This document shows, piece after piece, positions 1-64,000 of a stretch of DNA of 64,000 nt (positions within the stretch are counted from its first letter, which is position 1; every line of letters starts with the position of its first letter). The translations under genes were made by a program, and so were the position numbers. A model generated the notes under the pieces. The model searched no databases. It was not told the origin of the DNA and saw nothing but the letters and a program-made list of their open reading frames with translations. The DNA lies in NCBI RefSeq assembly GCF_024172085.1, contig NZ_JAMZDZ010000001.1:2976001-3040000 (forward strand). The letters are read 5' to 3'. Source of the stretch: Hamadaea flava (GTDB lineage: Bacteria > Actinomycetota > Actinomycetes > Mycobacteriales > Micromonosporaceae).

Positions 1-2
1 AG

Positions 3-974
3 GCGTTCAACGCCACCCGGCTGGAGCCCGGGACGGGCCGCCCGCCGAACCCGATGGTCAACGCCGGGGCGATCCTGACCACGTCGCTGGTGGACGACGG
101 GTTCCCCCGCATCCTGGCCGGGCTTGAGGCGTTCGCCGGGCGCGTACTCGGGGTGGACGAGCGGGCGTACGAGTCGGAGGTCGAGACCGGCGACCGGAAC
201 CGCGCGATCGCCTACTTGATGCGTACCGCTGGATCTTTGCGGGCCGACGCCGAGCAGAGCGTGCGGCGCTACTTCCGGCAGTGCGCGATCCAGGTGACCG
301 CCCGCGATCTGGCGGTGATGTCCGCGACCCTGGCCAACGGGGGGGTCAACCCGGTGACCGGCGTGCAGGTGGTCACCCGCGACACCGCGTCGCACGTGCT
401 GACCGTCATGGCGACCTGCGGGATGTACGACTTCGCAGGGGAATGGCTGCTCCGGGTGGGTCTGCCCGCGAAGAGCGGGGTCAGCGGCGGGATCACCGGG
501 GCGCTGCCCGCGCAGCTCGGCATCGGGCTGTTCAGCCCGCCGCTGGACGAGCGGGGCACGAGCGTCCGCGGCATCGCGGCGTGCGAGGAACTGTCGGCGC
601 GCTTCGGCCTGCACCTCATGCGACCGCCCGCGCGCACCGCGTCAGCCGTCTACCTCACCGAGAACGGCGACCGCCTCCTCGTCCGCGGCCTGCAGGGCGA
701 CTTCGGGTTCGCCGCGGCGGAGGCGCTGACCCGCGACGTCGCCGGTCACGCCACCCAAGGCCGGCTGCTGGTCCTCGACCTCGACCGGGTCGGCCGGCTA
801 CACCCGGTCGCCGTCCACCTGCTCGGCACGCTGATCGAGCGGCTGGCCGCCTACGGGATGACGACGGTGGTGGCCGACGTCAACCGGCGCGGTCTGCTGC
901 CGCAGGCGCATCGCGAGTTCCCAGGACTGGACGCGGCCCGGCACTGGTGCGACGCAAGCCTGCTCAGGGCGTAG
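3..974 (+). CDS. glsA: Glutaminase with C-terminal STAS-like domain (5' end outside window)
   Basis: Hydrolyses L-glutamine to glutamate and ammonia in the cytoplasm. The frame is open from base 3, so the start and the catalytic SxxK segment lie before the window; 323 residues are visible. Recognisable family motifs are NPMVNAGAI near the left edge, GGVNPVTG, and AKSGVSGGITGALP. The last roughly 100 residues (LLVLDLDRVGRLHPVAV and following) look like a STAS domain, an extension seen on some bacterial glutaminases. Its 3' end overlaps the convergent nadR-like gene by 11 bases. The glutaminase call is firm; the STAS call is from pattern. Confidence 0.93.
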   Translation, partial: AFNATRLEPGTGRPPNPMVNAGAILTTSLVDDGFPRILAGLEAFAGRVLGVDERAYESEVETGDRNRAIAYLMRTAGSLRADAEQSVRRYFRQCAIQVTARDLAVMSATLANGGVNPVTGVQVVTRDTASHVLTVMATCGMYDFAGEWLLRVGLPAKSGVSGGITGALPAQLGIGLFSPPLDERGTSVRGIAACEELSARFGLHLMRPPARTASAVYLTENGDRLLVRGLQGDFGFAAAEALTRDVAGHATQGRLLVLDLDRVGRLHPVAVHLLGTLIERLAAYGMTTVVADVNRRGLLPQAHREFPGLDAARHWCDASLLRA

Positions 975-2049
975 CCGGCGGCCTGAGCGGATCCGCCAGA
1001 TCCCACCCTCGGGCCAGTAGCTCGTCGCACGCGGCCAGCGCGGCGGCGAGCCGGACCTCTGGCGTTCCGGTGACCTCGACGACCGGTACGCCCCAGCCGC
1101 GCAGCTCGGCGCGAAAGCGTTCGTTCATCCACGTACGCAGGTGTTCTCCGTCCCGCAGCCCGTCGTCCTCGAACGGCACGCCCTTCTCGTCCGTCAGGAG
1201 ATACAGAGCTGGCTTGCGCGCGGCGGCGCGTACCTCGGGTGAGGTGGAGCCGAGGTAGCGCTCCTCCCAGATGGCTGTCGCCCACGCGTCTGTGTCGCAG
1301 ACGAGCAGCGGCGACCCGGTACGCGCGGCGGCGTCCTCGGCGGCGTTCTGGGCGTACGCGACCTCGATGAAGTCGTCGCGGTCCCAGGTGACGTCGAAGA
1401 CAGTCGCCTCAGGGTCACACTGACGCAGGTCAGCCAGCTTCCGTTCGGTCAACTCGCGGCCGAATTCGGGCACCCAGTTCGTCGCGGCCCACACTCCTCC
1501 CCGATCCCGCAACGCCTGCGCAAGCGCTCGGGCGAGCGTCGTCGTGCCGGTCGACTCCGCCCCGACGACCACCACGCGGCGAGTGAACCAGGCCCGCACC
1601 GGCTCGGCCAGCAGCTCCCAGTACGCCACCGGATCAGCGCGTACGGCGGTTCCAGAGACGGCCGCAACCGATCGGGCGGGGTCCACGCTGACGTGGGTCG
1701 CGTCGAACCGGGCCGCTAATTCCTCCCCGTATGCCTCCGACGTGAACACCGCGTCCACGTCGTCCGTGTCGAGGGCGGATCGGAAGATCTCACAATGAGC
1801 CTTCCACGCGTCCGGGTCGGCGTAGTCGATCGGGTGGTCGTCGATCACCCCGGCGAACCGCACCCAGCCGGTGTCGGCGTGCACCTGCCGCAGCCAGTTC
1901 AGCCGCAGGTCCAGTGGAATGGATTCCTGACTCGACGGCGCCACCACGACGGTGACGCGCGCGCAGGCCGCGGCAGCGGCGCGGATCAGATGGTGGTGGC
2001 CTGCGTGGGGCGGGTAGAACTTGCCGACCACCATTCCGTGCCGAAACAC
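964..2049 (-). CDS. nadR: NadR-like bifunctional NMN adenylyltransferase / ribosylnicotinamide kinase
   Basis: NAD salvage enzyme: an N-terminal nucleotidyltransferase domain (GKFYPPHAGHH, the HxGH-type site; ISGT-like VSGTAVRADP near residue 150) and a C-terminal P-loop kinase domain for nicotinamide riboside. About 361 residues, with no N-terminal helix-turn-helix as in E. coli NadR, so probably an enzyme only. I start it at GTG 2049, 2 bases after the pnuC stop; ATG 2034 is the alternative. Oddity: the kinase P-loop reads GAESTGTTT, so the usual lysine of GK(S/T) is a threonine. It is translated after pnuC, which fits uptake followed by phosphorylation of nicotinamide riboside. Confidence 0.88.
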   Translation of the reverse strand: MFRHGMVVGKFYPPHAGHHHLIRAAAAACARVTVVVAPSSQESIPLDLRLNWLRQVHADTGWVRFAGVIDDHPIDYADPDAWKAHCEIFRSALDTDDVDAVFTSEAYGEELAARFDATHVSVDPARSVAAVSGTAVRADPVAYWELLAEPVRAWFTRRVVVVGAESTGTTTLARALAQALRDRGGVWAATNWVPEFGRELTERKLADLRQCDPEATVFDVTWDRDDFIEVAYAQNAAEDAAARTGSPLLVCDTDAWATAIWEERYLGSTSPEVRAAARKPALYLLTDEKGVPFEDDGLRDGEHLRTWMNERFRAELRGWGVPVVEVTGTPEVRLAAALAACDELLARGWDLADPLRPPATP

Positions 2050-2051
2050 CG

Positions 2052-2684
2052 TCAGACCGCCGTGGCCGACGACGGGGCAGGCGTACGCAGATCGGTCAGC
2101 CAGGCACGCAGCCCGAGTACGCACAACGCCAGAAACCCGACGTAGAGGATCGAGGTCAGCCACAGATCCTTGTACGCGTACAACGGGATGTAGATCAGGT
2201 CGGCGGCGATCCACAGCCACCAGCTCTCCAGCAACTTGCGGGCCTGCCCATAGGTCGCCAGCAGCGACAACGCGGTAGTCAGCGCGTCGGCCAGCGGAAC
2301 CGTGGACGAGGTGTAACGGTCGAGGAAGAAGGCCAATGCAGCGGTCAGAACGACGCCCGCCGTCAGCAAGCTCAGCCATTCCGGACCCGAGGTGCGCCGT
2401 ACCGGCAGCGCGTTGCGCGACTGGCCCGCGTACACCCACTGCCACCAGCCGTAGAAACCCAGCACCACATAGAGGATCTGCAGCCCGGCGTCGGCGTAGA
2501 GGCCGGCGTACCAGAACACGACCATGAGCAGCAGCACGTTGAGAATGCCGACCGCCCAGTTGGCGATGTGCTGACGCACGACGAGCCAGACACACCACGC
2601 ACCGGTTGCGAACCCCAGCAGCTCGCCCCAGGTGGTCGGGGCGCCGAACAAGGTGAACGCAGCCGAGGTCAGCCAGTTGAGCAC
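2052..2684 (-). CDS. pnuC: PnuC family nicotinamide riboside transporter
   Basis: Integral membrane protein of about 210 residues with seven hydrophobic segments and the PnuC signature region around WAVGILNVLLL and LGFYGWWQW. It imports nicotinamide riboside by facilitated diffusion, trapped by the kinase encoded immediately downstream (2-base gap). I use GTG 2684, which follows GGAGG by 4 bases; GTG 2708 would add eight residues. The pair is divergent from the DUF4097 gene, so the promoter lies in 2685-2796, where I see no riboswitch fold or clear operator. Confidence 0.9.
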   Translation of the reverse strand: MLNWLTSAAFTLFGAPTTWGELLGFATGAWCVWLVVRQHIANWAVGILNVLLLMVVFWYAGLYADAGLQILYVVLGFYGWWQWVYAGQSRNALPVRRTSGPEWLSLLTAGVVLTAALAFFLDRYTSSTVPLADALTTALSLLATYGQARKLLESWWLWIAADLIYIPLYAYKDLWLTSILYVGFLALCVLGLRAWLTDLRTPAPSSATAV

Positions 2685-2796
2685 GAGTCCTCCAGGGGTG
2701 GTCGGCACACCCTACCTGGCCTCCGAGACGATGTGTCAGCGCTCGCGACAGCCTGGGAACAGTCCCGTGACAGGACGGCCGCCGATCGTAATCGCC

Positions 2797-3657
2797 ATGC
2801 CAACCTTTGAGACTCCCGCGCCGATCTCCGCTTCCGTCGACATCGTCCTCGGCGACATCACCTTCGCTGCCGGCGAGCGCGCCGACACCGTGGTCGAGGT
2901 CCAGCCCATCGATCCCACCCGGCCGCTCGACATCCAGGCCGCCGACCAGGTCATCATCGAGTACGCCCAAGGCAGGCTGCAGGTCAAGCACCCGAAGCTG
3001 CGCACGGCGTTCGCCAGCCGCTACGGCTCGGTACGCGTACTGGTGTGGTTGCCGGCCGGTTCGCATGTTCAGGGGAACACCGCCGAGGGCGAATACGTCG
3101 TTCAGGGTGTGGTCGGCTCGTGCCGGCTGAAGAACGCCATCGGTGACATCCGGGTCGAGCAGGCTTCGGAGGTACGCCTGAAGACGTCCGGCGGCCGGGT
3201 GACCGTCGACCACGTGACCGGTTCGGCCGACGTCTCCGCCAACGGGGCGGTCCGCGTACGCCGCATCGACGGTGACGCGGAGGTGACCACCGTCGGCGGC
3301 GAGATCTGGATCGGCGAGGTCGGCGGTGAGCTGCGGGCGGATTCGTCCGTCGGCGGCATCACCGTCGAGGTGGCGCACGCGGCCGTCAAGGCGAAGACCG
3401 CCACCGGGCACATCCGCGTCGGCCGACTCGGCAGCGGCCCGGTCGACCTGTCCGCCGCCATCGGCAAGCTGGAGGTCGGCGTACCGGCGGGCATTGCCGT
3501 CCGGTTGGACGCGCACACCCCGACCGGCCGGGTCCGCAACCTGCTGGACGCCGCCGACGACCAGTCCGGCCGGACGGTCAAGGTACGCGCACGCTGCAAC
3601 GGTGGTGGAGACATCGTCGTCCACCGCGCCGACGCGTCGCTCAGCTCGCGAGGGTGA
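2797..3657 (+). CDS. DUF4097 family beta-helix-like protein
   Basis: 286-residue protein of short beta-strand repeats (GDIRVEQAS, GGRVTVDHVTG, GGEIWIGEVGG) of the kind found in DUF4097/DUF4098 proteins, probably a right-handed beta-solenoid. No signal peptide or membrane segment, so cytoplasmic as read. Start ATG 2797 begins MPTFETPAPISA; no good ribosome site is present upstream. The function of the family is not established. Its last 17 bases overlap the convergent SARP-type regulator gene. Confidence 0.75.
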   Translation: MPTFETPAPISASVDIVLGDITFAAGERADTVVEVQPIDPTRPLDIQAADQVIIEYAQGRLQVKHPKLRTAFASRYGSVRVLVWLPAGSHVQGNTAEGEYVVQGVVGSCRLKNAIGDIRVEQASEVRLKTSGGRVTVDHVTGSADVSANGAVRVRRIDGDAEVTTVGGEIWIGEVGGELRADSSVGGITVEVAHAAVKAKTATGHIRVGRLGSGPVDLSAAIGKLEVGVPAGIAVRLDAHTPTGRVRNLLDAADDQSGRTVKVRARCNGGGDIVVHRADASLSSRG

Positions 3658-6600
3658 TCTCGGCCAGCTCCTGCCAGTCTCGGTCCCGCCCGTCCTGGAG
3701 CGCCTCGGCGAACACGGCTTCGCCGAGGCGCTGCCGCACTTCCTCGCCGATCCGGGCGGCGTCGGGCTGCGTACGATCAGGCATTCCGCGCACGTTCTCA
3801 CTGGCCGCGAGCAGTCGCGCGGCTTGTTCGTCCTGTCCTTGCCGGGCGGCCTGATCCGCGATCCCGACCAGCACCTGCGCGATCATCGGCCGATAGCTGA
3901 GCTGGACCGCCGCCCGCAACGCCCCGGCCCGGTACGCGCGGGCCTCGCCGAGGTCCTCGGCGAGGTAGCCGCGCACGTCCTGGAGCAGGACGTACAGGCC
4001 GCTCGTGTCGTCGCCGGGCCGCATGCGGATCGTCGCCAGATGCTCCCGCGCCTGGTCCGCCTCGCCCCGGAACCGCGCGAGTTGCGCTTGTGCCAGCGCG
4101 ACTTCGCCCAGGGTGTCCGGCCAGGTGATGCCGTCGGCCGCCCGCACCGCCTCCGCCAGGGTGATCAGGCTGGCCCGCTCGTCGCCGAGCAGCCAATACA
4201 GCTGGGCCTGCCGGGTCCGGATGCTGACCACCTCTTCGGTCCCGCCCACTTCGACGAGCACCGCGGCCGCTTCCTCGTAGTACGCGCACGCCGCCGCGAA
4301 CTCGCCGCGCGGGCCGAGCCGATCCGCCAGGAAGGTCAGCGCTCCCGAGATCCCCCACCGTTCGCCGAGCGCCCGCGATTCGGCGAGGGCGGCTTCGATG
4401 TCGTCGTCCACCTGGTCCACTTCGCGGCCGAGGGCGAGCCGCAGCCGGCTGCGCGTGAGCCGGGCCTGCGCCCGCACCCACGGATCGGCGTCGTGGATCA
4501 GCGGCTCGTACGCCGGCAGGAAGTCGGCCGGTTCCCGCAGCATGCGTTCCAGCGGCCGGGCGAACGCGAGCAGCGGATGCGTCGACCCGCTGAGTTCGGT
4601 GTATCGGTAGGCGTCCTCGATCCACTGCTGCGCCTGGTATTGGTCGCCGGCCGCGCCGGAACTGACGAAGAGCGTGACGATGGTGCAGGCCAACGCGCGT
4701 ACCTCGGCGGACACCTCACCGGGAACGGAGGCCCCGGCGATGCTCAGCTCGGTGCCCTCGGCCCGATGCCCGCTGAGGAACCAGTACCACCCCGCCGCGC
4801 CGACCAGCCGCATGGCCTCCTCTGCCCAGCCTTCGGCGATCGCCAGACGCAGGGCCGCGCTGATGTTGTCGTGCTCGGCTTCCACTTTGGACATCCAGGT
4901 GAGCTGCTCGGCCCGGCGCAGATGCGGATCAGCCGTCTCGGTCAGCTCGACCACATATCCGACGTACGCCCGCCGCGCGGACTCGGCGTCGCCGGATTCG
5001 GTCAGGCGCTGGTCGGCGTACTCGCGGATGGTGTTGAGCATCCGATAGCGTGGCTCGTCCTCGCCGTACGCGAGCAGCAGCGACTTCTCCGTCAACGCGG
5101 TCAGCAGGTCGAGGGCGTCGTTGCCGTCGGCGCACACCCGTTCGGCCGCTTCGAGGCTGACCCCGCCGGCGAACACCGACAGCCTGCGCAGCAGGTCCCG
5201 CTCGGCCTCGCTGAGCAGGTCCCAACTCCAGTCCACCACCGCGCGCAACGTCCGGTGCCGGGCTAGCGCCGTCCGGCTGCCGCCGGTGAGCAGCTGGAAT
5301 CGGTCGTCGAGCCGATCCGCCAACTGCTCCACCGACATCGTCCGCAGCCGCGCCGCCGCCAACTCGATCGCCAGCGGCATCCCGTCGAGCGCCCGGCATA
5401 CGCGTGCCATCGTGGCCAGCGTCCGTTCATCGGAACCGACGTTCCGGCGTACCGCCTCGGCCCGATCGCGGAGCAACCGGACCGCGGGCGACGCGCCGAC
5501 CTCGGCGGCCGGCGCACCCTGCGCGGGCAGAGCGAGCGGCTCGACCTGCCACAGCGCCTCGCCGGTGATACCGAGCGGCTCGCGGCTCGTGGCGATGATC
5601 CGCAGCCGCCGGCACTCGCCGAGCAGCCGGTCCGCGAACTCCGAAACCGCCTCGATCATGTGCTCGCAGTTGTCCAGGACCAGCAACATCACCCGGTCCC
5701 GGACCGCGGCGACCAGCCGGTCCACCGCGTCACCGCCCGGGGCCCCGCCGCCCGCCGACTGGTCCCGCAGGCCGATCGCGGTCAGCGTGGCCTGCGCCAG
5801 CTCACCGCCCGCCTGGAGCGGGGCCAGCTCCACCAGCCACGCGCCGTCCGGCAGGTCGCCGAGCATCGTCCGCGCGGTCTCCGTGGCGAGCCGCGTCTTA
5901 CCGGAACCACCCGCGCCCGTCAGCGTGACCAGCCGGTGCCGGGTCGCCAGCTCCGCGATCGCCGCGACGTCCTCTTCCTTGCCCACGAACGTGGTCAGCT
6001 CGGCCCGCAGGTTCGTGCGCCGGTTCTCCGCCCGCCCGCCGATCTCGCCGCGCAAGACCGCCGTGTTCACCGCCGACAACTCGGCCGACGGGTCCACTCC
6101 CAGTTCGTCGGCCAGCCGCTCCGACAATTGCTGGTACGCCGTCAGCGCCTCTGCCCCACGTCCCGCCTCGGCCAGAGCGCGCATCAACGCCGCGACGAAG
6201 CCCTCCCGCAAGGGATGGCTCGCCACCAACTCCGTCAGCTCGGAGACCAGGTCCGCGCCGCGGCCGAGGCGTACCTCGGCGTCCACGCGATCGCCGAGCA
6301 CGGCGACGTGCAGTTCGGTCAGCCCGGTGACCGCGGAGTCGAACGCCTTGCTGCCCGACAGGGCGATGCCTTCCATCGCCGTCCCGCGCCACAACCCCAA
6401 CGCCGTACGCAGCAGGCTGACGCGTACCGGATCGTCGGCCTCGCGAGCCTCGGCGACCAGGCGCTCGAACCGGCTCACGTCGACCGACTCGGGATCGACG
6501 GCCAGCCGGTAGCCGCCCGCCTTCGCCTCGACCAGCCCGTCCGGCAGCAGCCGGCGCAGCCGGGACACCAGGACCTGCAGCGCGTTCACCGCGTCGGCGG

Positions 6601-6763
6601 GTGGCTCCTCGCCCCAGATCCAGTCGACCAGCCGCGTACGCGGAACGATCCGGCCGGGCTCCAGTGCGAGCGCGGCGAGCAACGCGCGCAGCCGGGCGCC
6701 CGGCACCTCCACCATGCCGCCGTCGACCTGGACTTCGAACGGACCGAGCAACCCAATACGCAC
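3641..6763 (-). CDS. SARP/AfsR-like regulator: wHTH-BTAD-NB-ARC-TPR
   Basis: Large transcriptional regulator of about 1040 residues. The N-terminal OmpR-like winged helix (residues 1-85) and BTAD (about 90-235) mark it as a SARP. An NB-ARC ATPase follows with P-loop GAGGSGKT near residue 285 and Walker B LLVLDNCEH, then ATSREPLG and a long helical TPR-like tail. Such proteins activate secondary-metabolite genes by binding heptameric direct repeats. Start GTG 6763 gives the usual VRIGLLGPFEV opening; ATG 6781 is possible. It lies only 54 bases after the S26 peptidase stop on the same strand, so it may be cotranscribed with the peptide cluster. Confidence 0.88.
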   Translation of the reverse strand: MRIGLLGPFEVQVDGGMVEVPGARLRALLAALALEPGRIVPRTRLVDWIWGEEPPADAVNALQVLVSRLRRLLPDGLVEAKAGGYRLAVDPESVDVSRFERLVAEAREADDPVRVSLLRTALGLWRGTAMEGIALSGSKAFDSAVTGLTELHVAVLGDRVDAEVRLGRGADLVSELTELVASHPLREGFVAALMRALAEAGRGAEALTAYQQLSERLADELGVDPSAELSAVNTAVLRGEIGGRAENRRTNLRAELTTFVGKEEDVAAIAELATRHRLVTLTGAGGSGKTRLATETARTMLGDLPDGAWLVELAPLQAGGELAQATLTAIGLRDQSAGGGAPGGDAVDRLVAAVRDRVMLLVLDNCEHMIEAVSEFADRLLGECRRLRIIATSREPLGITGEALWQVEPLALPAQGAPAAEVGASPAVRLLRDRAEAVRRNVGSDERTLATMARVCRALDGMPLAIELAAARLRTMSVEQLADRLDDRFQLLTGGSRTALARHRTLRAVVDWSWDLLSEAERDLLRRLSVFAGGVSLEAAERVCADGNDALDLLTALTEKSLLLAYGEDEPRYRMLNTIREYADQRLTESGDAESARRAYVGYVVELTETADPHLRRAEQLTWMSKVEAEHDNISAALRLAIAEGWAEEAMRLVGAAGWYWFLSGHRAEGTELSIAGASVPGEVSAEVRALACTIVTLFVSSGAAGDQYQAQQWIEDAYRYTELSGSTHPLLAFARPLERMLREPADFLPAYEPLIHDADPWVRAQARLTRSRLRLALGREVDQVDDDIEAALAESRALGERWGISGALTFLADRLGPRGEFAAACAYYEEAAAVLVEVGGTEEVVSIRTRQAQLYWLLGDERASLITLAEAVRAADGITWPDTLGEVALAQAQLARFRGEADQAREHLATIRMRPGDDTSGLYVLLQDVRGYLAEDLGEARAYRAGALRAAVQLSYRPMIAQVLVGIADQAARQGQDEQAARLLAASENVRGMPDRTQPDAARIGEEVRQRLGEAVFAEALQDGRDRDWQELAEITLAS

Positions 6764-6817
6764 GTGGCCATCTTGCCGCATCGACAGGCCGGTCCGCATA
6801 TGCCGCAATTCACACGT

Positions 6818-7243
6818 TCACGGGGTACTCCCAGCAAGGCGGCGCTGAACGACGCCGACCACGCTGTCCAGCGCGATGTAGCCGAGCTCTCGTGAATCGA
6901 GACTGCGCTGGTTGTCCCCCAGGACCACGAGCTGACCTGGTGGCACCACGGCGTCGCCGATGCGGGTTCGGGCCGCCTCCGGTACCGGATCGCCCGGCAC
7001 CGCCGCCACCCGCTTGACCAGCAACGCCGGCCCCATCGGGATCTCGATCGGCGAGGTGAACACCACGACGTCGTCCCGGCGGCACACCCGCGTACGCCGC
7101 ATGAGCAGCCGATCGCCGTGCTGATAGCTGGGCGCCATGCTCTGACCCTTGACCGTGATGACTTTGACGCGCAGCCGGGCCAGGATCAACACCACGCCGA
7201 AAGCCGACAGGACCGCCGCGCTGATCAGTCCGGCCTCCGTCAT
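6818..7243 (-). CDS. S26 family signal peptidase of the peptide cluster
   Basis: 141-residue type I signal peptidase-like protein: N-terminal membrane helix (residues 5-22), catalytic serine in GQSMAPSYQHGD, catalytic lysine in LLVKRVAAVPGD, and the conserved LGDNQRSLDSREL box. It is short compared with housekeeping SipS/LepB (180-300 residues), like specialised or IMP-type members. ATG 7243 overlaps the stop of the ABC exporter gene (ATGA), so the two are translationally coupled. In this operon it probably removes the leader of the 8-cysteine peptide, whose leader ends in AEAGA just before the first cysteine (inference). Confidence 0.88.
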   Translation of the reverse strand: MTEAGLISAAVLSAFGVVLILARLRVKVITVKGQSMAPSYQHGDRLLMRRTRVCRRDDVVVFTSPIEIPMGPALLVKRVAAVPGDPVPEAARTRIGDAVVPPGQLVVLGDNQRSLDSRELGYIALDSVVGVVQRRLAGSTP

Positions 7244-9072
7244 CCGGCCACCGCCTCGGCCGCCTGGTAATTCGCCGCCTGGTAATTCGCCGCCTGCAGG
7301 CGGAACAGCTCGGCGTACTGGCCGTCCAGCGCCAGCAGCGCGTCGTGGGTGCCCTGCTCGACGACGACCCCGTCGGCCAGCACCACGATGTCGTCGGCTT
7401 GCCGCATGGTGCCGAGGCGGTGCGAGATGTGCAAACCGGTACGCCCCTCGCGCGTGCGGCGGATGACCTCGGCGAGATCGTGTTCGGCGACCGGATCCAG
7501 CCCGGAGCTCGGTTCGTCGAGGATCAGCAGGTCCGCGTCGGTACGCAGCAACGACCGGGCCAGCGCCAGCCGCTGATTCTGACCGCCGGACAGCTGAACG
7601 CCGGGATCGTCGGACCCGTCGAAGACGAAGATCCGGCTCAGCATCGTGTCGTACGCGGCAGGCAGCGCCTCGATGGTGTCGTGCAGGCCGACCGCGCGGG
7701 CCGCCGCGACGACGCGTCCCTTGTCGTGCATGGTTTCCACGTCGCCGAGGGCGATGTTCTCCCCCACCGGCAGCTCATAGGTCTGGAAGTCCTGGAAGGT
7801 GGCGCTGATCCGGCGGCGCAGCCAGCTGAGCGGAAGGTCGCGCAGGTCGACGCCGTCCCAGGTGATCCGGCCGCGATCGGGATCGTAGAACCGGCACAGC
7901 AGCTTCACGAGAGTGCTCTTGCCGGCGCCGTTGCGGCCGACCAGACCCGTCGACGATCCGGCCGGGATGACCAGGTCGACTCCCCGCAGCACCCAGGGGC
8001 CACTCTCGTCGTATCGGAACCACACGTCCTCGAAGACGATGCCGGTGCGGAGCGGACCAGGCCGCACAGTTCCCTCGACCAGGTCGTCCGGCGCCTGCGC
8101 GACGTTGAGGTAGTGCCCGAACAACCGCGTGCAGCGTACGGCGTCCTGCAGGCTGTTGACCATGCCGAGCAGCGCGCCCTGCACGGCGGTCGCGGCCGCC
8201 AGGAACAGCGCGAAGTCGCCGGGCGTCAACTCGCCACCGGCGATCCGGTACGCCACGAGCCCCGCGCCCACCGCCAACGCCACCGATCCCAGTCCGCTCA
8301 ACGAGCCCTGCACGACCGCGGACCTGCCCTGAATCCGCAGCTCGGCCGAGACCGCCGTACGCATCGCGCCCAGCATCCGGTCCCGGAACAGCCCGGCCAG
8401 CCCGTAGAGGCGTACCTCCTTCGCCGAGCGCAGATCGGTCAGCAGTTCCTGGTACGCGATCCGCCGCCGATGCGTCGCCATCACCGCGCGGGCGACGTCG
8501 GCCTGCCGCCGGGCCACCGTCAGCTGGGCCACGACCGCGAACACCGTGACGACGAGCAGCAGGGCGGCCATCGGTGGCCAGACGGCGACGACCACCCCGA
8601 CCAGGCTGCCGATCGTCACCACCGAGCGGACCAGGCCGAAGAGGAAGTTGGTCAGCACCGACGGTGCCTCTGCGGCGGCGTCGGTGGCCAGCCGCAGTTC
8701 GTCGGCGAACGCCGGATCCTCGAAGCGCCGCAGCCCGCCGAAGCCGCTGACCCGTTGGTAGATCTCGGCCTGGGCCCGGTGCGCGATCGCCGCCTCGGCT
8801 CGCCGGTGCAGGAACCCGGCCGCGTAGCCCAGCGCGAGAGCTGCCCCGGTCGCCGCGGCCGCTGCGGCGGCGAGCCCGGCCAGCCGGGCCGGACTGGCCG
8901 GCGTCGCACCGGCGAGCCCGTCGATGAGGAGCTTGCTCAGCCACGCCGCGACGGCCGGTCCCATCCCGGCCAGCGCCGTCACCAGGGCCGCGGCGATCAG
9001 CGGCCCAGCCGCCGCCCGCCCGGCCAGCGCCAGGGCAGCCACGGCGGCCCGCCGAGGCGACCGACCGGTCAC
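7240..9072 (-). CDS. ABC exporter, fused permease and ATPase, for the cysteine-rich peptide
   Basis: 610-residue half-transporter with an N-terminal six-helix exporter domain (residues about 20-310) and a C-terminal ATPase: Walker A GRNGAGKST, signature QLSGGQNQR, Walker B LLILDEPSSGLD, H-loop HRLGT. There is no C39 leader-peptidase domain, so leader cleavage must be done by another protein, plausibly the S26 peptidase downstream. GTG 9072 overlaps the TGA of the thiol oxidoreductase gene (GTGA), and its own stop overlaps the peptidase start: tight coupling. The likely substrate is the peptide at 9689-9892. Confidence 0.9.
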   Translation of the reverse strand: MTGRSPRRAAVAALALAGRAAAGPLIAAALVTALAGMGPAVAAWLSKLLIDGLAGATPASPARLAGLAAAAAAATGAALALGYAAGFLHRRAEAAIAHRAQAEIYQRVSGFGGLRRFEDPAFADELRLATDAAAEAPSVLTNFLFGLVRSVVTIGSLVGVVVAVWPPMAALLLVVTVFAVVAQLTVARRQADVARAVMATHRRRIAYQELLTDLRSAKEVRLYGLAGLFRDRMLGAMRTAVSAELRIQGRSAVVQGSLSGLGSVALAVGAGLVAYRIAGGELTPGDFALFLAAATAVQGALLGMVNSLQDAVRCTRLFGHYLNVAQAPDDLVEGTVRPGPLRTGIVFEDVWFRYDESGPWVLRGVDLVIPAGSSTGLVGRNGAGKSTLVKLLCRFYDPDRGRITWDGVDLRDLPLSWLRRRISATFQDFQTYELPVGENIALGDVETMHDKGRVVAAARAVGLHDTIEALPAAYDTMLSRIFVFDGSDDPGVQLSGGQNQRLALARSLLRTDADLLILDEPSSGLDPVAEHDLAEVIRRTREGRTGLHISHRLGTMRQADDIVVLADGVVVEQGTHDALLALDGQYAELFRLQAANYQAANYQAAEAVAG

Positions 9073-9587
9073 GCCGCGTCCACGAGGTGCGCAGCAGGCA
9101 GGAGCGACGCGCGCACCCGCACGATCGTTCCGTCGGCGACCTCCAGCACGGTCGGGTAGGTCGACACCTGGAAGCCCTCCGACGCCGCGTCGCCCAGCGG
9201 CGAAAGCACGACTCGCGTCGTCTCGGGCAGCTCGGCGAGGATCTCCTGCACGGCCGGATCGGTGCCGGCGCCGGAGATGACGATCACCAGCCCCGGAACG
9301 ACCGCTGAGCGGACCTCCTCGACGAGGCTCGTGCACCCGCCGCAGTTCGGCAACAGGAACACCAAGGTATGCCGTCCGTGGCGCAGATCGGCTTCCGAGA
9401 ATGGTGCGCCGTCGAGCGTGGTGGCCCGGAACGGCCGGACCAGGGCGCCTGCCGACGGCCGGTACGCGGCGGGGTCGACCGGGCCGCTCGTCGTCCGCCA
9501 CCGCCGGATCAGGGAGAAGGTCAGCAGCAGGTTCAGCGTCACCACCACGGCGAGGATCGCCACGGCGGCCGAGAGGACCGTGATCAT
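9069..9587 (-). CDS. MauD/TlpA-like membrane-anchored thiol-disulfide oxidoreductase
   Basis: 172 residues: one N-terminal membrane helix (residues 2-28, ending FSLIRRW), then a thioredoxin fold outside the membrane with the active site NCGGC (a CxxC motif) and the cis-proline loop STYPTVLEV. The topology and the GxPxPxF-type opening resemble MauD, which supports disulfide formation in the methylamine dehydrogenase light chain. Start ATG 9587 has GGAG 8 bases upstream. It sits between the 8-cysteine peptide gene and the exporter, so it likely forms or corrects the disulfides of that peptide. No MauE partner is seen in the window. Confidence 0.85.
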   Translation of the reverse strand: MITVLSAAVAILAVVVTLNLLLTFSLIRRWRTTSGPVDPAAYRPSAGALVRPFRATTLDGAPFSEADLRHGRHTLVFLLPNCGGCTSLVEEVRSAVVPGLVIVISGAGTDPAVQEILAELPETTRVVLSPLGDAASEGFQVSTYPTVLEVADGTIVRVRASLLPAAHLVDAA

Positions 9588-9656
9588 CGTGAGTCTCCGG
9601 TTCGCGTCAGAAAACAGGGCTGCGGGACACAAGGCTGGGGGCACAAAGGCAGGGAC

Positions 9657-9680
9657 GGCGCCGCAGTCGCCTGCGGCGCC
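9657..9680 (-). terminator. Hairpin attenuator between peptide gene and maturation genes
   Basis: Perfect 10-bp GC-rich stem (GGCGCCGCAG with CTGCGGCGCC) around a 4-base loop that reads GCGA, a GNRA tetraloop, in the transcript. It starts 9 bases after the peptide stop codon and is followed by a pyrimidine-rich, not U-only, stretch. It would cap an abundant short peptide mRNA and allow partial read-through into the oxidoreductase, exporter and peptidase genes, as in many bacteriocin operons. Confidence 0.8.
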
Positions 9681-9688
9681 GGTGTGGA

Positions 9689-9892
9689 TCAGCAGCGCGA
9701 GCTGGAGACGTAGCAGTACTCGGTGTAGCAGCTCCAGACGTTCTTGTAGCAGATGTACGCGCCGCTGGCCTGACGCAGACACGTACAGGTGCCGCAGGAC
9801 GAACCCGCTCCCGGGTCGCACGCGCCGGCCTCCGCCTTCGGCAGGAACAGTCCGAGCACGGCATCGCCGGCCCGTCGCATCACCTCGACCAT
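9689..9892 (-). CDS. Cysteine-rich secreted peptide precursor (67 aa, 8 Cys)
   Basis: Small gene with a strong ribosome site (GGAGG, 7 bases before ATG 9892). The leader of about 24 residues (MVEVMRRAGDAVLGLFLPKA, then EAGA) ends in an A-x-A-like signal-peptidase site directly before the first cysteine. The core of about 43 residues has cysteines at 25, 33, 36, 38, 48, 55, 60 and 67, plus many Tyr, Ser and Gly; an even number allows four disulfides. It heads an operon with a thiol oxidoreductase, ABC exporter and S26 peptidase. No lanthionine, YcaO, radical SAM or glycosyltransferase gene is adjacent. I do not recognise the family; a toxin, pheromone, bacteriocin or structural miniprotein are all possible. 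Confidence 0.8.
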   Translation of the reverse strand: MVEVMRRAGDAVLGLFLPKAEAGACDPGAGSSCGTCTCLRQASGAYICYKNVWSCYTEYCYVSSSRC

Positions 9893-9960
9893 GTAAGCCC
9901 TCCGATCAGGAACTGATGATTGGGAATATTGAAGATCGATGGCAGAATGTGCGGCAACAG

Positions 9961-9977
9961 ATTGCACGACATTGCAC
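9961..9977. promoter_or_regulatory. Direct repeats between peptide operon and divergent STAND regulator
   Basis: Two ATTGCAC heptamers at 9961-9967 and 9971-9977, exactly 10 bp apart, so on the same face of the helix. They lie in the 105-bp divergent region shared by the peptide operon (minus) and the regulator gene (plus). Seen from the operon they are upstream of an AT-rich stretch (9925-9940) that could hold its -10. SARP-type activators bind heptameric direct repeats, so this is a candidate activator site (inference). Confidence 0.5.
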
Positions 9978-9997
9978 AGCTCGGGGGGCTGTCCGTT

Positions 9998-12319
9998 ATG
10001 GATTCTGTGGATCCGCCGGATCCCGCTTCGGCGACGACCGCCGACGGTTTCGTCACCGTCCTCGCCCGCTTCCGGGTCTGGTCGGGTAACCCGTCCCTCC
10101 GAAAACTCCAGCAGCACGCCGAGCGACCCGAGGCGCTGCCGCCGACGACGGTCTCCTGGATCCTGAGCGGCAAGGGCCTGCCTCGGCTGCCGCGCTGGGA
10201 GTTCGTCGCCGCCTTCGTCACCGCCTGCCTGCGCTACAGCGGTACGCCGCAGACGCCGTGGGTCGAGGTAGAACGCTGGCGGCAGGCGTGGCGGACACTG
10301 GCCCGAGGGCAGGCCGCCAGCGTCACCACTACGGTGCCCGCACAGCTACCGGCGCCGTATCGCCACTTCACCGGGCGGGAGACGGAGCTGAACCTGCTCG
10401 ACACGGCGTACCGGACGGCCGGGGGCATCGTGGCGATCGTCGGGCCGGGCGGCGTCGGCAAGACGGCCCTCGCCGCGAGCTGGGCACACCAACGCAAGGA
10501 TCAGTTCCCCGACGGGCAGCTGTACGCCGACCTTCGCGGCTTCCACCCCGACCGGCCGATCTCGGCCGACGTCGCGCTGACCGGCATGCTCACCGCACTC
10601 GGCGTACGCCCCTCAGCGATGCCGGACGACCTGCCCGCACGCTCGGCCTTCCTGCGTACGCTGTGCGCCGATCGCCGGCTGCTCATCATCCTCGACAACG
10701 CCCGGGACGGCGAACACGTCCGGCCGCTGCTGCCCGGCAGCGACTCCTGCCTGGTGCTGGTCACCAGCCGGGACACGCTGGCCGGGCTGGTCGGACGAGA
10801 CGGCGCCACCCGGATCCGGCTGGGCCGGCTCGCGGACGAGGCCGCCCTGCGCCTGGTGAACAACGTCATCCGGGCCGCGCACGCCGCCGGACCGCCGGTC
10901 GAAGTGCTGCGCCCCGGACCCGACAGCACCGAACTGGTCGACCTGTGCGGCGGGCTGCCCTTGGCCCTCTGCATCGCCGGGGAGCGTGCCGCCAACGGCC
11001 ACGACCCGATCGCCGACGTCGTCGCCGGCCTGCGCGACGAGACCCGGCGACTGGACCTCTTGTCGCCCGAGGGAGACCCGCAGTTCGCCATCCGGACGGT
11101 GATCGAATGGTCCTACCGGGACCTCGCCCCCGGCGCCCGGGAGCTGTTCCAGGTGCTGTCGCTGCATCCGGGCGAGAGCTGGCCGGTTGAGGCGGCCGCC
11201 GCCCTGGCGGGGGTACCGGTCGGCGAGGCGGCGTCCCGGCTGGATCTGCTCGCCCGGCGGCACCTGGTCGAACACACCGGACCGCAACGCTATCGGCTGC
11301 ACGATCTCGTGCACGCCTTCGCCGCGGAGCGGCTGCGCTCGGCCGACGATGACGGCCTCTCACCGGCCGCCGCCCAGCGACTGTCCACATGGTACCGACG
11401 CATGATCACGGGCATGACGGCCGCTCTCGACCCGGCCGGATACCGGGAGCCGAGTTGGCCCAGCGACGTCTTCTCGTCCGCCAAACAGGCGCTGGCGTGG
11501 GGCGAGCAGGAGCGAGCCACCCTGCGCCGGCTCACGACCGGCGGCACCGACCCGGAACTGGTCTGCGAGCTGGCCGTGGCGCTCGGATCCTTCTACCGGG
11601 CAGCCAAGTACACCCACGACTGGATCGCGGTCAACCGGGCCGGGCTGGTCGCCGCCCGCCGATGCGGCGATCAGGCGGCGCAGGCTCGGCTGCTCACCGC
11701 CCTCGGCCACGCGCACCTGGACTTGGGCCAGCCGGCCAACGCCGCACCGTTCCTGGCGGCGGCGTTGCCGTTGCGGGCCGGGACGCAGGATCAACGGGGG
11801 CTGGCCGTGACGCTCAACAGCCTCGCCATCGCCCATCGGCGTACCGGCCGGCTCGGTCCCGCCGCCCGCCGGCTTCGCGAGGCACTGGCCATCCAGCGTG
11901 CCATCGGCGACCGCGGCGGCCAGGCCCTGACCCTGAACAACCTCGGCAACGTCGCCCGCGACCAGGGCCGATTCGTCGCCGCACTGCGGCATCTCACCGA
12001 GTCACTGACCATTGAGGACGGCCTGGCGCCCAGGAGTTCCCGGTGCATCGTGCTGTGCAGTCTCGGCGAGACCTACCACGCGATGGCGGCGTACGACCGC
12101 GCCGCGGCCCACTTCAACCGCGGCTTGCGGCTGGCCGAAGACCTCGGTGACGTGTGGCAGCAGGCGACTCTGCTCACCGAACTCGGCCACACCTGGTCCG
12201 CCTCCGGCGAGCCGGAGGCGGCCCGCGACTGCTGGCAGCGCGCCGAGCGCATCTTCGCCGCCCGCGACGATCCCCGCGCAGCCGAAGTACGAGCGCACCT
12301 CACGGGACGGAGAGTCTAG
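9998..12319 (+). CDS. STAND regulator: XRE-like N-terminus, NB-ARC, TPR
   Basis: 773-residue regulator. Residues 20-80 form a helix-turn-helix-like region (LRKLQQHAE, TVSWILSGKGLP) typical of actinobacterial XRE/STAND proteins. An NB-ARC ATPase follows with P-loop GPGGVGKT near residue 150, Walker B LLIILDNA and the GLPLAL motif. The tail carries several TPR repeats (ALTLNNLGNVARDQGRF). Start ATG 9998 has a run of six G 9 bases upstream. It is divergent from the cysteine-rich peptide operon, with the ATTGCAC repeats between, so it is the leading candidate for that operon's regulator. The ligand sensed by the TPR part is unknown. Confidence 0.87.
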   Translation: MDSVDPPDPASATTADGFVTVLARFRVWSGNPSLRKLQQHAERPEALPPTTVSWILSGKGLPRLPRWEFVAAFVTACLRYSGTPQTPWVEVERWRQAWRTLARGQAASVTTTVPAQLPAPYRHFTGRETELNLLDTAYRTAGGIVAIVGPGGVGKTALAASWAHQRKDQFPDGQLYADLRGFHPDRPISADVALTGMLTALGVRPSAMPDDLPARSAFLRTLCADRRLLIILDNARDGEHVRPLLPGSDSCLVLVTSRDTLAGLVGRDGATRIRLGRLADEAALRLVNNVIRAAHAAGPPVEVLRPGPDSTELVDLCGGLPLALCIAGERAANGHDPIADVVAGLRDETRRLDLLSPEGDPQFAIRTVIEWSYRDLAPGARELFQVLSLHPGESWPVEAAAALAGVPVGEAASRLDLLARRHLVEHTGPQRYRLHDLVHAFAAERLRSADDDGLSPAAAQRLSTWYRRMITGMTAALDPAGYREPSWPSDVFSSAKQALAWGEQERATLRRLTTGGTDPELVCELAVALGSFYRAAKYTHDWIAVNRAGLVAARRCGDQAAQARLLTALGHAHLDLGQPANAAPFLAAALPLRAGTQDQRGLAVTLNSLAIAHRRTGRLGPAARRLREALAIQRAIGDRGGQALTLNNLGNVARDQGRFVAALRHLTESLTIEDGLAPRSSRCIVLCSLGETYHAMAAYDRAAAHFNRGLRLAEDLGDVWQQATLLTELGHTWSASGEPEAARDCWQRAERIFAARDDPRAAEVRAHLTGRRV

Positions 12320-12332
12320 GTCGCGTCCGCCG

Positions 12333-13370
12333 CTACTGCATGTCCACCAGGAACGGCGCACCCGGGCACGCGGGACAGACGAAGACGCGCAGGGAGCCGT
12401 AGCGCCCGACCATCACGCCGGTCGGCTCCTGGACGGTCAGCCGGTCCGGGTGCTCCCAAGTGATGTGCTGTTCCTCGACCGGCCGCCACCGGTCATACGT
12501 GCCGCCGTCGAACTCACTCGAGTCGATCACCAGCAGCAGGGTCGTCGGTCCTTGGCACTCGGGGCAGGGCGTCGGCAGCAGGTCGGTCAGGTTCCATCTG
12601 GCGTACCCGCCGACTTTCCAGCCGGGCGCCATGACCAGATCCTCGTAGTCGTGCTCCCAGTCGTCGAGCCGGCTTTCGAGGTCGGCGGGCAGCTCCTGCG
12701 AGTACGGGTACTCGACGATCTGCTCGGGATGCAGCCGGCACGGTTCCGGGAGGTAGTCCTCGTTGTCCACCTCGCCGGTCGGCGGCTCGGCGAGGACGCC
12801 GGCGATGTCGATGTCGGCCTGCTGCCGCCAGTACAGCCGCACGGCGGGCCCGGTCAGCCGATCCTGTGCGTGTTCGAACGGGCACCACAGCACTTGCAGC
12901 AGGTCCGCGCCACCTGGGCGGGGCAGGTCAGGGACGTCCCCAGCCCGCAGCTGCGCGACGGCGACCAGCGGCGTCGGCTCCTGCGGCGTACGCGGTCCCC
13001 ATCGATGGCCGACCACCGGTCCATCGCCGCTGCCGCCGAAACCCATGTAGCCAGGGCCGACGACGCGCTCGATCTCCTTGTGCAGCTCCATCTCGCCGGG
13101 AGCCATCACGTGTGCCTGCACGCGCTGTTTCTCCAGTACGCGCAACCGGTCGATCAGATCCGCCGGGATCGGCACCTCGGTCATCCCCATGTGCGGGTCG
13201 TCGCACACCGGCCAGGGCTCGGCGGCCGGCCAGAGCAACGGCCCGCCGATATGACTGTCTGCCACCCCGACCTTGCCCGGGCGGGGATGAAGCCGAGTGG
13301 CTGTACGGCCGAGGGCACGCAGCTCCGGGAAGGCCGCGAGGACGTCGACAAGAGGGTCGGGGGTATGCAC
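12333..13370 (-). CDS. DUF1963-like protein with two CPxC pairs
   Basis: 345-residue soluble protein. The central part (PLVAVAQLRAGDVPDLPRPG, LLQVLWCPFEHA) resembles the YwqG/DUF1963 family, whose function is unknown. Near the C-terminus are two cysteine pairs (PCPEC and CPAC) that could bind zinc. Start ATG 13370. It is convergent with the preceding STAND regulator gene (13-base gap) and divergent from the GntR-ABC operon. No signal peptide or membrane segment is seen. Confidence 0.65.
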   Translation of the reverse strand: MHTPDPLVDVLAAFPELRALGRTATRLHPRPGKVGVADSHIGGPLLWPAAEPWPVCDDPHMGMTEVPIPADLIDRLRVLEKQRVQAHVMAPGEMELHKEIERVVGPGYMGFGGSGDGPVVGHRWGPRTPQEPTPLVAVAQLRAGDVPDLPRPGGADLLQVLWCPFEHAQDRLTGPAVRLYWRQQADIDIAGVLAEPPTGEVDNEDYLPEPCRLHPEQIVEYPYSQELPADLESRLDDWEHDYEDLVMAPGWKVGGYARWNLTDLLPTPCPECQGPTTLLLVIDSSEFDGGTYDRWRPVEEQHITWEHPDRLTVQEPTGVMVGRYGSLRVFVCPACPGAPFLVDMQ

Positions 13371-13405
13371 GGTCGAAGCGTAGAACCAACCGGATCGATT
13401 CGCTC

Positions 13406-13450
13406 TTGACGGCCCCCAGGGGTCTATTCCTATAGTACTAGCTAACTAGT
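13406..13450 (+). promoter_or_regulatory. Promoter and operator of the GntR-ABC operon
   Basis: TTGACG (13406-13411) and TATAGT (13431-13436), 19 bp apart, form a sigma-70-type promoter. Just downstream of the -10 is a perfect inverted repeat, ACTAG (13437-13441), CTAA, CTAGT (13446-13450). Its place fits autorepression by the YtrA-type GntR protein encoded next. Confidence 0.7.
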
Positions 13451-13466
13451 GAAATGAGGCGTGACG

Positions 13467-13856
13467 ATGATGGAGTTCCACCTCGACGGCCGGTCCGGAG
13501 TGGCTCCCTACCTGCAGCTGATCCAGCAGGTCCGGCGGGCCCTGCGGCTGGGGCTGCTGGTCGAGGGGGATCGGCTGCCGACCGTCAAGGAGGTGGTCGC
13601 GAAGGTGGCGATCAACCCGAACACGGTCTCCAAGGCCTACCGCGAACTCGAGTACCAGGGTCTCGTCGCCGCGAAGCCCGGCGTGGGCACGTTCGTCGTC
13701 CGCACGTTGGCCGACGAGTCGATGGTCGCGCACGAGGCACTGCGTGCGGAGCTTCAGGCGTGGCTGGGCAAGGCACGCGCCGCCGGATTGGCCGACGAGA
13801 GCATCGAGGCCCTCATCGCGACCACGCTTCATACCCCCACGGAGGAGTCCAGATGA
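13467..13856 (+). CDS. GntR family regulator, YtrA subfamily
   Basis: About 129 residues: an N-terminal winged helix (YLQLIQQVRRALRLGLL, then RLPTVKEVVAKVAINPNTVSKAYRELE) and only a short helical tail, as in YtrA-type repressors that control ABC operons. Start ATG 13467 has GAGG 7 bases upstream; GTG 13461 would leave no spacing. It overlaps the ATPase gene by 4 bases. It probably represses its own operon through the ACTAG/CTAGT repeat at 13437-13450 until an antibiotic or envelope signal appears (by family). Confidence 0.92.
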   Translation: MMEFHLDGRSGVAPYLQLIQQVRRALRLGLLVEGDRLPTVKEVVAKVAINPNTVSKAYRELEYQGLVAAKPGVGTFVVRTLADESMVAHEALRAELQAWLGKARAAGLADESIEALIATTLHTPTEESR

Positions 13857-14737
13857 CCGAACCCGCGCTCAAGGCAGTGGGTCTGACCAAGCGGTACGGG
13901 CGGCATCTCGCCCTGTCCGGCTGCACTCTCGACATCCCGGCCGGGCGCGTCGTCGGGCTCGTCGGCCCGAACGGCGCCGGCAAGACGACCCTGCTGCAGT
14001 TGGCGGCCGGCATGCTGATGCCGACGTCGGGCTCCATCGAGGTCCTGGGCGGCCGGCCGGCCGCCGGCGCCGACCAGCTGGCCAAGGTGGGATTCGTCGC
14101 CCAGGACACCCCCACCTACGCGAACCTGTCCGTCGCCGAGCACCTCCGTTTCGGCGCGTCCGCCAATCCGCGCTGGGATCAGGCGGCCGCGCAGGGGCGC
14201 ATCGCCCAGCTCGGGCTGAACCCGAAGCAGAAGGCGGGCCGGCTCTCGGGCGGACAGCGAGCCCAGCTCGCGCTCACGCTGGCCATCGCGAAGCAGCCGG
14301 ACCTGCTCATCCTCGACGAGCCGGTGGCCAGCCTCGATCCGATGGCCCGCCGCGAGTTCCTGAGAGGACTGATGGGCTTCACCGCGGAGCACAAGGCGAG
14401 CGTCATCATGTCCTCGCATCTCGTGTCCGATCTGGAGCGCGTCTGCGACTACCTCGTCGTGCTCGTCGCCTCCCAGATCCGCGTCGCTGGTGACGTCGAC
14501 GACCTGCTGGCCGGCCACTTCCGGCTCAGCGGCCCACGACAGGACCGCACCGGTCTGCCACAGGGGGTACAGGTCATCGAGGAGAGCCACGTCGAGCGGC
14601 AGTCGACCTTCCTCGTCCGCGCCGACGGCCCGCTCCACCCCGGGTCGTTCACCGTCGATCCGCTCAGCTTGGAAGACCTGGTCCTCGCGTACATGGCGCA
14701 GGCCACGACCCAACCCGCCGAGGAGGCCGTCCGATGA
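13853..14737 (+). CDS. ABC transporter ATP-binding protein
   Basis: 294-residue ATPase with Walker A GPNGAGKTT, Q-loop FVAQDTPT, signature RLSGGQRAQ, Walker B LLILDEPVASLD and H-loop SSHLVSD. The C-terminal 80 residues are a family-specific extension. GGAGGAG lies just before ATG 13853, which overlaps the GntR stop (ATGA). Together with the next gene it forms a YtrBC-like or drug/peptide ABC-2 exporter; the substrate cannot be told from sequence. Confidence 0.93.
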   Translation: MTEPALKAVGLTKRYGRHLALSGCTLDIPAGRVVGLVGPNGAGKTTLLQLAAGMLMPTSGSIEVLGGRPAAGADQLAKVGFVAQDTPTYANLSVAEHLRFGASANPRWDQAAAQGRIAQLGLNPKQKAGRLSGGQRAQLALTLAIAKQPDLLILDEPVASLDPMARREFLRGLMGFTAEHKASVIMSSHLVSDLERVCDYLVVLVASQIRVAGDVDDLLAGHFRLSGPRQDRTGLPQGVQVIEESHVERQSTFLVRADGPLHPGSFTVDPLSLEDLVLAYMAQATTQPAEEAVR

Positions 14738-15732
14738 TCTGGTTCACCTGGCGCCAGGTCCGGTCCCAGACCGTGATCACCGCGGCGGCACTGGCCGCGT
14801 TCGGCGTCCTGCTGCTCGTCACCGCCGGCATCATCACCGACTTGTACGCCGAAGTAGCGGCCTGTCACAGCGGCTGCGAGAGCGTGGTGTCCACGTTCCT
14901 CGCCCGTTTCCGCGCCAGCGCGGCGTTCCCGACGTATCTCGCGGCGCTGGGCGCCATGTATCTGCTGCCGCTGCTCCTCGGCATCTTCGGGGGCGCACCG
15001 CTGATCGCCCGGGAGCTCGAGAGCGGCACCCACCGTCTGGTGTGGAACCAGTCGGTGACCCGGACGCGGTGGCTCGCGGTCCGGCTCGCGGCGGGCGTCG
15101 CGATCGCGGTCACGTCGACCGGCCTGCTCAGTTGGGCGGTGACCGTCTGGTCGCAGCGGGTGGACTCCGCCTCCCAGGACCGGGTCATTCCGCTGTTGTT
15201 CGGATCGCGTGGGATCCTGCCCGTCGCGTACGCGTTGTTCGCCTTCCTGCTCGGGGTCACCACCGGGATGCTCCTGCGCAAGGTGGTTCCCGCCATCGCG
15301 CTGACCTTGGCGCTCTACGTGGGTTCGGTAGTGGCCATGCCGCTATGGGTCCGTGCCCACCTCGTCCCGCCCGTACATGACACGATCGCGCTGACCGCTG
15401 ACAACGTTCAGGGTCTGTCGCTGAGCCCCAGCAGTGGCCAGATGACGGTCGTCGGCGCGGAGACAGCGAACGCCTGGACTGTCGGCAACCAGACCATCCT
15501 GCCCGACGGGAGCACCTTCACCGGTCCCGCCGACCTCAGCGCGTGCGGCCCGGAAGCCTCCCCGACCACATGCAAGGAGTGGCTCGCCTCGCTCCATCTC
15601 CGACAGGACGTGCTCTATCACCCGGACAGTCACTTCTGGCCGTTGCAGTGGGCGGAGGCCGGACTGTTCGTCGGCCTGGCCGTGCTGCTCGGCGCGTTCT
15701 GCTTCTGGTGGGTCCGCCGCCGGATCGTCTGA
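14734..15732 (+). CDS. ABC-2 type permease
   Basis: 332-residue membrane protein with six predicted helices: an N-terminal helix after MIWFTWRQVRSQ, then a hydrophilic loop, four central helices (including YLAALGAMYLLPLLLGIFGG), a long outside loop of about 90 residues (roughly 215-300) with a cysteine pair, and a last helix before FWWVRRRIV. ATG 14734 overlaps the ATPase stop. Partner permease of the upstream ATPase; convergent with the sigma factor gene that follows. Confidence 0.88.
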   Translation: MIWFTWRQVRSQTVITAAALAAFGVLLLVTAGIITDLYAEVAACHSGCESVVSTFLARFRASAAFPTYLAALGAMYLLPLLLGIFGGAPLIARELESGTHRLVWNQSVTRTRWLAVRLAAGVAIAVTSTGLLSWAVTVWSQRVDSASQDRVIPLLFGSRGILPVAYALFAFLLGVTTGMLLRKVVPAIALTLALYVGSVVAMPLWVRAHLVPPVHDTIALTADNVQGLSLSPSSGQMTVVGAETANAWTVGNQTILPDGSTFTGPADLSACGPEASPTTCKEWLASLHLRQDVLYHPDSHFWPLQWAEAGLFVGLAVLLGAFCFWWVRRRIV

Positions 15733-15750
15733 TCATGCGAACGCTTGCCG

Positions 15751-17007
15751 CTACTCGCCGAGGTTCGCGCGGACCTCGGCGAGTCGGCCGGTCAGGAACA
15801 CCCGCTCGACGTCGTTGTCGGTCAGCGCCAGCGCCTCCGCGTACGCCGAAACCGCTTCCGGCCAGCGTTCGAGGCGACGCAGGAAGTCCGCCCGAGCCGC
15901 ACTGAGGTACGCATACGTGGCCAGCGCCGGTTCGGCGAGCAACGGGTCGAGCGCGGCGAGCCCAGCCGCCGGCCCGTCGCGCATCCCGATCGCGACCGCA
16001 CGGTTCAGCGCCACGACCGGGACCGGCCACAGACTCCCGAGCACGTCGTAGAGCCCGGCGATCTCGGTCCAGTCGGTCGCTTCCCAGGTCGCCGCCTCGG
16101 CGTGGACCGCCGCGATCGCCGCTTCGACGGCGTACCTGGTCGGGCGGCGGCGTAACGAGGTGGCGAGCAGGTCCGTCGCCGCCGCGATCTTCGCTTGATC
16201 CCAGCGGGAGCGATCCTGGTCCGGCAGTGCCACGAACCGGCCCTCGCTGTCGAAGCGCGTCTCCCGGCGGGCGTCGTTGAGCAGCATCAACGCCAGCAGC
16301 CCGGCGACCTCGTCGCGGTCGGGCAGCAGGTGACCGACGAGCCGGGTCAAGCCGATGGCACGGTCGACGAGATCCTGGCGGACCAGCTGAGCGCCGATCG
16401 GCGTGGTGTGGCCGGTGGTGAACAGCAGATGCAGCACTTCGAGGACCGCGCCGAGCCGGGCCGGAAGTTCCTCCCGACTCGGTACGCGATAAGGAATGCG
16501 CGCGGTGGCGATCTTCTTCTTCGCCCGCGACACCCGGGTGGCCATCGTCGGTTCGGACACGAGGAAGGCCCGGGCGACCTCGGCGGTCGACAGCCCGCAG
16601 AGCAGCCGCAGCGTCAGCGCGACCTGGGCCTCGCGCGCCAGCGCCGGATGGCAGCAGGTGAAGATGAGCCGGAGCCGGTCGTCGTCGATCGCCGGGCGCT
16701 CGGGCGCGTCCTCCGGGCCGGGCACACTGTCCGGCACCACCAGCGACGGCAGTACGCGTCGCAGCGTGGTCTCGCGCCGCAGCAGATCCAGCGCCCGATT
16801 GCGGGCGACCGTGGTCAGCCAGGCGCCGGGCCGAGCCGGAATCCCGTCCTGCGCCCAGGTCCGCAACGCCTTCGCGAACGCGTCCTGCGCGCACTCCTCG
16901 GCCAGGTCCAGGTCCCGCGTCAGCCGCACCGTAGCGGCGAGCACGGCGGCCCACTCGCTACGGTGCGCCTCAGCCACGGCCTCGGCCACGGCGACCTCGA
17001 CGGTCAC
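15751..17007 (-). CDS. ECF42-type RNA polymerase sigma factor
   Basis: 418-residue extracytoplasmic-function sigma factor. Regions 2 (DLDLAEECAQDAFAKAL) and 4 (LSTAEVARAFLVSEPTMATR) occupy the first 185 residues; the remaining 230 form the TPR-like C-terminal extension that defines ECF42, which replaces an anti-sigma factor. Start GTG 17007 has GGGGAG 5 bases upstream. The upstream DGPF protein gene on the same strand, 42 bases away, is the hallmark neighbour of this group. Confidence 0.9.
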   Translation of the reverse strand: MTVEVAVAEAVAEAHRSEWAAVLAATVRLTRDLDLAEECAQDAFAKALRTWAQDGIPARPGAWLTTVARNRALDLLRRETTLRRVLPSLVVPDSVPGPEDAPERPAIDDDRLRLIFTCCHPALAREAQVALTLRLLCGLSTAEVARAFLVSEPTMATRVSRAKKKIATARIPYRVPSREELPARLGAVLEVLHLLFTTGHTTPIGAQLVRQDLVDRAIGLTRLVGHLLPDRDEVAGLLALMLLNDARRETRFDSEGRFVALPDQDRSRWDQAKIAAATDLLATSLRRRPTRYAVEAAIAAVHAEAATWEATDWTEIAGLYDVLGSLWPVPVVALNRAVAIGMRDGPAAGLAALDPLLAEPALATYAYLSAARADFLRRLERWPEAVSAYAEALALTDNDVERVFLTGRLAEVRANLGE

Positions 17008-17049
17008 CGGGGCTCCCCAGTCGAGGCGGTCACCAGCGCCTCCACGGCA

Positions 17050-17397
17050 TCAGACGACCGGACGGATCTCGACGCCGCTGTGCGAGGCGTACACCTCGGG
17101 CAGCAGCGCGGCCAGCGCGGTCGCCTCGTCGAGGTCGGCCGCCTCGATCAGGTAGTACCCGCCGAGGACCTCCTTGGTCTCCAGGAACGGGCCGTCGGTC
17201 GACGTCATGGCGCCGCTGTCGTCGGACCGCAGCGTGGTCGCGGTGGCGGAGTCGGCCAGCTGCTTGCCGCCCAGCGACCGTACGCCTGCCGCCGCCTGGA
17301 ACTCCTGGTGCTTCTGGTGATGTGCGGCCCACTCGTCCTGATTCATGCTCGCCCACTTCTGCTCGTCGCCGTAGATGAGCAGCAGATAGTTCGCCAT
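17050..17397 (-). CDS. YCII/DGPF domain protein, partner of ECF42 sigma factor
   Basis: 115-residue protein that opens MANYLLLIYGDE and carries the exact signature DGPF in STDGPFLETKEVLGGYY. These small ferredoxin-like-fold proteins are coded next to ECF42 sigma factors and are often their targets; their activity is unknown. ATG 17397 is preceded by CAGGAT at 6 bases, which could be a -10 for a leaderless mRNA, and by GGAAAGG farther up. Confidence 0.9.
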   Translation of the reverse strand: MANYLLLIYGDEQKWASMNQDEWAAHHQKHQEFQAAAGVRSLGGKQLADSATATTLRSDDSGAMTSTDGPFLETKEVLGGYYLIEAADLDEATALAALLPEVYASHSGVEIRPVV

Positions 17398-17513
17398 GGT
17401 GCCATCCTGCCTTTCCGGCCCCGGTCGGGCCTCCCATCATGACGACGAACGGCCCTCGCCGGATTTACCGGCCCCGCCGAAGTTTTCCCGAAGCCCCGGT
17501 GCATCGACGGCTG

Positions 17514-17562
17514 TTGACGCAGTCGGCCGACCGCCGTTATATTCGCCGAAACTTTCCGGAAG
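17514..17562 (+). promoter_or_regulatory. Xylanase promoter with GAAA-C-TTTC operator
   Basis: TTGACG (17514-17519), an 18-bp spacer and TATATT (17538-17543). Immediately downstream is GAAACTTTC (17548-17556), a 9-bp palindrome inside CGAAACTTTCCGGAAG. Related copies occur at 17478-17493 (CGAAGTTTTCCCGAAG) and near 17583 (CCTTTCCGGAAC). Similar CGAA-N-TTCG boxes upstream of actinomycete xylan genes bind LacI-type repressors. Confidence 0.6.
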
Positions 17563-17630
17563 CAATCTGAAACATGGTGGTCACCTTTCCGGAACCCTCA
17601 TCGGCATCGTTCGGCCTGGGAGGTCGAAGC

Positions 17631-18791
17631 ATGAGAATGCGCAACCTGCTGCTCGCGGGGGCCGCGGTCATGGTCACCGTGCTGACCGCCGGCACCGCCA
17701 CCGCGTCCGGCACCTCGTTGGACCGCACCAAACCGCCCGCGGATTCGCTGCGCGCGCTCGCCGCCGGCATCAACCTGCGGATCGGCACCGCGGTGACCCC
17801 GTTCGAGCTGGACAACCCGGCGTACGCACAGATCACGGGCGACCAGTTCGACTCGGTGACGCCGGGCAACGAGATGAAGTGGGAGACCGTCGAGCGCGTC
17901 CAGGGTGTCTACGACTGGTCGGCCGCCGACCGCCTGGTCACCTTCGCCCAGCAGCACGGGCAGCTCGTCCGCGGCCACACCCTGGTCTGGCACAACCAGC
18001 TGCCGGGCTGGCTCACCAGCGGCGTCGCCGATGGCAGCATCGACAACGACGAGCTGCGCGCGTTGCTGCGCAAGCACGTCATCGACGAGGTGACGCACTT
18101 CAAGGGCAAGATCTGGCAGTGGGACGTGGCCAACGAGTTCTTCGCGAACTCCTGGGACGCACACCCGCTGCCCAGCGGCATCAACGGCGACAACTTCTGG
18201 GTGTCCCACCTCGGCGAGGGCATCCTGGCCGACGTGTTCCGCTGGGCGCACGAAGCCGACCCGAAGGCGCTGCTGGTCTACAACGACTACAACATCGGCG
18301 GCGAGGACGGCACGAACGCCAAGGCCGACGCCGTGTACGCCTGGGCCAAGAGCCTGCTCGCGCAGGGCGTGCCGATCGACGTCATCGGCAACCAGGGCCA
18401 CCTCGACACCCAGTACGGCTTCTCCGGTCCCCGGCTGACCGCCGCCCTGTCCCGGTACGCCAGCCTCGGCGTGAAGGTCGCGATCACCGAGGCGGACGTG
18501 CGTACCTTCGTCGACAACGCCACCGAGCAGGTGCCCACGTCGAACCTGGCCCTGTTCGCCCAGCCCTACGAGTACGTCCAGATGCTGCGGTCCTGCCTCG
18601 AGGTCAAGGAGTGCATCTCGTTCACCGTATGGGGCTTCGGCGACGCCAACTCGTGGGTGCCCGGCTGGTTCACCGGCGAGGGCTACGCCTGCATCTACGA
18701 CGTCAACCTGAACCCGAAGCCGGCCTTCACCGACCTGCAGCACGAGCTGATGCTCGCGGGCAAGGGCGCGCCCCGGCGACACGGGCGCTAA
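17631..18791 (+). CDS. Secreted endo-1,4-beta-xylanase, GH10
   Basis: 386 residues: a signal peptide (about 27 residues, ending GTATAS) and one GH10 TIM-barrel catalytic domain. The acid/base glutamate is in WDVANEFF and the nucleophile glutamate in AITEADVR; substrate motifs GHTLVWHNQ and NEMKWE are present. It cuts the xylan backbone outside the cell. No carbohydrate-binding module is attached. Start ATG 17631 has GGGAGG 7 bases upstream. The promoter carries a likely xylan-response operator, and a 13-bp-stem terminator follows. Confidence 0.96.
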   Translation: MRMRNLLLAGAAVMVTVLTAGTATASGTSLDRTKPPADSLRALAAGINLRIGTAVTPFELDNPAYAQITGDQFDSVTPGNEMKWETVERVQGVYDWSAADRLVTFAQQHGQLVRGHTLVWHNQLPGWLTSGVADGSIDNDELRALLRKHVIDEVTHFKGKIWQWDVANEFFANSWDAHPLPSGINGDNFWVSHLGEGILADVFRWAHEADPKALLVYNDYNIGGEDGTNAKADAVYAWAKSLLAQGVPIDVIGNQGHLDTQYGFSGPRLTAALSRYASLGVKVAITEADVRTFVDNATEQVPTSNLALFAQPYEYVQMLRSCLEVKECISFTVWGFGDANSWVPGWFTGEGYACIYDVNLNPKPAFTDLQHELMLAGKGAPRRHGR

Positions 18792-18795
18792 GCGT

Positions 18796-18838
18796 GCGGC
18801 GTCCGGCCGACCGGGTGGGCGGGCCGGCCGGACGCCGC
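18796..18838 (+). terminator. Terminator after xylanase
   Basis: Perfect 13-bp inverted repeat (18796-18808 and 18826-18838; core GGCGTCCGGCC) around a 17-base G/C loop, starting 5 bases after the xylanase stop. No U tract, as usual in high-GC actinobacteria. Confidence 0.8.
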
Positions 18839-18861
18839 CGATTCAGCACTACTGTGTGGGC

Positions 18862-19422
18862 GTGACGCGCTTGCTGATGGTCGCCTCCGGGCTGCTGTGG
18901 TACTCCTTCGAGGTCCGGCAGAGCTTCCGGAGCCGCAGCGAGGCCACCGCCGACGACCGGGGCAGCCGCCTGCTCGTCCAGCTCGCCGCCGCCGCGGGAG
19001 CGTTCGCGGGCGCCGCCGTCACGAGATTTACGCCGGGTCCGGTGCTCGCGGGCATCCATCCGATCGTGGCCTGGCTCGGCCTGGTCGTCCTCTGGTGTGG
19101 CGCCGGTCTGCGCATCTGGTGTTTCCGCACCCTCGGCCGCTATTTCACCTTCACGGTGCTGACGACCGACACCCAGCCGATCATCGACTCCGGCCCCTAT
19201 CGGCTGCTGCGCCATCCGAGTTACACGGCCACTCTGCTGGTGCTGCTCGGCCTGGGCACGGCCTTCGCCAACGGGTGGGGACTGCTGACCCTCGCCGCCG
19301 TCGCGATGTGCGGGCTCGCGTACCGGATCCGGGTGGAGGAACGGGCGCTGGTCACGGCGTTGGGCGACCGATACCTAGCGTTCGCCGCGACCCGGAAGCG
19401 GATGATCCCGTTCGTCTGGTGA
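18862..19422 (+). CDS. Isoprenylcysteine carboxyl methyltransferase (ICMT/PEMT) family membrane protein
   Basis: About 186 residues with four to five membrane helices and the C-terminal family motif: DSGPYRLLRHPSYT, then VEERALVTALGDRYLAF, where the RHP and EE residues bind S-adenosylmethionine and substrate. The bacterial substrate is unknown. I chose GTG 18862 rather than 18856 because TACTGT (18850-18855) lies exactly 6 bases before it, as expected for a leaderless transcript. Single gene, convergent with the NuoF-like gene. Confidence 0.85.
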   Translation: MTRLLMVASGLLWYSFEVRQSFRSRSEATADDRGSRLLVQLAAAAGAFAGAAVTRFTPGPVLAGIHPIVAWLGLVVLWCGAGLRIWCFRTLGRYFTFTVLTTDTQPIIDSGPYRLLRHPSYTATLLVLLGLGTAFANGWGLLTLAAVAMCGLAYRIRVEERALVTALGDRYLAFAATRKRMIPFVW

Positions 19423-19431
19423 GGGCGACCG

Positions 19432-20892
19432 TCAATTCTTGCTGATGCGCAGGGCGAGCGCCGGGCACATCGCGACCGCCTTGCGCGCCCCCGGCCGTAG
19501 CCACTGCGGCACCGCCGTGTCGGGGAACGCCGGGAAACCGTTGGCGTCCAAGCGAATCAGCTCGGGCACCACATGCGCGCACAGCCCATGGCCGTCGCAC
19601 CGGGTCCAGTCGACCGTCAACCGGCCGCCGGTCGCGTCGTCGCCGGGAATCGGCAGGATGCCCTTGACCGGGTTCCCGCAGCCGTCGCCGTCGAGGTGGG
19701 CGGCCAGATCCTCGGCGAACGTCTCCAAGGCGGACACGGCGAAGCGGGAGGTCCCGTCGGGGTGGCTGCACGCGCCGCGACCACGAACCGCCCCGGCCGC
19801 GAGGCGTACGGTGTCGCGGGCGGCCGCTCCCCCGCCGACGGTCAGCGACGTCAGCGCGCGGGCGACGTCGGGCAGCCCCATCCGGCACGGTCCACACTGG
19901 CCGGCCGACTCGCCGGCCAGATACTGCACCACCCGGGCCGCTTCGCCGAGCGCGCAGGTGTCCGCGCTCAACGGCAGAATGATCCCCGCGCCCAGCACTC
20001 CGCCGACGGCCGCCAGGCCCTCGCGGGAGATCCGCGCCGATCGCGCCGCCCGCGCGGTGATCCACTTTCCGTGGAATCCGCCGACGAGTACGCCGGGACC
20101 GGCGCGTACGCCGCACAGGTCGAGCACGTCCGCGAGCGGTGTTCCGAGCGGAACCTCCACGACGTGCGGCGTGGCCACCGCACCGCCGACGGTGAGCAGC
20201 ACCGTTCCGGGTTCGGTGGCAGTGCCGAGGCGGCTGTAACCGTCCGGCCCCAGGCGCGCCGCCATGGCCAGCTGCGCATAGGTCTCCGCATTGGACAACA
20301 GGGTGGGCAGGCCGCGTACGCCGGCATCGCTGGCACGGCTCTTGCGGCCGGGCGGGATCGGCACCTCGCCGTTGATCCCCCGGACCAGTGCGCCGCCCTC
20401 GCCGGAGATGAACCGGTGCGGGACGGTGACGACCTGGGTCGTGGTCGGCATGCTGCGTTCGGCGAGCGCGGTCAGCACCGAGCGGCTGCTGACCCCGTCG
20501 TCGGCGACGCCGATCACGATCTCGGTCGCGCGCAGGGCGTACGCCGCCAGGGCCGCGCCGTCGAGGATCAGATGCGGTGCCCGGGTGAGCAGCATCTTGT
20601 CCTTCCAGCTGGCCGGCTCCCCCTCGGTCGCGTTGACCACGACGACCGTGCCGGCCCCGGTACGCCGGGCCGACGCGACCACCGCCCGCAGCTTGCGCGC
20701 GAACGGGAACGCTGCCCCGCCCCGGCCCCGTAGCTCGATCAGTTCCGCCAGGTCGGTCAGGCTGTCGAGGTGCAACGGCTGGAGGCCGCCGTGCACTTCG
20801 TTGTGCGTACGCATGTCGACGCGCTGAAGCCGGTCGAGTCCGGCGGTCAGCCGCCGAGGTCCGATGACCGCGACCTCGGGCAGTCTTCTCAC
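19432..20892 (-). CDS. NuoF-like NADH dehydrogenase subunit fused to a C-terminal ferredoxin domain
   Basis: 486 residues. The N-terminal part resembles the 51-kDa flavoprotein of complex I: FMN site GRGGAAF, NADH-contact ATEGEPASWKD, then an SLBB-like region. The iron-sulfur motif reads ESAGQCGPC, where complex I has ESCGKCTPC, so one cluster cysteine is alanine; a later cysteine is in GRGACSH. The last about 90 residues are a ferredoxin with CDGHGLC and a distal CP, three cysteines only, which suggests a 3Fe-4S cluster. GTG 20892 overlaps the stop of the membrane cytochrome-like gene. Likely passes electrons from NADH to that partner. Confidence 0.85.
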   Translation of the reverse strand: MRRLPEVAVIGPRRLTAGLDRLQRVDMRTHNEVHGGLQPLHLDSLTDLAELIELRGRGGAAFPFARKLRAVVASARRTGAGTVVVVNATEGEPASWKDKMLLTRAPHLILDGAALAAYALRATEIVIGVADDGVSSRSVLTALAERSMPTTTQVVTVPHRFISGEGGALVRGINGEVPIPPGRKSRASDAGVRGLPTLLSNAETYAQLAMAARLGPDGYSRLGTATEPGTVLLTVGGAVATPHVVEVPLGTPLADVLDLCGVRAGPGVLVGGFHGKWITARAARSARISREGLAAVGGVLGAGIILPLSADTCALGEAARVVQYLAGESAGQCGPCRMGLPDVARALTSLTVGGGAAARDTVRLAAGAVRGRGACSHPDGTSRFAVSALETFAEDLAAHLDGDGCGNPVKGILPIPGDDATGGRLTVDWTRCDGHGLCAHVVPELIRLDANGFPAFPDTAVPQWLRPGARKAVAMCPALALRISKN

Positions 20893-21848
20893 GAGAGATC
20901 CTCTCCGCGCAGCACGGCCCAGTACTCGTCGTCGGAGACGGTCTCGAACGCCTTGCGGGGCTGGGCCGGAATGACCGGCGCGGCGGGCGGGCTGACCGGC
21001 GCGGCGCTGGCAGGCGGCCTCGCGGGCGGTGGGTTTTTGGGCGGCGGGCTTGCGAGCGGTGAACTCGCGGGCCGCCGGACGGTCGTGAGTGGAGCGAGTG
21101 GGACAGGCTCGCGCACGGTGCGGCGCTGCACCGGCGGCGGCAGCGGGACCTCGACCGGAATGCGCGGTAGCGACCCGGTGGTCTGCGCCTTGGGCGTGGT
21201 ACGCAGCCGGCGGCCCCAGCGGACGCTGAGCCGGACCGCCAGCCCGGCCCCGACGAGCAGTACGCAGACCACATAGCTCACGGTGACCCAGGTGGCCGGC
21301 GAGCGACCGGAGGTGAGCCCGTGCACGATGGCCATCGGCCAAGCCGCGTACGCGCAACTGTGCACGGCCCGCCACACCCACGGGTGCGCGAAGTCGGCGA
21401 AGCGGCCCCGGACGGCGCCCGTCCACGCGGCGATCGCCAGCCCGTATCCGGCCAGGGTGCCGAGCCCGATGACGGCCGTGTGCCGCGACGCCAAGAACGG
21501 CAGCACCACGTCGAGGATGCCGACGTGCGCCTCCATCACCTTCACGACGACGTGGCAGAACAGGAAGGCGACGGCCGCCGTCGCGGTCGACCGGTGCGCC
21601 GCCTGCAGCAGTACGCGATGCCGCACGAGCAGCACCAGCCGATCGGTCGCGGCGAGCCCGGCCATCACCGTGATCGACAGCGCGACCAGGCAGAAGACCC
21701 CGGCGTAGAAGTCGAGGAACCGGTGGCACATGCCGAGCACGTGCTCGCCCGGCGGGGTGAAAGCGGCGGCCAGCAGCAGAACGGCAGCGGCCGCCAGCGC
21801 CTTGCGGCCCGACGGCCGGCTGGGCCGGCTTCGAAGTGCGTTCGCCAT
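20889..21848 (-). CDS. Ferric-reductase-like transmembrane protein with proline-rich tail
   Basis: About 319 residues: six predicted helices (residues about 15-215) with several membrane histidines (CHRFLDF, AHRSTAT, FLFCHVVVK, HPWVWRAVHS, IVHGL) that could ligate heme b, then a cytoplasmic tail very rich in Pro and Ala. This fits the ferric-reductase/NOX-like heme domain without its own flavin domain, which the downstream NuoF-ferredoxin protein may supply. ATG 21848 is chosen because it directly precedes the first helix; ATG 21890 is also open. Confidence 0.78.
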   Translation of the reverse strand: MANALRSRPSRPSGRKALAAAAVLLLAAAFTPPGEHVLGMCHRFLDFYAGVFCLVALSITVMAGLAATDRLVLLVRHRVLLQAAHRSTATAAVAFLFCHVVVKVMEAHVGILDVVLPFLASRHTAVIGLGTLAGYGLAIAAWTGAVRGRFADFAHPWVWRAVHSCAYAAWPMAIVHGLTSGRSPATWVTVSYVVCVLLVGAGLAVRLSVRWGRRLRTTPKAQTTGSLPRIPVEVPLPPPVQRRTVREPVPLAPLTTVRRPASSPLASPPPKNPPPARPPASAAPVSPPAAPVIPAQPRKAFETVSDDEYWAVLRGEDLS

Positions 21849-21939
21849 TGCACCAGTCCCGTGGTGTGTGACGTGCGACCCCTCGGTCATTTGTCTTCGG
21901 CGGCACCGTCGTTGGGTCCGCCGGACCTCCAAGTGGGCT

Positions 21940-21960
21940 ATCCGGATAGGTCGTCCGGAT
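21940..21960. promoter_or_regulatory. Inverted repeat upstream of redox pair
   Basis: ATCCGGA (21940-21946), a 7-bp spacer and TCCGGAT (21954-21960): a perfect 7+7 dyad about 90 bp upstream of the ferric-reductase-like gene. A candidate operator; I cannot name the protein that binds it. The rest of 21849-22055 shows no gene. Confidence 0.45.
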
Positions 21961-22055
21961 GACTTTCTATCCCCGTTGGGAGGAGAACTCAAGAGCTCCT
22001 GCGTCGTGACTCCGTCACACAGCGTCCGCATCAGGACCCCGAGCCCTCGACGAGA

Positions 22056-22085
22056 AAGGGTGGCGCCGGTCTCGGCACCACCCTT
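22056..22085 (-). terminator. Terminator after dienelactone hydrolase
   Basis: 8-bp stem AAGGGTGG (22056-22063) with CCACCCTT (22078-22085), 14-base loop, followed on the minus strand by TCTC. It lies 18 bases after the stop of the dienelactone hydrolase gene. Confidence 0.6.
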
Positions 22086-22102
22086 CTTGCTGGGACGTCA
22101 GG

Positions 22103-22831
22103 TCAGGCGGTTCGGGCGAGGAACGCCTTCACCCGCTCGAACGCGTCCGCCGCGGCCTCCTCGTGCCCGGCCTCGCCGAAGTGGTTCTTCTCGAAGAAAC
22201 CGTGCGGCTGCCCGGAATACACCACGATCTCGTGATCCTTGCCCGCCTCCGCGAGCGCCTTCTCGAACGCGGCCGCCACCGTCGGCGGCACCGGCTTGTC
22301 CAGTTCGCCGAACAGGCCCAGGACCGGGCAGCGTACGCCGGCCACGAAGTCGTCCGGCAGCGCCTCGTCCTGCCCGATCGCCCCGTGGTAGGGGCAGAAC
22401 GCGATCGCGCCGGCCAGACCGAGATCCTCGGTCGCGGCGTGCAAGGCGATCGCGCCGCCGAGGCAGAAGCCCAACGTGTACGCCGGGCCCTCCCCACCCA
22501 CGTGGGCCAGCGCTGCGCGGACGTCATCGACCACATTGGACCGGCGCAGCGCGTCGACGTGCGGATCGTTGTCGAAGTCTTCGCCCCGCGCCCCGGTTCC
22601 GGCCGTACGCCCGAAGTAGTCGATCGCGATGACGACCGCGCCCGTCTCAGCGAACCGTCGGGACAGATCGCCGACCACGGGCCGCAGACCGCCGACGTCG
22701 GTCAGCAGGACGATCCGGGCCCCGGTGGGGTGGGCCGGCCTCGCGGTGTACGCCCCGAAAGTGCTGCCGTCGGCGCTGGTCAGGACGATCTCGTCGAGCG
22801 GCGGGACGGCTGGAGTCTCTTCATAACACAC
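22103..22831 (-). CDS. Dienelactone hydrolase family protein
   Basis: 242-residue alpha/beta hydrolase. The catalytic triad is Cys in GFCLGG (in place of the usual Ser), Asp in FGELDKPVP and His in QPHGFF, as in dienelactone hydrolases of aromatic-degradation pathways. No such pathway genes are near, so the substrate is open. Start GTG 22831 is uncertain: no ribosome site is visible, but TAGACA lies 6 bases upstream, possibly a -10 of a leaderless mRNA. Soluble. Confidence 0.88.
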   Translation of the reverse strand: MCYEETPAVPPLDEIVLTSADGSTFGAYTARPAHPTGARIVLLTDVGGLRPVVGDLSRRFAETGAVVIAIDYFGRTAGTGARGEDFDNDPHVDALRRSNVVDDVRAALAHVGGEGPAYTLGFCLGGAIALHAATEDLGLAGAIAFCPYHGAIGQDEALPDDFVAGVRCPVLGLFGELDKPVPPTVAAAFEKALAEAGKDHEIVVYSGQPHGFFEKNHFGEAGHEEAAADAFERVKAFLARTA

Positions 22832-23046
22832 GCGCCATGTCTAGCGCGACACCGGAAGATCACCAAAGCCATTTTCAGACGTCATCGAGCACGGTGGAGC
22901 TGACTGCTCGTGGACTCCTGGGCAGTTGATCGTGGCGAGAAATGGTCGCCCTGGCAGCCATTCCTCGCCTAGATCAACGCAAGGCCCCAGGGCTGGTTGG
23001 CCGATTCCTTCAAGACGACCCCTGCCGGTCTGCTTACGGTGGGCAT

Positions 23047-23931
23047 ATGAGCACTTCGCAGGTACGCCGAGCAGCCGACTTCATCTGGCTGACCGGCCGC
23101 GTACTCGATCAGCGCCGGCTGGAGCACTTCCTTCACGGCAGCAGCGCAAGCGAGGGAGTCGAAGCAGCCCTGGCCGCCTACGAAACCGCTGACGGCGCGT
23201 ACGCGTACGGCCTGGAACCGGACATCAAGGGCCCGCTGCCGCAGCCGCTCACGGTCATGACCGCCTTGCGGCTGCTGGACGAGATCGACGCACTGGACCA
23301 ACAGCGGGCCGAGCCGATGATCCGCTGGCTGGGCGGACACGCCGCGGCGGACGGCGGCCTCCCGGCGCTGCTGCCTACGATGCGCGACTTTCCGCATCCG
23401 CCGTGGATCGAGCCGCCGACCGAGCCGCAGGGCGGGCTGCTGCCGACCGCCCGCATCGCCGGGCTGCTGTTCAAGCACGGTGTGACGGCGCCCTGGCTCA
23501 CCGCCGCGACGGAGTTCTGCTGGGCTGGGCTCGACGCGATGACCACCACCCATCCCTACGAAGTTCACTGTTGCGTGGTGTTCCTCGACCACGTGCCCGA
23601 CCGCGTACGCGCGGCGAAGGCGGCCGACCGGCTCGGCGAACTGGTCCGCGAGCAGGAGCTGTTCCAGGGGCAGCGGGTCGTCCCCGGCTATGCGGAGACC
23701 GAGTTCCACTACCCGTACGACTTCGCGCCGAGGCCCGAGAGTGTGGCCGCGCACTGGTTCACCGACGCCGAGATGTCGTCCAGTCTGGACAGGCTGGTTG
23801 CGGATCAGCAGCCGGACGGCGGCTGGCAGATCAGCTGGCGGCGCTGGGCGCCCACCACCGAGAGCGAGGCCCGGCCCGGCGTCACGATCGAGCGGCTACA
23901 CACCCTGCGGGCGTGGAACCGGCTGCCCTGA
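23047..23931 (+). CDS. Hypothetical protein, prenyltransferase/squalene-cyclase toroid-like
   Basis: 294 residues without signal or membrane segments. Repeated motifs (GVEAALAAYETADGAYAYG, and near the C-terminus ADQQPDGGWQISW) resemble the QW-type repeats of alpha/alpha-toroid proteins such as terpene cyclases, but no DxDD or DDxxD catalytic motif is seen. Function unknown. TACGGT (23035-23040) lies 6 bases before ATG 23047, so the mRNA is probably leaderless. The last 36 bases overlap the convergent AraC-type gene. Confidence 0.7.
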   Translation: MSTSQVRRAADFIWLTGRVLDQRRLEHFLHGSSASEGVEAALAAYETADGAYAYGLEPDIKGPLPQPLTVMTALRLLDEIDALDQQRAEPMIRWLGGHAAADGGLPALLPTMRDFPHPPWIEPPTEPQGGLLPTARIAGLLFKHGVTAPWLTAATEFCWAGLDAMTTTHPYEVHCCVVFLDHVPDRVRAAKAADRLGELVREQELFQGQRVVPGYAETEFHYPYDFAPRPESVAAHWFTDAEMSSSLDRLVADQQPDGGWQISWRRWAPTTESEARPGVTIERLHTLRAWNRLP

Positions 23932-24606
23932 CCAGCGGCGTACCTCTCGGCTCAGATGCGCCTGGTCGGCGTACCCGGCGTCGTGCGCCACGCGGGCGAG
24001 TTCGACGCCGTCGGCCGCCGCCCGGCTCGCCCGCCCGAACCGCAGCACCTGCTCCAGCGTCTTGGGCCCGTAGCCGACCGCCGCGACGACCTTGCGGCGC
24101 AGGTTGCGCTCGGACACCCCCAGGTCCGCGGCCAGGCTCGGCACGGGCGGCGGCTCGGCCTGATCGAGCGCCCGCGCCGCGGCCATCACCAGCGGCTCGG
24201 GCGCGTGCCGCGCGACGCGCCGGGCCAGCGTCTCCTCCAGCACACGGGCGGCTTCCGGCTCGCGTTCCATCAGCTCCATCAGCTTGTACGCCGTACCGCC
24301 CCACAGGTCGGTCAGGTCCACCTGCTCGTCCGTCAGCGCCGAGACCGGCGTACTGCCGGTGAGCAGGCGAGCCGCCCCGGGCCGCAGCCGGATGCCGGCG
24401 ATCGACGTGCCCGGGGTCAGCGGCACGTCCCGGGGACGCGTGTCCGGGCCGACGACCTGCAGCCGCCCGTCCATCCAGAGGAGATCGACGCAGCCGTCCG
24501 GCACGACGAGCGCGGAGACCCCGGCCGCCGCCGGTACGCGACGCACCCAAGTGCACGCGACCCACGGAGTGAGGACTCCGAGGCGGGCCGGGGTCTCGGC
24601 GTACAT
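23896..24606 (-). CDS. AraC family transcriptional regulator
   Basis: 236 residues: an N-terminal sensing domain of the AraC-like DUF6597 type (MYAETPARLG, VVPDGCVDLLWMDG) and two C-terminal helix-turn-helices (LAADLGVSERNLRRKVVAAV; VAHDAGYADQAHLSREVRRW). ATG 24606. It lies 20 bases downstream-strand of the ABC operon end region with no operator visible. Its target is not evident; neighbours are an ABC permease gene and the toroid-like gene it overlaps. Confidence 0.85.
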   Translation of the reverse strand: MYAETPARLGVLTPWVACTWVRRVPAAAGVSALVVPDGCVDLLWMDGRLQVVGPDTRPRDVPLTPGTSIAGIRLRPGAARLLTGSTPVSALTDEQVDLTDLWGGTAYKLMELMEREPEAARVLEETLARRVARHAPEPLVMAAARALDQAEPPPVPSLAADLGVSERNLRRKVVAAVGYGPKTLEQVLRFGRASRAAADGVELARVAHDAGYADQAHLSREVRRWSGQPVPRPQGV

Positions 24607-24626
24607 GCCTCGACCGTAACGCGGCG

Positions 24627-25466
24627 TCAGAGGTCCCGCCGCTGGAAGGCCAGCCCGGCGAGGCCGAGGACCAGCACCACCCATACCGCTGCCCAACCCA
24701 GGTACGCCCCGGTCAGCGGTGCCTGGCTGACCAGCGGACTGCCGAGCATCTGCGGCCCGAGCAGGGCGGGGTCCTGGAAGGCGTACATGGCGCCGTGCCA
24801 CAGACCGTCGGTCGGCAGGATCATCTGCGACACCGAGCCCACCCGCGCGACGCTGTCGTTGTTCAGCGCCTGCCCGATCCCGCCGACCACGCCGGCGACC
24901 CAGGCCGAACCGAACAGCCCGACCGCGACGATCCCCGACGCCATAGGGGAGACGGCGGTGGACAGCAGCAGACCCAGCGTCAGCAGCGCCGTCGTCTGCG
25001 CGGCGAGCAGCAGCAGTCCGACGACCGGCTGCGGCGGCCAGTAGCCCACGGTGAACCGCACGATGAGCAGCTGGGCGAGGCCCGCCGCGATCACGAACCC
25101 GCAGCCGAACACGACCAGGCCCAGCCATTTGCCGAGCAGGACCGCGAAGCGGCGGACCGGGCGGGCGAGAACGGCCAGCGCGATGCCCGACTCGACCTCC
25201 CCGGACAGGGTCGGCCCGGCGAGGAACGCCGTGCCGAGCGCGGCGATCAGGCTCAGGCCGAACATGACCAGGTTGAGCACCACGCCGCTGGCGATCCGGG
25301 CCTCGCCGCTGGTGAGCCCGCCGAACTCGGCGTCGATCCGGGAGAAGCCCCAGCCGCTCAGCGTCAACAGGATGACGGTGAGCACCGCCAGCGCCCGCAG
25401 CACCTTGCGGCGAGCCACCTCTCGCAGGGTCAGGGCGGCGATGGTCAGGACAGTGTGGACGGTCAT
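24627..25466 (-). CDS. ABC-2 type permease
   Basis: 279-residue membrane protein with six helices: LRALAVLTVILLTLSGWGF first, the conserved SGEVESGIALAVLARPVRR cytoplasmic loop, and a last helix before FQRRDL. ATG 25466 overlaps the stop of the ATPase gene. Third gene of a three-gene set with the ATPase and a membrane-anchored protein; a NosY-like permease is the nearest pattern I recognise. The substrate is unknown. Confidence 0.88.
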   Translation of the reverse strand: MTVHTVLTIAALTLREVARRKVLRALAVLTVILLTLSGWGFSRIDAEFGGLTSGEARIASGVVLNLVMFGLSLIAALGTAFLAGPTLSGEVESGIALAVLARPVRRFAVLLGKWLGLVVFGCGFVIAAGLAQLLIVRFTVGYWPPQPVVGLLLLAAQTTALLTLGLLLSTAVSPMASGIVAVGLFGSAWVAGVVGGIGQALNNDSVARVGSVSQMILPTDGLWHGAMYAFQDPALLGPQMLGSPLVSQAPLTGAYLGWAAVWVVLVLGLAGLAFQRRDL

Positions 25467-26443
25467 CGGGGCTCCTCGCCGTTCCCGGTACGCAGAATGT
25501 CCAGCAGCCGCTGTTCGAGACTGATCCGGCCGAGGTCGACCGCGTGGACGCGTACGCCGAATCCGACGAGCGCGGTCACCAGGTCCGGCACGGCCGCCGT
25601 GACGTCGGTGTCGCCCGGCAGTTCCAGGGCGTAGTCGTCGGCGGTCCGCACGACTCGGCCGGTGGCCGCGAGCCGCGCGTACGCCGCCTCGCTCACCTCG
25701 GTGAGCCGGAGTCGCAGTTCCCGCTGACCGAGCAGGTCGGCGAGCGTACCGGCGGCGGCGACCTTGCCGTGGTCGAGGATGACCACGCGATCGCAGACCC
25801 GTTCGACCTCGCCGATGAGGTGCGAGTTGAGCAGGACGGCGACCTGCCGGGCCTTCAGCTCCAGCACGATGTCCCGGACGTCGGCGCGGCCGAGGGGGTC
25901 CAGGGCGCTGGTCGGCTCGTCGAGCACCACCAGCTCAGGACGGGCCACGAGGGCCAGGGCGAGCCCGAGTCGCTGCTGCATGCCCTTGGAGAAGCCGCCG
26001 ACCCGATCCTGCCGCCGATCGCCGAGGCCGACCGTGGCCAGGCAGGCGTCCTGCTCCGCCACCGGTACGCCGATCCCGGCGAGCCGGACGTGCAACGCGA
26101 CCACCTCGGCCGCGGTGAGCCAGGGTTGGTACCGGAAGAGTTCGGGCAGGTAGCCGACACGGGCGCGGGCCGGCGGCTCGGTCGCCGGTCGGCCCAGCAG
26201 CAGTATCTCCCCCGCGTCCGGCCGGACGAGCCCCAGCAGCGACTTGATGACCGTGGTCTTCCCCGCGCCGTTCGGTCCCAGCAGGCCGACGACCTCGCCC
26301 CGGCCGACGCTGAACGAGACGCCGTCCACCGCGAGTCGGCGGCGATAGCGTTTGCGCAGGCCGGAGCACCAGACGGCGGTGCCGTCGGGCGACTGGCCGA
26401 CCGAGGTGGGCTCGGCGGCGGACACGGTCGTCACCGCGGTCAC
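25463..26443 (-). CDS. ABC transporter ATP-binding protein
   Basis: 326 residues: Walker A GPNGAGKTT, Q-loop GYLPELFRYQ, signature-like GGFSKGMQQR, Walker B LVVLDEPTSALDPLG, H-loop NSHLIGE, and a C-terminal regulatory extension. GTG 26443 overlaps the stop of the preceding gene (GTGA), so all three genes are coupled. GGFSKGMQQR is the form usual for ABC-2 exporters such as NosF/CcmA-like ATPases. Confidence 0.92.
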   Translation of the reverse strand: MTAVTTVSAAEPTSVGQSPDGTAVWCSGLRKRYRRRLAVDGVSFSVGRGEVVGLLGPNGAGKTTVIKSLLGLVRPDAGEILLLGRPATEPPARARVGYLPELFRYQPWLTAAEVVALHVRLAGIGVPVAEQDACLATVGLGDRRQDRVGGFSKGMQQRLGLALALVARPELVVLDEPTSALDPLGRADVRDIVLELKARQVAVLLNSHLIGEVERVCDRVVILDHGKVAAAGTLADLLGQRELRLRLTEVSEAAYARLAATGRVVRTADDYALELPGDTDVTAAVPDLVTALVGFGVRVHAVDLGRISLEQRLLDILRTGNGEEPR

Positions 26444-27273
26444 CGCAGTCCCCGCGCCACGGCGAGCACCTCGTCGGCGTTCAGCGATCCCGCCACGGCG
26501 GTGACGACGCCGTGATCGGTCCACACGACCGCCGACAGGACCCCGTCGCGTGTGGTGACGACGGTGGCCGGTACGCCCCCGACGTCCGCCGACGAGCTGG
26601 TCATCGAGTCCGCCGAGATCGGCAACGGCAGTGTCGTGCCGTCGCCGGCGAAGGTACGCAGTTGCGCCGCGACCTCCGGGGGCAGCAGCGACAGGGACAG
26701 CAGGTAGTCCCGGGCGGCGACGAACGGAATCCCCGACGCGTACGCCGTCGGCGCGACCATCCGCGCCACGATCAGCGACGGCATCGAGCCGGACGTCGAC
26801 CAGGTCGCGGCGAGCCCGGGCCCGGCGACCAGCCGGAACCGGCTGCCGTCCAGCCCGGCCGGGGCCGGTGGCGCCGACTTGCCCGCCGCTGCCAGGGTCT
26901 GCGCCGTCTTCGCCGCGGAGAAGGTGAACTCCGCGCTCGCCCGGCCGCCCGCCCGGTACACCGGTACGCCGTGCACCCCCTTGGGCAGCGCGCTCACACG
27001 CGGGACGGTCAGCCCGGTGGCCGCCTGCGCCGCAGCGGCGCCGGCGACTTCGCGTACGGCGGGCTTCTCCGTCACGGTCAGTTCGCCGAAACCGGTCAGG
27101 TCCGGCAGCCGGACGAGTTCCGCTGTGGACACGCTGACCGGCGCGATCCGCTCGGTCTGGAAGACCGGCAGCCAGTCGGTCGCGCCCGCGACACCGGCTC
27201 CAGCCAGTACCGCGACGACGCCGGCCACGGCGATCACCGGGCTGCGCAGCAGGCCCTTCCTCAGATGGCGCAT
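26440..27273 (-). CDS. Membrane-anchored extracytoplasmic protein of ABC operon
   Basis: 277 residues: basic start, one N-terminal helix (residues about 12-32, VIAVAGVVAVLAGAGVAGA), then an exported domain of about 240 residues. No cysteine lipobox, so anchored rather than a lipoprotein. I do not recognise the domain; it resembles the sigma-factor-linked DUF4367-like proteins only loosely. ATG 27273 has AAGGAG about 10 bases upstream. First gene of the operon, downstream of the long inverted repeat at 27329-27371. Confidence 0.7.
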   Translation of the reverse strand: MRHLRKGLLRSPVIAVAGVVAVLAGAGVAGATDWLPVFQTERIAPVSVSTAELVRLPDLTGFGELTVTEKPAVREVAGAAAAQAATGLTVPRVSALPKGVHGVPVYRAGGRASAEFTFSAAKTAQTLAAAGKSAPPAPAGLDGSRFRLVAGPGLAATWSTSGSMPSLIVARMVAPTAYASGIPFVAARDYLLSLSLLPPEVAAQLRTFAGDGTTLPLPISADSMTSSSADVGGVPATVVTTRDGVLSAVVWTDHGVVTAVAGSLNADEVLAVARGLR

Positions 27274-27328
27274 GACGGTTCGGCTCCTTTCGCAGGGCGG
27301 CTTCGGCCCAGCGGCCGGAGCACTACCC

Positions 27329-27378
27329 CTAGAAGTAGCATGCATGGCAGTGCGATGCATAGTAGTTCTAGGTATAGT
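27329..27378. promoter_or_regulatory. Long AT-rich inverted repeat between divergent operons
   Basis: Arms of 17 bp (27329-27345 starting CTAGAAG; 27355-27371 ending GTTCTAG) match at 14 of 17 positions around a 9-bp spacer that follows ATGCAT. TATAGT (27373-27378) is a likely -10 for the plus-strand operon. This AT-rich island in GC-rich DNA sits midway between the ABC operon and the DUF3995-sigma operon and probably binds a dimeric repressor for both. Confidence 0.6.
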
Positions 27379-27473
27379 CTCACACGGCGTGCGCTGCGTC
27401 ACACGCGGAACCTTCGGCGTACAAGTCGTCTCTGGATCGGTGACATCGGAGAACCGTGAGGGGAGAGACGGCC

Positions 27474-27935
27474 GTGACCGAGACGTTGCCGACCGATTGG
27501 ACGCGCTGGGCCAGGCGGCTTGCCGCCGGCGTGCTGGGCGTGGACGCCGCGCTGCATGTCTACTGGCTGACCGGGGCGACCTGGCCCGCTGTCGACGAAC
27601 GAGCGTTGTCGCTGGCGGTCCTGGGCTTTCCGGCGCCCTTCACCGCGCGGATCCTGATTCCGCTGGCGCTCGCGCTGACGGTGGCGGCCGTGGCGCTGTG
27701 GCGCGGCACCGGACGACTGGCCCGGCTGATCGCGCTGGCGGTCGCCGTGGGCACGGCCGTGCAGGTGCCACCCCGGCTCGCCTGGGCGGTCGGCCTCGGC
27801 AGTCCCACGGACGGAGCCGTCTTCCGCTGGCTCAACGTGCTGCTCTACCTGCCGCTGTGCGCACTGCTCGCGCTCGTGGCGTTCCGGGTCGCCCGGGGCG
27901 GCACGCCGATGCGGGTGAGAGCCTTCCGCTTGTGA
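27474..27935 (+). CDS. DUF3995 family membrane protein
   Basis: 153 residues with four membrane helices (first after TRWARRLAAG; conserved AALHVYWLTGATWP, typical of DUF3995). Function of the family is unknown. I use GTG 27474, with GGGGAGAG at proper distance upstream; GTG 27456 would place that site inside the gene. First gene of an operon with an ECF sigma factor and an SRPBCC protein, suggesting it is a membrane sensor or target of the sigma factor (inference). Confidence 0.85.
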   Translation: MTETLPTDWTRWARRLAAGVLGVDAALHVYWLTGATWPAVDERALSLAVLGFPAPFTARILIPLALALTVAAVALWRGTGRLARLIALAVAVGTAVQVPPRLAWAVGLGSPTDGAVFRWLNVLLYLPLCALLALVAFRVARGGTPMRVRAFRL

Positions 27936-28429
27936 CTGATTCGTCCGAGCCGGCGCTGGTCCGGCGGGCCCAGGCCGGGGACACCCTGGCCATGGTGGGC
28001 CTGCTGGACCGGCTCACGCCGTACGTCGGCCGGATCTGCGGGGCCATCGCGCTCGGTGGCGGGCCGGACGCCGCCCAGGAGACGCTCATCGCGGTCTTCC
28101 GGGGGCTGCGGGGTCTCACGCACCCCGAGGCACTGCGGGGCTGGGTCCGGGCGATCGCCGTCCGCGAAGCGGTCCGGGTCGCGCGGCGCGACGGCGGCGT
28201 GCCGGCCGACCTGACCTCGGTTCCGGCCAGGGGCGATCCCCAGCTGGCCGCCGACGTCCACGACGTGCTGCGCAGGCTCTCCCCGGAGCACCGGGCGATC
28301 CTCGTGCTCCGGGATCTGGAAGACCTCGACGAACAGACCGTCGCGGCGATGCTCGAAGTACCCAAAGGCACCGTGAAATCCCGGCTCGCCCGAGCGCGGG
28401 CGAGTTTCCGAAAGGCGTGGACCGAATGA
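27932..28429 (+). CDS. Short ECF sigma factor
   Basis: 165 residues, near the minimum for ECF sigma factors. Region 2 is around DAAQETLIAVFRGLRGL and region 4 is LSPEHRAILVLRDLEDLDEQ followed by VPKGTVKSRLARAR. GTG 27932 overlaps the DUF3995 stop, and its own stop overlaps the SRPBCC start: one coupled operon. No classical anti-sigma factor is coded nearby; the DUF3995 membrane protein may take that role (inference). Confidence 0.9.
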   Translation: MTDSSEPALVRRAQAGDTLAMVGLLDRLTPYVGRICGAIALGGGPDAAQETLIAVFRGLRGLTHPEALRGWVRAIAVREAVRVARRDGGVPADLTSVPARGDPQLAADVHDVLRRLSPEHRAILVLRDLEDLDEQTVAAMLEVPKGTVKSRLARARASFRKAWTE

Positions 28430-28890
28430 GCGACGCTCCACAGTGGCCGACCGCTCGCCTCGACGAGATCGCGCGCTTCCGGGCGCTCGCGGCGGGCGTA
28501 CGCGGAGCCGCGGTGACCGAGCGGGTCGTCGCCGCTCCGTTCGACGACGTCTGGGCGGTGCTGTCGGACTTCGAGGGCTCGTTCGGCCTCATCGAACCCG
28601 ACATGCACCGCGTACGCGTCATCGCCCGCGACGGGGAGCACCTCGAACTCCTCGCCCGCAGTCGCTGGGGCTTCCGCGCCCGGCTGATCGGCGTACACCG
28701 GCCGGGGTGGTTCTGGGCGCAGAGCCGGTTCCTGCTCCTCGGCATGGCAGCCACCGCCGCGCCCGACGGGCGTACGCGGGTCGCGTTGACCGGCGGCATT
28801 CGCATCCCCGGACGCGCCGCGTTGATGCCTCTCGGCGTACGCCGGGCCGCCGTCGGCGCGCTAGGTCGGCTCGACCGCGCGGTCGGGTGA
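28426..28890 (+). CDS. SRPBCC family protein
   Basis: 154 residues with the START-like/polyketide-cyclase pattern: VTERVVAAPFDDVWAVLSDFE at the N-terminus, then alternating strands and a C-terminal helix. These proteins bind hydrophobic ligands in a deep cavity. ATG 28426 overlaps the sigma factor stop (ATGA). Ligand unknown. Third gene of the DUF3995-sigma operon. Confidence 0.8.
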   Translation: MSDAPQWPTARLDEIARFRALAAGVRGAAVTERVVAAPFDDVWAVLSDFEGSFGLIEPDMHRVRVIARDGEHLELLARSRWGFRARLIGVHRPGWFWAQSRFLLLGMAATAAPDGRTRVALTGGIRIPGRAALMPLGVRRAAVGALGRLDRAVG

Positions 28891-28904
28891 CACACTGGGG
28901 AACC

Positions 28905-29522
28905 ATGGATGAGACGCCGACCGCACGGCAGAAGCGGGTCTGGGACAGGTCCGCGCCGAGCTACGACCGCCAGATCCAGCTGTTCGAGCGGATCTGGTTC
29001 ACCGGCGCCCGGGAATGGCTCGGCGAACGGGCCTCGGGCCGGGTGCTGGAGGTCGCCATCGGGACCGGCCGCAATCTGCCGCACTACCGGCCCGGCGTCA
29101 CCGTCACCGGGATCGAGCTGAGTCCGGAGATGCTGGCGTACGCCCGCCGCCGGGCGGCCGACCTCGGCATGCCGGCCGATCTGCGGGAAGGCGACGCCGA
29201 GCACCTGCCGTTCGACGACGACTCGTTCGACACCGTGGTCTGCGCGTTCTCGCTGTGCACGATCCCGAGGCCGGCCGCCGCCGTCGCCGAGATGCGGCGC
29301 GTCCTGCGACCCGGCGGCGACCTGCTCCTGGTCGACCACATCGGCAGCACCTGGCCGCCCATCCGGGCCGGTCAGTGGCTCCTGGAACGGCTCACCATCC
29401 GCGCCGCCGGCGAACACTTCACGCGCCGTCAGCTTCCGCTGGTACGCCAAGCCGGGTTCGACGTCGTCGAGGCCGAACGCCTCAAGGCGGGCTCCATCGA
29501 ACGCATCCACGCCCGCAAGTGA
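28905..29522 (+). CDS. Class I SAM-dependent methyltransferase
   Basis: 205-residue Rossmann methyltransferase: motif I VLEVAIGTGRNL, motif II region VTGIELSPEM, GDAEHLPFDDDSFDTVV and the post-motif DLLLVDHIGS. It resembles UbiE/phosphatidylethanolamine-type small methyltransferases, but the substrate cannot be deduced. ATG 28905 has GGGGAA 2 bases upstream. 14 bases after the SRPBCC gene, so possibly in the same operon; convergent with the next gene, 4 bases apart. Confidence 0.88.
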   Translation: MDETPTARQKRVWDRSAPSYDRQIQLFERIWFTGAREWLGERASGRVLEVAIGTGRNLPHYRPGVTVTGIELSPEMLAYARRRAADLGMPADLREGDAEHLPFDDDSFDTVVCAFSLCTIPRPAAAVAEMRRVLRPGGDLLLVDHIGSTWPPIRAGQWLLERLTIRAAGEHFTRRQLPLVRQAGFDVVEAERLKAGSIERIHARK

Positions 29523-29526
29523 CGCC

Positions 29527-30318
29527 TCAGGCGGCGAGTGCGCCGCCGTACGCCTCGATGACCCGGCGCGGCACGCCGGCGTTCAGGCAGTCGCGGACCG
29601 CCTCGGCTCCGGCGGCGGACAGTCGCCGGGAGTTGTAGGCGAGCACGTCCCCTACGCCGGCCAGTTCCCGGAGCAGGGCACTGTCCGCATCGGATGGTGG
29701 GCTGTGCTGCGCCGCCGTTCCGGCCACCGCGATCTGCCCGGCGTCGGCCCGCGCGATGGACGCGACGTGGTCGAGGCCCCAGTGGTGGTGGCGGACGAGG
29801 ATCGCCCCGTGAAGGTGGCGGGCGGCGAGGGTGGAGCTGGCGTACATGTCGAGGAAGCGCAGCCACTGGGCGCAGTGCGCCACCCGCTCGACGGGATCAT
29901 CGGGCAGGTAGGGCTCGATCCGGGCGCTCGGCAGCGCACGGGTGGCGAGCGTGTGCGACCGGGTCATCAGCTGCCGTAGGCGTACGGACAGGTGCTGGTA
30001 GCGGGTGAGCAGCACACCCGGGCGCTCCAGCTGGTCCGGCGTACGCGTCCAGTCCACCACGACGTGCATGCGCTCGGCGTGGCTGCGGTGACCGCAGGTC
30101 GCCTTGGCGGTGTCGGAGTAGGACCAGTCGTACCGGTCGACGAGGAAGGCCGCCGCCTCGTCCCGGGCGACCAGCGCCCGCCGGTACGCGGTGCGCAGTT
30201 CGACGTCGAGGGCGAGGACGCCGACGGCGCCTTGGTCGGGATGGCTGTTCTCGAGCGTGGTGAGGTGCCGATCGAACGACTCCACGTCCACGTCGGCGAG
30301 GGCGTCATAGTCGGTCAT
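29527..30318 (-). CDS. Hypothetical protein with sigma-4-like helix-turn-helix segment
   Basis: 263 residues, soluble, not recognised. Residues 50-75 (RDEAAAFLVDRYDWSYSDTA) resemble a region-4-type helix-turn-helix, followed by CGHRSHAERMH; the rest is helical and rich in histidine and arginine (LHGAILVRHHHWGLDH). TACCGT lies 7 bases before ATG 30318, so probably leaderless. A perfect 24-bp palindrome lies 40 bases upstream. A nucleic-acid-binding role is possible but not shown. Confidence 0.6.
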   Translation of the reverse strand: MTDYDALADVDVESFDRHLTTLENSHPDQGAVGVLALDVELRTAYRRALVARDEAAAFLVDRYDWSYSDTAKATCGHRSHAERMHVVVDWTRTPDQLERPGVLLTRYQHLSVRLRQLMTRSHTLATRALPSARIEPYLPDDPVERVAHCAQWLRFLDMYASSTLAARHLHGAILVRHHHWGLDHVASIARADAGQIAVAGTAAQHSPPSDADSALLRELAGVGDVLAYNSRRLSAAGAEAVRDCLNAGVPRRVIEAYGGALAA

Positions 30319-30357
30319 TGATCCAACGGTAACAGGAAGATCACGGAGCGTGAGAGG

Positions 30358-30381
30358 GCACGGTGACCGCGGTCACCGTGC
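30358..30381 (-). terminator. Perfect 24-bp palindrome after WYL regulator
   Basis: Uninterrupted palindrome of two 12-bp arms (GCACGGTGACCG and its complement) starting 35 bases after the WYL gene stop. As RNA it forms a strong hairpin; as DNA it could also be an operator for the downstream hypothetical gene. Terminator is the more likely reading. Confidence 0.55.
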
Positions 30382-30415
30382 GTATCGCCATAGGGCGGAT
30401 AGTCGAAAGCTGAGG

Positions 30416-31366
30416 TCAGCGGTAGAGGCGGGCCAGCTCGGCCACGGTGGCGGCGATCCGGTCGCGCAGTGTCAGCGGTTCGAGCACCTCGATCACCGGG
30501 CCGAGGCGCAGAAACTCGCGGGTCGCGTGGGTCTCCGACTCGATCGGCAGGCGGGCCAGCAGCCAGCCGTCCGGTTGCGGCTCACCGGCCGCCGCCGCGT
30601 CCGCGACGGCCTGGCCCAGGAAATGGCGCACGTTGTCGACCGCCGCCGGGTCCAGCCGCACCAGCGCCTCGCCGCGGTGCAGCCGCGCGCGGAAATCCTG
30701 AATATGTTCCTGCCAGTACGCCGCCAGGTCGAACCCGACCGGCCAGTCGAACCGCTCGGCCAGTACGGTCAGCGCCCGGATCTGGCTGACCCGGAAGGTA
30801 CGCACACCGCGGCGCGCGTGCGCGACGAGGTACCACTTGCCAGCCTTGAGCACCAGCCCGTACGGCTGGAGCCGGTGCTGGGCGACGTCCTTCCAGTTCT
30901 CGTACTCGACGTCGAGAAGGTGCTGCTGCCAGACGGCGTCGGCGACGTCGGCCAGGTAGGGGCAGTTGTCGGCGTCCTGATACCAGCCGGGCGTGTCGAG
31001 ATGGAATCGCTCGCGCATCCGGGTCGCCCGTTCGCGCAGCGCCTGCGGGAGCGCGGCGGTGAGCTTGAGCTGGGCGGCCGCGACCGCCTCGGCCAGCCCC
31101 AGCGCGGCGGCCGCCCCCGGCAGCCCGGCCAGCGGCAGCCCGCGCGCCTCGTCGGCGGTCAGCCCGGTCAACTGGGTCTGATACCCGGCGACGAGCTGGT
31201 AACCGGACGGGTCGGCGTAGATCGGGATGCCGGCCGTGCTCAGCGCCACCGTGTCGCGATAGACCGTGCGGACCGAGACACCCAGTTCCGCCGCGAGCTG
31301 GGCCGCGCTGAGCCGCCCCCGCGACTGGAGCAGCAGCAGGAGGGCGACAAGACGATCGGCTCGCAC
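30416..31366 (-). CDS. WYL domain transcriptional regulator, DeoR-like wHTH
   Basis: 316 residues: an N-terminal winged helix (LSAAQLAAELGVSVRTVYRDTVAL), a central WYL domain (KAGKWYLVAHARRGVRTFRVSQI) and the C-terminal WCX extension. WYL regulators sense nucleic acids or small ligands. GTG 31366 follows GGAG by 9 bases. It is divergent from a DUF1579-like gene with a CTGACA-N5-TGTCAG operator between them, which it presumably binds. Confidence 0.9.
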   Translation of the reverse strand: MRADRLVALLLLLQSRGRLSAAQLAAELGVSVRTVYRDTVALSTAGIPIYADPSGYQLVAGYQTQLTGLTADEARGLPLAGLPGAAAALGLAEAVAAAQLKLTAALPQALRERATRMRERFHLDTPGWYQDADNCPYLADVADAVWQQHLLDVEYENWKDVAQHRLQPYGLVLKAGKWYLVAHARRGVRTFRVSQIRALTVLAERFDWPVGFDLAAYWQEHIQDFRARLHRGEALVRLDPAAVDNVRHFLGQAVADAAAAGEPQPDGWLLARLPIESETHATREFLRLGPVIEVLEPLTLRDRIAATVAELARLYR

Positions 31367-31388
31367 GATCTCAGTCTCCCGCAAACCA

Positions 31389-31405
31389 CTGACAGAACAT
31401 GTCAG
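31389..31405. promoter_or_regulatory. Operator CTGACA-N5-TGTCAG
   Basis: Perfect 6+6 inverted repeat (31389-31394, 31400-31405) between the WYL regulator and the DUF1579-like gene, upstream of TAACGT (31417-31422), which is a -10 candidate 8 bases before ATG 31431. Confidence 0.65.
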
Positions 31406-31430
31406 GGGTACGCCCCTAACGTCTCCAGAC

Positions 31431-31895
31431 ATGCGAAACACGGATTTCGACTTCCTCACCGGAGCCTGGACCAGCCACCAGCGTCGCCTGGTCAAGATCC
31501 TCGACGGAAGCGACGAGTGGTACGGATTCGACGCGACCCTGGACTGCCAGGTGCTCCTGGACGGCAACGGCGTCTTCGACGTCCTGCGATCGCCGGAGCG
31601 CGATCTCGAAGGCATCACGCTGCGGCTGTACAACCCGGACGAGAAGACCTGGCGGATCTGGTGGGCGTCCAAGACCTCCGGCGGCATGCTCGACGAGCCG
31701 GTCGTCGGCCGGTTCGAGGACAACGTCGGCACCTTCGAGTGCGACGACACCTGGAACGGTCAGGCCATCCGGGTCCGCTACCGGTGGACGGCCGTGGACC
31801 CGGAGCACCCGCGCTGGGAACAGTCGTTCTCGCCGGACGGCGGTCAGACCTGGGAGGTCAACTGGACCGCCGAGTTCGCCCGGCGTACCGGCTGA
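31431..31895 (+). CDS. DUF1579-like small protein regulated by WYL protein
   Basis: 154 residues of lipocalin-like beta pattern: FDFLTGAWTSHQRRL, WRIWWASKTSGG, and W residues near the end (DGGQTWEVNW). Proteins of this kind are regularly found divergent from WYL/DeoR-type regulators in actinobacteria; function unknown. ATG 31431, probably with a very short or no leader. The last 38 bases overlap the convergent alpha/beta hydrolase gene. Confidence 0.75.
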   Translation: MRNTDFDFLTGAWTSHQRRLVKILDGSDEWYGFDATLDCQVLLDGNGVFDVLRSPERDLEGITLRLYNPDEKTWRIWWASKTSGGMLDEPVVGRFEDNVGTFECDDTWNGQAIRVRYRWTAVDPEHPRWEQSFSPDGGQTWEVNWTAEFARRTG

Positions 31896-32712
31896 CGGTC
31901 GACCAGACGGCGTCCGGCGCTTCCTCGGGGGCGAAGTGACCGGCGCCGGGAATCAGGGCGCACTCCAGAGTGGATGCTCCGGCCTCGCGCAGGCCGGCGG
32001 CGTACGCGTCGAGGTCGCCGGGTTCGTGGTCACCGCGTAGGTAGAGCAGCGGCGTGCGTACCTCGGTGGTGTCCGCGTTGTCCTTCGCGTCGTCGGGGAA
32101 GGCGCGATACCAGTCGAAACCCGCCGTCAGGGCGGCGTCGGACGCGTACGCGGCGGCGTACGCCCGGCGGGTCTCGGGTTCGATCCGGGCGGGGTCGGCC
32201 GCCAACGCGTCGTAGAAGAAGTCGAAGTACGCGCGTTGGCGGCCGCGCACCAGTTCCTCCGGCAACCCGGGAACCTGGTGCAGGCCGAAGTGCCAGATCC
32301 TCGGGTTGCGCTCGACCTCGGCCCAGGGGTCCACGCCAGGAACGGCGACATCCATGATCACCGCCCGGCCCAGGTCGCCGAACATCCGCCAGTACGTGTA
32401 CGCGATCATGCCGCCGACGTCGTGCCCGACGAGCGTGACATCCTCGAGCCCGAGCGTGATGACCAGCTCGTGCACGGTCCGGGCGAGGTCACGCTTGGTA
32501 CCACCGGTCGATCCGCTGGACTCGCCCACGCCCGGCAGATCCACCGCGACGACGTGGGCGTCCGGCTCGGCCCGAGCCATCACGGGCCGCCAGGCCGGCC
32601 AACTCTCCGGCCAGCCGTGCAGCAGCACGAACGAGGGCGCGCCGGCCGGACCCGCTTCGACCACGTGGATCGAGGCGTCGCCGACGGTGAGCTGAGAATG
32701 ACGTTCCCGCAT
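31858..32712 (-). CDS. Alpha/beta hydrolase, epoxide-hydrolase-like
   Basis: 284 residues: oxyanion motif LLHGWPESW, nucleophile aspartate in LVGHDVGGM (Asp as in epoxide hydrolases and haloalkane dehalogenases, instead of Ser), acid in LRGDHEPGD and catalytic His in IPGAGHFAPEE. The HGWPE motif is characteristic of epoxide hydrolases. Soluble. ATG 32712 chosen (MRERHSQ); no clear ribosome site. Confidence 0.88.
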   Translation of the reverse strand: MRERHSQLTVGDASIHVVEAGPAGAPSFVLLHGWPESWPAWRPVMARAEPDAHVVAVDLPGVGESSGSTGGTKRDLARTVHELVITLGLEDVTLVGHDVGGMIAYTYWRMFGDLGRAVIMDVAVPGVDPWAEVERNPRIWHFGLHQVPGLPEELVRGRQRAYFDFFYDALAADPARIEPETRRAYAAAYASDAALTAGFDWYRAFPDDAKDNADTTEVRTPLLYLRGDHEPGDLDAYAAGLREAGASTLECALIPGAGHFAPEEAPDAVWSTVSRYAGRTRRSS

Positions 32713-32725
32713 GCCGACGGTGTGC

Positions 32726-32759
32726 CCTGGACAGCGAGGCCGAAACCTCGCCGCCCAGG
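32726..32759 (-). terminator. Possible terminator after FG-GAP protein gene
   Basis: Nested hairpin CCTGG-GCGAGG / CCTCGC-CCAGG with a 6-base loop, about 100 bases after the stop of the large secreted protein gene. Weak candidate. The remainder of 32760-32854 shows nothing recognisable. Confidence 0.35.
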
Positions 32760-32854
32760 ACATCCGTGGTGACCGCGCCGCCGTCAGCGCTGCCCGCAGC
32801 AGGCGTACCGCGTCGGCGACGACATACGACCCCGGGGAGGCCGGGCCGGCGGGA

Positions 32855-35800
32855 TCACCAGACGCCCATGACCACTCGGCCGCCGGCGAGGTCCACGTCG
32901 AACGTTCCGGAGTCGTACCAGCCCGCCGGGCCGGTGTAGGACCATCCGCTCAGCCAGACGTGATAACGGAAATCAGGCCCATAGTCGTACGCCACGATGA
33001 CGTCTTCGCGTCCGTCGTCGTCGACGTCTCCGACCGCCATCCGATTGCCTACTTCGCTGAGGGTGTATCCGGAGGTGACCTCCCAGTCCGGGCTGGCCAG
33101 GGTGAACTGCGTACCGCTCGCCGTCCACCGGAACAGCCGGGCGTGACTGCCCCCGTACGTGTAGAACAGTGCGGGCTCGTCGTCGCCGTCACCGTCGAAG
33201 TCCCCGACGACCATCCGGTCCGCCACATTGTTGAGATCGAATCCGCCGGACTGGTAATAGCCGTTGGGTCCACTGTAGCCAGTCGCGGCGTTCCAGACAT
33301 GGAATCGGAAATACGTGCCATACGAGTACGCCGTGATCAAGTCGTCGCGACCGTCCCGGTCCACGTCGCCGGCAGCGAAGCGGCCGGCCACGTTGGCCAG
33401 GTCGTAGCCGCTCGCCACGCTCCAGTCGCCGGACGTCGTCTTCGTCAGCGCCGTCCCGTCGGACAGGAACCGGTGGATCCGGGCTCCGGTCGTCCCGCTG
33501 ACGGCCTCGAAGAGCGCGAGGTCGGTGCAGCCGTTGCCGTCGAAGTCCCCGGCGGCCATCCGGTTGCCCACCGATGACGGCGTGACCGCCGCTGTCCCCC
33601 AGACCTTGGGCCCGGCCGATAGCGCCGTGCCGTCCCAGACGTCGAACCGCAGCGCGCCGCCCGTGTCGAAGCCGACCGCGAGATCGTCGACGCCGTCGCA
33701 GGTGAAGTCGCCGGAGACCAGCCGGTCACCCACCTTCGACAGGTCGTACCCGGAACCCTGGATCCAGCCCTGGCCCGACTGGAACGCCGTCATCGTCGAG
33801 GTCCAGCGGCTCATCGTGGCGTCGCTCGTGGCGCCGGACAACATGACCGGTGCGGCCGGTCGCCCGTACCACTGGGTCATCATGAGGTGGTTCTCGGTGT
33901 GAGTGCCCACGGCGACGGACTGGGTGGCGAATTTGCGGCCGCTGCTGCTCGAGGCCGCGAACAGGCCGCCCTTCATGCCGGCCGGCGCCGAGTTCACCAG
34001 CGTGGTGGGGTTGAGCTTGAGGAAGGTGCCCACGGCCGTGCCGTAGAGGTAGCCGTCCCGCGAGTCGAACGTGAGATTGACCGCGCGCGGGTTGAAGCTC
34101 GTGGTCCAGGTGTAGTCGACCAGCGTCGTGCTGCTGAGCAGCTGGCGCGTGGTGACGTTGAAGCGGAACGCCTTGCCCGCGGTGACGCCGACGAGGACGT
34201 TGGGGTCGGAGCCGAAGGCCAGCCCGTTGACGCCCAGCTCACCCGCGAGCGGCGTGGCCTGCCAGAGCTTCGTTCCGGTCTCGACGTCGAGGGCGAAGAT
34301 CTTGCCGCTGCTCTGCGGCGCGATGGTGCAGCAGTTCAGCGTGCCGCCGTAGAGCACCCCGTTCTTGTAGACGAGCGAGCTGATCTCGCCCGCGCCCGCG
34401 ATGCCGTTGAAGACGCGGACCGCACCCGTCGCCGGGTCGTACAGCGTGACCGCGCCTTCGGTCTGGGAGTTCTTCGGGCTGGTGCCGACCGCCACGTACT
34501 TCCCGGCCGAGATCACCGTCCAGGGCCGCTCCTGACCGTAGCTTTGCAGGTCGAACAGTTTGCGCGGATTGGCGGAGTCGAACGGCAACGCTGGGTCGTA
34601 CTCGTAGAGCGCGCCGTTGGGGTATACCCCCAGATACAGCTTGCGGCCGTGGCTGGCCATGCCCTCGGCCTGATGCGCCCAGCGGTACTCGTGCCACGCC
34701 TCGGCGTCGGGGTCGTACCCGGCGAAGCCGCCCGCGAAATACCCGCCCAGGTACGCCCAGCCGTTGGGACCGATCCCCAGCGAGCGCAAGGAGGTCAGCA
34801 CCGGCTGGAAGCCGACGTCGACCCAGTTCACCGCCGAACCGGTGTGGGTGACCAGGTCGTAGCGGAGGATCGAACCGTCGGCCTGCCCGGACACCACCAT
34901 CTCGTGCCCGGTCGCCGGGTCCACCACGCGCTGGATGCCCTTCGGCGCGCCCATGCCGAAGCCGGTGTGGGTCACCGCCCCGGTGTCGGCGTCGTAGCCC
35001 ACCAGCTCACCCGACATCGCGAGGTAGGTCAGCCCGTCGCTGCCCTCGTCGGAGACGGTCGGACCGGCGTACCCGGGGATCTCGCGGACCCACTGCTGGG
35101 TCACCAGGTCGTAGAGCCACGCCTTCGCCGACGACGTCCCGCCGACGAAGTAGACGTAAAGGTAGTCGCCCGCGTCGTCGAGCTGATAGGTGTACATGTC
35201 GTTCGGAACGCCGGGTGGCAGTGGGATGTCCACATGGGTGTCGGTCGCCGGGTCGTACCGGACGAACCGCGTGAACTGCCCGAGCCCCGCGTAGACCTTG
35301 CCTTTGGCGTACTCGACTGAGCGCACGTACTTATAGGTGTCGCCGAAGCTGTCGCGGGTCGTCCAGTTCGACCCCGGCGACCAGCTCGTCAGGAGGCCCG
35401 CCGGAGCCGGCTTGATGAATCCCTGGAACGTGCCGACCCACAGGTTGCCCTGGTCGTCGGTGTCGCCCTCCCAGAGGAAGCTCGTCCCCGCCGAGGGCGC
35501 TCCCAGGTCGGTGAGCGTACGCCCGGTGTAGGTCAGCCGAAACGCATGGCCTTCGCCGTATGTCGTGACGTAGACGTACTTGCCGTCCGCGGTGACCGAG
35601 ACACCCCAGGCGCCTTCGGCTCCGCCCAGCGGATACCGGGCGACCATCTTCCCGGCGAACGGGTCGACCTCGGCCAGGTACGCCGGATCGCCCTCGGCCG
35701 GAGCGCCGCTGATCGCCAGCCACGTCCGGACCTTGCCGTCGGACATGCGCGCCGTCTCACCACCCGCCGCCGTCACCCCCTTGACCGGCGGGCGGCCCAG

Positions 35801-35935
35801 GTCGATCGACTTCGGATACGGACCGGCCGCTTGGGCGGGCCGTGCCGGGCTCACTCCACCTACGACGGTGGCGGCCACGACCAGAAGTAGTGCCGGCAAT
35901 CCGGCAAGAAACGAACGACGTCGATGACGAAGCAT
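32855..35935 (-). CDS. Large secreted beta-propeller protein with C-terminal FG-GAP repeats
   Basis: 1026 residues: a signal peptide with an RRR start (about 36 residues, ending PAQAA), then about 650 residues of propeller/PQQ-like repeats (VYVTTYGEGHAF, GYDPDAEAWHEYRW), and five calcium-binding FG-GAP/VCBS-like repeats from about residue 750, recognised by DFTCDGVDD, DFDGNGCTD, DVDRDGRDD, DFDGDGDDE and DVDDDGRED. Probably an extracellular lectin- or enzyme-like protein; no catalytic motif is evident. The promoter has a DasR-type box in its spacer, so control by N-acetylglucosamine status is likely (inference). Leaderless start at ATG 35935. Confidence 0.85.
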   Translation of the reverse strand: MLRHRRRSFLAGLPALLLVVAATVVGGVSPARPAQAAGPYPKSIDLGRPPVKGVTAAGGETARMSDGKVRTWLAISGAPAEGDPAYLAEVDPFAGKMVARYPLGGAEGAWGVSVTADGKYVYVTTYGEGHAFRLTYTGRTLTDLGAPSAGTSFLWEGDTDDQGNLWVGTFQGFIKPAPAGLLTSWSPGSNWTTRDSFGDTYKYVRSVEYAKGKVYAGLGQFTRFVRYDPATDTHVDIPLPPGVPNDMYTYQLDDAGDYLYVYFVGGTSSAKAWLYDLVTQQWVREIPGYAGPTVSDEGSDGLTYLAMSGELVGYDADTGAVTHTGFGMGAPKGIQRVVDPATGHEMVVSGQADGSILRYDLVTHTGSAVNWVDVGFQPVLTSLRSLGIGPNGWAYLGGYFAGGFAGYDPDAEAWHEYRWAHQAEGMASHGRKLYLGVYPNGALYEYDPALPFDSANPRKLFDLQSYGQERPWTVISAGKYVAVGTSPKNSQTEGAVTLYDPATGAVRVFNGIAGAGEISSLVYKNGVLYGGTLNCCTIAPQSSGKIFALDVETGTKLWQATPLAGELGVNGLAFGSDPNVLVGVTAGKAFRFNVTTRQLLSSTTLVDYTWTTSFNPRAVNLTFDSRDGYLYGTAVGTFLKLNPTTLVNSAPAGMKGGLFAASSSSGRKFATQSVAVGTHTENHLMMTQWYGRPAAPVMLSGATSDATMSRWTSTMTAFQSGQGWIQGSGYDLSKVGDRLVSGDFTCDGVDDLAVGFDTGGALRFDVWDGTALSAGPKVWGTAAVTPSSVGNRMAAGDFDGNGCTDLALFEAVSGTTGARIHRFLSDGTALTKTTSGDWSVASGYDLANVAGRFAAGDVDRDGRDDLITAYSYGTYFRFHVWNAATGYSGPNGYYQSGGFDLNNVADRMVVGDFDGDGDDEPALFYTYGGSHARLFRWTASGTQFTLASPDWEVTSGYTLSEVGNRMAVGDVDDDGREDVIVAYDYGPDFRYHVWLSGWSYTGPAGWYDSGTFDVDLAGGRVVMGVW

Positions 35936-35941
35936 GGACGG

Positions 35942-35970
35942 ACGATATTCCGGTCTAGACCGGTAGTCAA
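35942..35970 (-). promoter_or_regulatory. Leaderless promoter with DasR-like palindrome in the spacer
   Basis: On the minus strand: TTGACT (35970-35965), a 17-bp spacer, TATCGT (35947-35942), then 6 bases to ATG 35935. The spacer holds the perfect palindrome CCGGTCTAGACCGG (35950-35963), whose GGTCTAGACC core equals the DasR-responsive element core; 12 of 16 positions fit the published dre consensus. A bound repressor would block RNA polymerase directly. Confidence 0.75.
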
Positions 35971-36001
35971 TGACCGCCGTCAGTTTCTTCCCGTCTTCGC
36001 T

Positions 36002-36056
36002 GGATCAGGGATCCGCGTCGAATCTTCCGCCGAGATTCGGCCCAGATCCCTGATCC
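36002..36056 (-). terminator. Nested hairpin downstream of AhpD-like gene
   Basis: Outer stem of 12 perfect bp (36002-36013 GGATCAGGGATC; 36045-36056) enclosing a second perfect 7-bp stem (CGAATCT 36019-36025; AGATTCG 36033-36039). It lies 44 bases after the AhpD-like stop and just behind the promoter of the FG-GAP gene, which it may insulate. Confidence 0.65.
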
Positions 36057-36099
36057 GCCCTCCGCACGGCCGTGTGCTTGGCCCTAGGCAGGGACGGGC

Positions 36100-36573
36100 T
36101 CAGCCGAACTGGCCCGGCCGGTAGTCGCCGGCGGGCTGCTTCACGGCGATGTTCATGCGGTTCGCCGCGTTGATGAGCCCGATCACCAGTACCAGCAGGC
36201 CGAGTTGCTCGTCGTCGTAATGCTTGGCGGCCCGGTCCCACACGTCGTCGCCGATTCCGCCGGCTCCGTCGGCGATCCGGGTCGCCTCCTCGGTCAGCTC
36301 CAGCGCGGCCCGTTCGGCCTCGGTGAACACCGTCGACTCCCGCCAGGCCGCGACGAGGTTGAGGCGTACCGGTGTCTCTCCGATGTGGATCGCATCTTTG
36401 AAGTGCATGTCGGTGCAGAATCCGCAGCCGTTGATCTGACTGGCCCGCAGCATCACCAGGTTCTGCGTCGCGGCCGGCAGATTCGAGTCCGCGAGGGTCT
36501 TGGCCGCCGTGTAGAAGTGCCGCAGGACTTTGGCCGCGACCGGGCTTTCGGTGAGGTTCAATCGTGCTTCCAT
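36100..36573 (-). CDS. Carboxymuconolactone decarboxylase family, AhpD-like
   Basis: 157 residues, all helical, with the AhpD-type redox motif NGCGFCTDMH (CxxC plus His). Such proteins are alkylhydroperoxidase cores that reduce peroxides using protein thiols. ATG 36573; no strong ribosome site. 36 bases downstream of the XRE gene stop on the same strand, so perhaps read from the same transcript. Confidence 0.87.
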   Translation of the reverse strand: MEARLNLTESPVAAKVLRHFYTAAKTLADSNLPAATQNLVMLRASQINGCGFCTDMHFKDAIHIGETPVRLNLVAAWRESTVFTEAERAALELTEEATRIADGAGGIGDDVWDRAAKHYDDEQLGLLVLVIGLINAANRMNIAVKQPAGDYRPGQFG

Positions 36574-36609
36574 GCCCTCGAGACGAGACGGCGCCGTCCG
36601 GCTGTGACA

Positions 36610-36837
36610 TCACGTGGGCTTGGTCACGGTCAGCAGCTCGCCGGGGCTGCAGTCGAGGGCGTCGCAGATCGCGGTCAGGGTGCTGAAGCGTACGGCGCGG
36701 GCGTGGCCGTTCTTGAGGATCGAGAGGTTGGCGACCGTCACCCCGACGATCGCCGACAACTCGACCAGCGTCATCCCCCGCGCCGCGAGCACCTCGTCGA
36801 GGTGGACCTCGATGCGATGCTCGGCCGACTCCCCCAT
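36610..36837 (-). CDS. Small XRE/Cro-like regulator paired with DUF2975
   Basis: 75 residues, a single helix-turn-helix domain (MTLVELSAIVGVTVANLSILKNG, then FSTLTAICDALDCSPGELL), of the YozG/HTH_26 kind that always accompanies DUF2975 membrane proteins. ATG 36837 overlaps the DUF2975 stop (ATGA). It probably represses the pair through the two TATCG-CGATA palindromes at 37506-37539. Confidence 0.9.
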   Translation of the reverse strand: MGESAEHRIEVHLDEVLAARGMTLVELSAIVGVTVANLSILKNGHARAVRFSTLTAICDALDCSPGELLTVTKPT

Positions 36838-37487
36838 CAGATCACCGTGTCCAGCTCGGTCCGCATCGCTACGCCGCGCGCGATGAGCTGACCGAACCCG
36901 GCGAAGATGAACGCCACGAAGACCCACGGCAGCAACGGCGGCGTCGACACGAACGCCCCGCCGTCGCGCAGGACCGTCGTCGAGAGCACCCAGAGCGCGA
37001 CGATCGCGACCGCCCACGCTCCGGCGCCGCCGAACGCGGTGATCTTCGCCAGCACGGTCAGGTCCTTCGCCGTACGCGACGAGAACGGGTCCTGCTCCCG
37101 CGCGATCCGCAGCAACCCCGCGAGCCGCCGGGCGATCTCGGCGATGAGCAGCAGCCCCGGCAGGACCGTCACCAGATACAGCAGCCGTTGCGCCAAGGAC
37201 GGATCGGTCACCCGGACCATCACGGTGCCCTCTGGATCGATCTCGACGCCGGGCACGACCTTCGCCGCCGACGACGCATCCGGCGACGCATCCGGCGACC
37301 CAGCCGGCGACGCGAACGACGACAGCGACGCCGGCAGCAGGGACGTCGGCAGCTCGACGGCGACCGGCGACTTCGGGATGAACGCGATGACCAGCACCGC
37401 GACCGCGACGCACAGCGCCGCGATCTGCACGAACGTGGCGATCGCCCCCAGCCCGCGCAGCCAGTTCCCCCACTTCCGCTCTTCCAT
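36837..37487 (-). CDS. DUF2975 family membrane protein
   Basis: 216 residues with four membrane helices: the first at residues 18-40, a 60-residue outside loop with a Ser/Pro/Ala-rich repeat (GSPDASPDASS), then three more. The family is of unknown function and is coded with a small XRE regulator, as here. ATG 37487 has GGGGAGGG 7 bases upstream. The coding repeat is an exact 12-bp duplication (about 37279-37302). Confidence 0.88.
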   Translation of the reverse strand: MEERKWGNWLRGLGAIATFVQIAALCVAVAVLVIAFIPKSPVAVELPTSLLPASLSSFASPAGSPDASPDASSAAKVVPGVEIDPEGTVMVRVTDPSLAQRLLYLVTVLPGLLLIAEIARRLAGLLRIAREQDPFSSRTAKDLTVLAKITAFGGAGAWAVAIVALWVLSTTVLRDGGAFVSTPPLLPWVFVAFIFAGFGQLIARGVAMRTELDTVI

Positions 37488-37505
37488 GACACACCCTCCC
37501 CGGAG

Positions 37506-37539
37506 TATCGAAAAACGATATGGATATCGAGAAACGATA
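37506..37539. promoter_or_regulatory. Twin TATCG-N5-CGATA operators upstream of DUF2975/XRE
   Basis: Two near-identical 15-bp palindromes: TATCGAAAAACGATA (37506-37520) and TATCGAGAAACGATA (37525-37539), centres 19 bp apart, in an otherwise GC-rich region directly upstream of the operon. Best explained as binding sites for the XRE protein. Confidence 0.75.
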
Positions 37540-37605
37540 TGCCGCCGCTCTCACCGCGTCAAGCCGTCTGCAGACCGCGGCCGTCCCTGCGGCATGATCA
37601 CCGGC

Positions 37606-38355
37606 ATGACTGGACGCGCGATTCTGGTGACCGGAGCCTCCCGCGGAATCGGACGGGCGGTGGCCGAGGCGTTCGCCCGCGACGGCGACCGCGTGGCCGT
37701 CCACTATCGAGGGTCGGCCGACCAGGCCGAACAGGTACGCACGACGCTGCCGGGCGAAGGTCACGTGGTGGTACAGGGCGACCTCGCCGACCCTGACGCC
37801 GTACGCGCGGTGGTCGACGGCGCGGCCGAAGCGCTCGGCGGGCTCGACGTCCTCGTGAACAACGCCGGGGTCTACGCGCCGCATCCCGTCTTCGAGACCT
37901 CGTACGCCGACTGGCAGGACCAGTGGCGTAGCACGCTGGACACCAACCTCGTCGGCCCGGCCAACGCGATCTGGTGCGCCGCCCGGCACATGCGCGACAA
38001 GGGCGGGCGCATCATCAACATCACGTCGCGGGGCGCCTTCCGGGGCGAGCCGGAGCATGTGGCGTACGGGGCGAGCAAGGCGGGACTGAACTCGCTGACG
38101 CAGTCGCTCGCGGTCGAACTCGGCCGCCACGGGATCGCCGTCGCGGCCGTCGCGCCGGGCTTCGTGGAGACCGACATGGTCACCGAATACCTCGCCTCGC
38201 CCGCCGGAGCGGCGGTCCGCGCGCAGAGCCCGTTCGACCGGGTCGCGCGGCCCGAGGAGATCGCGGCCGCCGTGCACTGGCTCGCCTCGCCGCTGGCCGA
38301 GTGGGCGTCCGGCACGATCATCGACCTCAACGGCGCCTCCTACCTCCGGACGTAA
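37606..38355 (+). CDS. SDR family oxidoreductase
   Basis: 249 residues: NAD(P)-binding TGASRGIG at the N-terminus, NNAG, catalytic Ser in NITSRG and YGASK (Tyr and Lys), then PGFVETDM. Classical FabG-like reductase; the substrate is unknown. ATG 37606 is used; ATG 37594 is in frame and adds four residues. Single gene followed by a hairpin. Confidence 0.92.
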   Translation: MTGRAILVTGASRGIGRAVAEAFARDGDRVAVHYRGSADQAEQVRTTLPGEGHVVVQGDLADPDAVRAVVDGAAEALGGLDVLVNNAGVYAPHPVFETSYADWQDQWRSTLDTNLVGPANAIWCAARHMRDKGGRIINITSRGAFRGEPEHVAYGASKAGLNSLTQSLAVELGRHGIAVAAVAPGFVETDMVTEYLASPAGAAVRAQSPFDRVARPEEIAAAVHWLASPLAEWASGTIIDLNGASYLRT

Positions 38356-38374
38356 CCCCGCCGACCCATGGGCT

Positions 38375-38433
38375 GCAGATCACGGTTACGCAGGCTTCAA
38401 CCGGCACGGGAAGCATCCATAACCATGATCTGC
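38375..38433 (+). terminator. Hairpin after SDR
   Basis: 14-bp stem with one mismatch (38375-38388 GCAGATCACGGTTA; 38420-38433 TAACCATGATCTGC) around 31 bases, 19 bases after the SDR stop. Its GCAGATCA-type arm recurs at 46196. Confidence 0.7.
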
Positions 38434-38458
38434 CGCGAAGGGGACGCGAAAGGGAACC

Positions 38459-39187
38459 GTGAGTCGAGCCGACCTCCACCTGCACACCAACCTCGGGGAC
38501 GGTTGGATCAGCCCGGCCCGGCTGGTGCGTACGGCGGTCGAGAAGCAGTTGTCGGTGATCGCGGTGACGGACCACGACCACCTCGACGGCGTACGCCGAG
38601 TCGAGGACGTGCTGGCCGAGGCCGCGTCGCCGATCCAGCTGATCGCCGGAGTGGAGGTCACCACCCGCAGCGGTCACCTCCTTGGTCTGTTCGTACGCAA
38701 AGCGCCCAAGCCCATGCGCCCGGTGCAGGAGAGCATCGACGCCATCAAGGAGCAGGGCGGGCTCGTCGTCGTCGCGCACCCGTTCGGCAGGCTCGTGCCG
38801 AGCCTGGGTCGCCGGAAGATCGACGAACTGCTGAGCACCGGCTATGAGATCGACGGGATCGAGATCTACAACCCGAGCCCGGCGAACGCTTCGCAGCGGG
38901 CGGCGGTGCGTACGGCGAACGCGGATTGGGGGCTGGCCGAGATCGGTTCCAGCGACGCCCATTTCTGGCAGCACGTCGGAGCCGGGTACACGCAGTTCAC
39001 CGGGGCGACCGCGGCGGATCTGCGCGCCGCGGTCATCGGGCGGACCACCCGGGCCGGCGGGCAGGAGCAGAAGCCCCAGCGGCTCAATCCGGGCGCGTAC
39101 GTGGCGCAGTGCGCATGGAGCTGGTTCGTGGACCCGCCACGCCGCATGCTGCGCCGCCGCCGCGAAGCGAGCGCACAACAGTGTTAG
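38459..39187 (+). CDS. PHP domain phosphoesterase
   Basis: 242 residues with the PHP metal motifs: DLHLHTNLGDG, VTDHDHLDG, AHPFG and SSDAH. Close in layout to YciV/TrpH-like enzymes that hydrolyse 3',5'-nucleoside bisphosphates or DNA ends. GTG 38459 has AAGGGA 4 bases upstream. The last 4 bases overlap the convergent acyltransferase gene. Confidence 0.88.
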   Translation: MSRADLHLHTNLGDGWISPARLVRTAVEKQLSVIAVTDHDHLDGVRRVEDVLAEAASPIQLIAGVEVTTRSGHLLGLFVRKAPKPMRPVQESIDAIKEQGGLVVVAHPFGRLVPSLGRRKIDELLSTGYEIDGIEIYNPSPANASQRAAVRTANADWGLAEIGSSDAHFWQHVGAGYTQFTGATAADLRAAVIGRTTRAGGQEQKPQRLNPGAYVAQCAWSWFVDPPRRMLRRRREASAQQC

Positions 39188-40107
39188 ACGGCCGCGATGG
39201 CCGCCGGCTCCGGCGGCCAGAACCGGCGGAACATGAACCATTGCGTAGGGCTGTGCCGTACCACTTCCTCCTGGCAGGAGAACATGTACTGGGTCAGGCG
39301 CTGCACTTCGCGCAGCCGTTCCGCGGTGTCACCGACCGGTCGCGGGAACATCGGCGGGAACGCTCGGATGTAGTAGCCGCCGTCTGGTGCGTACCAGCAA
39401 TAGCCCGGCAGGATGGCCGCACCGGTCTTGACCGCCAGCGCGGCGGAGCCGATCGGGACGTAGGTCTTCCGGCCGAAGAACGTGACCTCGACGCCGCGCT
39501 CCCGGGTGACCGGCCGGTCGATGACGATGGCGACGGCCCGGCTCGCGACCAGTTCCGCCATGGCCCGGCGGGCCGCGTTGGAGATCGGGATGATGTCGAC
39601 GCGTTTTTCTCGCCGATGTCCTTGGAGCAGGCTGTTGAGCTGTGGGTCCTTGAAGGTGTCGGCGATGGCTGAGAGCGGGACGTGGCGGGCGGCGACCGCG
39701 CCCGCCAGGTCCCAGCTGCCGAAGTGGCCGGTGGTGATGATCGCGCCCTTGCCCGGGGCCATCGCCGTCGCGACGCAGTCCTGCCACGTCATGTCCCCGG
39801 TCGTGCCCTGCGTCAGGTCCTGCGAGGTGGCCTCGACGTCGCGCATGTCCAGGTAGGGCAGGCAGATCAGCGACGCCGCCGTCCGGCCGTAGTTGAACCA
39901 GGAAGCGAGCGCGGCGCGTTTCACGCGAAGATCGGCGACCGGCAGATCGAGGACCTTCGCCATGTTCTCTTGGGTGATCCGGCGCTTGGACCGCCAGCCG
40001 AGGTAGCTCGCCGAGGTGACGGTGGAGGCCAGACCATGCCTCAACCGGCGCGGCGTTCTTCCCACGACGGCGATGCCCGAGCGCGCCAGCCAGTACACGG
40101 ATGACAC
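39184..40107 (-). CDS. LpxL/HtrB-family acyltransferase, PatA-like
   Basis: 307 residues of the lysophospholipid acyltransferase fold with the HxxxxD catalytic motif in TTGHFGSWDLAG and later RAVAIVIDRPVTRE. In mycobacteria and relatives PatA acylates phosphatidylinositol mannosides; this homologue may act on a similar glycolipid at the inner membrane face (family inference). GTG 40107 has GGGAG 8 bases upstream. Residues 1-30 may form a membrane anchor. Confidence 0.83.
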   Translation of the reverse strand: MSSVYWLARSGIAVVGRTPRRLRHGLASTVTSASYLGWRSKRRITQENMAKVLDLPVADLRVKRAALASWFNYGRTAASLICLPYLDMRDVEATSQDLTQGTTGDMTWQDCVATAMAPGKGAIITTGHFGSWDLAGAVAARHVPLSAIADTFKDPQLNSLLQGHRREKRVDIIPISNAARRAMAELVASRAVAIVIDRPVTRERGVEVTFFGRKTYVPIGSAALAVKTGAAILPGYCWYAPDGGYYIRAFPPMFPRPVGDTAERLREVQRLTQYMFSCQEEVVRHSPTQWFMFRRFWPPEPAAIAAV

Positions 40108-40219
40108 CGCACGGTCTCCCTACGTATCGGGAAGTCCAGCCTCTGCGACCTGGCGTACCGAGGGATGCCGATGCCCGGAAATCTGGATGACCTGCTGGTG
40201 AACCCTGATCACGTCCGGC

Positions 40220-41116
40220 TCAGGCGGCGGCGAGCCGTTGCGCCGCACCGGGATCATGGGCCGGCAGCACGACCAGATCCGGGATGCGCCGCCGCAACTC
40301 GTTGACCATCGCCACGGCCTCCCGCATCGCCCTCCGGTCGCCGACGCCCGGGATCTCCCCGGCCGCGAGCAGGTCCGCGTCGTAGGTGAGGTCCCCGACC
40401 ATCAGCAGCGGCGCGCGGCCGGGACGGCGTACCAGCAGGGATTGCGAACCCGCGGTGTGCCCAGGGGTCGGGAGCACGATCAGCGCGCCGTCACCGAACA
40501 CGTCGTGCCCGGTCATGAACGGCGCCAGCTCCGCGTCGCCCAGCGCCTCGGGGGCCACTCGCTCCCAGCGCAGCCCTGGCACCTCTATATGGGTACGCAG
40601 AAAGCCGCGTTGCTCCGCGAACGGCTTTCGCATGTCGTCCCATTCGGTGGCGCTGACGAGAATCCGGGATCCGGCCAGTTCCGGAAGTCCGCCGATGTGG
40701 TCCTGATGCAGGTGGGACAGGATCGCCGTGTGCACGTCGCCGGGTCCGTGCCCGAGCCGTCGCAGGGCCGCCGTGAGCGTCTGATCAGGCGAGATGTCGA
40801 ACTTCGCCAGCCGGTCGTAGATGTACCGGGTGGGACCGCCGGGGAAGTACGCCGGATCGGTGGTCGAGGCGATGTCCTGCCCGGTGTCGAAGAGCACCAC
40901 GCCTTCGGGGTGCTCGATCACGTACGCGTTGATGGGCCGCGGCGGTGTCCAGTCGCGCGCCGTGACCATCAGCCAGAGGTAGGTGGGCTGGCGGGTCGGG
41001 CCGACGTGCTGCGGGCGGATCTGGACGCTGCCGGTGCTGATGACGGAGACCTTCATGTCGCCTGCCTTCATGTCGCTTGCCTTCATGTCGCCTGCCTTCG
41101 TGCCGATGAGACTCAT
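40220..41116 (-). CDS. MBL-fold metallohydrolase, N-acyl-homoserine-lactonase-like
   Basis: 298 residues. Zinc ligands are in LSHLHQDHIGG, PTPGHTAGSQ and VGDLTYDAD; the C-terminal LPAHDP is also typical of AHL lactonases and related hydrolases. ATG 41116 is preceded at 7 bases by TAACGT and, 17 bp further, GTGACA, so the mRNA is likely leaderless. Residues 8-22 come from three 15-bp direct repeats (GDMKA, SDMKA, GDMKV), each with an internal ATG; ATG 41056 would give a conventional MKVSVISTG start. Divergent from a MarR regulator. Confidence 0.83.
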   Translation of the reverse strand: MSLIGTKAGDMKASDMKAGDMKVSVISTGSVQIRPQHVGPTRQPTYLWLMVTARDWTPPRPINAYVIEHPEGVVLFDTGQDIASTTDPAYFPGGPTRYIYDRLAKFDISPDQTLTAALRRLGHGPGDVHTAILSHLHQDHIGGLPELAGSRILVSATEWDDMRKPFAEQRGFLRTHIEVPGLRWERVAPEALGDAELAPFMTGHDVFGDGALIVLPTPGHTAGSQSLLVRRPGRAPLLMVGDLTYDADLLAAGEIPGVGDRRAMREAVAMVNELRRRIPDLVVLPAHDPGAAQRLAAA

Positions 41117-41123
41117 GAGGGTT

Positions 41124-41206
41124 ACGTTACGCGTCATTAGATGTCGTGTCACACATTGCCGGGGAGAGTGAGACGGCCCTCACAAATACATGTCGTGTAA
41201 TCTAAT
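41124..41206. promoter_or_regulatory. Divergent promoters and MarR operators
   Basis: Minus-strand promoter GTGACA (41152-41147), 17 bp, TAACGT (41129-41124); plus-strand -10 TAATCT (41198-41203) 6 bases before GTG 41210. ATGTCGTGT occurs at 41141-41149 and 41190-41198, flanked by the outer inverted repeat ATTAGAT (41136-41142) and ATCTAAT (41200-41206). Both lie over promoter elements, as expected for MarR repression of both genes. Confidence 0.65.
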
Positions 41207-41209
41207 GCC

Positions 41210-41677
41210 GTGACACCCGTTGAGGAACTGCGCTACCTGATCCTGGCCGCCCAGCGCGAGGGGAACCGGCAGCTCGCCCAGGCGCTCCGCCCGCACGGCA
41301 TCACTCCCGCCCAGGCCGAAGTGCTGCGCCTGCTGGAGGACCGGCAGCCGCTCACCCTGTCCGGCCTCGGCGAACTGCTCGTCTGCGAGAGCGGCACCAA
41401 CCCCAGCCGCCTCGTCGACCGGCTCGTGAGCGCGGAACTGGTGCGTCGCGTACCGGGGGAACAGGATCGGCGGCAGGTCGAGCTGAGCCTGACTCCGGCC
41501 GGCAGACGCCTCGCCCGCAAGGTCGCCGCGATCGAGGATGAACTCCACCGCATGTTGGCCGCGGCCGGCTCCGCTCGCGAACTCGCCACGGCCGCCACGT
41601 TCCTGCGTACGCTGGTCGCTGGCCAGCCCGCCGGGGACGCCGTCGCCCTCCGGAAAAGATCTTCGGCGCGGATGTAG
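41210..41677 (+). CDS. MarR family transcriptional regulator
   Basis: 155 residues with the MarR winged helix: PAQAEVLRLLEDRQPLTLSG, SRLVDRLVSAELVRRVPG and the wing EQDRRQVELSLTPAGRR. Probably represses itself and the divergent lactonase-like gene via the ATGTCGTGT repeats. GTG 41210 follows TAATCT by 6 bases: leaderless. The C-terminal 25 residues are basic and look unstructured. Confidence 0.9.
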   Translation: MTPVEELRYLILAAQREGNRQLAQALRPHGITPAQAEVLRLLEDRQPLTLSGLGELLVCESGTNPSRLVDRLVSAELVRRVPGEQDRRQVELSLTPAGRRLARKVAAIEDELHRMLAAAGSARELATAATFLRTLVAGQPAGDAVALRKRSSARM

Positions 41678-41746
41678 AGAACCCCGTTCCGGCTCCGACC
41701 CAGGTTCGACAGCGAACAATTGGTAGGGCTGGAAGGAGCCGACATC

Positions 41747-42298
41747 ATGCGCAAGGTCATCTACTGGGTGCACACCTCGGTCGACGGGTTCGTCGACGGG
41801 CCGAACGGCGAGTTCGACTGGCCCGTCATGGGACCGGAGCTGGCGGCGTACTCGGAACAGCTGGACGACCGGGTCGACACACTGCTGTTCGGCCGGGTGG
41901 TGTGGGCGATGATGGCCGGTTTCTGGCCGACCGCCGAACAGATCTCCGACGATGCGCACGTGGCGCGATTCGCGCCGTTCTGGCGGGCCACCCCGAAGAT
42001 CGTCCTGTCCCGCACGTACGCCGGCGACGACTGGACCACCGCCGTGGTCGAGGCCGAGGCCGTCACCGAGCTCAAGCAGCAGGACGGCCGGGACCTGCTG
42101 CTCACCGGCGGCATCGGCGCGGCCGCGGCGCTCACCGAGCACGGCCTGATCGACGAATACCACGTCGCCGTCCACCCCGTCGTGCTCGGCGGCGGCCGCC
42201 CGCTCTTCGCACACCCGACCGACCGGCTCAACCTGCGGCTCGTGAACTCGGCCGTGGCCGACGGCCGCATCGTCATCAACCAGTACGAGCGCGCCTGA
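41747..42298 (+). CDS. Dihydrofolate reductase family (RibD C-terminal-like) protein
   Basis: 183 residues: MRKVIYWVHTSVDGFVDGPNG-type opening, LLFGRVVWAMMAGFWP, DLLLTGGIGAAAALTEHGL and HPVVLGGGRPLF, all hallmarks of the YyaP/YwjB-like DHFR-fold reductases, which are common in actinobacteria and not true folate enzymes. ATG 41747 has AAGGAG 8 bases upstream. Monocistronic; a hairpin follows. Confidence 0.9.
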   Translation: MRKVIYWVHTSVDGFVDGPNGEFDWPVMGPELAAYSEQLDDRVDTLLFGRVVWAMMAGFWPTAEQISDDAHVARFAPFWRATPKIVLSRTYAGDDWTTAVVEAEAVTELKQQDGRDLLLTGGIGAAAALTEHGLIDEYHVAVHPVVLGGGRPLFAHPTDRLNLRLVNSAVADGRIVINQYERA

Positions 42299-42312
42299 CC
42301 CAGTCTGCGAAG

Positions 42313-42375
42313 TGATCTCCGGAATGCCAGCGACCTTTCCGCAGCCCGGTAACGTACGCCAGCCTCCGGAGATCA
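42313..42375 (+). terminator. Hairpin after DHFR-like gene
   Basis: Perfect 11-bp inverted repeat TGATCTCCGGA (42313-42323) and TCCGGAGATCA (42365-42375) around 41 bases, 14 bases past the stop codon. Confidence 0.6.
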
Positions 42376-42466
42376 ACCTAGCCGCCGGGGCTGGCGGCAC
42401 CGCGCCGAGCGAAGTCCGCACGCTTCCTGCGTCTCCTGGGACTGAGCCGTCCCGATGGGCTGCCCG

Positions 42467-42976
42467 ATGAGCGATGAGATCGGGGCAGTGCGTCCGGCGT
42501 ACCAGATGACTCCCGACGTCGTGGCGATCGTCGCCGTCCATGGGACCGAGCTGGTGTTGATCCGCGAGTTCCGGCCGGCGGTCGGCGAGCGGGTCTTGCA
42601 GGTCCCGATGGGCAAGATCCCCGCCGGGATCGACCCGCGCGAGCAGGCGCTCGCGGAGCTGGCCGAGGAGACCGGCTTCGAGGCGCGGAACTGCGAGTTC
42701 GTCGCGTGCCTGTTCTCCGCGCCGGGGTGGATGAATCAGCGGATGCATGTCTTCCTGGCCACGGACCTGATCGAACTCGCGGAGCGGCCGCCCGGCGACC
42801 CGGACGAGGTGGACATCGAAGTCGTGCCGCTGCCGATTGCGAGCCTCGCTGAAGCGATGGCGGGCGGCGTGCTCCGGGATGCCCGGAGCATCGCCGCCCT
42901 CACTGTGGCGTTAGGCGCTTACGGCGTGACGACGACGCCGTGGAAGGTCACCACGAGGTGGCCGTCCGAGGCGTAG
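42467..42976 (+). CDS. NUDIX hydrolase, ADP-ribose-pyrophosphatase-like
   Basis: 169 residues. The Nudix box reads GKIPAGIDPREQALAELAEE then TGF: the metal-binding glutamates (AEL, EE) and both glycines are kept, but the box arginine (REL) is alanine and the first glutamate is isoleucine. The layout is that of ADP-ribose/NUDT5-like enzymes. ATG 42467 is chosen; ATG 42455 is in frame. The C-terminal 19 residues lie in a 58-base overlap with the convergent pectate lyase gene and look like read-through tail. Confidence 0.83.
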   Translation: MSDEIGAVRPAYQMTPDVVAIVAVHGTELVLIREFRPAVGERVLQVPMGKIPAGIDPREQALAELAEETGFEARNCEFVACLFSAPGWMNQRMHVFLATDLIELAERPPGDPDEVDIEVVPLPIASLAEAMAGGVLRDARSIAALTVALGAYGVTTTPWKVTTRWPSEA

Positions 42977-44724
42977 GACCAGCCCAGCGCGCCGCTGTAG
43001 GTGGTGCAGCGGGAGCCGTTCGTGCCGCTCCAGAACTGGTTGGAGCTGTCGGAGTCGCCGATGATCCGGTCGTTGGTCCCGCTGCTGAACCGGCAGGACG
43101 TGTTGGTGCGGAACACCGACGTTCCGGCGTCGAAGTTGAAGTTGCGCTCGGCGTTGTCGATGCTCACGTTGTTCGAGATCGTCATCGAGCCCGGGTTGCT
43201 GTTGTAGGTGAAGCCGTGCTTACCGTTGTGGTACGCGATGCTGCGCCGCACGATGTGGTTCACCCCGATGTCCTCGCCACCGAGCTTGTAGCCGTTGCGG
43301 TCGCCCGCCCCGGCCTGGCTGCCGTCGCTCAGCGTGCCGTTGTTGTAGGACAGCGAGTCTTCGATGGTCACCACGCCGATCGGGCCGGTGTCGGTCTTCG
43401 TGTACAGGTCCCAGCCGTCGTCGATGTTGTTGTGCGAGACGGCGTACCGGAAGACGTTGCCGGAGCCGACGGTGAGCTTGGCCGCGAAGCCGTCGGCGTC
43501 CTCCCCGTCGGAGTCGGCGTTGTCGTGCGACTCGGCGCTGAGGATCAGGTTGTTCGCCGGCCACTGCGCCTGCGGCGTGTCGGAGGCGATCCGGGACAGC
43601 TGCAGACCGGTGTCCCGATTGAACCGGGTCACCGTACGCTCGATGATGTTGTTGCTGCCGCCGACGAAGATGCCGTTGTCGCCGGCCCGCTCGACGACGA
43701 GGCCGTAGACCCGCCAGTAGTTCGCGTTCAGCGCCAGGCCCCGGTTGGCCGAGTCCTCGGTCTGCGCGGAGAAGTTGAGCACCGGCGTCTCCCCCGGGTA
43801 CGCCGACAGCGTCTTGCGGGCGCTGGAGGTTCCACTGTTGGCGGGGGCGATCGTCACCGTCGACGAGTAGTTGTAGGTGCCGCCGCGCAGGTAGATCGTG
43901 CCGCCCGCCGCGATCCTCGTCAGCGCCGAGGTCAGCGTCGTCGGGTTGGCCTGCGTGCCGGCCGCGCTGTCAGTGCCGCCCGGCGCCACGTAGACCGCGC
44001 CGGTCGTCGGACTGGTCGTGGGGCTCACCGTCGGGCTGCTGGTCGGGCTGCTCGTCGGTGAACTGGTCGGGCTGCCGGTCGTCGCGCTCGGCGACGGGCC
44101 GGCCGCGTCGGTCACCACGACGTCGTCGAACCGGGCGCTGGCGTAGTACGTCGCCACGCCGATCTGGCCGCTGGCGAACTGCGTGTCGGTGGCCGTCAGG
44201 ACGGTGCCGCCGTTGACGGTGCCCCGCAACGAGCTGCCGGCGACCTGCAGGCTCAACGCGTACGTCGTGTTCAGGGTGAACGTCAGCGAAGCCGAGGCCA
44301 GGGTCGTGGAGGAACCGCTGACGAGCTTCTTCAGTTCGACCGTGTTGTTGCTGCGCAGCGCGAGGTAGTAGTAGCTCGTCGACGACTGGGCCCGGGCCAG
44401 CACCGCCACGAAACGGTTGGTGCCGTTGGTCGCGGTCGGCTTCACGTTCACGGTCACCGTGTAGTCGGTCCAGCTGCTCGTGCCGGCTCGAGCCCGCGCA
44501 TCCGAGCTGGTGCCGCTCTGCTGGTACGCGGGCGTGCCGTCGGTGACCACCGACCAGGTCCCGCCGCTGGTGCTCCAGCCGCTGGCGTTGCCGTCGTTGA
44601 AGTCGTCGCTGAACAGGGTGGCCGCGACGGCCGGACTGGACAGTCCGATCACGACTGTCGCCGCTGCCGCGAGCGTACCCATGACCGCGGCCATGGGCAG
44701 TTTCCATCGGAGTAGTGGGCGCAT
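42919..44724 (-). CDS. Secreted pectate lyase, PL9, with N-terminal jellyroll domain
   Basis: 601 residues: signal peptide (about 35, ending PAVAA); a jellyroll/CBM-like domain to about residue 205 (DDFNDGNASGWSTSGGTW); a Thr/Ser/Pro linker of SPTSSPT repeats; then a right-handed beta-helix with the PL9 region DADGFAAKLTVGSGN and NNIDDGWDLYTKTDTG, which holds the calcium aspartates and the catalytic lysine. It cleaves pectate by beta-elimination outside the cell. ATG 44724. Upstream lies GGAAAGCGCTTTCC, a LacI-type operator. Confidence 0.92.
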   Translation of the reverse strand: MRPLLRWKLPMAAVMGTLAAAATVVIGLSSPAVAATLFSDDFNDGNASGWSTSGGTWSVVTDGTPAYQQSGTSSDARARAGTSSWTDYTVTVNVKPTATNGTNRFVAVLARAQSSTSYYYLALRSNNTVELKKLVSGSSTTLASASLTFTLNTTYALSLQVAGSSLRGTVNGGTVLTATDTQFASGQIGVATYYASARFDDVVVTDAAGPSPSATTGSPTSSPTSSPTSSPTVSPTTSPTTGAVYVAPGGTDSAAGTQANPTTLTSALTRIAAGGTIYLRGGTYNYSSTVTIAPANSGTSSARKTLSAYPGETPVLNFSAQTEDSANRGLALNANYWRVYGLVVERAGDNGIFVGGSNNIIERTVTRFNRDTGLQLSRIASDTPQAQWPANNLILSAESHDNADSDGEDADGFAAKLTVGSGNVFRYAVSHNNIDDGWDLYTKTDTGPIGVVTIEDSLSYNNGTLSDGSQAGAGDRNGYKLGGEDIGVNHIVRRSIAYHNGKHGFTYNSNPGSMTISNNVSIDNAERNFNFDAGTSVFRTNTSCRFSSGTNDRIIGDSDSSNQFWSGTNGSRCTTYSGALGWSYASDGHLVVTFHGVVVTP

Positions 44725-44802
44725 CTCCGTTCGCCTTTCCAGACTGGCCGATTCGCGCGGCCGATGACAGATCGAAATACGTTCGAAACAGGCCCAGCCT
44801 AG

Positions 44803-44816
44803 GGAAAGCGCTTTCC
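44803..44816. promoter_or_regulatory. LacI-type operator upstream of pectate lyase
   Basis: Perfect 14-bp palindrome GGAAAGCGCTTTCC, 79 bases before the pectate lyase start, with the central CG of LacI-family sites. The regulator gene is not in the window. Confidence 0.65.
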
Positions 44817-44882
44817 GAAATTCAAGGCTATGCGTTTGCAGGTTTGTTGCAGGTTCTGGCCTTTCGTTCGGCAGTCCGGGCC

Positions 44883-45044
44883 GGAGGCACTCCGAGTGGC
44901 CGAGTTCAGCGGCGGCGGCGTTCGGCGGTCCAGGCCGGAGGCACTCCGAGTGGCCGAGTTCAGCGGCGGCGGCGTTCGGCGGTCCAGGCCGGAGGCACTC
45001 CGAGTGGCCGAGTTCAGCGGCGGCGGCGTTCGGCGGTCCAGGCC
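44883..45044. repeat. Three exact 54-bp tandem repeats spanning a gene's 3' end
   Basis: Copies start at 44883, 44937 and 44991 (each beginning GGAGGCACTCCGAGTGGCCG). Read on the minus strand, each holds the last codons of the SRPBCC gene (AWTAERRRR plus stop) and about 25 bases of its 3' flank. Only the copy nearest the gene is translated; the stop in it ends the protein at 45014. 54 is 18 codons, so the frame is also kept. Confidence 0.9.
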
Positions 45045-45571
45045 AGTGCGCCGAGGAGTTCGAGCCGGATCAGGCCCGCGCCGCCGAATTTGATGAGCCG
45101 CCAGTATGGGGCGAATCGGCGGCCCGCGTCCGGGCTTGTCGGCTGCACCCGGGTCTCCACGACGACTTCGGTGCCGGCCTCCGTCGCCGCCAGCCGCAGC
45201 GACATGGCGGCTTTGGCCCAGCCCGGTTCGTCGAAGGACACGAACGCGCCCGGGCCCGGCGGTATCTTCGCCAGCTCCGGCTTGAGCCGCCAGAATTTCG
45301 CGACCGCGCCGCGTACCTGCTCGACTCCGTCCACTGTGGCGAGCATCGGCGGGCCGGACCGCAGCCGCTTCGACCCGAGCGTGCGTACGCCCATCAGCAG
45401 CCCGGTCACCGGCAGCCGCCGGCGCGGGATCTCGTCCAGGCTCGCCCAGACCGTCGGCGGATCGGCGGCGATGATCCGGGTGTAGCGGGAGTGGAAGGCG
45501 TACTCCGGGAGCAGGTCGTTCAGCAGGGTTGCGGAACCAGCCATTTCGGAACTGACAGTTTCGGAACTCAT
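45014..45571 (-). CDS. SRPBCC family protein
   Basis: 185 residues with START-like features: RYTRIIAADPPTVWASLDE, AKIPPGPGAFVSFDEPGWAK, VVVETRVQPT and a C-terminal helix FGGAGLIRLELLGALAW. Ligand unknown. ATG 45571 lies inside an operator; ATG 45544 (MAGSATLL) is an alternative start. Divergent from a TetR regulator with two GGAACT-N3-AGTTCC sites between them, so it is the probable TetR target. Its end has been tandemly amplified (44883-45044). Confidence 0.8.
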   Translation of the reverse strand: MSSETVSSEMAGSATLLNDLLPEYAFHSRYTRIIAADPPTVWASLDEIPRRRLPVTGLLMGVRTLGSKRLRSGPPMLATVDGVEQVRGAVAKFWRLKPELAKIPPGPGAFVSFDEPGWAKAAMSLRLAATEAGTEVVVETRVQPTSPDAGRRFAPYWRLIKFGGAGLIRLELLGALAWTAERRRR

Positions 45572-45577
45572 AGTTCC
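45548..45577. promoter_or_regulatory. Two adjacent TetR operators
   Basis: GGAACTGACAGTTTC (45548-45562) and the perfect dyad GGAACTCATAGTTCC (45563-45577), abutting. They cover the spacer upstream of TATGAT (45579-45584), the -10 of the TetR gene, and the SRPBCC start region. Confidence 0.75.
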
Positions 45578-45590
45578 GTATGATGGCACG

Positions 45591-46184
45591 ATGACGGACG
45601 AACCACAACGGGGCGGCCGCCCCCGCGACACCCGGGTGGACGCCGCGATCCTGGCCGCCACCCGGACGCTGCTGGCCGAGGTGGGCTACGGCGCGCTGAC
45701 CATGGACCTCGTCGCCGGACGGGCCAACGTCGGCAAAGCCGCGATCTACCGCCGGTACGCGGGCAAGCAGGATCTCGTGTTCGCCGCCGCCGTCCACGGC
45801 CGCACCCTCGACCCGCCGCCCGACTCCGGCGATCTGCGTACCGACCTGCGCTGGCTGGTCGGCGGGATCGCCCGCAGCCTCAGCAGCCCCGAAACCCGGG
45901 CCGCCCTCCCGGCGCTGCTCGCCGACGTCACCGCCGACGACGACGTCGCCGACCGGTTCATGCGGACCTTCGTCGCCGAGGAACGGGCGTACGTCGAGAC
46001 GATTCTCGACCAGGCCCGGCGCCGCGGCGACCTGCGTACGCCCGTCGACGCCGAAGTCGTGCACTCGCTGGTGCTCGGCGCGATCTTCGCCCGGATCTAC
46101 CTGCTGCGGAAGCCGGCCGACAAGGCGTACCAGCACGAGGTGACCGACCTGGCGGCGAAGGCGCTGACCGAGGGCGCTCGGTAG
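45591..46184 (+). CDS. TetR/AcrR family regulator
   Basis: 197 residues: N-terminal helix-turn-helix (ILAATRTLLAEVGYGALTMD, VGKAAIYRRYAGKQDLVF) and a ligand domain of the TetR_C type. TATGAT lies exactly 6 bases before ATG 45591, so the mRNA is leaderless. It likely represses itself and the divergent SRPBCC gene via the tandem GGAACT dyads. A 15-bp hairpin follows. Confidence 0.92.
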   Translation: MTDEPQRGGRPRDTRVDAAILAATRTLLAEVGYGALTMDLVAGRANVGKAAIYRRYAGKQDLVFAAAVHGRTLDPPPDSGDLRTDLRWLVGGIARSLSSPETRAALPALLADVTADDDVADRFMRTFVAEERAYVETILDQARRRGDLRTPVDAEVVHSLVLGAIFARIYLLRKPADKAYQHEVTDLAAKALTEGAR

Positions 46185-46195
46185 GCCCTATCGCG

Positions 46196-46258
46196 GCAGA
46201 TCACGGATGTGCGGGCAGGCCGCCGCCAAGATCGCGGGCAGATCCGTGATCTGCCGTT
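46196..46258 (+). terminator. Terminator after TetR gene
   Basis: Perfect 15-bp stem CGGCAGATCACGGAT (46196-46210) with ATCCGTGATCTGCCG (46244-46258), 33-base loop, 12 bases after the stop. Confidence 0.75.
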
Positions 46259-46289
46259 ATACCGACCGGCGATCCAGGAAAATGGGCGC

Positions 46290-46754
46290 GTGAAGGCATC
46301 GCCCCGGCACCAGGCGGCCGCGATCTACGGCACGATCATCAGCGGCTCGGTCATGGCGGCCGCGCCGCAGGACTCGGTGCTCACGGTCGTCGTGCTGGTG
46401 CTGGTCACGGTGTTCGTCTACTGGCTCGCCGAGCGGTACGCCGACCTGCTGGGCGCGTACGCCCACGGCCATCACCTGACCCGGGCCGACGTCCGTCACT
46501 CGTTCAGCGAAGGGCTGCCGCTGATCCGCGCCTCGTACGCGCCGCTGATCGTGCTCATCGCGGCGGCCCTGCTCGGCGCGGACACCCGGACGGCGTTGAC
46601 CATCGCGATGGGCTTCACCATCGCCTGGCTGTTCCTCATGGGCTACATCGCCGGACGCCGGCGCGGCGTCACCGGCTGGCCGCATGTGATCGTCACCGGG
46701 GCCGCCGGGCTGTTCGGGATCGTCCTGATGATCCTCAAACTCGCCCTGCACTGA
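46290..46754 (+). CDS. Hypothetical four-helix membrane protein
   Basis: 154 residues with four hydrophobic segments (IYGTIISGSVMAA; LTVVVLVLVTVFVYWLAERYADLLG; LIVLIAAALLG; AAGLFGIVLMILKLAL). Similar small proteins are annotated only as membrane proteins in actinobacteria. GTG 46290 has AGGAAA 8 bases upstream. The 3' end overlaps the convergent isochorismatase gene by 20 bases. Confidence 0.7.
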   Translation: MKASPRHQAAAIYGTIISGSVMAAAPQDSVLTVVVLVLVTVFVYWLAERYADLLGAYAHGHHLTRADVRHSFSEGLPLIRASYAPLIVLIAAALLGADTRTALTIAMGFTIAWLFLMGYIAGRRRGVTGWPHVIVTGAAGLFGIVLMILKLALH

Positions 46755-47298
46755 TCGCCTGGTCCGCCGGCACCGTCGCCGCGACCCGACCGGGCACTGT
46801 CTGCTGCGCCCAGTAGAAGTTGGTGTGCGCGATGACCTGATCCGGCGACGGCAGACCCAGCCCGTCCGGCAGCGGCCCGGTGGTGTGCGCGTCGCCGACG
46901 AGCGTCGTGTCGTAGCCCCGGGCGAGCGCGTTGTGCAGCGTCGCGCGTACGCAGGCGTCAGTCGCCGCACCCGTGACGAGCACCCGGCCGACACCGAGGC
47001 CGGCCAGCAGCTCGTCGAGGCCGGTGGCCTCGAACGAATCGGCGTGGTGTTTCTGCACGACCGGATCGCCGTCCTTCGGCGACAGCTCGGGGACGATCCG
47101 CCAGGGCTCGCCGCCGGCGACCAGCGACTCGTCGTTGTGCTGCACCCAGACGACCGGGACATGCTGGTCGCGCGCGCGATCCACCAGCCGCCCGATGGTC
47201 GCCACGACCCGGTCCCGCTCGTAGGCGTCGGACATCACACCGTTCTGCACGTCGACGACGAGCAGGGCGGTACCGGGCCGGTTTTCGAGCGTGGTCAT
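46735..47298 (-). CDS. Isochorismatase family cysteine hydrolase
   Basis: 187 residues with the triad Asp in LLVVDVQNGV, Lys in VVQKHHADSF and Cys in GAATDACVRAT. Family members hydrolyse isochorismate, nicotinamide or amides; lack of the extra metal-site residues I could check leaves the substrate open. ATG 47298. Divergent from the ion-channel gene. Confidence 0.92.
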   Translation of the reverse strand: MTTLENRPGTALLVVDVQNGVMSDAYERDRVVATIGRLVDRARDQHVPVVWVQHNDESLVAGGEPWRIVPELSPKDGDPVVQKHHADSFEATGLDELLAGLGVGRVLVTGAATDACVRATLHNALARGYDTTLVGDAHTTGPLPDGLGLPSPDQVIAHTNFYWAQQTVPGRVAATVPADQAISAGRV

Positions 47299-47412
47299 GC
47301 GCCGACCCTAGCGAAGATCATCGGACATGCGTTCGCCTGCCCGACACTCCCGCGTTTCAGCGGCCGATAGCATCACCCGTCTACACCCCCTTTGCGTGAT
47401 GTGAGGCCCCTC

Positions 47413-49263
47413 GTGATCTCGGCTCGGCTGCGGTATTGGTTCGACAACCTGATGTCCCGGGGCACTCCCGCACTGACCGGCCTGCTCGGCCTGGCGACGG
47501 TCGGGCTGGTGGTCGTGCTGGCCGGGATCGTGCTGGTCTTCACACCGTCTGCTGTGCACGGTCCCGGTGACGCGCTGTGGCAGAACTTCCTGCATGCCCT
47601 GGACGCCGGGACGATCGGCGGCGACCCCGAGGACCAGCCGCTCTACATCGCGTTCATGTTCGTGGCGACCGTCGGCGGCATCTTCATCCTGTCGGCGTTC
47701 GTCGGCGTACTGACGACCGGTCTGTCCGACCGGCTCGCCGAACTGCGCAAGGGCCGGTCGCAGGTCATCGAACGCGGCCACACCGTGGTCCTCGGCTGGT
47801 CCGATCAGCTGCCGACGATCATCCGCGAGCTGTCGCTGTCGGAGTCCGGCCGCACCACCGTGGCGATCCTGGCCGACCGGGACAAGGTCGCGATGGAGGA
47901 CGAGCTGCGCGACAAGGTCGGCGACGCGGGCGATGTGCGGTTCGTGTGCCGCACCGGGAACCCGGCCGACCCCGCCGATCTGCGCATCGTGCGGCCGGAA
48001 GAGGCACGCGTCGTGATGATGCCCTCGCCCGCCGGGGACAGCCCCGACATCCAGGTGGTCAAGTCGCTGCTCGCGCTGCGCCAGCTCGACTGGCCCAAGG
48101 GCCGTCCGCCGTCCGTCGCGGTCATCCGCGACACCGGCAACATGCCCGCCGCCACGCTCGCCGGCGGCACCGAGGTCACCATCATCGACGCCGAGGACAT
48201 CACCGCGCGCCTGCTCGTGCAGTCGCGGCGGCACCCCGGCCTGTCCGCCGTCTGCACCGACCTGCTCGGCTTCGAGGGCGTCGAGCTGCACATGCTCGCC
48301 GAACCGTCCCTGTCCGGGCTGTCCTACGCCTCGATTCTCCAGCGGTACGCGACCAGCACCGTCCTGGGCGTACGCCACAACGACGGGCGCGTCGAGGTGA
48401 ACCCGGAGGCCGCCACGGTGCTCCAGGACGGCGACGAGCTGATCCAGCTGGCCGAGAACCGGGCGGCGATCCGGCTGGCGCTGGAGCCCTACCGAGTGGA
48501 CACGTCGGCGATCAGCGGCAACGGCAAGAGCACCGCCGTCGCCGACGACACCCTCGTCCTCGGCTGGAACGACCGGGGGCCGACGATCGTCCGGCTGCTC
48601 GACCGCTACCTCACCGAGGGCTCGACGCTGCACGTCGCCGCGACCCGGCTCGACGTCGACACCACTGTGGACGGCGTACGCCATCTGTCGGTGAGCACCT
48701 CGCGCTGCGATCCGACGAACCGCCGCGCGCTGGAGGCGCTCAACCCGGCGAGCTACGAGCACGTCGTCGTGCTGGCCGACGACGAACTGGACGCCGCCCA
48801 GTCCGACGCCCGGAGCCTGGTGACCCTGCTGCACCTGCGCGACATCAAAGAGCGCGGCGGAGCCTCGTACGCGATCGTCGGCGAGCTGAACGACGACGCG
48901 AACCGGCGGCTGGCCCAGGTGACCCGGGCCGACGACTTCGTGGTGAGCCAGAAGATGATCAGCCTGCTGCTGACCCAGCTGGCCCGCAACGGCCACCTGA
49001 GCGCGGTCTTCGCCGAGTTGTTCGAACCCGGTGGCGCCGACATCTATCTCAAGCCGGTCGACGAGTACGTCGTCCCGGGTGTGGCGACGACCTTCGCCAC
49101 CGTCATCGAGGCGGCGATCCGGCGCGGCGAGACCGCCTTCGGCTACCGCCGCAGCGACCTGACCGACCAGGCCCCGGCCTTCGGCGTACGCCTGAATCCG
49201 GACAAGGGCGAGGCGATCACCTTCACCGAGGCCGACCGGATCGTGGTGCTGGCCCGCAGTTGA
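47413..49263 (+). CDS. CASTOR/POLLUX-type ion channel with two RCK/TrkA-N modules
   Basis: 616 residues: two membrane helices (about 20-50 and 75-105) with a pore-loop region between, then two Rossmann nucleotide-binding RCK domains beginning HTVVLGWSDQLPTIIREL (about 125) and TLVLGWNDRGPTIVRLL (about 378). Related plant proteins are cation channels; bacterial ones are poorly studied. GTG 47413 follows GAGG by 6 bases; TTG 47392 and GTG 47401 are alternatives. Likely a regulated K+ or Ca2+ path. Confidence 0.88.
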   Translation: MISARLRYWFDNLMSRGTPALTGLLGLATVGLVVVLAGIVLVFTPSAVHGPGDALWQNFLHALDAGTIGGDPEDQPLYIAFMFVATVGGIFILSAFVGVLTTGLSDRLAELRKGRSQVIERGHTVVLGWSDQLPTIIRELSLSESGRTTVAILADRDKVAMEDELRDKVGDAGDVRFVCRTGNPADPADLRIVRPEEARVVMMPSPAGDSPDIQVVKSLLALRQLDWPKGRPPSVAVIRDTGNMPAATLAGGTEVTIIDAEDITARLLVQSRRHPGLSAVCTDLLGFEGVELHMLAEPSLSGLSYASILQRYATSTVLGVRHNDGRVEVNPEAATVLQDGDELIQLAENRAAIRLALEPYRVDTSAISGNGKSTAVADDTLVLGWNDRGPTIVRLLDRYLTEGSTLHVAATRLDVDTTVDGVRHLSVSTSRCDPTNRRALEALNPASYEHVVVLADDELDAAQSDARSLVTLLHLRDIKERGGASYAIVGELNDDANRRLAQVTRADDFVVSQKMISLLLTQLARNGHLSAVFAELFEPGGADIYLKPVDEYVVPGVATTFATVIEAAIRRGETAFGYRRSDLTDQAPAFGVRLNPDKGEAITFTEADRIVVLARS

Positions 49264-49278
49264 GCGTAGCGTCGGCCT

Positions 49279-49473
49279 ATGCGATGGGTCTGGCTGATTC
49301 TGGGCATCCTGCTGACGCTGTCCGGCGCGACCTGGACGGTGCAGGGCGTCGGCGTTCTCGGCGGCAGCAGCATGACCGGCGAGACGATGTGGGCGGTGAT
49401 CGGGCCGATCGTGGCGATCGTCGGCCTGGTGCTGATCTGGCTCGGCCTGCGCAAGCCGGCCTCACCTAGCTAG
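49279..49473 (+). CDS. Small two-helix membrane protein
   Basis: 64 residues with two helices (WVWLILGILLTLSGATWTVQG and AVIGPIVAIVGLVLIWLGLR). No known function; it resembles many short actinobacterial integral proteins. TAGCGT (49267-49272) lies 6 bases before ATG 49279, so it is probably a leaderless, separately transcribed gene just after the channel gene. Confidence 0.75.
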   Translation: MRWVWLILGILLTLSGATWTVQGVGVLGGSSMTGETMWAVIGPIVAIVGLVLIWLGLRKPASPS

Positions 49474-49544
49474 CGCGCCGCCTAACAGCGGTATGACAGC
49501 GACGGTTCGGGTCGTGTTATCGGTCGATCCGTAGAACTGCCCTC

Positions 49545-50468
49545 ATGACAGTTCAGAACATCGTCGTCGACGGGCTGCGCAAACGGTTCGGCTCGAAGCC
49601 AGCGCTGGACGGCATGACCTTCGCCGTCGACGCCGGGCGGGTGACCGGGTTCATCGGCCCGAACGGCGCGGGGAAGTCCACCACGATGCGGGTCGTGCTG
49701 GGGCTCGACCGGCCCGACGGCGGGACCGCGCTCGTCGGCGGCCAGCCGTATCGGACCCTGTCCCGGCCGCTCACCCAGCTCGGCTCGCTGCTCGACGCCT
49801 CGGCATTGCAGCCCAGCCGGACCGCCCGCAATCACCTGCTGTGGCTCGCCCATTCCCAAGGTCTGGGCGTACGCCGGGTGGACGAGGTGATCGAGCTGAC
49901 CGGGCTCGGCTCGGCCGCCCGCCGCCGCGCCGGCGGCTTCTCCCTCGGCATGCGCCAGCGGCTCGGCATCGCCGCCGCGTTGCTCGGCGATCCGCGTACG
50001 CTCATGCTCGACGAGCCGTTCAACGGCATGGACCCCGAAGGCATCATCTGGATGCGGGGCTTCCTGCGGGAGCTGGCCCAGCAGGGACGGGCGGTGCTCG
50101 TCTCCAGCCATCTGATGAGCGAACTCCAGGACACCGCCGATCATGTCGTAGTCGTCGGCCGGGGGCGGGTGCTCGCCGACACCACGGTCGCTCGATTGCG
50201 CGCGACCATCTCCGACGGGCGGGTGAGCGTACGCACCGACGACGCGAACGCGGCGGGAGTGCTCGCCGCGGCGGGGGCGAACGTCGCGGCAGCCGAGCCG
50301 GGCACGCTCAGCGTCACCGGCCTCGCCGCACCGCACGTCGTCGCCGCACTGAACGCCCGTCAGGTGGTGTTCTCCGAGGTCACCGCCCATCGGGCCACCC
50401 TGGAGGAGGCGTACCTCGAACTCACTCGGGATGCCGTCGAATACCGCGCGGGCGAGGTGGCCCGATGA
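49545..50468 (+). CDS. ABC transporter ATP-binding protein
   Basis: 307 residues: Walker A GPNGAGKST, Q-loop LGSLLDASAL, signature-like GGFSLGMRQR, Walker B LMLDEPFNGMDPEG, H-loop SSHLMSE and a C-terminal 90-residue extension. The pattern is that of BcrA/NatA-like drug or lantibiotic-immunity ATPases. ATG 49545, overlapping by 4 bases with the permease gene. Works with the two permeases that follow. Confidence 0.93.
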   Translation: MTVQNIVVDGLRKRFGSKPALDGMTFAVDAGRVTGFIGPNGAGKSTTMRVVLGLDRPDGGTALVGGQPYRTLSRPLTQLGSLLDASALQPSRTARNHLLWLAHSQGLGVRRVDEVIELTGLGSAARRRAGGFSLGMRQRLGIAAALLGDPRTLMLDEPFNGMDPEGIIWMRGFLRELAQQGRAVLVSSHLMSELQDTADHVVVVGRGRVLADTTVARLRATISDGRVSVRTDDANAAGVLAAAGANVAAAEPGTLSVTGLAAPHVVAALNARQVVFSEVTAHRATLEEAYLELTRDAVEYRAGEVAR

Positions 50469-51991
50469 GGTCGCTGCGTGCCGAATGGACCAAGTTCCGC
50501 ACCGTACGCGGCTGGGTGCTCGCCATGATCGTGGCGTCGGCCGCGATCGTCGGCCTGGGCATCATGCCGGGCATGCAGGGCACCTGTGGAGCCGATTGCG
50601 GTCTGCCGGTCGGGCCGGGCGGCGAGGAGGTCACCGACGCCTTCACCTTCATGCATCAGCCCATGACCGGCGACGGGACCATCGCCGCCCAGCTGACCTC
50701 GCTGACCGGCATCCTGCCCGACGACCCGGACCCGAGCGCCGAGCAGTCCGGTGGCGCCGGGCCGAGCGCGGCGAAGGGAGCGGCCGCCGGTCGCCCCGGT
50801 CTGGTCCCCTGGGCCAAGGCGGGCCTGCTGCTCAAGGACGGCACCCGCCCGGGTTCGGCGTACGCGGCCGTCATGCTGACCGGCACGCACGGCGTACGCC
50901 TCCAGTACGACTACACACACGACGTCGCCGGACCCGCTGCAACGCCGACATCAACGCCGACACCGCAATGGCTGCGGCTCACGCGTACCGGTGACACCGT
51001 CAGGGCTGAGGTCTCGGCGGACGGGTCCGCTTGGCAGACCGTCGGCACCGCTGATCTCAGCGGGCTGCCCGACACCGTGGAGGTCGGCCTGTTCGCCACC
51101 TCTCCGCAGTATTCCGCCGCGACCAGCGGTGCGTTCGGGATGTCCGGCGCGTCCGGCGGCCCGACCCAAGCGACCGGCGTGTTCGAGAACGTGGCGGTCA
51201 CCGGTACGCCGAGCGGCGGCTGGCGCGGCGAGATCATCGGCGGTGCCGACGACAATGCCGGCGGGGCCACGCAGGACAGCGGCCGCTTCACCGTCAGCGG
51301 CACGGGCGACATCGCGCCCGCCGTCGCCGGGGCCGCCGGGTTGGGCGTCACCATCACGCAGACCCTCGTCGGCACCTTCGCCGGGCTCATCGTCGTGGTC
51401 GTGGTCGGCGCCATGTTCATCACCGCCGAATACCGTCGCGGCCTTGTGCGTACAACTATGGCGGCGAATCCCCGGCGGGGCCGGACGCTGGCCGCGAAGG
51501 CCGTGGTGATCGGCGCGGTCACGTTTGTGACGAGCCTGCCGGGCGTGGCGGCGGTGGTGGTCATCGGGCAGAAAGTGTTACGCGCCAACGGCGTCTACGT
51601 GCACGCGGCGTCGGCGGTCACCGAGGCGCAGGTGATCGTCGGGACCGCCGCGGTGCTCGCGGTGTCCGCGGTGCTCGCGCTGGCGCTCGGGATGATCGTG
51701 CGGCACAGCGCGGCGGCCGTCACCACGGCGATCGTCGCGATCGTGCTCCCCTATCTGCTGACGATGACGGTGCTACCGGCCGGGGCCGGGCAGTGGCTGC
51801 TGCGGCTCACCCCGGCAGCCGCGTTCGCCGTGCAGCAGAGCACCCCGCAGTACGCGCAGGTGGACAACATCTACACGCCGGTGAACGGGTACTTCCCGCT
51901 CGTGCCGTGGGCCGGGTTCGCCGTGTTGTGCGGCTGGACCGCGATCGCGCTGGCCGCCGCGACCCTCCTGGTACGCCGGAGGGACGTATGA
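50465..51991 (+). CDS. ABC-2 permease with extracytoplasmic concanavalin-like insertion
   Basis: 508 residues. An N-terminal helix (WVLAMIVASAAIVGLGIM) is followed by about 280 outside residues, then five helices of a usual BcrB/ABC-2 permease (AEYRRGLVRTTMAANPRR in the cytoplasmic loop). The outside part includes WAKAGLLLKDG, WLRLTRTGDTV, and DTVEVGLFATS, the pattern of DUF1349/LamG-like jellyroll domains that bind sugars. Such a fusion is rare for an exporter and may make it a sensor of an envelope or external ligand (inference). ATG 50465 overlaps the ATPase stop. Confidence 0.85.
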   Translation: MRSLRAEWTKFRTVRGWVLAMIVASAAIVGLGIMPGMQGTCGADCGLPVGPGGEEVTDAFTFMHQPMTGDGTIAAQLTSLTGILPDDPDPSAEQSGGAGPSAAKGAAAGRPGLVPWAKAGLLLKDGTRPGSAYAAVMLTGTHGVRLQYDYTHDVAGPAATPTSTPTPQWLRLTRTGDTVRAEVSADGSAWQTVGTADLSGLPDTVEVGLFATSPQYSAATSGAFGMSGASGGPTQATGVFENVAVTGTPSGGWRGEIIGGADDNAGGATQDSGRFTVSGTGDIAPAVAGAAGLGVTITQTLVGTFAGLIVVVVVGAMFITAEYRRGLVRTTMAANPRRGRTLAAKAVVIGAVTFVTSLPGVAAVVVIGQKVLRANGVYVHAASAVTEAQVIVGTAAVLAVSAVLALALGMIVRHSAAAVTTAIVAIVLPYLLTMTVLPAGAGQWLLRLTPAAAFAVQQSTPQYAQVDNIYTPVNGYFPLVPWAGFAVLCGWTAIALAAATLLVRRRDV

Positions 51992-52761
51992 CGAACGCAC
52001 TGCGCGCGGAATGGACGAAGCTGCGGACGTCGCCGGGCACGGCGTGGCTGCTCCTGACGATCGTCGTGCTGACGGTCGGGGTGGGCACGGCGGCCGCCGC
52101 CACCATCACCTGCGGCGGCACCGGCTGTCCCGAGGATCCGGCGAAGATCAGCTTCACCGGCGTCCAGCTCGGCCAGGCCGTCGTCGTGATCCTCGCCGTC
52201 CTGACCATCAGCGGCGAGCACGCCACCGGCATGCTGCGGGTGAGCCTGTCCGCCGTGCCGAACCGGCTGCGGCTGCTCATCGCCAAGGCGATCGTGGTGA
52301 CCGGTGCGATCGGGGCGGCCGGGCTCCTCGCCGTGGCGGGCTCGTTCCTGGCCGGTCGGCTGCTGCTGCCCGGCAGCGGATTCACCGCCGCCCACGGCTT
52401 CGCCCGGCTGTCGCTGTCCGACGGAGCAGTGCTCCGCGCCACCACCGGCTCCGTGCTCTACCTCGTGCTCATCGCGCTGGTCGCGCTCGGATTGTCCACA
52501 GTGGTACGCGAGACCGCCGCGTCGATCGGCGTACTGCTGGGGCTGCTCTACCTGATTCCACTGATCACCCAGGCGGTCTCCAGTCCCAGCTGGAAACGGC
52601 ACCTGCAGCAGATCACCCCGACCGCCGGATTGTCCGTGCAGGCGACCACTCAGCTGTCGACGTTGCCGCTGACGCCGTGGCAGGGCTTGGGCGTGCTGGC
52701 CTGCTGGGCGGCCGGGTCGCTACTGCTCGCCGCTGTGGTCCTTCACCGGCGGGACGCCTGA
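51988..52761 (+). CDS. ABC-2 permease
   Basis: 257 residues, six helices, opening MTNALRAEWTKLRTSPGTAW, as is typical of actinobacterial ABC-2 permeases in operon with an ATPase. Conserved SGEHATGMLRVSLSAVPNR loop between helices 2 and 3. ATG 51988 overlaps the stop of the first permease. Forms, with it and the ATPase, a heteromeric transporter. Confidence 0.9.
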   Translation: MTNALRAEWTKLRTSPGTAWLLLTIVVLTVGVGTAAAATITCGGTGCPEDPAKISFTGVQLGQAVVVILAVLTISGEHATGMLRVSLSAVPNRLRLLIAKAIVVTGAIGAAGLLAVAGSFLAGRLLLPGSGFTAAHGFARLSLSDGAVLRATTGSVLYLVLIALVALGLSTVVRETAASIGVLLGLLYLIPLITQAVSSPSWKRHLQQITPTAGLSVQATTQLSTLPLTPWQGLGVLACWAAGSLLLAAVVLHRRDA

Positions 52762-52767
52762 GGGCGG

Positions 52768-52823
52768 CATGATCAGGGTCATTTCCATGCTGACATGTCA
52801 GCATGGAAATGACCCTGATCATG
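52768..52823. terminator. Perfect 56-bp palindrome, bidirectional terminator
   Basis: Two exact 28-bp arms with no loop (left arm starts CATGATCAGGGTCATT at 52768; centre at ACATGT 52793-52798). It starts 6 bases after the permease stop and ends 22 bases before the end of the convergent protease gene, so it can stop transcription from both sides. Confidence 0.8.
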
Positions 52824-52845
52824 GAACGGGCCTAGCTGGCTCGGC

Positions 52846-54411
52846 CTAGCTAAGGGTGATGGCGGCGTCGTCGATGACGAACGACGTCTGGAGCGAGGAG
52901 TCCTCGGTTCCAGTGAACTTCAGGGTCGCGGTGGTTCCGGCGTACGCGGAGATGGTGACGGTGCGCAGGACGTAGCCGGTCGCCTTGTTGAGGTTGGAGT
53001 AGGTCGCCACGCTGGTGCCGTTGACGGTGACCGTGAGCTTGTCGTACTGCGTCGACGTAGTGGTCTCGGCAGAGTCGATGTGCAGGTAGAAGGTCAGCGT
53101 CGCCTTGCAGCCCGCCGGAATGGCGACGGCCTGCTGCAGCGTGTCGGTGTGCGTACTGCCGTAGCCGTTGAGCCACGCCTTCCACGAACCCGAGTGCGCC
53201 GCCTGGCTGGAACTGTTGTCCACGACACCGGACGACGAGGTCCACGGCGACGCCGTGCCCGTCTCGAAGCCGGCGTTGCCGAGGAGCTGGCCGGAGCAGG
53301 ACCCACCGGGCGAACCGACCGCGACGCTGAACGTCGCCGAACCGCTCGCGTTCGTCGAATCCTTGGCGGTGACGGTCACCGACGACGTCTGCACCGTGGT
53401 CGGCGTACCGCTGATGAGACCGGTGGAGCCGTTGATGCTCAGCCCGGCCGGCAACCCGGTGGCGGTGTAGGTCAGCGTCTGCGTGGTGTCGGAGTCGGTC
53501 GCCTGGATCTGGAGGCTGAACGGCGTACCGGTGGTGGCGGTCTTGCTGCCCGGGTTGGTGACGGTGACCGTGTTGCCGGTCGGCGGGGTGCCGCCGGGGA
53601 GCAGGCAGCCGGCCTTGTTCAGGTCGATGGCGTTCGCCGAGGTGAGGCAGGTAGTGAACCAGTAGGTCTCCTGGCCATAACTCTGCCCCTGGTACGCGTG
53701 CGTCGTGCCGTCGGGGTCGACCTCACACGGGTTGTCCAGCGTGCACATCTCGCCGCTGTCGTTGCCGGTGTTGTTGATGCCGACGATCTGGCCGCTGGTC
53801 AGGTCGACGATCGGCGACCCGGAGGTGCCGTGCGTGGTGTCGCAGTCGGGGTCGTACCGGATCGAGTCGTGGAACGTCCACGCGTCTTCCCGGAGCGTGC
53901 CGACGAAGCCGTTGATCGAGCAGTTCCAGATCTGCTTCCAGTACCCGGACGGGATGAACATGCTGCTGCCGGCGGTCGGGTGCGACGCCGAGATGGTCAA
54001 CGCGGTGACCCCGTAGCTCGTCTTGATCGACGCGTACGTGGTGTTCAGCCGGTAGAGCGTCACGTCGGTGTTGGTCATCGTCGCGTACAGCATCAGGTCG
54101 GCACGGACGGTGCCCAGGCTGCTGCCGGTCGAGCTGAGCAGCGTGCCGGAGCGGGTGCTGCTGCGGTTGGTCAGGACGACCCCCGCGCCGGGCATGCCGC
54201 CCTCGTAGCAGTGGCCGTTGGTGAGCATCATCGCCCGGTCGGTGTCCACGGAGGTGGGATACCGGACGAGGGACGCCGAGCAGTTGCTGAGCGCGATGGT
54301 GGCGGTGAGACTGGCCGCCTGCAGGGTGTCCGCGGCGGCGGGGGTCGGGCCGGCCAGGGCGGCGGCGCCGAGGACGGTCGCGCCAAGGGTGATGGCGAGT
54401 CGTCTTAGCAT
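52846..54411 (-). CDS. Secreted trypsin-like serine protease with Ig-like and C-terminal binding domains
   Basis: 521 residues: signal peptide (about 27, ending PAAAD); a chymotrypsin-fold protease with His in TNGHCYEG, Asp in NTDVTLYRL and Ser in THGTSGSPIVD (about residues 35-265); a putative Ig-like domain (TYTATGLPAGLSINGSTGLI); and a C-terminal jellyroll domain (LLGNAGFETGTASPWTSSSG). Extracellular, probably a degradative protease targeted by its tail. ATG 54411 has GGAG 6 bases upstream. Confidence 0.9.
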   Translation of the reverse strand: MLRRLAITLGATVLGAAALAGPTPAAADTLQAASLTATIALSNCSASLVRYPTSVDTDRAMMLTNGHCYEGGMPGAGVVLTNRSSTRSGTLLSSTGSSLGTVRADLMLYATMTNTDVTLYRLNTTYASIKTSYGVTALTISASHPTAGSSMFIPSGYWKQIWNCSINGFVGTLREDAWTFHDSIRYDPDCDTTHGTSGSPIVDLTSGQIVGINNTGNDSGEMCTLDNPCEVDPDGTTHAYQGQSYGQETYWFTTCLTSANAIDLNKAGCLLPGGTPPTGNTVTVTNPGSKTATTGTPFSLQIQATDSDTTQTLTYTATGLPAGLSINGSTGLISGTPTTVQTSSVTVTAKDSTNASGSATFSVAVGSPGGSCSGQLLGNAGFETGTASPWTSSSGVVDNSSSQAAHSGSWKAWLNGYGSTHTDTLQQAVAIPAGCKATLTFYLHIDSAETTTSTQYDKLTVTVNGTSVATYSNLNKATGYVLRTVTISAYAGTTATLKFTGTEDSSLQTSFVIDDAAITLS

Positions 54412-54494
54412 GGGGTCTCCATCCGGATGAGGGAATGCATCGCCGAGAGTCTATGGACTCCGCCTGATCCAGTGAAGACCGTGAATCAAAATTG

Positions 54495-54522
54495 GCTGAG
54501 CGCCCCCGTCGCGACGCTCAGC
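54495..54522 (-). terminator. Terminator after PadR-membrane protein operon
   Basis: 8-bp stem GCTGAGCG (54495-54502) and CGCTCAGC (54515-54522), 12-base loop, followed on the minus strand by CAATTTTG, a U-rich run rare in this genome. 16 bases after the stop at 54538. Confidence 0.75.
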
Positions 54523-54537
54523 TGATCCGGTCAGCGG

Positions 54538-55428
54538 TTATCGCGCGGCGACCGGATCGACCGCGGCCACCGGGACCGGCTGCGTGGCGTCCGACGGTCC
54601 CCGCAGCAGACCGAAGCAGAAGCCCGCCGCCAGAATCAGCAACCACTGACGGATGTCCACCAGCCCGGCATAGCTGCCGTCCTCGGCGTACAGCGGCAGG
54701 GTGGTCAACTGGTCCCAATAAGAGCTGAGGCTGATGGACGCCATCTGACGAAGCGTGTGGCCGTGCGTCTCACCGTGAAGCACCGGCATGCTGAACACGA
54801 TCAGGTGGAGCGCCACCGCACCGGCTGCCGCGCCGAGCCCGGCGGATCGCACCTCTCGGCGACGCATCGCCCGGTACGCCACCACGAGCAGCGCCATCCC
54901 GGCGCCCCAGACCATCGGGGCGACCAGCGCGCTGCGTACGCGCTCCCCATCCACCGGTCCGCGAATCAGCATGAGCAGCAGGTCGCCGACGGCCACCCCG
55001 GCCGCGACCGTCAGCACGACACCGAGTACGCCGGGACTCCACCGACCTCGCCGTCCCCAGCGCACGGCTTCCGCGAAGAGTCCTATGAGGACGAATAACG
55101 GGGTTGCCTGCGCCAGCAGTGTGCCGCCGGTGCCCAACCGATCCAGGCCGGCGCCGGTGGCCGGGTCCTGGTAGACGATGCCGAACCAGATGAGCGCGTG
55201 CTGGGTGAGCGCGAAGCCGACGGCCAGGACGGCGAACAGCGCCAACGAGGCCGCGTACCGGCGATATGCCACGGTCATGATGTGCTCGATCCTTTCGGTG
55301 AGCGCGTGCCAGCCGACATCGGCGGCGTCACGCAACGGTGTCGGGGATTCGTGCAGCAGCTCGAGGATCTCGGCGCCGTAGCGCTCGCGGGTCGTCCGCG
55401 GATAGAGCATGATCAGCGCCCGCCTCAT
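54538..55428 (-). CDS. Hypothetical membrane protein coupled to PadR regulator
   Basis: 296 residues: a cytoplasmic start (MRRALIMLYPRTTRERYGAE, a pattern seen in PadR-linked membrane proteins) followed by six hydrophobic segments. Function unknown. ATG 55428 overlaps the PadR stop (ATGA). It is expected to respond to whatever inactivates PadR, and is plausibly a stress or drug response protein. Confidence 0.8.
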   Translation of the reverse strand: MRRALIMLYPRTTRERYGAEILELLHESPTPLRDAADVGWHALTERIEHIMTVAYRRYAASLALFAVLAVGFALTQHALIWFGIVYQDPATGAGLDRLGTGGTLLAQATPLFVLIGLFAEAVRWGRRGRWSPGVLGVVLTVAAGVAVGDLLLMLIRGPVDGERVRSALVAPMVWGAGMALLVVAYRAMRRREVRSAGLGAAAGAVALHLIVFSMPVLHGETHGHTLRQMASISLSSYWDQLTTLPLYAEDGSYAGLVDIRQWLLILAAGFCFGLLRGPSDATQPVPVAAVDPVAAR

Positions 55429-55739
55429 GAGACCGCCAGCCGCCGGAGCCCGGTCGAGGCCATCGACCGCATCCGGGTGAGCTCGGCCTGCAACGCCTGC
55501 CGTCCCGCATCGGTGATCCCGTACGGCTTACGCCGATCCTGCTCCGGCAGCGCCTCGACGAAGCCCTGCTCCTCCAACCGGCGTACCGCGCCGTAGAGCG
55601 TGCCCGGCCCCGGCCGGTCGCCGGCCATCTCGGCGATGTCGTCCTGCATCGCGTACCCGTGCTTGGGTCCGTTCGCGAGGCTGATCAGGATCAGCAGCGC
55701 CGGTTCCGAGAACCGGCCGAACCCCGGAAGTCCGGACAT
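55425..55739 (-). CDS. PadR family transcriptional regulator
   Basis: 104 residues: PadR winged helix (LLILISLANGPKHGYAMQDDI, GTLYGAVRRLEEQGFVE, YGITDAGRQAL) with a short C-terminal helix. ATG 55739 has GGGGGAGG 7 bases upstream. First gene of the pair with the membrane protein; presumably autorepresses via the ATACTACGT repeats upstream. Confidence 0.93.
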   Translation of the reverse strand: MSGLPGFGRFSEPALLILISLANGPKHGYAMQDDIAEMAGDRPGPGTLYGAVRRLEEQGFVEALPEQDRRKPYGITDAGRQALQAELTRMRSMASTGLRRLAVS

Positions 55740-55765
55740 CGACACGCCTCCCCCTGCCCTGAGCA

Positions 55766-55800
55766 ATACTACGTCGCGCGTAGTACGCAGCACGTAGTAT
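55766..55800. promoter_or_regulatory. PadR operator
   Basis: Perfect outer inverted repeat ATACTACGT (55766-55774) and ACGTAGTAT (55792-55800), with a third CGTAGTA at 55779-55785. Lies 27 bases upstream of the PadR start. PadR proteins commonly bind such ATGT/ACTA-type dyads. Confidence 0.7.
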
Positions 55801-55857
55801 CACCGTGCACAGTAGAGGTGTCAAAAACCCGCCTTCGCCGCTCCTGGATCCGCGCGC

Positions 55858-56277
55858 TCAGCGCGACATCGCCTGAGCGTGAACTGCCGCCAGCTGCCGC
55901 AACCGTTCCACGTCCCCGAGTTCCCCGATGCCGCCCGGCCCTACGGAGATGTCCCGGGGATCGAGGCCGATCGCCTCGGACAGCGCTGCCACGCTGCCGC
56001 CGGCCCGCTCCACCAGCACCAACGCCGTGGCCAGGTAACCCTCCAGCATCGACCGCATGATCACGTGGCTGGATCCGAGATACTGCCGCGCCAGCTCATT
56101 GACGAACGCTTCGAAGACCTCCTGGTCGATCTCGTACTCGTCGGCGCCGGTGTCGTCCATCCCGGCGGGCCGTCCGGCGACCGAGACGAGGACTTCGGTC
56201 AGCGAGTGAAACAGTCGCGCGACGCGATTCGACGGGAACCACAGGATGGCCTCACCCGTCCGGAAGATCTGACTCAC
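55858..56277 (-). CDS. Hypothetical protein, helical
   Basis: 139 residues, soluble, mostly helical (DQEVFEAFVNELARQYLGSS, AATALVLVERAGGSVAALSEAIG-like). Not recognised. GTG 56277 is 6 bases after CATCAT, a weak -10, and there is no ribosome site. Divergent from the FtsX-domain gene. No visible operator. Confidence 0.6.
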   Translation of the reverse strand: MSQIFRTGEAILWFPSNRVARLFHSLTEVLVSVAGRPAGMDDTGADEYEIDQEVFEAFVNELARQYLGSSHVIMRSMLEGYLATALVLVERAGGSVAALSEAIGLDPRDISVGPGGIGELGDVERLRQLAAVHAQAMSR

Positions 56278-56342
56278 GTCGTGATGATGGCACCGCAGGC
56301 GGGGGCCACGGAATGCCCCACGGACTGGTAGACATGGCCTTC

Positions 56343-56858
56343 ATGTCCGACGTTCTTGATCCTGTTGCCGACGAGCCCGCGCCCAGCCCCCAGGGACCTG
56401 TCCACCGACGCCGATGGCTGCTTCCCGTGTGCGTGGCGGTGGCGTTCCTGGTCGGCGTCGTGGGCGCGACAGGAACCCTCGCCCTCACCGGGCGGCTCGC
56501 GACGAACCACCGGTTCACCGTCCTGGTATTCCTGGATCCCGACATCACAGCCGACCAGCAGGCGGCCATCGAGTCCGCGTTGTCCAAGCTCGACGGAGTC
56601 GACAGCGTCAAGTTCGAGAGCAGCGAGGACGCGCAGCGAAAGATGCTGGACGGATTGAAGGGCGACCCCGCGCTGGCCCAGCAGGCCAGCACCGTGACGA
56701 TGCCCGCCACGTTCCAGGCCGACTTCCACGAGCGAACGTTCGACTGTGGACGACTGACGCCGGTGGCTCATCTGCCCGGGATCAAGCAGGTCAGCGTGCA
56801 TCAACGGCCGACCGCCGACCGCCCTGGCGCGACGCTCGCCTGCGGGAACCTGCTCTAG
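56343..56858 (+). CDS. Lone FtsX extracellular-domain protein
   Basis: 171 residues: basic start, one membrane helix (about 23-46, WLLPVCVAVAFLVGVVGATG), then an outside domain with the FtsX-ECD pattern: FTVLVFLDPDITADQQAAI, LSKLDGVDSVKFESSEDA and LPGIKQVSVHQRP. FtsX proper has four helices and pairs with FtsE to control cell-wall hydrolases; here both the permease part and ftsE are missing. It could bind the same hydrolases or FtsX as a decoy (inference). ATG 56343; overlaps the convergent gene by 4 bases. Confidence 0.82.
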   Translation: MSDVLDPVADEPAPSPQGPVHRRRWLLPVCVAVAFLVGVVGATGTLALTGRLATNHRFTVLVFLDPDITADQQAAIESALSKLDGVDSVKFESSEDAQRKMLDGLKGDPALAQQASTVTMPATFQADFHERTFDCGRLTPVAHLPGIKQVSVHQRPTADRPGATLACGNLL

Positions 56859-57667
56859 CCGGTCGTGTCCACGATGGAGCGGACCTCGGCGGTCAAGGTC
56901 GCGGCGTCGGCCACGGCCCGCTCCAGCGGGTCCATCGCCGCGAAGATCGCCTGCGCCCGCGCGGTGAAGCCCGGCGGGGCGGAGGGCAGCCGTCCGGTCG
57001 CGGCCACCATGCCCTTCTCGTTGATCAGCCACGCTCCGTCGTGAGCATGCAACGCCTGGCACAGCACGCCGATCGCACGGAACAGACAGCCCGCGGCGTA
57101 GGCGGGATCGGCGCCGGCCACGGCGTACCTCGCCGAGCCCACCAGGAAATCGGCCTCCCACAGTCCGTGGACCAAGCTCTCCGCCAGTTTCGACGGATAC
57201 GCCGAGAGCAGCGTCTTGAGTTCGGCGAGTTCGCCGGCGGGGTCGGCCAGGATCTTGCCGAGCGCCACCTCACCGGCGTACGCGTGGGAGTAGAACCCCA
57301 GGGGATGTCCAGGTTGGACGGCGACTTCGTATCGGCCCGCCCGGACCTCGTCGGCGATGTGCCGGACGCGATCGAGATCGCGGTAGATCCAGTCGACCCG
57401 CCACCCGTCGACGGTCAGCCAGCCACCGCCGTCGACCCAGGGACCCCATCCGCCGGGCTCGGTCACTTCGGTGGGCGTACCCGTGAATTCTCGGGCGAGG
57501 GAGCGCAACCGGTCGACGGCGAGCGAGCCGCGGTAGTAGAGGCCGAGGTCGATGTCGGAGTCCGGGCGGTGCGTGCCGCGAGCCCGGCTGCCGCCGAGCG
57601 CCACCGCGACCACCCCGGGGATCTCGGCGAGGTGGGCCGCGATCGGCTGGAGGTCTTCCATGATCAT
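56855..57667 (-). CDS. Nucleotidyltransferase domain protein
   Basis: About 270 residues. The N-terminal MNT/KNTase-type nucleotidyltransferase motif is complete: GGSRARGTHRPDSDIDLGLY (GS, DxD), followed by a helical C-terminal half. This pattern is found in aminoglycoside nucleotidyltransferase-like and DUF4037-type proteins; the target is unknown. ATG 57667 (MIMEDLQ) or 57661. Divergent from the esterase gene; a 21-bp tandem duplication lies in the gap. Confidence 0.87.
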   Translation of the reverse strand: MIMEDLQPIAAHLAEIPGVVAVALGGSRARGTHRPDSDIDLGLYYRGSLAVDRLRSLAREFTGTPTEVTEPGGWGPWVDGGGWLTVDGWRVDWIYRDLDRVRHIADEVRAGRYEVAVQPGHPLGFYSHAYAGEVALGKILADPAGELAELKTLLSAYPSKLAESLVHGLWEADFLVGSARYAVAGADPAYAAGCLFRAIGVLCQALHAHDGAWLINEKGMVAATGRLPSAPPGFTARAQAIFAAMDPLERAVADAATLTAEVRSIVDTTG

Positions 57668-57709
57668 GAACGATATCCGTAGGACGGTCGTGCGTTCTTC
57701 GAGCGCGCC

Positions 57710-57751
57710 GCCGACGACCGCCATGAAAGTGCCGACGACCGCCATGAAAGT
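57710..57751. repeat. Exact 21-bp tandem duplication upstream of esterase
   Basis: GCCGACGACCGCCATGAAAG plus T at 57710-57730, repeated at 57731-57751. The second copy ends on the first base of TACAGT (57751-57756), the -10 of the esterase gene, so the duplication rebuilds the -35 region. Confidence 0.85.
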
Positions 57752-57763
57752 ACAGTTTCCGAC

Positions 57764-58888
57764 ATGGCTGACTATATCGCCGCCGGCTACGTCGCTGCCG
57801 GCTTCGGAGCTGTGCGTACCGCGTTCTTCGGAGCCGTCGCGGCCGAGCCGGGGCTGGGTGCCCAACTGGTCGCGTACCACCACGACCGGATGGTGGTGGA
57901 CCTCACCGCCGGGATGGACCATGACGATCTGACCGGCCTCTACTCGTCGGCCAAAGGCGCCGCGCACCTGGTCGTGGCGCTCCTCGTCCAAGACGGCGTC
58001 CTGGAACTGGACCGCCCCGTCGTGGCCTACTGGCCGGAGTTCGCCCTGGACTCGCTCACCCTTCGGGAGCTGCTCAGCCACCGCTCCGGGCTGATCGGAG
58101 TGGACGGCGGGCTCTCCAGCGAGGAGCTCGCCGACGACCAGGTCATCGCCGCGCGGCTGGCGAACCAGAAGCCGTTCTGGACTCCCGGCGAAGGGTACGG
58201 ATACCACGCCTTCGTGATCGGGGCGCTGACCGGCGAGGTGGTCCGGCGAGCCACCGGGCGGTCCCTCCGGGAGATCTACGACGACCGCGTACGCCGACCG
58301 TACGGGCTGGACTTCTACCTCGGGCTGCCCGAAAGCGAAGAAGCACGCTACCGTCCGGTGCAGCCGTCGCAGGCGCCGTCCACCGGAGCCGGCATCGATC
58401 CGCACAGCCTGCTCGGCATCGCGTTCAATCTGCACGCCGACTCCCCCACCGACCTCGTCGAGTTCGCCAACACCCGTCGCGTACGCGCCCTCGGGCCGGT
58501 GTCCTCCGGTGGCGTCGGGAACGCGCGCGGCCTGGCGAAGATGTACGCCGCCGCGATCGGCCGCCTCGACGGGCGGCCACCGTTGCTGACCCCGGCGACC
58601 GTCGCCGAGTTCACGACTCTCCAAACGCCCGGCACGGATCTGGTGACCGGCGAATCCGATCACTTCCTGCTCGGTTTCGAGGCGACCGGCCTCCGGTACC
58701 CGACGTTGGGCCCCCGCGCATTCGGCCACAGTGGAGCGATCGGCGCCCAGTCGTTCGCCGATCCGGACAGCGGCCTCGCGTACAGCTACACCCGTCGGCG
58801 ATTCACCGCCGCCGGCGGGGCCGCACCCGAAAACGACTCGCTCATCGCGGCCGTCGCTCGAAGCGCTGCCGGCTCGCGACCCTCATGA
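57764..58888 (+). CDS. Serine hydrolase, beta-lactamase fold esterase
   Basis: 374 residues of the class C beta-lactamase/EstB family: SSAK (SxxK nucleophile, about residue 62), a Tyr motif YGYHAF and HSG in FGHSGAIGAQ. Cytoplasmic, no signal peptide. Probably hydrolyses esters or small amides. TACAGT lies 7 bases before ATG 57764, so leaderless. Its stop codon is inside the first unit of the tandem array that follows. Confidence 0.92.
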   Translation: MADYIAAGYVAAGFGAVRTAFFGAVAAEPGLGAQLVAYHHDRMVVDLTAGMDHDDLTGLYSSAKGAAHLVVALLVQDGVLELDRPVVAYWPEFALDSLTLRELLSHRSGLIGVDGGLSSEELADDQVIAARLANQKPFWTPGEGYGYHAFVIGALTGEVVRRATGRSLREIYDDRVRRPYGLDFYLGLPESEEARYRPVQPSQAPSTGAGIDPHSLLGIAFNLHADSPTDLVEFANTRRVRALGPVSSGGVGNARGLAKMYAAAIGRLDGRPPLLTPATVAEFTTLQTPGTDLVTGESDHFLLGFEATGLRYPTLGPRAFGHSGAIGAQSFADPDSGLAYSYTRRRFTAAGGAAPENDSLIAAVARSAAGSRPS

Positions 58889-59110
58889 TCGTCGGCCGCC
58901 GCCGTTCGTGGGCGTCACCCGCCATGATCGTCGGCCGCCGCCGTTCTTGGCCCTCACGACCCTCATGATCGTCGGCCGCCGCCATTCGTGGGCGTCACAC
59001 CGCCATGATCGTCGGCCGCCGCCATTCGTGGCCCTCGCGACCGCCATGATCGTCGGCCGCCGCCATTCGTGGGCGCCACACCGCCAAGATCGTCGGCAGC
59101 CGCCGATCTT
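58884..59110. repeat. Six-unit tandem array, 39-41 bp, of two alternating types
   Basis: CATGATCGTCGGCCGCCGCC-type units start at 58884, 58923, 58964, 59004, 59045 and 59085. Two spacing variants alternate (after TTCGTGG either GCGTCAC or CCCTCRC), giving an 80-81-bp higher-order unit. The last copy (CAAGATCG) forms an imperfect hairpin, AAGATCG-TCGGC with GCCGCCGATCTT (59086-59110), that may end both convergent genes. The array and flanks fill the 277-base gap; no gene is seen in it. Confidence 0.88.
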
Positions 59111-59165
59111 CCCGCGGTCGCCGGCCAGCCGGGCCGGAGCAGGGCCACGCGATAGTTGGTGAGCG

Positions 59166-59738
59166 TCAGACGGCGCGCAGGCCGCGGCGTCGATCCCCGT
59201 CGTCGGTGAGCGCGGCGGCGAGATCGTCCCGGGCGCGCGCGACGCGGGACCGGATCGTGCCGATCGGGCAGCCCAGCACGTCGGCGGCCTGCTCGTAGGA
59301 CAGGCCGAGGATCTGGGTGGCGACGAACGCCTCCCGGCGGTCGTCGTCGAGCCCGGCGACGAGGTGCCGGAGCAGCACCTGCTCGTCGAACCGCGGACCG
59401 GTGCCGGCCTGGGTCAGATCGGCGACCAGCGTCCAGTCCTCGACGGCGGCGGCGCGCGGCCGGCGGGACTGGGCGCGCAGGTGGTCGAAGACGGTATGCC
59501 GGGCGATCGCGAGCAACCACGTACGCGCGGGCGACCGGGCCTCGAACGTGGGCAACGCCTTCATCGCCCGGATGAACGTCTCCTGGGCGAGGTCCTCGGC
59601 TTCCCCGGGATTCCCCAGATAGCCGACGAACCGGATGACGTCCCGCTGCGTACGCGCGACGAACTGGGCGACGGCTTGCTGATCACCGGATTTGGCGGCG
59701 AGCGCCAGCTCGGTCAGGTGAGCGTCGTCGTCAGGCAC
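59166..59738 (-). CDS. ECF sigma factor, SigC-like
   Basis: 190 residues: region 2 (LGNPGEAEDLAQETFIRAMKAL, TWLLAIARHTVFDHLRAQ) and region 4 (REAFVATQILGLSYEQAADVLG, GTIRSRVARARDDL). GTG 59738. Divergent by 71 bases from a zinc-finger anti-sigma gene, its likely partner. Same general group as mycobacterial SigC by region 4, but I would not insist on that name. Confidence 0.93.
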   Translation of the reverse strand: MPDDDAHLTELALAAKSGDQQAVAQFVARTQRDVIRFVGYLGNPGEAEDLAQETFIRAMKALPTFEARSPARTWLLAIARHTVFDHLRAQSRRPRAAAVEDWTLVADLTQAGTGPRFDEQVLLRHLVAGLDDDRREAFVATQILGLSYEQAADVLGCPIGTIRSRVARARDDLAAALTDDGDRRRGLRAV

Positions 59739-59809
59739 GCCCGCCAGGGTAGCCGGTTAACCTGGGCACACCGGGAACCAACCGGGTGACCACGGCGACA
59801 ATGTATGCC

Positions 59810-60592
59810 ATGGGAGTGGCACCGGCCTGCGAATTCACCCGCGACAATCTGTCGGCTTCGATGGACGGCGACGTGCGCCCGTCGGCCGAGGCGGACCGGC
59901 ATCTGGCCGGGTGCGCCGAGTGTTCGGCCTGGTGGGAGCGGGTCCAGCAACTCGACCGGCTGACGCGTACGGCGATCTCGCTGCCGACCCCGGGACTGAC
60001 TGAGGACGCGTTGGCGGCCGTCATCGCCGCCGCCCCCAAGCCGTCCCCGTCGCCGTCCCGGTTGCCGAGCCTGCTGCGGCTGGCCCTGCTGGCCGTCGGC
60101 CTCGCGCAGTTCCTGCTCGGGGTGGCCCAGATCAGCAGCCTCGCGGCGGGTGGCTCGCACTCGCACGATCCCGTCGTGGCCGCCGTCTCCTCCGGGCATC
60201 TGTGGCACGAGTCGGCCGCCTGGAACGTCGCCATCGGGGCCGCGTTGGCCTGGCTGGCCTGGCGGCGTACGCGTCCCGGCGGACTTTTGCCGGTGATGAC
60301 CGCCTTCGTCGCCGTGCTGACGCTACTCACGGTCAACGACGCCGTCATCGGCCGCGTCGAGGTCAGCCGCATCCTGTCGCACGGCTTCGTGCTCGCCGGG
60401 TACGCCCTGCTCCTGATGCTGAACCGGCGCGGATTCGGCGAGCCGCCCGCCGACCGTAAGCCGAAGCCGTGGCGGCTCGGCGGGCCGGCCGACGAGGTCG
60501 CCGAGGACGGCCCGCTCGCCACGGTGCACCCGCTGCCGGTGCGGATGGCGTACCGGCAGCAGGTCACCGTCCAGCAACGCCACGCCGCCTAA
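59810..60592 (+). CDS. Zinc-finger anti-sigma factor with membrane domain
   Basis: 260 residues: an N-terminal ZAS-type finger (ADRHLAGCAECSAWW, H-x3-C-x2-C, with an upstream Cys) followed by five or so helices, a histidine pair loop (GGSHSHD) and a cytoplasmic tail. The finger binds sigma; the membrane part senses. ATG 59810 is preceded at 7 bases by GACAAT, which favours a leaderless start over ATG 59801 or GTG 59816. Divergent from the sigma gene, an unusual arrangement since most are cotranscribed. Confidence 0.85.
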   Translation: MGVAPACEFTRDNLSASMDGDVRPSAEADRHLAGCAECSAWWERVQQLDRLTRTAISLPTPGLTEDALAAVIAAAPKPSPSPSRLPSLLRLALLAVGLAQFLLGVAQISSLAAGGSHSHDPVVAAVSSGHLWHESAAWNVAIGAALAWLAWRRTRPGGLLPVMTAFVAVLTLLTVNDAVIGRVEVSRILSHGFVLAGYALLLMLNRRGFGEPPADRKPKPWRLGGPADEVAEDGPLATVHPLPVRMAYRQQVTVQQRHAA

Positions 60593-60639
60593 CCCCCACC
60601 CCACCGCGCCCACCCCGCGGCGGCGCGGCGACGCACCGG

Positions 60640-61389
60640 TCATTGGGAGGCGAGCCACTCGGCGAAGGTGGTCTTCGCCGACCGGTGCGGTTCGTTCCCC
60701 GGCACCAGCGTGTCGTCGCCGATGACCGAGCCGAAGTAAGGCGCGGTGTCGTCGTCGACGACCTTGCGCGGGTCGCCGAGCGCGGCCAGCCGTCGCCGGA
60801 CGGCATCAGCCAGCGGGATGCGCTCCGGCCCGGCGATCTCCACGACGCCGTCGACCGGTTCGCCCACCGCCACCTCGGCGACGTACGCCGCGACTTCGGC
60901 GGCCGCGAGGGGCTGGAGCGTCTTCGAGGTCAGCCGGATCTCGTCGCCGACCGTCGCCGAGTCCGCGATCCCCTTCAGGAACTCGAAGAACTGGGTGGCC
61001 CGCACGATCGTGAACGGCACCCCGGACGCCCGGATCTGCTGTTCCTGGGCGGCCTTGGCCTTCAGGTAGAAGGCTTCGTCCCCGACCCGGTCGAGGCCGA
61101 TGATCGACAGCGCCACGTGGTGGCGTACGCCGGCGGCGACCTCCGCCACGGCCAGGTGCCGGCCGGACGCGGTGAAGAAGGCCATGACCCCGTCCGGCGT
61201 GAACACCGGCGGGTTGGTGACGTCGACGACCACGTGCGCGCCCGCGAGCGCGTCGTCCAGTCCCTCCCCGGTGGTGCTGTCGACGCCGGACGACGGCGAC
61301 GCCGCGACGGCCTCGTGACCCTGATCGCGCAGGATGCCCACCACTTGCGAGCCGATGAGTCCCGTGCCCCCGATGACGACGATTTTCAT
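60640..61389 (-). CDS. NmrA-like NAD(P)-binding protein
   Basis: 249 residues, atypical SDR: NAD(P) motif GGTGLIGSQVV at the N-terminus, then LAVAEVAAGVRHHVALSIIG and VRATQFFEFLKG, without an active-site YxxxK. Such redox-sensing SDRs are commonly regulated by Rrf2 or MarR proteins. ATG 61389 has GGAGG 7 bases upstream. An Rrf2 remnant lies divergent, 39 bases away. Confidence 0.85.
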   Translation of the reverse strand: MKIVVIGGTGLIGSQVVGILRDQGHEAVAASPSSGVDSTTGEGLDDALAGAHVVVDVTNPPVFTPDGVMAFFTASGRHLAVAEVAAGVRHHVALSIIGLDRVGDEAFYLKAKAAQEQQIRASGVPFTIVRATQFFEFLKGIADSATVGDEIRLTSKTLQPLAAAEVAAYVAEVAVGEPVDGVVEIAGPERIPLADAVRRRLAALGDPRKVVDDDTAPYFGSVIGDDTLVPGNEPHRSAKTTFAEWLASQ

Positions 61390-61428
61390 GACGTACCTCC
61401 GCTCGCCCGGCCGCCGACGGAGATCACC

Positions 61429-61692
61429 GTGCTCGACGTCGTCGAGGCGATCGACGGACCGGGGTCGACCTTCCTGTGCACCGAGATTCGGCAGCGTGGC
61501 CCGCTCGCGACCCCAGTCGACCAGTGCACGAAGCTCTGCTCGGTGCACCGGGCGAGGCTGCGGGCTGACCACGCGTGGCGGGCGTCGTTGCGCGCCACGT
61601 CGATCGCCGACCTGGTGGCGGACGTCGAACGGGACAGCGGCCCCCAAGCGCTCCCCCGCGTCGGCGAATGGCTGGCCGGCCAGGCGACGTAA
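61429..61692 (+). pseudogene. Rrf2 family regulator lacking its DNA-binding domain
   Basis: Only the C-terminal half of an Rrf2 protein is present: TVLDVVEAIDGP, FLCTEIRQRGPL, DQCTKLC, and HAWRASLRATSIADLVADV. All three cluster cysteines are kept. The usual N-terminal winged helix (about 60 residues) is missing, and the next gene begins 39 bases upstream, so it cannot be elsewhere. GTG 61429 has GGAG 6 bases upstream, so an 87-residue protein may be made. Either a remnant of a deletion or a dominant-negative or sensor-only protein. Confidence 0.72.
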
Positions 61693-61750
61693 GGCTCACG
61701 CTACCGCCAGGTGAGGCCGCCGACGTGGGGTTCGCCAGGACGACCCCGAG

Positions 61751-62509
61751 TCACGCCTGACGCGTCGGCAGCACCACCAGCTGGCGCAGATTGACGTGCC
61801 GGGGACGGCTCACGGCGTACGCGACGAGGTCGGCGATCTCGGCGGCGGACAGCCCGCCCAGCGCCTCGAACATGCCGCCGAGCTGCCGGCTCAGGGTCGG
61901 ATTGTCGATGTGGTGGCCCAGTTCGGTGTCGGTCAGGCCGGGCTCGATGTTGGTGACCCGGACGTCACGGGGACCGAACTCGGTACGCAGACCGGCCGAC
62001 AGATGAGTCAGCGCAGCCTTGGTCGCCCCGTAGACCGCGTAGTCCGGGAAGGTCACGTGTGCGCCGATCGAGGAGATGTTCACCAGGTCGGCCGTCCGGC
62101 CGTCGGCCGCCGTGTCGATCAGATCGCCGGCGAACGCCCGGATGACCCGCAGCGCGCCGGTCACGTTGGTGTCGATCATGCGCTGCCATTCGTCCTCGCG
62201 ACCGGCGGCGATCGGGTTCGGCAGCATCACTCCGGCCGCGTTGACCACCAGGTCCACTCGCCCGTACGCCCGGCGTACCGCGTCGGCGGCGGACGTGACG
62301 GCGGCGCTGTCGGTGACGTCGGTGGCGACCGCGATCGCCTGTCCCCCGTCGGCCACGATCTTCTCGGCCAGCCCGGCGATCCGGTCGGCCCGGCGGGCCA
62401 GCAGCGCGACGCGTACGCCGGAAGCGGCGAGCAGTTCGGCGGTGGCCGCGCCCATGCCGCTGGCGGCTCCGGTGACGACGGCGGTGCGATTTCCCAGTTC
62501 GTATGTCAT
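61751..62509 (-). CDS. SDR family oxidoreductase
   Basis: 252 residues: TGAASGMG cofactor motif, NAAGVM, Ser in NISSIG, YGATK, and PGLTDTEL. Substrate unknown. ATG 62509 is 6 bases after CAGGCT, possibly leaderless. Divergent from an XRE/MmyB-type regulator with CCTAGG boxes between; that regulator-SDR pairing is common in actinobacteria. Confidence 0.92.
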   Translation of the reverse strand: MTYELGNRTAVVTGAASGMGAATAELLAASGVRVALLARRADRIAGLAEKIVADGGQAIAVATDVTDSAAVTSAADAVRRAYGRVDLVVNAAGVMLPNPIAAGREDEWQRMIDTNVTGALRVIRAFAGDLIDTAADGRTADLVNISSIGAHVTFPDYAVYGATKAALTHLSAGLRTEFGPRDVRVTNIEPGLTDTELGHHIDNPTLSRQLGGMFEALGGLSAAEIADLVAYAVSRPRHVNLRQLVVLPTRQA

Positions 62510-62556
62510 GCCGAAAGCCTGCGACGGTTCCCGGGGACTACCCAGGGGCGAGCTGA

Positions 62557-62579
62557 ACCTAGGTCTGGCAGTCCTAGGA
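62557..62579. promoter_or_regulatory. Paired CCTAGG boxes between SDR and XRE regulator
   Basis: CCTAGG at 62558-62563 and 62573-62578, 15 bp centre to centre, in the divergent region. Probably the operator of the XRE regulator for itself and the SDR gene. Confidence 0.6.
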
Positions 62580-62626
62580 TCAGCACAGCCACGATGAATG
62601 AGGAAGGCTGAGGCAGACTGGTCGGC

Positions 62627-63460
62627 GTGCAAGAGATCGGTGAGTTCCTGCGCAGCCGCCGCGCCAAGATCAGCCCAGCCGAGGCCGGGCTGCCCGACTA
62701 CGGGCGGCGACGCGTACCGGGGTTGCGCCGGGAGGAGATCGCGCAGCTGGCCGGGGTGAGCGTCGACTACTACACCCGGCTGGAGCAGGGCCGGAGCGCC
62801 GGTGTCTCGGACGCCGTCCTCGACGCGATCGCCCGGGTGCTGCGGCTGGACCCCACCGAGCGGGATCACCTGCGCAACCTGGTACGCCCGACCAAGCAGG
62901 CCGCCCCGGTGAAGTCCGCCAAGCTACGGCCGGAACTGCGCCGGATGCTGGAGTTAATGGAGTCCGTCCCGGCCTTCGTGCTCGGCCGCCGGATGGACCT
63001 CGTCGCGTGGAACGCGCTGGCCGACGCGGTCGCCGGATTCAGCGACATGACCGGGCCACGGAATGTGGCGTACCAGACCTTCCTGGAACCGAGAGCGCGG
63101 ACCTTCTATCGCGACTGGCCCGCGGTGGCCGAGGAGACGGTGGCCTACCTGCGCCGGGACGCGGGCCTGCACCCGGGCGACCCGCAGCTGGCCGCGCTGG
63201 TCGGCAAGCTGTCCCTGCGGGACCCGGTGTTCCGGGAGTTGTGGGCGGCGCACGCGGTCCGGGAGAAGACGCACGGGCGCAAGCTGTTGCGGCACACCGT
63301 GGTCGGCGACCTCGACCTCGCCTACGAGACGTTCGCGCTGCCCGGCGACCCCGATCATCTGCTGGTCACCTACATCGCCGAGGCGGGATCGCCGACCGAG
63401 GAGCGCCTGCGGCTGCTGGGCAGCTGGGCGGCCACCCCGGTGGAGCCGACGGTCAGCTAG
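62627..63460 (+). CDS. XRE family regulator with MmyB-like ligand domain
   Basis: 277 residues: helix-turn-helix (VPGLRREEIAQLAGVSVDYYTRLEQGR) then an MmyB-like C-terminal domain (GRRMDLVAWNALADAV, FYRDWPAVAEETVAYLR, HAVREKTHGRKLLRHTVVGDLDL), which binds a hydrophobic ligand such as a fatty acid. GTG 62627; no ribosome site, and CAGACT at 7 bases could be a -10. Likely controls the divergent SDR gene. Confidence 0.92.
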   Translation: MQEIGEFLRSRRAKISPAEAGLPDYGRRRVPGLRREEIAQLAGVSVDYYTRLEQGRSAGVSDAVLDAIARVLRLDPTERDHLRNLVRPTKQAAPVKSAKLRPELRRMLELMESVPAFVLGRRMDLVAWNALADAVAGFSDMTGPRNVAYQTFLEPRARTFYRDWPAVAEETVAYLRRDAGLHPGDPQLAALVGKLSLRDPVFRELWAAHAVREKTHGRKLLRHTVVGDLDLAYETFALPGDPDHLLVTYIAEAGSPTEERLRLLGSWAATPVEPTVS

Positions 63461-63983
63461 CCTTCTCCAACTCCGCGAGCACCCACCGCGCCCACTCGCT
63501 CTGCAGCTCGTAGTAGCGCCGGCCGAACTCGGCGGCGAACCGGGCGTAGCCGGGGCGGGTGCCGGGCGGGGTGAACCGCTCGATCGTCGCGATCGCCTCC
63601 GTCAGCCCGGCCACCTCGACGTCGCTGGCCTGCGCCATCTGGCCCACCAGTACACGAGTGTCGGCGAGATCCAGTGAGGACAGCAGGAAGAGCCGGAGCA
63701 CGAACTCGTTGCGCGGCGGCGTGTCGCCGAGCGGGCTGAACATCCAGCGGCGCAGCTCGGCCCGGCCCTCGGCGGTCACGCCGTACGTTTTACTCCCGCG
63801 CGAGCCCTCGCCGACGATCTCGATCAGCCCGTCGCCCAGCAGCCGCTTCAGCTCCGGATAGATCTGGCTGTGGCTGGCGTTCCAGGCGTGTCCGGACAGC
63901 GTTTCCTCGAACCGTTTGGTCAGGTCGTAGCCGGTCTGCGGGCTGTCGGCCAGCAGTCCGAGCAAGGCGTGCCTCAGTGACAT
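63453..63983 (-). CDS. PadR family regulator, Vir-type with C-terminal domain
   Basis: 176 residues: PadR winged helix (LLGLLADSPQTGYDLTKRFEE, SHSQIYPELKRLLGDGLIE, YGVTAEGRAELRRW) plus a long C-terminal helical domain as in PadR subfamily 1. TAAGCT (63990-63995) is 6 bases before ATG 63983: leaderless. Overlaps the XRE gene end by 8 bases. Its target is presumably beyond the window. Confidence 0.92.
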   Translation of the reverse strand: MSLRHALLGLLADSPQTGYDLTKRFEETLSGHAWNASHSQIYPELKRLLGDGLIEIVGEGSRGSKTYGVTAEGRAELRRWMFSPLGDTPPRNEFVLRLFLLSSLDLADTRVLVGQMAQASDVEVAGLTEAIATIERFTPPGTRPGYARFAAEFGRRYYELQSEWARWVLAELEKAS

Positions 63984-64000
63984 GTCCGAAGCTTACATGA

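Follow-up and report, generated by a model that had tools for sequence, protein, structure and literature searches.

A Probable Cassette for an Exported, Disulfide-Bonded Mini-Protein in Hamadaea flava and Its Family of Precursors with a Common Leader

Organization of the Locus

The window, a stretch of 64,000 nucleotides from the soil bacterium Hamadaea flava, contains a set of genes that is probably a cassette for an exported, disulfide-bonded mini-protein, with export by an ABC transporter, cleavage by an S26 peptidase, oxidation by MauD/MauE, and control by a SARP regulator. As judged by sequence comparison, its precursor belongs to a real, large, and almost unstudied family in which a common leader is joined to very different cores. 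The features of the locus are as follows.

9689..9892 (stop included), minus strand: precursor peptide gene, 67 aa, 8 Cys (translation and profile family)
9821..9892, minus strand: leader MVEVMRRAGDAVLGLFLPKAEAGA, with a conserved GD..L motif and an A-x-A end (alignments)
9692..9820, minus strand: hypervariable core, 43 residues and 8 Cys if cut after AGA (Cys count, A-x-A site)
9069..9587, minus strand: MauD/TlpA-like membrane-anchored thioredoxin, CGGC active site (alignment, structural model)
7240..9072, minus strand: ABC exporter, fused membrane and ATPase domains, without a C39 peptidase domain (Pfam)
6818..7243, minus strand: S26 signal peptidase (PF10502, E 4.7e-22, Pfam; TIGR02227, E 4.8e-23, NCBIfam)
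3641..6808, start uncertain, minus strand: SARP/AfsR-like regulator ORF, BTAD and Trans_reg_C, weak AAA (domain scan)
9998..12319, plus strand: divergent NB-ARC/TPR regulator (domain scan)

The precursor gene has an ATG start and a TGA stop, with GGAGGG upstream at 9898-9903. A gap of 101 bases separates it from the MauD gene, and the MauD/ABC and ABC/S26 junctions are 4-base overlaps. The SARP-type ORF begins 9 bases past the S26 stop on the same strand. The translation and coordinates agree with the initial annotation, which had described an 8-Cys precursor of this length with a leader ending in AEAGA before the first cysteine, and same-strand MauD-like, ABC, and S26 genes overlapping by four bases. 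Its domain calls also held. Pfam assigns ABC_membrane and ABC_tran to the exporter, with no C39 domain, and Peptidase_S26 to the last gene. A Pfam scan of 12 window proteins (4 cassette, 8 flanking) gave no lanthipeptide, YcaO, radical SAM, or glycosyltransferase domain. The first 100 residues of the NB-ARC/TPR protein were matched in only 2 of the loci compared; any linkage of this gene to the cassette is putative.

The gene set of the window is not a chance arrangement, since the same set recurs in other genomes with different precursors. Six precursor matches, six MauD proteins, and six ABC proteins above 600 bits make up six cassettes in the Hamadaea genome, and each of the five other loci carries a precursor, MauD, ABC, and S26, as in the window. 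Among 39 ABC-bearing precursor loci (window excluded), MauD is present in 38, S26 in 37, SARP in 29, and MauE in 23. The initial annotation had named two findings that would count against its proposal. One was a lack of precursor homologues elsewhere while the other genes kept different neighbors; homologues occur in other genomes, at loci with the MauD and S26 frequencies just given. The other was a match of the precursor to a known characterized family, and none was found in Pfam, NCBIfam, PHROGs, or PDB sequences (PDB at E 1; one NCBIfam match is at chance level, E 0.076).

Leader and Core of the Precursor

Cleavage at AGA|C with formation of four disulfides would give a predicted mature peptide of 4640.1 Da (average mass, oxidized), slightly below the approximately 4.7 kDa proposed earlier. 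A cut after AEA instead would lengthen the core by Gly-Ala to 45 residues. Across the family, A-x-A lies ahead of the first core cysteine in 128 of 129 distinct precursors, and the number of cysteines is even in 126 of the 129 distinct cores, the other three having seven. This final count used the profile at E 1e-3 over all 219 loci and the window. One weak match with stops (L019) contributes no counted precursor, and alignment A4 was made without one tandem copy of L087. A weaker precursor (L208, E 3.5e-3) has five cysteines, so that at E 1e-2 the even count becomes 126 of 130. A null expectation of 50% is generous here, because even counts also prevail among control small ORFs with at least four cysteines (43 of 59). 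Even cysteine numbers together with the A-x-A site are as expected for disulfides and S26 cleavage.

Core divergence exceeds leader divergence in all ten pairs compared, and likewise across the family. Of 46 family members scanned, none reached the cut-off of a Pfam or NCBIfam family. The scorpion-toxin-like BmKX family (PF09132) scored 17.3 bits against a gathering cut-off of 24 in a single one of these members and was dropped. Weak hits across the class at E 0.004-0.01, L028-L032 among them, were not precursor-like on reading and were not counted as members. As to a knottin-type cystine knot or another known disulfide fold, no PDB sequence matched at E 1, and the structural model of the precursor is of low confidence (pLDDT 46.9) and was set aside.

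Sec substrates are the normal targets of S26 enzymes, and signal peptidases usually cut at A-x-A. A disulfide-bonded mini-protein could then leave by Sec, with S26 working as a standard signal peptidase while the ABC protein exports other cargo or serves self-protection. An uncharged, non-polar stretch of at least 10 residues is indeed present in 7 of 92 leaders. Against this, leader hydrophobicity is mostly far below that of Sec signals (median best 11-residue KD 0.94, with 2.0 or more in 2 of 92), and the hydrophobic signal-peptide core of a Sec-secreted Cys-rich protein is not borne out by the hydropathy of the 92 leaders. By composition, the leaders thus appear mostly not Sec-like. At E 0.001, moreover, precursors occur in 35 of the 40 genomes with the ABC subfamily and in none of the 81 without it (121 genomes, own included; Fisher 2e-25, relatedness of genomes ignored; G151, 74% complete, excluded). 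We consider Sec exit improbable. Five genomes have the ABC and no precursor at the cut-off; reading 7 loci revealed precursor-like peptides in two of the five.

Processing and Export Proteins

The MauD-like protein P0002 has a best Pfam match of only E 0.51. Of the 38 members of its alignment, 21 match AhpC-TSA; the CxxC is invariant, as is one Pro. The model resembles the structures of ResA, DsbE, and CcmG and contains a helix at residues 2-33 (mean pLDDT 79.8). Putative Ser/Lys motifs of the S26 peptidase were picked out by eye.

Many of the structures matched by the MauD family are of the TlpA/ResA/DsbE type, and some such proteins are reductants. This would suit cysteines engaged in metal binding or in thioether or other crosslinks, with MauD keeping them reduced or serving another redox step. 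The even cysteine number in nearly all cores, the absence of lanthipeptide, radical SAM, and YcaO domains from the 12 window proteins, and the MauE gene in 23 of 39 loci speak for disulfides instead, and such metal or crosslink chemistry seems quite unlikely.

The identity of MauE is supported by PF07291 in 22 of 22 proteins. No MauE gene lies within the window. The Hamadaea genome has one strong MauE, located at another cassette, and a second, weak match (1.8e-8). The locus had been suggested to be self-contained. It does hold the precursor, MauD, ABC, and S26 genes; given the position of the single strong MauE, the term applies only if MauE is unneeded or shared.

Dispersed Precursors

Some genomes hold many more precursors than exporters. 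The number of precursor matches reaches 60 in one genome of the window's own family, and 35 and 29 in two others. The genome with about 60 dispersed precursors has one such ABC, which suggests that a single machine acts in trans on a hypervariable library. For the orphan precursors of G010, no partner gene recurred in more than 3 of 33 loci (ORFs of at least 70 aa), and some upstream words were enriched, with no clear motif. From these sequence data we lean slightly toward a genome-wide library of disulfide mini-proteins in some actinobacteria that share one leader and rely on one or two ABC exporters, acting in trans with S26, MauD, and MauE. It would be a bacterial counterpart of the cone-snail toxin library, diversified by core replacement with leader and promoter kept.

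A tblastn search of plasmid records with two precursors gave no match. A search with the ABC protein brought up 29 records that are filed as plasmids. The three that were opened (Streptomyces clavuligerus, Embleya, and Nonomuraea) contain two leader-bearing precursors each, all six with an even number of cysteines. For the pair in the pSCL4 cassette of Streptomyces clavuligerus, a cut after AHA would give predicted oxidized masses of 4916.6 and 4800.3 Da.

Proposed Pathway and Role

In the pathway that we favor, the precursor would carry a short leader that probably forms an amphipathic helix and does not resemble a Sec signal. The ABC exporter would recognize this leader, and the reduced peptide would cross the membrane. 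The membrane-bound S26 peptidase would then cleave after A-x-A, giving a peptide of 43 or 45 residues (about 4.64 kDa or slightly more). MauD, anchored outside, would oxidize the eight cysteines to four disulfides and would probably be recycled by MauE, here likely a product of another cassette acting in trans. The SARP protein may turn on the operon, in the manner known from antibiotic clusters. In some relatives, a lone machine would serve dozens of dispersed precursor genes.

As to role, antagonism of competitors or other organisms is our guess, with chances a little above even. The peptides could also serve the producer itself, as signals or as developmental surface proteins, which is possible, if doubtful. 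The actinobacteria that host the family have complex life cycles, and an unsystematic look recognized no dedicated immunity gene. A weapon-like role is favored instead by cores that vary more than leaders, by the absence of both ABC and precursor from the congener G003, and by the SARP neighbors, which are typical of antibiotic clusters. Counted within 6 kb, SARP-like ORFs accompany 29 of the 39 loci with this ABC, 3 of 12 precursor loci that lack it, and 1 of 33 G010 orphan loci.

Relation to Known Systems

With a ribosomal precursor, a conserved leader, a variable core, and adjoining processing genes, the family is a candidate for RiPPs in the broad sense, with core modification and leader removal predicted. 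The class-defining lanthipeptide, YcaO, and radical SAM enzymes are absent by Pfam from the 4 cassette and 8 flanking ORFs. Glycocins share with the cassette a disulfide-bonded peptide, a thioredoxin-like oxidase, and an ABC exporter, and the earlier analogy to them holds at this functional level. It goes no further, as a glycosyltransferase is required for glycocins and their exporter is usually of the C39 type, and the same ORFs include neither. Prochlorosins resemble the family in having one machine, many precursors, a conserved leader, and hypervariable cores; they differ in that their products contain lanthionine rings, which a LanM enzyme forms. Conotoxin superfamilies have a conserved pre-region, a hypervariable Cys-rich mature region, and large repertoires, but belong to animal venom glands and the secretory pathway. 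We draw a likeness here and claim no homology.

The nearest described candidates come from decRiPPter (PLoS Biol 2020, PMC7794033), the available parts of which report three uncharacterized candidate RiPP families in Streptomyces whose clusters include mauE, and in one family mauD too, beside a precursor with 8 or more Cys; the filter applied there required a transporter, a peptidase, and a regulator. The window locus likewise has a precursor with at least 8 Cys, mauD, a transporter, a peptidase, and a regulator; it lacks mauE in the cluster, which 23 of the 39 related loci have. Compared by description, the decRiPPter precursors likely belong to the window family. In those parts of the paper they stand as separate families; a common leader, the S26/A-x-A logic, an exporter subfamily, Cys parity, an orphan library, other taxa, and a product go unmentioned. 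The earlier remark that no described class was known to have this exact set thus needs qualification: the precursor matches no described database family, but the class is not wholly undescribed given these candidates. In the open-licence literature searched, no account was found that unites the family or describes its Cys parity, its linkage to the exporter, or its dispersed libraries.

TMcin (PMC13252029) likewise combines cleavage of a leader with a thiol oxidase of its own and an ABC protein that exports a disulfide-containing peptide. It differs in being a staphylococcal, membrane-spanning peptide with one disulfide, a zinc protease, and a DsbA-like oxidase. In methylamine dehydrogenase maturation, the client of MauE and MauD is proposed to require disulfide bonds (PMC7794033), whereas the client of the cassette would be a mini-protein family, with an ABC exporter and S26 linked.

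If the proposed pathway is correct, it would represent a widespread export-and-oxidation route for disulfide-rich mini-proteins, with an S26 peptidase in place of a C39 domain. The family would then offer many stable scaffolds, 129 distinct cores having been read. How a single leader can steer dozens of unrelated Cys-rich cores into one machine would become testable, which could also aid the production of disulfide-rich peptides.

Organization of the cassette

The positions that the initial annotation had given for all four genes of the cassette, on the minus strand, are borne out by the coordinates read in the window:

9689-9892, minus strand: precursor gene, with a clear ribosome site
9069-9587, minus strand: MauD-like gene
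7240-9072, minus strand: ABC exporter gene (Pfam and NCBIfam), C39 domain absent
6818-7243, minus strand: S26 peptidase gene (Pfam and NCBIfam)
3641-6808: SARP/AfsR-like regulator ORF, opening 9 bases past the S26 stop

The genes overlap by 4 bases at each of the two downstream junctions (MauD/ABC and ABC/S26). Pfam and NCBIfam also agree with the earlier description of an S26 peptidase and an exporter in which neither database detects a C39 domain. The window precursor has no family name in either; its single Pfam match lies below the cut-off. A short repeat (QAANYQAANYQAAEA) closes the exporter gene, adjoining the S26 start (window 7243-7300). Elsewhere, at window positions 13461-15732, lie a GntR regulator, an ABC ATPase after it, and one more ORF that lacks Pfam matches.

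Distribution and genetic linkage

A search with the single precursor gave matches in 8 of 201 genomes, the window genome counted. The initial annotation had suggested an HMM search with a neighbourhood check; homologues do occur elsewhere, and six of the nine other loci fetched (L011-L016) carry the precursor with MauD, ABC and S26 alongside, the L014 precursor being read separately and the L015 MauD being a weak match. A profile of eight precursors (E 0.01) reached 48/201 relatives and 14/394 class genomes, several of its weakest matches not reading as precursors. A profile of 46 precursors (E 0.001) reached at least 35/121 relatives and at least 22/394 class genomes with part of the candidates scored.

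Precursor and ABC stand together in 39 of 52 fetched neighbourhoods. These 39 loci contain MauD in 38 cases, S26 in 37 and MauE in 23, with a SARP-like ORF at most 6 kb away in 29. A further 12 precursor loci lack the ABC gene (SARP near three of them), and one neighbourhood (L019) has neither precursor nor ABC. Of 121 genomes, 40 have the ABC subfamily; precursors occur in 35 genomes, every one of them among these 40 (Fisher p 2e-25, relatedness ignored). Seven loci were read in the five genomes that have the ABC alone. Two of these genomes yielded precursor-like peptides; the other three yielded none, one of them stopping at a contig edge.

Two loci, L214 and L219, have MauE, MauD and ABC together, with neither precursor nor S26 matched by the profiles; they may hold divergent forms of both. 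In G003, a genome of the window genus, neither the ABC subfamily nor precursors were seen at the cut-offs used, so the system may be gained and lost within a genus.

Precursor sequences

The leader is common to the precursors: it carries a GD(R)LL-type motif and finishes in A-x-A. Core sequences differ strongly from one another, and Cys, Gly, Tyr, Thr and Ser are abundant in them. All 219 loci plus the window yielded 129 distinct cores. The cysteine number is even (4 to 12) in 126 of them and 7 in the other three; A-x-A lies ahead of the first Cys in 128 of the 129 precursors. One additional weak precursor, beyond this set, has 5 Cys. Counted per cluster of similar cores in an earlier set of 92, 57 of 59 are even. 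The null expectation for parity exceeds 50%, because 43 of 59 other small ORFs with at least 4 Cys, used as a control, are also even. A hydrophobicity score (KD) of 2.0 over 11 residues is reached by 2/92 leaders, and 7/92 have a non-polar run of at least 10 residues. By these two measures, the leaders are mostly too polar for Sec.

Ten pairs of related precursors were compared, and in every one the leaders resemble each other more closely than the cores. Core identity is 29-47% in nine pairs; in the tenth, the likely orthologues L093/L096, the core is kept at 91%. The tandem genes at L167:4168-5141 have near-identical upstream DNA and leader and a very different core. Their 60 upstream bases are 95% alike and the synonymous difference is 0.06 in the leader; the cores are 37% identical, with a synonymous difference of 0.53. 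Point mutation under selection alone would not easily produce such a step. The pattern suggests core replacement or swapping, or else homogenisation of leader and promoter.

MauD and MauE

The window MauD-like protein has no good Pfam match. In an alignment of 38 members, CxxC and one Pro are invariant, and 21 members match AhpC-TSA; the MauD profile matches ResA, DsbE and DsbF chains. The structure model of the window protein has a single N-terminal helix (2-33) and a thioredoxin fold, with ResA, Etrx, DsbE and CcmG as structural matches. For MauE, PF07291 was confirmed in 22/22 members.

Stand-alone MauE genes are present at L180:9428-10009 and L198:9541-10146, in two genomes rich in orphans (precursor genes away from ABC), with seemingly similar surroundings by eye. 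It is as if MauE had turned into a fixed chromosomal gene there.

Cassettes and dispersed precursors

In the window genome, precursor matches, MauD genes and ABC genes of the subfamily number six each, and the set of four stands at the window and five other loci; its one strong MauE adjoins one of the six cassettes. In genome G010, scoring 150 of 245 candidates gave at least 60 precursor matches at E 0.1, and scoring 50 gave at least 45 at E 0.001. Its one ABC gene of the subfamily is paired with S26, with no precursor found adjoining the pair, and two MauD and one strong MauE lie at separate places. We read 47 G010 precursors from 33 loci. The precursor is alone at 31 of these. Of the remaining two, one includes a MauD and the other a match to S26; neighbour families recur in at most 3/33 loci. 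A ribosome-site word lies upstream of 43/47 precursors, versus 3/47 at a control position.

Precursors and ABC genes per genome
G029: 35 precursors, 2 ABC
G083: 29 precursors, 1 ABC
G042: 9 precursors, 3 ABC
G001: 4 precursors, 4 ABC
G076: 23 precursors, 19 ABC

G083 has one full cassette. Since G010 and G083 have many precursors and one ABC gene, the simplest reading of these counts is that one machine would serve many precursors; the orphans may instead leave by another exporter.

Plasmid cassettes and relation to known systems

Starting from the ABC protein, 29 plasmid records were matched. We opened three (Streptomyces clavuligerus pSCL4, Embleya sp. NBC_00896 and Nonomuraea gerenzanensis). 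At each locus lie two precursors that carry the leader and have an even count of Cys, together with MauD and S26, and two of the three loci have MauE. In the pSCL4 record, MauE/DoxX and S26 are annotated by name; both precursors and MauD appear as 'hypothetical protein'.

In open-licence full-text literature, decRiPPter was the sole relevant precedent; a later account may exist in subscription papers. In Streptomyces, the decRiPPter paper (PMC7794033) describes three candidate families that have mauE, one of them having mauD too, and whose precursors have at least 8 Cys. TMcin (PMC13252029) is loosely similar in its working, yet a different thing.

The mechanism proposed for the cassette draws on gene content and statistics, and its product, disulfides, export route and activity are predicted. 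The initial annotation was correct in its finding, which proves larger than it claimed. The two-precursor cassette of S. clavuligerus F613-1 pSCL4 (L210:3943-8168) offers a convenient test system.
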